The notes under the pieces were generated by a model that saw nothing but the letters and a program-made list of their open reading frames with translations, did not search any database and was not told the DNA's origin. From positions 1 to 20,011 of IMG/VR virus record IMGVR_UViG_3300014325_000056: 20,011 nucleotides of DNA, one strand, 5' to 3'. Both the position numbers and the translations under genes were made by a program. Numbering within the stretch: the first letter of the stretch is position 1; every line of letters begins with the position of its first letter. This document shows, in pieces, positions 1 to 20,011 of this stretch. This stretch comes from a virus.

Positions 1-476
1 CAGATCGCATGGATAGCTTGCAGATCGTCGAGATGTTCTTTGAAATCCATGCCGCCTGGCAGCCGCGCTTCTTCGTCGAGCACGGGAAGGAGTGGTTGGC
101 GATCGAGCCTATCCTGCAGAAAGAGATGCTTAGCAGGAATAAGTTCCTAGACATCGCCGACTCACTTGTGCCGGTGGATGATAAGAAGGTTCGGGGCCGT
201 CCGTTTCAGAAGCGAATGAAGACCCGGGCTTGCCGCTTCGACACTATGGCGGACTGGTTCCCGGACTACAAGGAAGAGTGTCTGATGTTCACCGGCAACG
301 CGGATGCAGAGAAAGATGACCGCTTTGATGGTACTGCTACTCTCTTTATCGGCCTGGAACATGATCCTGAGTTGGAGGATGGAGATGAGAGATCGGAGGA
401 GGAAATCGCCTTCGAGCGAGAGAGTGATTTCTGGCGGAATAGCGGCGACGGGCGATCGCAGGTAACTGGATACTAA
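1..476 (+). CDS. Terminase large subunit, C-terminal part (5' truncated)
   Basis: This looks like the end of the ATP-driven DNA packaging motor subunit, covering the C-terminal part of its nuclease domain. The frame is open to the left edge with no stop, so the ATG at 9 is probably an internal methionine. Counting from that Met, the RGRPFQKRM block near residues 63-70, then FDTMADWFPDYKEE, then KDDRFDG at 102-108, follow the usual order of a TerL nuclease end: basic block, aromatic/acidic block, then a DDxxD-type metal-binding motif. The walker ATPase half must lie outside the window. It sits directly before the portal gene, the standard terminase-portal order, with a 2-nt gap. The last 35 residues are acidic and polar and look like a variable tail. 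The assignment is by motif and position, not by a database match. Confidence 0.85.
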   Translation, partial: DRMDSLQIVEMFFEIHAAWQPRFFVEHGKEWLAIEPILQKEMLSRNKFLDIADSLVPVDDKKVRGRPFQKRMKTRACRFDTMADWFPDYKEECLMFTGNADAEKDDRFDGTATLFIGLEHDPELEDGDERSEEEIAFERESDFWRNSGDGRSQVTGY

Positions 477-478
477 CC

Positions 479-2611
479 ATGCTAAATCTGATCAAACACC
501 TGACCGTCAACCAAGAGATGATTGAGGCTTCGAACCTCTGCGGGCGGTTCGACGCAGAGGACTGCACAGCGATCGCCTCCCTGGTGTATCGCGGCTATCA
601 GATCGATAAAGAGTCCCGCGCGCAGTGGGAAGTGCGGATGGAAGCCGCGATGAACCTCGCGATGCAGGTCGCAGTAGCGAAGAACTTCCCCTGGCCGGGC
701 TGCTCTAACGTAGTATTCCCGCTAGTCACCATCGCCGCTCTGCAATTCTCCGCCCGCTCCTACGCCGCCATCGTCCAGGGTAACAACGTCGTCCGCTATA
801 AAACTGTGAATGGGGAGGACAAACTCGCCGTCGACCGTGCTAAGCGCATTGGCAAGCACATGAGCTGGCAGGTCCTAGAAGAGGACGAGGCGTGGGAAGA
901 GCAGCATGACCGCCTGCTGATCAACCTCTCGATCGTCGGCTGTAACTTCGTCAAATCGTACTACGACGCCTCGAAGGTCCATTCCGTCGGTGTCCTAGTG
1001 ATGGCGAAGGATCTCATCATCGACTACCATGCGGAGAGCGTAGCGGCCGCTGCCAGGGTCACCCACCGATTCCCCCTCTACCGCAACCAGATGCGGGAGC
1101 GGATGCTGCGGGGTACTTTCGTGGACTGCACAGATGAGGCGTGGTTCAAAGGACCTCCCGCTTCGCAGCAAACGCAGTCGCAGATCGACGCGGATCGGCG
1201 GCTTGGCAAGTCCCCTCCCCTGGGCGATCATGACACCCCTTTCTACCTGCTCGAACAGCATTGCTGGCTAGACCTCGACGGCGACGGCTACGCCGAGCCC
1301 TATATCGTAACCGTGGAGGAGTCGAGCAAAACGCTCCTCCGCATCGTCGCCCGCTTCGAACGGATGGAGGACGTGGAGTTTACCGATGATAACAAAATCC
1401 TGTGCATCCGAGCCACCCAGTACTTCACCAAATACTCTTTCATACCTTCTCCAGACGGGGGCATTTACGACCTCGGATTCGGCGTATTTCTCGGACCGAT
1501 TAATGAGGCAGTCAATTCTGCTATCAACCAAATGCTTGACTTCGGAACCATGCAGAACTCTCTTGGAGGCCTCCTTGGCAGAGGCGCAAAGATCCGAGGA
1601 GGCGTGTATACTATGGCACCCTGGGAATTCAAGCGTGTTGATAGCTCTGGTGATGACCTACGAAAGAATGTTTTCATGTGGCCAGATCGGGCCCCGCCCG
1701 CGTTTCTCTTCCAATTGATTGAGCTGCTGATTGAATACAGCAACCGTATCGCGGGGACGGTGGACTCGACGGTGGGTGAGAATCCGGGGCAGAACACTCC
1801 CGCCTCCACCTTCCAAGGTATGACCGAGCAGGGAATGCAGGTCTACAAGATGATCTTCAAGCGGGTCTGGCGGTCGATGAAGGAGGAATTCAAGCAGCGC
1901 TTTGCGTTGAACCGCATCTACCTCCCCCGCTCGTTCAAGTTCGGCTCGGGAGAGGAGACGATCCGGAGGGAGGACTATATTGCAGCGGCGGCGGACCTTA
2001 TCGCCCCGGTCGCTAACCCGAATGTCAGCTCTGTTACCATGAAGCTGCAAACCGCCCTCGCCGTCAAGCAGTCCGCCATGGCCACGCCGGGCTACGATAT
2101 TGCGGAGGTAGAGAAGATCTGGCTTGAGAACATGGAGGTGGAGAATATCAGCGTAATTTACCCCGGACCGGGGAAGGTGCCACCTGAACACACCGCCCCG
2201 AACCCGAAAGCGGCGGTTGAGCAGATGAAACTCCAGGGCATCCAGATGAAGCTGGAAGCGGAGAAGATGAAGTGGGCGAATCATCTGATGGAAGAGCAGC
2301 GTCTCAACTCAGCGAAGATCCGGTTGCTGGAAGCACAGGCTATCCAAGCCGCCGCCGATGCGGACGCAACCAAGGCCGCTACCCACATCGAAGCATTTGA
2401 GCAGCTACTTAAGCTACATGAACAGTTAGGCGACCAGATGAACAAGCAGATTAGTACTCTGCTGGGAGAAGGTGATGGAAGCAAGGGTTCTGACGGAGGA
2501 GGAGTTTCTCAATCTGAAGGCAAGTCCGGGGATGAAGGCGATTCAGGCGTATCTGTCGAGGTGCCTGGAGGGTCTAAAGTCACAGTGGGCGATGGGGCTA
2601 CTCAGCGATGA
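479..2611 (+). CDS. Portal protein (P22-like podovirus type)
   Basis: The product is a 710-aa portal, the dodecameric ring through which DNA enters and leaves the head. Its N-terminal stretch, with ESRAQWEVRMEAAMNLAMQ followed by NFPWPGCSNVVFPLVTIAAL at about residues 45-90, is typical of a podovirus portal family, and the length is close to P22 portal (725 aa). A long charged helical region (about residues 580-665, rich in K, E, Q, A and M) looks like coiled coil and probably forms the barrel. The last 45 residues are Gly/Ser/Asp-rich and probably disordered; they overlap the next gene by 137 nt. The start ATG at 479 follows the terminase stop by 2 nt with a weak CAGG-like ribosome site. Position between terminase and scaffold supports the call. 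Confidence 0.93.
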   Translation: MLNLIKHLTVNQEMIEASNLCGRFDAEDCTAIASLVYRGYQIDKESRAQWEVRMEAAMNLAMQVAVAKNFPWPGCSNVVFPLVTIAALQFSARSYAAIVQGNNVVRYKTVNGEDKLAVDRAKRIGKHMSWQVLEEDEAWEEQHDRLLINLSIVGCNFVKSYYDASKVHSVGVLVMAKDLIIDYHAESVAAAARVTHRFPLYRNQMRERMLRGTFVDCTDEAWFKGPPASQQTQSQIDADRRLGKSPPLGDHDTPFYLLEQHCWLDLDGDGYAEPYIVTVEESSKTLLRIVARFERMEDVEFTDDNKILCIRATQYFTKYSFIPSPDGGIYDLGFGVFLGPINEAVNSAINQMLDFGTMQNSLGGLLGRGAKIRGGVYTMAPWEFKRVDSSGDDLRKNVFMWPDRAPPAFLFQLIELLIEYSNRIAGTVDSTVGENPGQNTPASTFQGMTEQGMQVYKMIFKRVWRSMKEEFKQRFALNRIYLPRSFKFGSGEETIRREDYIAAAADLIAPVANPNVSSVTMKLQTALAVKQSAMATPGYDIAEVEKIWLENMEVENISVIYPGPGKVPPEHTAPNPKAAVEQMKLQGIQMKLEAEKMKWANHLMEEQRLNSAKIRLLEAQAIQAAADADATKAATHIEAFEQLLKLHEQLGDQMNKQISTLLGEGDGSKGSDGGGVSQSEGKSGDEGDSGVSVEVPGGSKVTVGDGATQR

Positions 2612-2873
2612 AGATGCGTATAAGCAAAAGGCCGCCGTGGACTCGGCGCTTGCCCAGTACAAATGCATTCATGAGCTACTTTATTTAGACTACGAGCAAT
2701 ACAGCGAGGTAATGAACGATGACGACTATTACGAACGAATCCGGACTGGAGCCGAGTGGCCAGGCCATCTTGTGCGTTCCGTACATGCCGGAGTTAACCG
2801 AATCCTTGATGCAGATTCCCGACCACGTGATGGCGATGGAACTGATGAGGGAGATGAGAGGGACGGTGATTGA
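2475..2873 (+). CDS. Small overlapping phage protein, unknown function
   Basis: A 132-aa acidic protein with no family I recognise. It begins inside the 3' end of the portal gene, in another frame, and ends inside the GroES-like gene, in a third frame. I chose the ATG at 2475 over the GTG at 2472 because GGGAG at 2464-2468 is well spaced for it. The first 85 residues look like a folded helical protein (LTEEEFLNLKASPGMKAIQA, then a Trp-Gly segment and a Tyr-rich LLYLDYEQY segment). The last 40 residues, encoded over the next gene, are Asp/Gly/Arg-rich and look like an overprinted tail. Small helical proteins directly behind the portal are common in podoviruses, which fits. It could be over-extended at its 3' end only if a sequencing error exists. 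Confidence 0.68.
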   Translation: MEARVLTEEEFLNLKASPGMKAIQAYLSRCLEGLKSQWAMGLLSDEDAYKQKAAVDSALAQYKCIHELLYLDYEQYSEVMNDDDYYERIRTGAEWPGHLVRSVHAGVNRILDADSRPRDGDGTDEGDERDGD

Positions 2874-3129
2874 GTTGGGGGAGGATGCGTATAAGGGCGT
2901 CTCTGTCCGCTGCAAGCCCGGCGACAATGTGCTGATCAGCAAGTTCTGCGGGGCGATTGTGAAGGGACCACTGGATGGCAAATTCTACCGCATCATCAAC
3001 GCGGAGGATGTGTTTTGTCGCCTGAAGGGCGATATTAGCAAGATGATAGTGAAGAACCCTATTACCCAGTCTAAACAACAGGGTGGTGAAGGGCGGACGA
3101 AAGCAACGATCTTACAAGCGAGGAGCTAA
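2719..3129 (+). CDS. GroES-like co-chaperonin
   Basis: A 136-aa protein with the pattern of a GroES (chaperonin-10) beta-barrel. It has LEPSGQAILCVPYMPE at 10-25, where GroES has its first strand. A region around 25-40 could serve as the GroEL-binding mobile loop. Then come RGTVIELGEDAYKG (47-60), CKPGDNVLISKFCG (65-78) and YRIINAEDVFCRLKG (90-104), which match the order GxVxxxG, KxGDxVxF, xxEDI in chaperonin-10. Phage co-chaperonins such as T4 gp31 replace host GroES so that the host GroEL can fold the large coat protein; a similar role here is inference. The C-terminal 30 residues are basic and extend beyond a normal GroES. AGCGAGG at 2703-2709 gives a ribosome site. The first 155 nt overlap the preceding gene. 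Confidence 0.72.
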   Translation: MTTITNESGLEPSGQAILCVPYMPELTESLMQIPDHVMAMELMREMRGTVIELGEDAYKGVSVRCKPGDNVLISKFCGAIVKGPLDGKFYRIINAEDVFCRLKGDISKMIVKNPITQSKQQGGEGRTKATILQARS

Positions 3130-3131
3130 TC

Positions 3132-3995
3132 ATGGCTGGTGAACAGACGATCGAAGAGAAGGCAAGGGCGCAGGGTTGGAAGCCGAAGGAGGACTTCCCT
3201 GGCGATCCGGAGAACTTCGTGGATGCAGAAACCTTCGTCAAGCGAGGCGAAGAGGTACTCCCGTTTGTGAAGGCAACGAATCGCCGCCTGACCGAAACAG
3301 TTGAGCAGCTGCAGGCGAGGTTGCAGGAGCAGGAGCGGATTAATAGAGCGAATGCCGCGGCGCTGGAGGAGATCCAGGCCACTAACCACGAGGTGGTGGT
3401 GGAGCGGGCTGAGCAGACGGTGGAGCAGATCGAGGCTGCGATTGTGGATGCTCGGGAGGCGGGCGATGTGCAGACGGAGCTGACGCTGCTGCGGAAGCAC
3501 GCAACGGCTGTGCAGGCACATACGAAGGCGAAGGAGACGCCGCCGAAGAAGCAGGAGCAGCAGCAACAGCAGGGGAATCCCGCTGAAACCCCTGAGTTCA
3601 AGGCCTTTCTGAAGGACAACCCCTGGTGGAGCGAGGATGCGGTGATGCGGGCTGCGAGCATAGAGATCAACAATCAGCTGATCCGCGAAGGCAAAGTAAC
3701 CGTCGCAACCTCCCAATCCGATCGCTTGGCGATGGTCGCGGAGGCTACTCGAGCGAAGTTCAACTTAAAGGACAACGGCCGCCGAGGCGGACCCTCCCGG
3801 GTCGAAAGCGGAGGTGGTCCTGGCACAAACGGGAGTGGCTCGAACTCCGCCGGCAAATCCTATTCCGACCTCCCCGACGACGCCAAGGCCGCCTGCGATA
3901 AGGCTGCCAAGCGGCTGAAGATCGGCGAGGGGCAGAAGTTCAAGACGGTGGACGACTGGCGGAAGTCCTACGCCAACACTTACTTTTCAACCTGA
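3132..3995 (+). CDS. Probable capsid scaffolding protein
   Basis: A 287-aa, highly charged, mostly helical protein located between portal and coat genes, where P22-like phages encode scaffold. An extended coiled coil runs from about residue 50 to 140, rich in E, Q, R and A. A short Gln run follows near 140, and there is a second conserved-looking patch, EFKAFLKDNPWWSEDAVMRA, around 155-175. After a Gly/Ser/Asn-rich linker, the last 45 residues form a basic helical end (DDAKAACDKAAKRLKIGEGQ, then a Trp-Arg-Lys segment). That resembles in type the small basic helical coat-binding end of P22 scaffold. No protease gene is seen nearby, so scaffold may leave intact, as in P22. GAGGAGC at 3119-3125 is a good ribosome site for the ATG at 3132. 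Confidence 0.75.
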   Translation: MAGEQTIEEKARAQGWKPKEDFPGDPENFVDAETFVKRGEEVLPFVKATNRRLTETVEQLQARLQEQERINRANAAALEEIQATNHEVVVERAEQTVEQIEAAIVDAREAGDVQTELTLLRKHATAVQAHTKAKETPPKKQEQQQQQGNPAETPEFKAFLKDNPWWSEDAVMRAASIEINNQLIREGKVTVATSQSDRLAMVAEATRAKFNLKDNGRRGGPSRVESGGGPGTNGSGSNSAGKSYSDLPDDAKAACDKAAKRLKIGEGQKFKTVDDWRKSYANTYFST

Positions 3996-3998
3996 GGA
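3994..3998 (+). promoter_or_regulatory. Ribosome binding site that selects the ATG at 4005
   Basis: GAGGA, overlapping the scaffold stop codon, stands 6 nt before the ATG at 4005 but directly touches the in-frame ATG at 3999. The spacing makes 4005 the likely start of the next gene. Confidence 0.6.
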
Positions 3999-4004
3999 AT
4001 GATC

Positions 4005-4556
4005 ATGACTGAATCCGACCCGATCGCCCCCGAGCTCCTGAGCGCTCTGAGCCAGCTCTCGAATCCAACCGAAACCGCTGCCGTCCGCACATCGCGCCCG
4101 CCTCGCCGGTCGATGTCAACCGCACGGCAGCGCTTCCAAACCCCGGAGATTCCAGGATGGCATCTCCACTGGTTCAAGGAAGACAACGTTCCCCTCGCTA
4201 TCGACGCGTACTACGAATTCGTCGATCGGAACGAGGTGAGCATGAACCAGCTAAACGTCGCCCTGGAAGGCAAGTCAACCGGGACCGACCTCGGCTCCCG
4301 GGTTTCCTTGATCGCAGACAAGACTGAATCCGGTACTCCCGTACGCGCATACCTGATGAAGATCCCGGAGGAGTACTGGCTTGAGGATCAGAAAGAGATC
4401 GAGCTACGTAACAGTGGTATTATGCAGGCCATCTTCGGCGATGAAGCCAAGATCGATACCGGCGATGGTCTGAAGCCAATGGGCAAGGAAGCCTACCGCG
4501 AGACAGCCATCTTCAACCGACCGACTCGCAAGGCGGTCATTCGACGGAAACGCTAA
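4005..4556 (+). CDS. Conserved-type phage head-module protein, unknown function
   Basis: A 183-aa protein between scaffold and the head genes. The N-terminal 40 residues are Ser/Thr/Pro-rich and probably flexible; a basic RPPRRSMSTARQRF patch is followed by PGWHLHWFKEDN around residues 51-62, then YYEFVDRNEV. This PG-W/Y-HLHWF pattern occurs, as far as I remember, in unnamed proteins just upstream of coat genes in several podoviruses. The C-terminal end is basic (RPTRKAVIRRKR). The function is unknown. Possible roles are a minor head component or an assembly factor acting with scaffold; neither can be shown from sequence. It is followed 19 nt later by the next head gene, which has its own GGAGAA site. 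Confidence 0.8.
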   Translation: MTESDPIAPELLSALSQLSNPTETAAVRTSRPPRRSMSTARQRFQTPEIPGWHLHWFKEDNVPLAIDAYYEFVDRNEVSMNQLNVALEGKSTGTDLGSRVSLIADKTESGTPVRAYLMKIPEEYWLEDQKEIELRNSGIMQAIFGDEAKIDTGDGLKPMGKEAYRETAIFNRPTRKAVIRRKR

Positions 4557-4575
4557 TCTACCACGGAGAACCTAA

Positions 4576-5223
4576 ATGGCTTTTGTCAATCCATCAAAGC
4601 CGGCGGGACTCAGCCCTGTTCGCTATCTGAACGGGGCGAAGTACGACGGCAAGGTCCAGATCTACTCGATCTTGGCCGCAAACACAAACCCTTTCTACAT
4701 CGGGGATATTGTGTCCCTGGTGTCGGGAGGTGCTGCGACCGCATCGGATGCGAACGGCATCCCTGCGATCACCCTGGCGACTGCGAACAGTGGGCTGACC
4801 CTGGGCGCGATTGTCGCAGTCGGCACGCTGTCTGCAGGCGTGTACGCCAACCCCAACAACCTGAACATCACCAACCGGCCGACTGGCGCGCAGTCGGTGA
4901 ACTACTACGCTGCGGTCAGTGACGACCCGAACATCATCTACGAGATCCAGGAGGGAGGGACCGGCACGAACTTCACAAACGCGATCGTCGGCCGCTATGT
5001 GCGATTCGTGTATGCAGCCCCGGCGACCGGCGTAGCGGTCAGCGGAACGCAGATCGACAACGGAACGGCTCCGACCGCCGCCCCGACCGATCTGCTCGTG
5101 ATGCGCTTTGCCCCCCGCATCGACAATCACTTGGTCACCTCGCCCGCTACCGGTGGGGCTGGACAGAAGTGGTGGGTGATGCTGGGCAAGCACGCTTTCC
5201 TCACCCGTCCAACTCAGGCTTAA
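4576..5223 (+). CDS. Probable head decoration or minor head protein
   Basis: A 215-aa protein rich in small and beta-forming residues (Ala, Thr, Gly, Asn, Val), with almost no long helix, which fits a beta-barrel structural protein. It starts with KPAGLSPVRYLNGAKYDGK and contains DDPNIIYEIQEGGTGTNF around residues 115-133. That layout is known from unnamed proteins placed just before the coat gene in podoviruses. The position, 12 nt before the coat protein start and with its own GGAGAA ribosome site at 4565-4570, suggests high-level co-expression with coat and hence a capsid-surface or cement role. That role is inferred from position and composition. No enzymatic motif is seen. Confidence 0.75.
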   Translation: MAFVNPSKPAGLSPVRYLNGAKYDGKVQIYSILAANTNPFYIGDIVSLVSGGAATASDANGIPAITLATANSGLTLGAIVAVGTLSAGVYANPNNLNITNRPTGAQSVNYYAAVSDDPNIIYEIQEGGTGTNFTNAIVGRYVRFVYAAPATGVAVSGTQIDNGTAPTAAPTDLLVMRFAPRIDNHLVTSPATGGAGQKWWVMLGKHAFLTRPTQA

Positions 5224-5235
5224 GGAGAACTCTTC

Positions 5236-6159
5236 ATGGCAATCGGTGGCGTAATTACAACTGGCAATCACCCGAAGGCGCTCTGGCCTGGGGTGCATGC
5301 CTTCTGGGGTCAGATGTACGACGAGCACCCCACGGAATACACTGATCTCTTCGATCAGCTCGATTCCGACATGGCGTATGAGCAGGATGTCCAGGTAACT
5401 GGCTTCGGGCTCGCATCAGTGAAAGAGGAAGGAGGTGAGGTAACTTACGACTCTGAGGTTCAGGGTCCAGTCGCAACGTATCCGCACATTGCCTATTCGC
5501 TAGGCTATATCGTGACCTACGAAGAGATGATCAACAATCTCTACGAGAAGATCGCGATGAACCGGGCGAAGGCGAATGCGTTCAGCATTCAGCAGACGAT
5601 CGAGAACATCTGCGCAGCGGTGTACAACGATGCCTTCACCGGCAACGTGTTCACCGGAGCGGATGGACAGACACTCTGCAGCGCGAGCCATCCGAACACC
5701 ACTGGCGGCACATACTCGAACGTGCTGAGCCCGCCGGCGGACCTCATGGAGGCGAGCCTCGAGGACATCGTCATCCAGGCGATGGGGTTGCAGACGGATC
5801 GCAACCTGCTCATCAGCATCCTCCCCACCAGCCTGCACATTGCCCGTCAGGAGTGGTTCAATGCGAACCGCATTCTGAAGAGCGTACTGCAGCCCGGCAC
5901 TGCGAACAACGACATCAACGTGCTGAAGGCGACCAATGCGTTCCCGGGCGGAGTGAAGCTCAACCATTACTTCACCTCCCCGCACGCCTGGTTCGTTCGC
6001 ACGAACTGCCAGCATGGAATGCAGCAGTTCTGGCGGGTGCGCCCGATCTTCGATCAGGACAACGACTTCGGGACGAAGAACGCCCTGGCGTCGACCTACA
6101 TGTACTTCAGTGTGGGCAATACTGATCCTCGGGCGATTCTCGGCAGCAACGGACCGTAA
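5236..6159 (+). CDS. Major capsid (coat) protein
   Basis: The 307-aa product is the main shell protein. The N-terminus HPKALWPGVHAFWGQMYDE, then an acidic segment with DLFDQLDSDMAYEQDVQ and FGLASVKEEGGEV, then YEEMINNLYEK, follow a coat family common in podoviruses and Mu-like phages. Further markers are the CSASHPNTTGGTYSN loop near 148-162, ILKSVLQPGTANNDINVL near 213-230, HYFTSPHAWFVRTN, and the final DNDFGTKNALAST with GNTDPRAILGS. The fold is expected to be HK97-like. A very strong ribosome site (AAGGAGA at 5222-5228, 7 nt before ATG) fits high expression. A 36-nt gap follows, with no clear hairpin. The call rests on family pattern and position. Confidence 0.93.
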   Translation: MAIGGVITTGNHPKALWPGVHAFWGQMYDEHPTEYTDLFDQLDSDMAYEQDVQVTGFGLASVKEEGGEVTYDSEVQGPVATYPHIAYSLGYIVTYEEMINNLYEKIAMNRAKANAFSIQQTIENICAAVYNDAFTGNVFTGADGQTLCSASHPNTTGGTYSNVLSPPADLMEASLEDIVIQAMGLQTDRNLLISILPTSLHIARQEWFNANRILKSVLQPGTANNDINVLKATNAFPGGVKLNHYFTSPHAWFVRTNCQHGMQQFWRVRPIFDQDNDFGTKNALASTYMYFSVGNTDPRAILGSNGP

Positions 6160-6195
6160 TGGGCGCCGATTAACCAACCGTAAAAGGAGCCCAAA

Positions 6196-7083
6196 ATGGC
6201 ATCAACTCCCGCCAATCAGCGTCCCCAGAGCCTCCCGGCTGGACTGACGCAGGACCCCCCTTGGGGACCGTTGTGGCAGAGCGGGGCAGGAAATCCGTTC
6301 TTCTACGAGCAATTCGCAGACGACTTTACCGTGCTGGATCTCGGCGCCTACACTGTCACGAACGTGAACAGTGGAACGGTGGCGAATGCAGCAGGAGATG
6401 GCGGCACCGCCCTCTTCACCACCGGTGCAGCGGCAGGAAACTTCGAGTCGATCCAATCCGCAGCGGCGTTCGTGTTGCCCAGTACTGGCAACAACCCGCC
6501 CGTGACCAGTGGATCGATGAAGAAGCTTTTCTACCTCGCCCGTCTGCAGATCGCCGCTGCCTCTACCGCCTCGTTCATCGCCGGCCTCTGCATTACCACC
6601 GCCACACCCTTCTCAGCAGGCGCACGGAACGTAGTGGATGGCCTGTTCTTCTACAAAGCAGCAGGTGCAGCCAATAACCTGGTGTTGATCAACATCGCTA
6701 GCAACGCAGGCAGCCCGTCGGGGGCAGGATTCACCAACACTATCACCATCCCGACCTCCGCATACACGCTGGCGAACAACAGCTATATCGACCTCGCCTT
6801 CTTCGTCGACCGCAACCAGAACCTCTACGCCTGGGCAGGCTTCCCTCTCGTGGGCTATCTGCCGTCGAGTGGTTCTGGCGCTGTGGACCCAGTCACAGGT
6901 CTCAGCCTGAACCCTCCGAATGGGCCGGTAGCAGCCAACTACAACTACCAGTCCCAGGGCGTTCAGACCCCGATCATGTTCACTACCGTCAACCTCGCTC
7001 CGACGCTCGCTCTCAGTAATGGCGCAACCGCAGCGGCAACGACCATGACGGCGGACTTCCACTGCGCTCAGAAGGAGCGGTAA
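6196..7083 (+). CDS. Structural protein, possible capsid decoration or lectin-like beta-sandwich
   Basis: A 295-aa protein directly downstream of the coat gene, with its own strong AAAAGGAG site at 6182-6189. It is Ala/Thr/Ser/Asn-rich with regular alternating strands. The segment FADDFTVLDLGAYTVTNVNS near residues 37-56 and a late FFVDRNQNLYAWAGFPLVGY near 200-220 have the feel of a concanavalin-like or jelly-roll beta-sandwich, in which a protein binds sugar or sits on a capsid surface. I do not recognise a named family. Position argues for a virion component made in large amounts. Other possibilities are a neck-surface protein or an adhesin; no catalytic motif is visible. Confidence 0.65.
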   Translation: MASTPANQRPQSLPAGLTQDPPWGPLWQSGAGNPFFYEQFADDFTVLDLGAYTVTNVNSGTVANAAGDGGTALFTTGAAAGNFESIQSAAAFVLPSTGNNPPVTSGSMKKLFYLARLQIAAASTASFIAGLCITTATPFSAGARNVVDGLFFYKAAGAANNLVLINIASNAGSPSGAGFTNTITIPTSAYTLANNSYIDLAFFVDRNQNLYAWAGFPLVGYLPSSGSGAVDPVTGLSLNPPNGPVAANYNYQSQGVQTPIMFTTVNLAPTLALSNGATAAATTMTADFHCAQKER

Positions 7084-7084
7084 G

Positions 7085-7417
7085 ATGACCGTCCTAACCG
7101 AGATTGCCGGCGGGACTCAGCGGAACCTGACCTTTAGAATAAGTGGCCAGGTCACCGACGAGCTCAGGATTGAGATTCCAACTAAGCAAAAGCTGTTGAA
7201 GCTCTCCTCCGCTGCCTGGCTCATCGAAGAAAAGATGGGCTTTATACTCAGTTGGGATCCGGACAGCGTGCTAATGCCGCTGGAATCACGCTCCAACATC
7301 CGCTTCGACCATGCGATACCCTCCCCAGACAATTGGGAGGGATCGCTGTGGTTGACCCCTTTTAAGGTCTCGGACCCTCCGATGGCCTTTTTCATCCTAC
7401 TGGACTTCGACAAATGA
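7085..7417 (+). CDS. Small neck-region protein, unknown function
   Basis: A 110-aa protein between the head and neck genes. Recognisable blocks are GGTQRNLTFRISG near the start, EIPTKQKLLKLSSAAWLIEEKMGF in the middle and MPLESRSNIRFDHA further on. This gives a beta-rich small domain. It starts 2 nt after the preceding stop, using AAGGAG upstream, and its last codons overlap the next gene by 4 nt (ATGA), so translation is probably coupled to that of the gp4-like connector. Its place fits a head-completion or stabilising protein, but no sequence motif proves that role. Confidence 0.7.
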   Translation: MTVLTEIAGGTQRNLTFRISGQVTDELRIEIPTKQKLLKLSSAAWLIEEKMGFILSWDPDSVLMPLESRSNIRFDHAIPSPDNWEGSLWLTPFKVSDPPMAFFILLDFDK

Positions 7418-8181
7418 CAATCGCAGTTCCGTCAACATGCTACCAGATCATCTGTGATGCGATGGGAGATGCGGGGAAGCTCGCTCAGGGCAGGGAGCCG
7501 ACGGGCGAGCAGCTCGCAGAGAACATGAGGCGGCTGAATAAGTACGTCAATTACCTGCAAACGCAGGGGGCGATTCTCTGGGTACAGCAGGACTACGCGA
7601 TCTCAGCTCCGGTGCTGCAGGCAGGGAAGGCACTGTATAAGCTAGGCCCGTCAGGGGATGTGCAGATAGTGAATAAGCCCCGGCGGGTGATTGAGGGGTA
7701 CTATGTGGATGCGAATAATTCGCAGCGGCCCCTCAACCTGCTGAGCCGGAACGAATGGAACACCCTGTCGAACAGGGATCAGACTGGCACGGTAGGGACA
7801 TTCGCCCCTGCAGCGCAGCCCGGCACTATTACCTCTTTCTATCCGGACAAGCAGCTAAACAGCATCGATGTGCATTTGTGGCTGACCCCGGACGCCTTGA
7901 TGGCCACCGGGGCGGTGCACCTGGTCGTCGATCTGCAGATCCCCAATTTCTCCATGCTCACCGACAGCATGGCCTTCCCACCGGAGTGGCAGCTGACCCT
8001 AGAGTGGGGGCTGGCGGATCAAATCTGCACCGGTATGCCGCAAGAGATAGTTGATCGATGTGGTACAAAGTCACTCTTCTACGAATCCGCGCTCCTGGCG
8101 TGGGATCAGGAGGACGGATCGACGACCTTCCAGCCCGACCCCCGATCCAGCTACCCCGGCAAGCGAGTGGGACGGTACTGA
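7414..8181 (+). CDS. P22 gp4-like tail accessory / head-to-tail adaptor protein
   Basis: A 255-aa protein. The early part (CYQIICDAMGDAGKLAQGRE, then a helical LAENMRRLNKYVNYLQTQGA) is followed by LYKLGPSGDVQIVNKPRRV, LLSRNEWNTLSNRDQTGT, FYPDKQLNSIDVHLWLTPDA and FPPEWQLTLEWGLADQ. This order is characteristic of the head-to-tail adaptor family that includes the P22 tail accessory factor gp4, which binds below the portal and closes the filled head. The protein is longer than P22 gp4 (166 aa), so it is a family relative and not a close copy. Gene order portal, scaffold, coat, gp4-like, gp10-like matches P22. The start overlaps the previous stop as ATGA. I see no lytic motif, although P22 gp4 was reported to have muralytic activity. 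Confidence 0.78.
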   Translation: MTIAVPSTCYQIICDAMGDAGKLAQGREPTGEQLAENMRRLNKYVNYLQTQGAILWVQQDYAISAPVLQAGKALYKLGPSGDVQIVNKPRRVIEGYYVDANNSQRPLNLLSRNEWNTLSNRDQTGTVGTFAPAAQPGTITSFYPDKQLNSIDVHLWLTPDALMATGAVHLVVDLQIPNFSMLTDSMAFPPEWQLTLEWGLADQICTGMPQEIVDRCGTKSLFYESALLAWDQEDGSTTFQPDPRSSYPGKRVGRY

Positions 8182-8182
8182 G

Positions 8183-9676
8183 ATGCCGCAACGAACGGAA
8201 CTGCCAGATCGATTCCCTCTCTACTCTCCGCTAGAGGTGAGGGACGGGGAAGTCCCGCTTACAAAGGACTCCCGGTTGTACAACGGGTATGTGGAGCTGG
8301 ATCCGAAGGATAAGCAATTCTGGATCTACAAGCGCCCAGGGATGCAACGGAACGTGTTTTTTCAGAGCATCAGTGGAGGTGCAGGGTGCGGGATCTACCA
8401 GTCCCCGAGGATCGCAGGGGTAGGGAGCCTGATCACCGTCACGGGGAGCGCTCTACGGGTGGGCGGGACCATCGTAGGAACAGTCGAACCGCAGGCCGGA
8501 AACCTGCCATATACTTTCGAAACTATCACCAGTAATCCGTTGACGGTCATCTTAGTCGGCCCGTTCAATCAATACTTGCTAGATCCTGCTGGGCAGATAT
8601 TGACAGAGATCACAAGCAATATCCCCGCTGTGCCGTTCGCCTTCAATCTCCCCAATCTCGTCCCAGGCGTAGCGTACCTCGATGGCACCACTTACGTGAT
8701 GGATGTCAGTGGGAATATCTGGGGCTCGAATCTGAACGATGGAACGACGTGGAATCCACTGAATGTGATTGCCGCCAACTCCACCTCCGACCAAGGCGTT
8801 GCGATCGCCAAGCAGCTCAGCTACATCATCGCCTTCAAGCAGTCCACTACTCAGGTCTTCTTCAACAACAGCAACCCTGCTCCTGGCAGTCCGCTTTCCC
8901 CTGTACCGGATTCGCAGATCCCCCTCGGGTGCTTCGCGCCGTACAGTGTAAAGTCGATTGACAACTCGCTGTTCTGGGTAAGTTCGAATGAGACGGTTAG
9001 TCCGCAGGTAGTGCAGATGGACAACCTGATCCCCCGTGTTGTCTCTACCCCGGCGGTGGAGAAGATACTGGATGGGGTGGAGGTGAGTACTGAGTTCGGT
9101 GGTGGGGGGCTGATTGGCTGGGTGCTGAAGCACGCCGGGCATCGATTCTACGGGATGAATATACAGAACCTGAACCTCTGCCTCGTCTACGATATTGATC
9201 AGCAGCAGTGGTACATCTGGACCGACCCGGTAGGGAATGCGTATCCGGTAGTGGGGACAAGCTATCAGGGCTCGTTTGGCCAGGGCATCGCCGCCCCCCA
9301 TATTGCCCAGCTCTCCAGCGGCCTGATCATGGACATCGATGTGGCAAAGGTATTCCCCAACGACAACGGGGTGCTGTTCCCGGTCGATATCTACACCCCG
9401 AACTTCGATGGGGAGATTGATAAGATCAAGATGCTCAACCTGCTACGCTTCCACGCGGATCAGACGCCCGGCAGCATCCTGAACGTTCGCTACAATGACA
9501 ACGACTATGCCCCTGGCGAGTGGTCGAACTTCCGGAATGTGGATCTGAGCCAGAAGCGCCCGTACATCGACAACGAAGGGTCCTTCTACCGTCGTGCTTA
9601 CCATCTCCGCCATCTCTGCAACACCGCCTTCCGGATTAAATCTGGCAGCTTGCTGCTAGGAGTAGGAACACTATGA
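8183..9676 (+). CDS. P22 gp10-like packaged DNA stabilisation / tail hub protein
   Basis: A 497-aa beta-rich protein. I take the ATG at 8183, 1 nt after the preceding stop, and not the upstream open frame to 8051, because that part would overlap the gp4-like gene by 131 nt and reads like a shadow. Markers include LYNGYVELDPKDKQFWIYKRP, PFAFNLPNLVPGVAYLDGT, QLSYIIAFKQSTTQVFFNNS, NSLFWVSSNE and YDIDQQQWYIWTDP. They suggest a repeated-blade (propeller-like) architecture, as in the tail hub gp10 of P22 (472 aa), which caps the connector and carries the tailspikes. The length, neighbours and content agree. The end overlaps the following ATG by 4 nt. Confidence 0.8.
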   Translation: MPQRTELPDRFPLYSPLEVRDGEVPLTKDSRLYNGYVELDPKDKQFWIYKRPGMQRNVFFQSISGGAGCGIYQSPRIAGVGSLITVTGSALRVGGTIVGTVEPQAGNLPYTFETITSNPLTVILVGPFNQYLLDPAGQILTEITSNIPAVPFAFNLPNLVPGVAYLDGTTYVMDVSGNIWGSNLNDGTTWNPLNVIAANSTSDQGVAIAKQLSYIIAFKQSTTQVFFNNSNPAPGSPLSPVPDSQIPLGCFAPYSVKSIDNSLFWVSSNETVSPQVVQMDNLIPRVVSTPAVEKILDGVEVSTEFGGGGLIGWVLKHAGHRFYGMNIQNLNLCLVYDIDQQQWYIWTDPVGNAYPVVGTSYQGSFGQGIAAPHIAQLSSGLIMDIDVAKVFPNDNGVLFPVDIYTPNFDGEIDKIKMLNLLRFHADQTPGSILNVRYNDNDYAPGEWSNFRNVDLSQKRPYIDNEGSFYRRAYHLRHLCNTAFRIKSGSLLLGVGTL

Positions 9677-9876
9677 CTGTCCTGAATACGCCGCCGCCCA
9701 GGGGGGCATCAGTGATCGAACGCAAAGAGGGAGAGCCTCTGCGATCCTTCACTCAGCCCTGGAGCGGGTGGTTTCGCAACCTCTACAATGTGCTGCATCC
9801 GGGAGTGACAGAGGATGTGGTGGTTGGAGGGGTGACTCTTCACTTCGTCAACGGAGTGTATACAGGTCATGAATGA
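9673..9876 (+). CDS. Small tail-associated protein, unknown function
   Basis: A 67-aa protein that starts with an ATGA overlap on the tail hub gene. A polar, Pro-rich start is followed by FTQPWSGWFRNLYNVLHPG near residues 26-44 and GGVTLHFVNGVYTG near 52-65. The W-x-x-WF helix and the final F-V-N-G-x-x-x-G hairpin are familiar from short proteins and domains near podovirus tail genes. A small adaptor bound to the virion is plausible but unproven. In P22 this position holds the tail needle gp26, which is 233 aa and coiled coil; nothing in this protein resembles it. Confidence 0.7.
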   Translation: MTVLNTPPPRGASVIERKEGEPLRSFTQPWSGWFRNLYNVLHPGVTEDVVVGGVTLHFVNGVYTGHE

Positions 9877-10351
9877 GCTAGCCATTATAGAGTCGGCGCC
9901 GAAGGAACTCAGCTGGCCTGATAAGATCGCTTGGTTAGCTGCGAAGATTGCGCCGCTGGAGGGATCGAAGGTGGAGGATGACGACTTTGAGATACGGCAC
10001 TCGTTTAAGGGAGTGTGGTATATCAGGGAGTTCGATCTGCCCGCCGATTACATCTTCATTGGCCGCACGCATCTGCTGGGGCATATAGTGAAGCTGATTC
10101 GGGGCACTACTTGGGTAGAGACTCCGACTGGTAGGGTGAGATACTGCGCTCCGGCGATGACCCATACACAGCCGGGACATCAGATGGTCGTTCAGACTAT
10201 CACGCCGATCACCGCACAGAGCTGGCACCTCAACCCCGACGGCTGCAGGGATATTGCGGAACTTGAATCAGAGTACTTCGCACCGCCGTCGGTTATACTG
10301 CAGCGCGGTGCTCAACTTATACAGGAGACTGCAAAATGGTTGGAGCAGTAA
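9869..10351 (+). CDS. Cupin-like beta-barrel protein
   Basis: A 160-aa protein with the outline of a single-domain cupin: VWYIREFDLPADYIFIGRTH (49-68), then a helix-free barrel with GHIVKLIRGTTWVETPTGRV (71-90), APAMTHTQPGHQMVVQT (94-110) and SWHLNPDGCRDIAELESEYF (118-137). Candidate metal ligands are H68, H72, H104 and H120; the classical HxH...E motif is not intact, so it may have lost metal or use another set. I recall similar stand-alone cupin-like proteins of unknown role in podovirus and siphovirus structural clusters. The gene overlaps both neighbours (8 nt and 16 nt), so it is embedded in the tail/ejection operon. Whether it is a virion part is unknown. Confidence 0.68.
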   Translation: MNELAIIESAPKELSWPDKIAWLAAKIAPLEGSKVEDDDFEIRHSFKGVWYIREFDLPADYIFIGRTHLLGHIVKLIRGTTWVETPTGRVRYCAPAMTHTQPGHQMVVQTITPITAQSWHLNPDGCRDIAELESEYFAPPSVILQRGAQLIQETAKWLEQ

Positions 10352-10950
10352 CGGCAACAACCGTAGCCGCAGCCGCAGCCGTAGCTAGCGTAGGCGTTGG
10401 CGCGTATTCTGCTTATCAGAGTTCCAAGGCCAATAGCCAGGCGAACCGGCTGGCAAATTCGCAGCTGGGGATGGAGCAGGAGCTGTTCGGCGCGCAGGGG
10501 CAGTATAGGGATCAGCTGAGCCAGCTCATGGCCGACCCCTCGTCGGTGACGAAACTGCCTAGCTATCAGTTCTTTAAGGACCAGGGAGCGGAGTCGGTGG
10601 CTCGGAACTTCGCAGCAAATCCCGGCGGCGCGCAGGGAGTGGCGTTGGAGCAATATGGACAGAACTACGCATCGAGTGCGTATGAGCAGCAGGCGCAGCT
10701 CTTGGCTGGCCTGAGCGGGCTGACACAGAACCCCGCCGGCTATGGGTCGGTTGCGAGTGGAGCGAATTCGAATGCGATCTCTGGGCAGGGGCAGAGCTTC
10801 GAACAGATCCAGCAGCTGCTTGCGCAGGGTGGTAGCGCGCTGAAGATGTTCGGCCCGCAAGGCAGCTACTCGAGTGCCGGGACGCCAGGCGCTGGCACAC
10901 CGTATGGCGGGATTTATCCTGGTTACACAGTAACCTCACCGGGAGGCTGA
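10336..10950 (+). CDS. Probable DNA ejection / internal virion protein 1 (gp7-like by position)
   Basis: A 204-aa protein, close in length to P22 gp7 (229 aa), first of three consecutive internal proteins. The N-terminus has a hydrophobic Ala/Val run (residues 3-25) that could insert in membrane. It is followed by a helical stretch and LSQLMADPSSVTKLPSYQFF at about 57-76, a Pro-Tyr pattern seen in many phage ejection proteins, then a Gln/Ala/Ser/Gly-rich remainder. The last 40 residues are Gly/Pro/Tyr-rich and disordered. AGGAGA at 10323-10328 lies inside the preceding gene and precedes the ATG at 10336 by 7 nt. The role, passing through the tail to form a conduit for DNA, is inferred from order and composition. 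Confidence 0.72.
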   Translation: MVGAVTATTVAAAAAVASVGVGAYSAYQSSKANSQANRLANSQLGMEQELFGAQGQYRDQLSQLMADPSSVTKLPSYQFFKDQGAESVARNFAANPGGAQGVALEQYGQNYASSAYEQQAQLLAGLSGLTQNPAGYGSVASGANSNAISGQGQSFEQIQQLLAQGGSALKMFGPQGSYSSAGTPGAGTPYGGIYPGYTVTSPGG

Positions 10951-10951
10951 A

Positions 10952-12430
10952 ATGGCTGACGGAGTAGGCGGATTCATGGGCGGATACATGGCGGCGGGCC
11001 AGTACCAATCGCAGCAACAAGCTTCCGGTGATCAGCATCAGGAGGCGATGCAGCAACTAGCGAAAGGGAAGCTGGAGATTGCGCAGACCCAGCAGTTGCT
11101 GGACGCGCAGGCAGCGGCCATGATGGAGCTGAAAGGTAGGTCGCACTCTGGCGCGGGAGGTGCGCCAGGTACGCAGGGAGGGGTAGGAGGGATTGCAGGG
11201 CAGTCGTACAACGCCGCCGACCTCGCCTTCGCCGCTGGTGAAACCTACATGAAGCACGGGCTGATTCAGCAGGGCTCCGAGTTCATGGAGAAGGGTGCGA
11301 AGCTGGCGGAGAGTGGGTCGGCGCTGGAGATTCATCAGGCCGCGCAGCAGGCAAAGATGTGGGGGCATGTTGGCAGCGTGCTGGATACGATCCATGAAAA
11401 CTCTCCGACTGCGGCAGCGGACTGGGATAAGGCGCGGATGACCTTCCCGCTGATGTTCCCAGACGAGGCGAAGCACCCCGAGGTGCAGAAGTTCCTCAGC
11501 CAGCCGTATGATCCACAGACGGTGGATTTGCTGAAGCGAGCAAGCATGACAGCGCAGCAACAGGCGGAGCTGCAGAAGACTAAGGCGGAGGCGAAGAAAG
11601 ATGAAGCGATGGCAAAGTTCGAAGCCGCGGGTGTCCCTCTGCGTCAAGCCGAAGCGAAAGAGCACTCTGCGCGCGCTGCTGCAATTGGTAAAGCGGGCGG
11701 TAAGCCGCCACCAGCAGCGGAAGTAAATAATGCGAAGTCGCTCATTCAGGCTGACTACCCAGATGCCGATCCGAAAGGGTATCAGCTCTATGCGACGGAG
11801 GTAGCAGAGCGCGCAAAGGGGCTAATGGCCTCCGGCCAGACCCGAGATGAGGCGTTTCAGCAAGCGTACAGTGAGCTGAACGATAGCGGAAAGCTGAAGA
11901 ATCTCCCAGCCAAAGCAAGCGTGCAGAAAGAGAATGCAGCCGGTAAGGCACAGGCAGAGGCGCGACAAGGCTCCGTTCAGGACATCGATGCTATCATTGC
12001 TTTGCTGGATCAGGGAGAGGCTACTGTAGGTATCGGTCGAAAGTTTAAGAACGTAGGTGAATGGCTGGCCAGCGTTGGTTCTGGCGACGACGATGTGGAG
12101 AGTCCGCAGGCATCCTTTGATGGCAAGCTGGGGGTGCTGATTAGTAGACTACCCGCAGCTCTGGCTAAGAAGGGTAAGCTGGCTGCCGATGAGCGGCAGA
12201 TTGTGAGAGATATTTCCGATCTCCGGAAGCCGTTCACCACCCCCAGCACTGCAAAGGCCACACTGATGGCGGTTCGGGAGAGGTTGATGGGGGAAGACGG
12301 GTCTGTCATCAAGGGTAAGGGAGATAAGACCACCGCCCCGGTTACGATATCTTCTGATGCCGAGTTCAACAAACTACCCTCCGGGGCAATGTTCATTGGC
12401 CCTGACGGTAAAACCCGGAGGAAGCCGTAA
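10952..12430 (+). CDS. Probable DNA ejection / internal virion protein 2 (gp20-like by position)
   Basis: A 492-aa, Ala/Gln/Lys-rich, mainly helical protein; P22 gp20 is 471 aa. The start is Gly/Ala/Met-rich (GVGGFMGGYMAAGQY). A Gly-rich linker around 65-80 precedes a helical domain with a Trp-containing MWGHVGSVLDTIHEN segment, and a long coiled coil lies near 195-235. A second helical domain (about 325-455) carries DGKLGVLISRLPAALAKKG. The last 30 residues have the pattern SDAEFNKLPSGAMFIGPDGK, a short module found at the ends of phage internal proteins. GGGAGG at 10940-10945 is a strong ribosome site. The stop and next start share one base (TAATG). No enzymatic motif is visible. The role is inferred from gene order, length and composition. 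Confidence 0.72.
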   Translation: MADGVGGFMGGYMAAGQYQSQQQASGDQHQEAMQQLAKGKLEIAQTQQLLDAQAAAMMELKGRSHSGAGGAPGTQGGVGGIAGQSYNAADLAFAAGETYMKHGLIQQGSEFMEKGAKLAESGSALEIHQAAQQAKMWGHVGSVLDTIHENSPTAAADWDKARMTFPLMFPDEAKHPEVQKFLSQPYDPQTVDLLKRASMTAQQQAELQKTKAEAKKDEAMAKFEAAGVPLRQAEAKEHSARAAAIGKAGGKPPPAAEVNNAKSLIQADYPDADPKGYQLYATEVAERAKGLMASGQTRDEAFQQAYSELNDSGKLKNLPAKASVQKENAAGKAQAEARQGSVQDIDAIIALLDQGEATVGIGRKFKNVGEWLASVGSGDDDVESPQASFDGKLGVLISRLPAALAKKGKLAADERQIVRDISDLRKPFTTPSTAKATLMAVRERLMGEDGSVIKGKGDKTTAPVTISSDAEFNKLPSGAMFIGPDGKTRRKP

Positions 12431-14124
12431 TGGGATGGCAAGATGCCCCTGTAATTGGTGGTGATGGTGGAGTACTGTCCCCGGACGGTACGGTTAGTGT
12501 AAAGCTGGGTGGTGGAGGGCCGCCGGCTGCTAAGGGGTCTGCCTGGCAGAGCGCACCGATTGTTAACCCTACTTCAGTAGGAACTCAAACCACTCTCGGG
12601 GCTATTGCGAAGGGGGTGAAGAATCAAGGTAAGGCTGATATGCTTACCGGTGACGACGGAAGCGCAGAATCTCCACCTCAAAAGCTTGGTCGACTGCCCT
12701 TTACCCACCAAGCTATGCTCTCCATGATGGATAATAAGGAAGAGCGAAAGGCTTTTCTTGAGCATACCTACGGTAGAGGATCAGTGACTGAAGACTCACA
12801 CGGACTGATAGTGAAAGGAAAGGATGGAAAGCCCCTTCGTGCATCTAGCAGCTTCTTCGCCAGGATGGCAGGTGACGCACCGGAAACTACGCTCGGTATA
12901 GTAGGGGCGCTGGAAGGAGCTGCGGGTGGGTCAGTAGTAGGCCCGGCCGGAACCTTCGTCGGGGCTGTTGGAGGAGCGATAGCAGGCGCCGCTAGCGGAA
13001 AAACATTGAAGGAGGGGGCGAAGGCGGTTACAGGGAACTATAGGAAGACGCCGGGGCAGTATGCACGAGTAATCGCAGGCGCGGCAGAGGCTGGCGCCGA
13101 AGGCGAAGTTGGAGGGCGCGCGATTGGGCCTGTGCTAAGCCGCTTCACCCGTGGACCTATTCCGAGCAAATTCAGTGGGGCGACTCCTGAGATCCGCAAG
13201 ATGACGGAGGATATGCTTAATAAGGGAGCCCGACCACCGCCAACCTCCAGCATGCCTGATGCTATTGCAATCCAGCGAGCTCACATCATTGCTGATAAGC
13301 TGACTGGCAAAATGGGCAGTATGAACAAGGCGAATAAGGGTTACCTGCATGCCGCCGCGGATAAGTTGCTGGACAAAGCTGGCGTTAAGCGCTCTACGAC
13401 TCGTAAGAGTATAGTTGAGCAGATGCAGGGAGACCATCCTGCGATTGAAACACAGGCTACGGGACAGGCGATTCAGCAAGCTGCGCTGACAAAACTACAT
13501 TCCATCACCGGGTCGAAGCAGGTGGGTGGGCGGAAGATCGAGGCTTATCTCAAGTCTCTCTCCGCCAACAGCCGTTCGCCAGAGGATGCGTATAACTGGC
13601 TCGTGCATGGGGGGCAGACGGACCGGCTGGATCAGTTCATCAGGATTATGGGAAAGAACTCTCCGGTAGTTGAGCAGATTCAGCAACAAGCTCTTCGCCA
13701 CGCTTTTGCGGGAGCAATGGAGGAAGTTAGTAAGACTTCAGGGATGACGGGGCTTACTAAGTGGATGAATCAGTTTACGGAGAAGCAACAAAAGCTGCTG
13801 TTTCCTGGTGGCCTAGATCAAGACCTTCGGACTCTGGATAAGGAAATCAAGTTCCTCTTCCCCGAGATCCACGACCCGAACATCGCTGGTATGGCAACGG
13901 GTAGTATGATGCAGAAGAGGTTCTATATTCGCTGGTTTCATCAAGGTGTAGCCGCACTGTATAGAGGATTTCTGGTACACCCAGCGGTAATGCGGAGGTT
14001 AGCGGTTGGGTTTAAGGGAGATTCGGCGCAGAGGAAAGCTGCGAGGGCGGGACTCAAGGAGCTGTTCTACTTCGGCGCGCTGGAAGCGAGCGAGCCTGAT
14101 CTGGATAAGGACCAGAAGAAATGA
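12430..14124 (+). CDS. Probable DNA ejection / internal virion protein 3 (gp16-like by position), with glycine zipper
   Basis: A 564-aa protein; P22 gp16 is 609 aa. The start has a WQDAPV motif (residues 3-8) and a second WQSAPI (39-44), in a Gly-rich low-complexity region. Residues about 155-195 form a long Gly/Ala hydrophobic segment (GALEGAAGGSVVGPAGTFVG and on) with small residues at regular spacing, i.e. a glycine zipper able to pack in membranes. The C-terminal 350 residues are helical and basic. No lysozyme or transglycosylase catalytic pattern is evident. A protein that crosses or lines the inner membrane during DNA injection is the best guess. The gene ends in an ATGA overlap with the ATP-grasp gene. 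Confidence 0.72.
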   Translation: MGWQDAPVIGGDGGVLSPDGTVSVKLGGGGPPAAKGSAWQSAPIVNPTSVGTQTTLGAIAKGVKNQGKADMLTGDDGSAESPPQKLGRLPFTHQAMLSMMDNKEERKAFLEHTYGRGSVTEDSHGLIVKGKDGKPLRASSSFFARMAGDAPETTLGIVGALEGAAGGSVVGPAGTFVGAVGGAIAGAASGKTLKEGAKAVTGNYRKTPGQYARVIAGAAEAGAEGEVGGRAIGPVLSRFTRGPIPSKFSGATPEIRKMTEDMLNKGARPPPTSSMPDAIAIQRAHIIADKLTGKMGSMNKANKGYLHAAADKLLDKAGVKRSTTRKSIVEQMQGDHPAIETQATGQAIQQAALTKLHSITGSKQVGGRKIEAYLKSLSANSRSPEDAYNWLVHGGQTDRLDQFIRIMGKNSPVVEQIQQQALRHAFAGAMEEVSKTSGMTGLTKWMNQFTEKQQKLLFPGGLDQDLRTLDKEIKFLFPEIHDPNIAGMATGSMMQKRFYIRWFHQGVAALYRGFLVHPAVMRRLAVGFKGDSAQRKAARAGLKELFYFGALEASEPDLDKDQKK

Positions 14125-15419
14125 AGGTTCTGATCATCGACACGGTCGGGTCAGCGGGGCTGGACCTAGCAATGAGGGCGCAGGACCATGGGCATGCGGT
14201 ACGTTACTACAACCTCCCGAAAGAGTGGGACACTGGTGAAGGACTGGTCGATAGGGTTGAGGAGTGGGAGCCGCTCATGGATTGGGCGGATCTTGTGGTC
14301 CCAACAGGGAATAATCTCTACGAAGCAGCGCTGGCTCCCTATTTCGGTAAGGGGTACCCTATCTTCGGCGCAAACGCCAAGGGTGCGGAACTTGAGCTGG
14401 ATCGAGAGCTGGGACAGCGAGTACTCGAAGAGCATGGAGTACAGGTGGTTCCGTATCACACTGTTAAGGATATCGACGAGGCGCTGGGGATTGTGTGTGA
14501 AACTAGAAAAGCTTACGCGATCAAGCCCTGGGGCGGCACTACCGACAAGGCGCTGACCTGCGTTGCCCGGGACGCAGACGAAGCGGTCTTCATGCTCAAG
14601 CGGTGGCAGGCGGACGGCCTCGATGGGCAGCTGATGCTGCAGGAGAAGATCAATGGCGTGGAAATGGGCATTGCTGGCTGGTTTGGTCCAGGAGGCTGGA
14701 GTGCAGCTCTCGAAGAGAGTTTTGAGCACAAGAAATTCCTGGTCGGGGATCTGGGCTGCAATACAGGTGAAATGGGGACGGTGATTCGTCATGTCAAGCG
14801 ATCACGACTCTTTGCCGAAGTTCTCGAACCGGTTACCGATTACCTCCACGCAATCAACTACGTCGGCGACTGCTCCGTCAACTGTATCATTAATGACGAC
14901 GGAGCGTGGCCCCTCGAGTTCACTTGCAGGCTCGGATGGCCTGACTTCCTCATCCGTCAAGCGGTCATCGAAAGTGATCCTGTGGAATGGATGGCTGATC
15001 TGCTGCGTGGCACAGACTCTCTCGAAGTCTCGACGGACATCGCGGTAGGCGTGCTGCTGGTGCACGGCAACTTTCCTGGCGAGGGGGAGGATAAGTACTG
15101 GTCCGGCTACCCCATCAGCGGGATGTCGAGGGAGATCCAGCATCAGCTCCACTACCAGCAGATGAAGTTCGGGACCATCCCCACCCTGATCAACGGGGAG
15201 GTGAAAGATGTCCCAGCAGATGTTACTGCTGGTAACTATATTATGGTCGTTAGCGGCACTGGTCGGACTGTGCGAAGCGCTCAGAAGGACGCATACGGAG
15301 CTATCCGGCAGCTGGCTATTCCTAGTAATCTTGGTTACCGCACTGATATCGGTGATCGACTGGCTGATGATTTGAAGGAGCTACAGGCGGGCGGATATGC
15401 GAGGGGGATGGAGTTCTAA
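14121..15419 (+). CDS. PurD-like ATP-grasp ligase, substrate uncertain
   Basis: A 432-aa protein, the same length as bacterial PurD (glycinamide ribonucleotide synthetase, about 429 aa) and alignable over its whole length. It starts with MKVLIIDTVG. PIFGANAKGAELELDRELGQ near residues 79-100 corresponds to the PurD FGP...AAQLEGSK segment. Then come K135-P-W-G-G (lysine of the ATP-grasp), LQEKINGVEMG near 173-183, EHKKFLVGDLGCNTGEMG (202-219, PurD: DHKR..D.GPNTGGMG) and LEFTCRLGWPD (265-275, PurD: EFNCRFGDPE). The C-terminal domain, with GVLLVHGNFPGE and VSGTGRTVRSAQKDAYGAI, is also present. But the PurD GGREHA loop is replaced by VGSAGLD, and the metal-site Asn by T268. So the fold is clear; the reaction is not. 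It is translationally locked between ejection and tailspike genes. Confidence 0.87.
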   Translation: MKVLIIDTVGSAGLDLAMRAQDHGHAVRYYNLPKEWDTGEGLVDRVEEWEPLMDWADLVVPTGNNLYEAALAPYFGKGYPIFGANAKGAELELDRELGQRVLEEHGVQVVPYHTVKDIDEALGIVCETRKAYAIKPWGGTTDKALTCVARDADEAVFMLKRWQADGLDGQLMLQEKINGVEMGIAGWFGPGGWSAALEESFEHKKFLVGDLGCNTGEMGTVIRHVKRSRLFAEVLEPVTDYLHAINYVGDCSVNCIINDDGAWPLEFTCRLGWPDFLIRQAVIESDPVEWMADLLRGTDSLEVSTDIAVGVLLVHGNFPGEGEDKYWSGYPISGMSREIQHQLHYQQMKFGTIPTLINGEVKDVPADVTAGNYIMVVSGTGRTVRSAQKDAYGAIRQLAIPSNLGYRTDIGDRLADDLKELQAGGYARGMEF

Positions 15420-15748
15420 TGGGCACTACACCGCAGAAGGGCAGAGCGGACTTCCTGTCACCGGGGGACCACAACGCGAGCTGTTCAATGTGCGGGCGGA
15501 AGCGGAAGGCCTCGCAGATGGAGCGGAACTGGATGGGGCAGTACCGCTGCCCAGAGCACAACGAGCCCCGCCAGCCACAGGACTTCGCCCGGGATATCAA
15601 GGACGACCAGAGCGTCCCGTGGGCGCAGCTGCCCCAAGTCACATTCACCTCCTTCTGCACCCTCAACTCACAAGCCGCGCTGCCAGATGTCGGTATCGCT
15701 GATTGCATGCGGGCTGATAATACCTTCTACGATCCTTACGGAGTATAA
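15419..15748 (+). CDS. Small zinc-ribbon-type phage protein, unknown function
   Basis: A 109-aa protein with a C22-x2-C25 pair and a C44-x2-H47 pair, i.e. a CxxC...CxxH site well suited to bind one zinc ion, framed by ADFLSPGDHNASC and PRQPQDFARDIKDDQ. This layout (GD-x-N-x-x-C-x-x-C, then W-x-G, then C-x-x-H, then PRxPQDF) recurs in unnamed proteins of many tailed phages. The second half contains aromatic and Cys residues but no known domain. The start codon shares one base with the ATP-grasp stop (TAATG), and its own stop shares one base with the tailspike start, so the three genes are translationally coupled. Possible roles are a small virion component or an assembly factor; neither is shown. 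Confidence 0.78.
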   Translation: MGTTPQKGRADFLSPGDHNASCSMCGRKRKASQMERNWMGQYRCPEHNEPRQPQDFARDIKDDQSVPWAQLPQVTFTSFCTLNSQAALPDVGIADCMRADNTFYDPYGV

Positions 15749-18402
15749 TGATGGGTACTTACATTCCGCTTCTCCCGCCACAGAACTTCGTCCCTACCAA
15801 GACAGTGGTGACAGCTGCGTGGCTGAACCTTGTTGACGGGATCGTACAAGGGAATGTTCCGGCAACAGGCCCTTACGGTGCATCGATTGTTTCGGGGCAG
15901 GTGCAGGTTACCGGGCCGAACGGCTTTCTGACTTCGTACGGAGATCTCACCTTTGCACTGCAGGGACCAAATCCCAGTGGTATTCCGGCCCCGACGTTGT
16001 ATCTGGGCGGTGCGGGGAAGCTAAATGCTTGTCTGACGACGGATGCGCAGACGCCTGGGTTGGCGGGGATCCGGCTGATTGTAGCGAGCGGAGAGTCGGA
16101 TGACCCTACACAGCCGAGCGGGGATTTGCTTCTGATTGGCGGTGGAGGAGCAGATAAGGTAGGACAGGTTACCCTGCAGGGTTGCACCAGCCTCGCAGGG
16201 CCGTTCGGCGTGACGACGGCGATCTGGGGCGGAAATGCGACGGTAGGGCAGGCGGGGAATTTGTATCTGGGAGGCGGGCAGGTCGGCCCGATTGGGGGCG
16301 GGTCGGTTCACCTGATCATGACCGACACGGCGGGAGGGAATAACGTTGGCTCGATTGTATTCAGGGTGAATTCGACAGTCCTCTGGACAATTACATCATC
16401 GGGGGCGATCTTCTTCGGCTCGACGGGAGCGGGTCTGCCCGGCTATGTTCTGTTCTCTAACGGACCCAATGCACTGCCGAACTGGGCAGCTCTCCCCAAC
16501 GGCCTCGTTCCCTTCCCGCTCACCGCACTGGAGGTCGCTAACGGCGCGCAGGTGCTGCACTACAATTATCTGCCAGGTAATGTCTTCAGGTACTATACCG
16601 ATGCGCAGATTGCCCAAACGCAAGCGTTTACTTCCACACCTACGCTGGACTGCTCGGCGGCTATCAACATGGCGGTGCTGTGCTCTACGGGCGATGTAGT
16701 GTTTCCGACGGGCGTACACTATATCAATGCTCCTATCTACGTTCCGCAGACGAGTCAGCCGAATATCCGTTTTGTGGGGGAGAGCAGGACTAATACTAAG
16801 ATCGAGCCCATGGCGAACAGTATCGCGGATCTCCTCGCTATCAACGCGATGGTGATTAATCAGGCGACGAATAAGAAGCTGTCGTTCTATCGCATTCGCC
16901 TGACAACAGGGGACAACCCGGCGCTTACCGCCTGGTCAGGTTTCAGCATCCATGCGGATCAGCTGAGGAGCTACAACCCGGCGACGAACTATGTTGCTGG
17001 GGCGCTGGTGAGCTCTGGCGGCCTGTCGTATGTCTGCATTGTAGCTAATGCGGGGAAGATACCCGCCTCCAACCCCGCATTTTGGACCCTGTCTGGAACG
17101 AATGCTGCAGGGTACAGTGCTGCAAATTCGGACTATATCTTCAGCGGGTCAATTGAAGATTGCTGGTTCGATGCGGGCGGTGTGCAACCAGCGTTTGTCG
17201 GCGGGCTGAATAACTATCTCGTACAGGGAAATACCTTCGAGTTTCAGAAGGGGTGCTTTAGCGTTACAGGAGGGACGGCGGATGCGTATTTCAAGGCGAA
17301 TTCTCTATCCAACTGTTACGATTACTTCATTCAGGATACGATGAGCCCGGCTGCGAATATCATCACGATAGAGGGTCTGCATGTATACACCCACAACCGG
17401 GGGCTGCTGTTCCTGTTCATCAACGCCTGGGCGATTCGGATTAAGAATGTGTTTTTGCAGGCAGCTGTGCCGAATCTAGGAGGGGTCGGAATAGGGTCGT
17501 TTGTGGTCTGTAGACAGCTGGAGTTGGAGAATCTCAGTACGCTGACGAACGCGACGTTGGGAACCGGGGCGACAGGTACGCAGCTTACCTTCCAAGCCTG
17601 CTCCGCGGAGGTATCGGACTGTAACTTTGATGGAGTGGATCTGGGAGTGGTGGTGACGGGAGGCGGGACGAATCAGATCACCTTCAACCACGTGGATATA
17701 GTTAACACGAACCTCGCCAGCTTCGCGGTGCAGACGACTACCGGCACGCCAGCAGGCTTCGTGGATTGCACGGACTGTAACTGGTCGGATGGGCAGAACA
17801 ACGTGCTAGTGTTTACCAACCAGGCAGACTTTGACATGACGTTGAAGAGCTGCAGGTTTATGAATGCGGGGCTGGGAGCGAATCCCGCCGCCCGCAACCT
17901 TTCATTTGCGACCACTGGGCTGGTACGGTTGACGGACTGTCAGATTGGGCAGAACAACGCGGCAGCAGCTGCGCAGTACTATATAGATTGCGCCGGGCCG
18001 TCGAATGGGCAGGTAGTACTGGTAGACCCCGTCTTCTTCGGCACCGCTCCTCTCAGCGTCCAGAACCCGGCGGCGTCGCAACAGGCCTCCATCGGCCGCC
18101 AAGTCGTCCCGTTTGCTGGCGGCTTCCCGACGTTCTCCGCAGCAATTAGTGATAAGTTTGAAATCTCTTGCAGCGGAAATGTGACGGTGGGGGCGCCTAC
18201 CGGTGCGATGGACGGGAAGGAGATCTCGGTAATAATCAAGAACACCACCTCCGGTGCAATTGCAGTTGGCTGGGCAGGGATCTTCAAGGTGCCGGGGGGG
18301 TTGACTACCCCCGCTGGGGGGAGTAGCCGCGCATATCAGTTCTACTTCGATGGAACAAACTGGAGATTCCAGTATCAATCTAGTGCTGATGTCCCAAACT
18401 AG
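15748..18402 (+). CDS. Tailspike/tail fibre with right-handed beta-helix and inserted CBM5/12-like module
   Basis: An 884-aa adsorption protein. The N-terminus (residues about 10-35, with TKTVVTAAWLNLVDGIVQGN) fits a virion-anchoring segment. A Gly-rich repetitive region follows to about 240. GDVVFPTGVHYINAPIYV at 315-332 and the following IRFVGES mark the start of a pectin-lyase-like right-handed beta-helix. Residues 408-450 (NYVAGALVSSGGLSYVC and FWTLSG) match the pattern of a small chitin-binding type 3 (CBM5/12-like) module inside the helix. Helix rungs continue to about 800. A compact C-terminal domain, ending YFDGTNWRFQYQ, may trimerise. Such spikes bind or cut surface polysaccharide; the catalytic residues cannot be assigned. 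ATG codons at 15748 and 15751 are both possible; GGAG at 15740-15743 slightly favours 15751. Confidence 0.88.
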   Translation: MMGTYIPLLPPQNFVPTKTVVTAAWLNLVDGIVQGNVPATGPYGASIVSGQVQVTGPNGFLTSYGDLTFALQGPNPSGIPAPTLYLGGAGKLNACLTTDAQTPGLAGIRLIVASGESDDPTQPSGDLLLIGGGGADKVGQVTLQGCTSLAGPFGVTTAIWGGNATVGQAGNLYLGGGQVGPIGGGSVHLIMTDTAGGNNVGSIVFRVNSTVLWTITSSGAIFFGSTGAGLPGYVLFSNGPNALPNWAALPNGLVPFPLTALEVANGAQVLHYNYLPGNVFRYYTDAQIAQTQAFTSTPTLDCSAAINMAVLCSTGDVVFPTGVHYINAPIYVPQTSQPNIRFVGESRTNTKIEPMANSIADLLAINAMVINQATNKKLSFYRIRLTTGDNPALTAWSGFSIHADQLRSYNPATNYVAGALVSSGGLSYVCIVANAGKIPASNPAFWTLSGTNAAGYSAANSDYIFSGSIEDCWFDAGGVQPAFVGGLNNYLVQGNTFEFQKGCFSVTGGTADAYFKANSLSNCYDYFIQDTMSPAANIITIEGLHVYTHNRGLLFLFINAWAIRIKNVFLQAAVPNLGGVGIGSFVVCRQLELENLSTLTNATLGTGATGTQLTFQACSAEVSDCNFDGVDLGVVVTGGGTNQITFNHVDIVNTNLASFAVQTTTGTPAGFVDCTDCNWSDGQNNVLVFTNQADFDMTLKSCRFMNAGLGANPAARNLSFATTGLVRLTDCQIGQNNAAAAAQYYIDCAGPSNGQVVLVDPVFFGTAPLSVQNPAASQQASIGRQVVPFAGGFPTFSAAISDKFEISCSGNVTVGAPTGAMDGKEISVIIKNTTSGAIAVGWAGIFKVPGGLTTPAGGSSRAYQFYFDGTNWRFQYQSSADVPN

Positions 18403-18405
18403 GAG
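18401..18405 (+). promoter_or_regulatory. Ribosome binding site that selects the ATG at 18413
   Basis: AGGAG overlaps the last bases of the tailspike stop codon and lies 7 nt before the ATG at 18413. This favours that start over the in-frame ATG at 18350, which would lie inside the tailspike gene. Confidence 0.65.
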
Positions 18406-18412
18406 TGCTGTA

Positions 18413-18802
18413 ATGTGGGAGGTGATATTAGAGACGCTTTTTGGAACCTTAACCAAGGAACAACGGAGTTTCATCTTGCGTAGTACCTGGGTAGGAATTG
18501 TTAGCTTTCATATGGTGTGGGTTTGTGGCTGGGTAGGGTTCGCCGGGCTCGAAGCACCGTTTGCAAAGGCGACGGATTTGAGTAAGGCGAATATGAATCT
18601 ATCACAGATTTCGAAGCAGCTCTTAGAGGATCGGGTGGAGAGGCTGGATCTAGCGATCCAGACGGTGCGGGGGCAGCAATGTAGGACGGCGGTAGATTCA
18701 CCTGCGAGGCAGAACTATACGGATAGGCTGAATGAACTGTATAGGAAATATAAGGATCTCACCGGCACCGACCCCCATGTTCCAAGATGTGATGAAACCT
18801 AG
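18413..18802 (+). CDS. One-TM coiled-coil membrane protein, possible inner-membrane spanin
   Basis: A 129-aa protein. Residues 1-24 are amphipathic and charged (LTKEQRSFILR). Residues 25-46 form one hydrophobic segment (WVGIVSFHMVWVCGW). Residues 55-88 look like coiled coil (LSQISKQLLEDRVERLDLAI), and a polar helical end holds LNELYRKYKDLTG and PRCDE. Cys90 and Cys126 could form a disulphide if this part is periplasmic. One N-terminal TM plus a periplasmic coiled coil is the plan of an Rz-type spanin, and a lipoprotein lies two genes on. The same topology also occurs in unnamed phage membrane proteins, which is the more cautious call. Confidence 0.75.
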   Translation: MWEVILETLFGTLTKEQRSFILRSTWVGIVSFHMVWVCGWVGFAGLEAPFAKATDLSKANMNLSQISKQLLEDRVERLDLAIQTVRGQQCRTAVDSPARQNYTDRLNELYRKYKDLTGTDPHVPRCDET

Positions 18803-18816
18803 AGGAGATGATGAAG

Positions 18817-19035
18817 ATGAATAGTCCAGATCCTTTGCCGGCGAACCCCGCTACGCCGTCGAATAGCACGATAGCGAGTGTGGGGATTGGTATCCCACTT
18901 GCGACGATCATTTCGTGGATAGTGAGCCTAACGGGAGCGGTGATGCCCGGGCCGGTTGAAGCAGCGCTGGGGGCGGTAATCTCCGCCGGCGTTGGATACT
19001 TCTTTCTTGGCGGTAAAAAGGAGCATACGCAATGA
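18817..19035 (+). CDS. Two-TM small membrane protein, holin-like
   Basis: A 72-aa protein with a polar Pro/Asn/Ser N-terminus, two hydrophobic segments (SVGIGIPLATIISWIVSL and VEAALGAVISAGVGYFFL) separated by a Pro-Gly-Pro turn, and a short basic tail (GGKKEHTQ). That topology fits a class II-type holin, the pore-former that starts lysis, but also other small phage membrane proteins. Start choice: ATG codons at 18808, 18811 and 18817 are in frame. AGGAG at 18803-18807 touches the first and is 9 nt before the third, so I use 18817. The stop overlaps the next start by 4 nt (ATGA). Confidence 0.72.
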   Translation: MNSPDPLPANPATPSNSTIASVGIGIPLATIISWIVSLTGAVMPGPVEAALGAVISAGVGYFFLGGKKEHTQ

Positions 19036-19376
19036 AGATCAGATTGATGGTGGCGGCGGGGCTGCTGGTTATGCTTTCAGCATGCGCAGCGTTAGGTCTG
19101 TCAACTCCCAAAGGTTTCGATCAACAGCTTGCTGAAGCCTACGGAGTACATACAGCTGTTGTTCAAACTGCGGACCAATCTGTAAACGCTGGTTCTCTGT
19201 CAAAGGAAGACGGGAAGCGAGTATATCAGCTAGCTCAAGACTCGCGAGGAGTTCTCGACGCGGCAAAAGCAGCAGAGCTGGCCGGGGATCAGGCGGGAGC
19301 GCAGCGCAATCTAGTGCTAGCATTGACTGGACTGCAGGCTCTTCAGACATTTCTCACCTCGAAAGGAGTTAAGTGA
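19032..19376 (+). CDS. Outer-membrane-type lipoprotein, unknown function
   Basis: A 114-aa protein with a lipoprotein signal: basic start MKIR, hydrophobic core and lipobox L15-S16-A17-C18. After cleavage, Cys18 would carry lipid. Residue +2 is Ala, not Asp, so sorting to the outer membrane is expected. The mature part is helical and Ala/Gln-rich (GFDQQLAEAYGVHTAVVQTA, then SKEDGKRVYQLAQDSRGVLD and LALTGLQALQTFL). It is not Pro-rich like typical o-spanins, and longer than most. It might still serve in outer-membrane disruption, or act after infection at the cell surface, for example in superinfection exclusion; neither is shown. AAAAAGGAG at 19015-19023 gives a strong ribosome site. Confidence 0.78.
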   Translation: MKIRLMVAAGLLVMLSACAALGLSTPKGFDQQLAEAYGVHTAVVQTADQSVNAGSLSKEDGKRVYQLAQDSRGVLDAAKAAELAGDQAGAQRNLVLALTGLQALQTFLTSKGVK

Positions 19377-19573
19377 TGGGTGCTGTAACGATTGGGCAGG
19401 GGCTCTCGCTGGTGATCGCGCTGCTGCAGAATGCCGCGCAGATCAGTGAGCTGATTAGACAGGCCCAGGCAGCGGGGCAAACGGAATTGGATGCGACTGC
19501 CTGGGCGGCGATCAAGGGGAATGATGATAGCGCGATGGCACAGCTGGCGAAGGATCTGGGGATCGGTAGCTAG
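19376..19573 (+). CDS. Small helical protein at the end of the late operon
   Basis: A 65-aa protein, starting at ATG 19376. A GTG at 19373 is also in frame, but AAAGGAG at 19362-19368 is best spaced for the ATG. The first half is hydrophobic/amphipathic (GQGLSLVIALLQNAAQISEL); the second half is polar with LDATAWAAIKGNDDSAMAQL. It resembles small unnamed phage proteins found next to lysis genes. One weak membrane segment is possible. Its stop lies in the 12-bp palindrome that also holds the stop of the opposing gene. The function is unknown. Confidence 0.68.
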   Translation: MGAVTIGQGLSLVIALLQNAAQISELIRQAQAAGQTELDATAWAAIKGNDDSAMAQLAKDLGIGS

Positions 19574-19577
19574 CTAC
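19566..19577. repeat. 12-bp perfect palindrome shared by two convergent stop codons
   Basis: GTAGCTAGCTAC reads the same on both strands. It contains the TAG stop of the + strand gene (19571-19573) and, on the other strand, the TAG stop of the - strand gene (19574-19576). The two genes therefore end with no space between them. Confidence 0.9.
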
Positions 19578-19798
19578 TGTGCGAGATCGTTCTTTCCCTC
19601 CAACGCACGGTTGATCTGACAAGCAATATCCGCCTTGCCCCCCAGGACATCGAAGGACTGAAAGCCCTGGGGGGTGAGGAGAGTGGTGACGATTCGGGTG
19701 AGCAGCGGGTTCTCCGGTGCCCCCATGACGCAGCGGATCTGGTCCGCTTTGAAATAAACCTCCTGCTTCCCAGGCATTTCGGTCAGTTTGATTAGCAT
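19574..19798 (-). CDS. Small FlbD-like-pattern phage protein, unknown function
   Basis: A 74-aa protein on the minus strand, convergent with the late operon. It starts MLIKLTEMPGKQEVYFKADQ, continues with a VTTLLTPQGFQSFDVLGG hairpin and ends in a short helix (ADIACQINRAL). The beta-strand, hairpin, helix plan resembles the small FlbD/SlrP-like fold described for a flagellar regulator family, and small phage proteins share the same outline; I would not infer a flagellar role. AGGAGC on the minus strand (19808-19803), 4 nt before the ATG, strongly supports the gene. It lies 26 nt behind the partial gene to the right, so the two may share one leftward transcript. Confidence 0.72.
   Translation of the reverse strand: MLIKLTEMPGKQEVYFKADQIRCVMGAPENPLLTRIVTTLLTPQGFQSFDVLGGKADIACQINRALEGKNDLAQ
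19633..19679 (+). repeat. Long inverted repeat (possible 3' hairpin of late transcript)
   Basis: CCCCCCAGG (19638-19646) and CCTGGGGGG (19666-19674) are exact complements. In + strand RNA the stem extends outwards through two G-U pairs to CCT/AGG (19633-19635 and 19677-19679), giving 14 base pairs around a 19-nt loop. In - strand RNA the two outer pairs become C-A mismatches. No T run follows, so it is not a standard intrinsic terminator. It lies about 60 nt past the end of the + strand operon and inside the - strand gene. Confidence 0.6.
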
Positions 19799-19802
19799 GT
19801 AA

Positions 19803-19808
19803 GCTCCT
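19803..19808 (-). promoter_or_regulatory. Ribosome binding site of the minus-strand 74-aa gene
   Basis: On the minus strand this reads AGGAGC, 4 nt before the ATG at 19798. It is the main evidence that this short minus-strand frame is translated. Confidence 0.65.
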
Positions 19809-19824
19809 GTGATTGAGGCGCCGG

Positions 19825-20011
19825 TTACGGATCGATAATAGGCGCCGTTATTGGCAACTCTGGAAATTTCGCCTTCAGATAGACTACCCCTTTGTGGTCG
19901 ATGCGTTCGATGAAGCCGGCCTTCAAGGCTCCGTTGACGACTCCCTCGAAGTTCCTAATGTCGGGGAAGGCGGAGTGGACGTGAGCGTAGGCTTCGGGGT
20001 ACGAAACCTGC
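19825..20011 (-). CDS. Partial minus-strand protein, unknown function (5' end beyond window)
   Basis: The minus strand is open from the right edge to a TAA at 19827-19825 and encodes the last 61 residues of a protein that begins outside the window. It reads ...SYPEAYAHVHSAFPDIRNFE, then GVVNGALKAGFIERIDHKGV, then VYLKAKFPELPITAPIIDP at the end. The pattern helix, turn, helix with FIER, then a short hairpin ending VYL, looks like a winged-helix DNA-binding end. That is a guess from pattern only. It is probably co-transcribed with the 74-aa gene that follows after 26 nt. Confidence 0.55.
   Translation of the reverse strand, partial: QVSYPEAYAHVHSAFPDIRNFEGVVNGALKAGFIERIDHKGVVYLKAKFPELPITAPIIDP

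Follow-up and report, generated by a model that had tools for sequence, protein, structure and literature searches.

PurD (GAR synthetase; TIGR00877; structures 2yw2, 2qk4 and 1gso), the functional sites of which are listed in PMC8880213, is the closest described relative of the phage protein considered here, and environmental surveys have counted viral 'purD' among the auxiliary metabolic genes for purines (PMC11097641, PMC11360552). PurD-like proteins of another kind were encountered by Brown et al. 2011 (PMC3261824), who set aside Hlac_1553 and rrnAC0307, 'extra' PurD-like proteins of two haloarchaea that lacked GARS_N, the Mg site and the aspartate of GDPE; this review of archaeal purine synthesis was the only work found in the literature when 'PurD-like' and ATP-grasp were sought together. 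Phages are also described as encoding ATP-grasp enzymes in the R2K family, predicted to modify proteins (PMC4431377), and in ORF28 of LUZ24-like phages, an ATP-grasp/amidoligase gene located in an early module (PMC3890496). Both resemble the present gene in being phage-encoded ATP-grasp genes but, as far as they have been described, belong to different families.

The window analysed was a whole viral contig of 20 kb (20,011 nt) from an uncultured tailed phage, in which the gene for a PurD-like protein of 432 aa lies among virion genes. The features that bear on its interpretation are as follows.

479..2611, + strand, portal protein (phrog_1216, SU10_portal)
5236..6159, + strand, major capsid protein (Phage_capsid_4; 59-84% identical in related phages)
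8051..9676, + strand, head-closure Hc3 / DNA stabilisation protein (phrog_578, E=5e-30)
10336..10950, + strand, small protein, probably internal to the virion (46 relatives have its cluster at position -3)
10952..12430, + strand, protein probably internal to the virion (28 relatives have its cluster at position -2)
12430..14124, + strand, large late protein of 564 aa, probably an internal or ejection protein (judged by its position and size; weak phrog_36512 match)
14121..15419, + strand, PurD-like ATP-grasp ligase, 432 aa (Pfam, TIGR00877, PDB, AlphaFold, residue table, tree)
15419..15748, + strand, zinc-ribbon-like protein with CxxC...CxxH and an 'EPRQPQDFxR' motif (relatives have it both alongside the ligase and without it)
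15748..18402, + strand, probable tailspike/fibre (weak CBM_5_12 and beta-helix matches)

The ligase reading frame runs from an ATG at 14121 to a TAA at 15419 and contains no internal stop codon. It shares 4 nt (ATGA) with the ORF upstream and 1 nt (TAATG) with the one downstream, exactly as the initial annotation had described, and the intact ATP-grasp ORF claimed there was likewise borne out by the full reading frame and a match to GARS_A. Comparison with a 96%-identical protein from another contig gave, by the NG86 method, a dN of 0.035 and a dS of 0.84, and the resulting dN/dS of about 0.04 indicates that this is a real gene under selection.

In a Pfam search, GARS_A was matched at E=5e-12, passing its cut-off, and GARS_C at E=2e-7, under its gathering score, while GARS_N gave no match. 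The TIGR00877 purD model scored 92.2 bits across residues 77-414 against a curated equivalog cut-off of 288 bits, about one third of the score required of a true PurD. Sequence searches of the PDB nevertheless returned PurD (best E=1e-17). Structure prediction and a PDB search, which had been suggested as a check, were carried out with an AlphaFold model built from 56 relatives; the model was confident (pLDDT 94.1, pTM 0.92), and its structural matches 1-15 were all PurD (TM about 0.7-0.76), followed by PurK, PylC and biotin carboxylase. The N, ATP-grasp and C domains of PurD were all present in the model, which aligned with 2yw2 over 459 columns at TM 0.76. An alignment to PurD over the whole length had been claimed, and this held for the fold, although not for the sequence, where residues 1 to 45-75 found no counterpart in PurD. 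PylC, PurK and PurT, the next structural matches, were more distant (TM about 0.56-0.62, 14-16% identity); these are ATP-grasp enzymes that act via acyl-phosphates. The BFVD viral structure library held no full-length match to the model (best TMq 0.48). A search of a defence-system library gave no match. By its predicted fold the protein is assigned to the ATP-grasp superfamily, as had been proposed for it as a ligase-type member, despite the absence of the Mg-ligand Asn; K135, E181 and E266 (window numbering), corresponding to the ATP-grasp Lys and Glu ligands, are invariant in the family.

Given these matches, the protein could be taken for a true GAR synthetase with which the phage boosts purine supply late in infection. 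The fold, the domain order, the best PDB matches and the GARS_A score all speak for that reading. The active-site residues, however, do not. They were compared in an alignment of 156 members (72 phage, 4 from a group of divergent phages related to L004, 15 genomic prophage/MAG and 65 cellular) alongside 10 PurDs drawn from bacterial contigs, using the sites and residue numbering of PMC8880213, to which the reference row of the alignment is one higher. Residues E100, K143, E192 and K214 (ATP/Mg) and R287 (carboxylate-binding) were invariant in 156/156 members. Five positions invariant in PurD carried fixed replacements in every one of the 156 members (K103R, E185Q, D212E, G227E and N285T), so that the Asn of ExN, the second Mg ligand, is Thr throughout the family. 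D290 was replaced by W, Y or V in nearly all members, E292, which binds glycine in PurD, was variable, and the N-domain motifs GGREHA and PGNxG were not conserved in the family columns. In the window's protein the PurD signature EFNxRFGDPE reads EFTCRLGWPD (D290W), with R287 kept, D212 changed to E and E292 lost.

The family has instead its own invariant positions. R95, Q174, E202, E217, T220 and T268 (window numbering) were present in the window's protein and in 100% of phage, prophage and cellular rows, and a residue fingerprint of ExxR, E[HFN]K, TGE[MQ]xT and ExTxR separated the family from PurD. The tree split the members from PurD at 100 and recovered a cellular clade at 99 and a phage/prophage clade at 85. 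On these residues the 432-aa protein is placed in a PurD-like but non-PurD family, which shares with PurD the three-domain fold, the ATP-grasp core, the C-domain and the five retained ATP, Mg and carboxylate residues.

The distribution of the family among genomes also argues against GAR synthetase activity. A separate true purD over the cut-off was found in 14/18 genomes with a member, scoring 387-582 bits, as against 65-124 bits for full-length members. In two further genomes, one Woesearchaeota and one Falkowbacteria (G013 and G016; small drafts, possibly incomplete), a member was present and no PurD, PurM or PurF passed its cut-off. One genome, that of the Rhodanobacteraceae bacterium ZG21-1 (G007), with a prophage copy (locus L160), matches to PurF, PurM and PurH and no PurD over the cut-off, would speak for a true GAR synthetase; true purD was present in 25/25 of its family relatives, and the missing gene is likely to reflect an assembly gap, since a gene adjoining purD in a relative was also absent from this assembly. 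With the gene lying outside any early or metabolic block, and with haloarchaeal proteins of like description already rejected as PurD (PMC3261824), a true GAR synthetase appears very improbable, and a plain supply of purines by this gene is strongly disfavoured. The doubt that the initial annotation had cast on ordinary purine synthesis was thus well placed, in view of the scores, the changed residues and the coexistence with true purD.

It was also conceivable that the family had lost catalysis and retained a binding or structural role. The loss of the Mg-ligand Asn and the replacement of a nucleotide-binding Lys by Arg would fit a dead enzyme, and N285T, which removes the classical Mg-binding Asn of ATP-grasp proteins, together with K103R and E185Q in the ATP site, could mean altered or absent activity. 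However, the replacements were uniform rather than random, which suggests changed specificity in place of decay; the ATP, Mg and carboxylate residues were held even in distant clades, and the low dN/dS points the same way. A catalytically dead protein is accordingly given little weight, though more than a GAR synthetase. Since the residues for ATP, Mg and the carboxylate are retained, the family probably comprises active carboxylate-amine ligases with substrates other than those of PurD.

Family-specific motifs were used to collect relatives, of which viral contigs yielded at least 559 and genome contigs at least 527. A set of 50,697 phage records contained a single clear relative, 40% identical, in the metagenome-assembled genome MW202796; ten other matches from the phage database that were examined carried bacterial PurD motifs. 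Members in prophage-bearing records came mostly from Pseudomonadota, chiefly Paraburkholderia. The cellular clade, by contrast, consisted of solitary chromosomal genes in haloarchaea, DPANN, CPR and many bacteria (L163-L227; for example L182, L189, L207, L195, L219, L169 and L178), and phage virion or lysis genes lay near 0/65 of its loci, as against 11/15 of the closest genome-contig members (L148-L162). The haloarchaeal members of this sister clade match the description of Hlac_1553 and rrnAC0307 and may well be the same proteins; those are chromosomal genes, whereas the window's gene belongs to the clade of phage late operons. N64, in the N-domain, was present in 98% of phage members and not in cellular members, and such differences between the clades suggest that the acceptor may differ between them.

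A late position within the virion block had been claimed for the gene, and a survey of gene neighbourhoods, proposed at the same time, placed nearly all viral homologues there and not in an early or metabolic block. In 66 of the 71 non-redundant viral loci in which an upstream gene could be called, the gene directly upstream of the ligase was an ORF of 350 aa or more, and in 46 of the 71 the two genes overlapped by 4 nt. Internal proteins and Hc3 preceded the ligase in viral relatives, zinc-ribbon or fibre-like proteins followed it, and genes for lysozyme-like and small membrane proteins lay further downstream in many loci. Judged from this gene order, the ligase would be expressed late. The neighbour called the last ejection protein was harder to place: its position and size fit, and its positional equivalent in a Paraburkholderia prophage (L148) matches a 'DNA ejection protein' family, but the window's own protein gave a weak phrog_36512 match and none in the phage collection, so that the label is a weak one. 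In one relative, the late protein upstream is separated from the ligase gene by an inserted ORF of 61 aa (L240:14825-15010). The Hc3 ORF of the window overlaps its preceding gene by 131 nt and probably begins further downstream than listed.

Whether the ligase is a constant part of this virion type was examined in loci anchored on Hc3 (narrow alignment) rather than on the ligase itself, the broad Hc3 and internal-protein alignments being too divergent for reciprocal scans. The ligase was present in 11/17 such loci with at least 9 kb downstream, and a core virion-assembly enzyme, always present, could be dismissed on this count. Three loci that lack the ligase, L244, L273 and L275, have the large upstream ORF joined directly to the zinc-ribbon gene. 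As relatives lack the ligase and their flanking genes are joined, it is a removable accessory late cassette at a fixed place and not core assembly machinery. Across the loci, which were not de-replicated, the zinc-ribbon gene occurred without the ligase in 7 and the ligase without the zinc-ribbon gene in 75. A pair resembling LysX/LysW, in which a ligase acts with a small zinc-ribbon carrier protein, was rejected, since either gene can be found without the other. The C-terminal Q/E/K of the upstream protein was considered as a modification tag and also rejected, as the ATGA overlap by itself requires the final codon to end with A.

The setting of the gene had led the initial annotation to propose a part in particle assembly or maturation, for example with an amino acid or peptide ligated to a virion or host component, or else a late supply of purines. 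Ligation to a virion protein, such as the spike or the ejection protein upstream, would account for the fixed place between internal-virion and spike genes and for the coupling to an internal-virion gene despite very different upstream proteins, and a second modifying enzyme, a GNAT, is found in the same block in 22 loci. On the other hand, the upstream proteins of relatives were mostly hardly alike (10-43% identity to that of the window), no neighbour was constantly associated with the ligase, the ligase and the zinc-ribbon gene were separable, relatives manage without the ligase, and the same active-site fingerprint recurs in solitary cellular genes with no phage genes around. A required part in assembly was therefore not upheld, a virion-assembly role is somewhat disfavoured, and maturation of a virion protein is considered unlikely, with a virion protein as the acceptor at about one in five. 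At the site of the GNAT acetyltransferase (phrog_1249; L089:4676-5128), 24 other loci carry a 160-aa protein of the type seen in the window (9869-10351), and the two were never found together.

The ligase is no less likely to act on a target common to ordinary cells than on one in the virion. It might modify a component of the host surface or a metabolite late in infection, for example in superinfection exclusion or the timing of lysis, with the late operon serving as a mere insertion point for accessory genes. The cassette-like presence and absence of the gene, its sister clade in unrelated bacteria and archaea, the lysis genes downstream in many loci and the similar roles proposed for other phage amidoligases (PMC10580990) are in keeping with such a role, as is the gene for a GNAT/FemAB-like acyltransferase that adjoins the cellular copy in L169, L177, L178 and L179. 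No envelope gene was directly linked to the ligase, however, and haloarchaea and DPANN, among which members occur, are not known to have bacterial peptidoglycan, so that it cannot be the common target. Stated in this specific form, late modification of the host is a serious possibility that falls somewhat short of even odds.

The reading preferred here, to which a probability of about 0.75 is assigned, is that the gene encodes a PurD-like, non-PurD ATP-grasp carboxylate-amine ligase carried as a late accessory cassette, with a host component or small molecule a likelier target than a virion protein or an obligate assembly step. The cassette lies after the last of the internal-virion genes, to which it is translationally coupled, and before those for the tail/spike. 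Judging from the fold and the retained residues, a carboxylic acid would probably be activated with ATP to an acyl-phosphate and then joined to an amine. Because the N-domain motifs are gone and the glycine-holding residues lost or replaced, phosphoribosylamine would not be the acceptor and glycine would probably not be the donor; since solitary cellular genes share the active-site fingerprint, a metabolite common to cells is the most likely donor. The late task would more likely be modification of a host component or small molecule, and less likely that of a virion protein. A broader proposal can be offered only tentatively, namely that a large phage ligase family coupled to virion ejection proteins links a carboxylate, late in infection, to an amine of the virion or envelope, that the cellular sister clade performs a related amide-forming reaction, and that both are easily mislabelled as purine synthesis.

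To name the gene at 14121-15419 a purine gene would be wrong, and counts of viral purD may include this family, which scores on the purD model and lacks the diagnostic residues. Were the substrate identified, a function could be assigned to a family that occurs in hundreds of phage contigs as well as in bacteria and archaea, some of them with no purine pathway found. In the complete relative, MW202796, the ligase homologue ends the rightward late block, and RNR and replication genes lie on the other strand; the deposited record annotates no further purine gene and leaves the homologue itself (L228:42140-43456) unannotated. A GroES-like (Cpn10) protein is encoded near the portal gene of the window (2719-3129) and is also present in MW202796.
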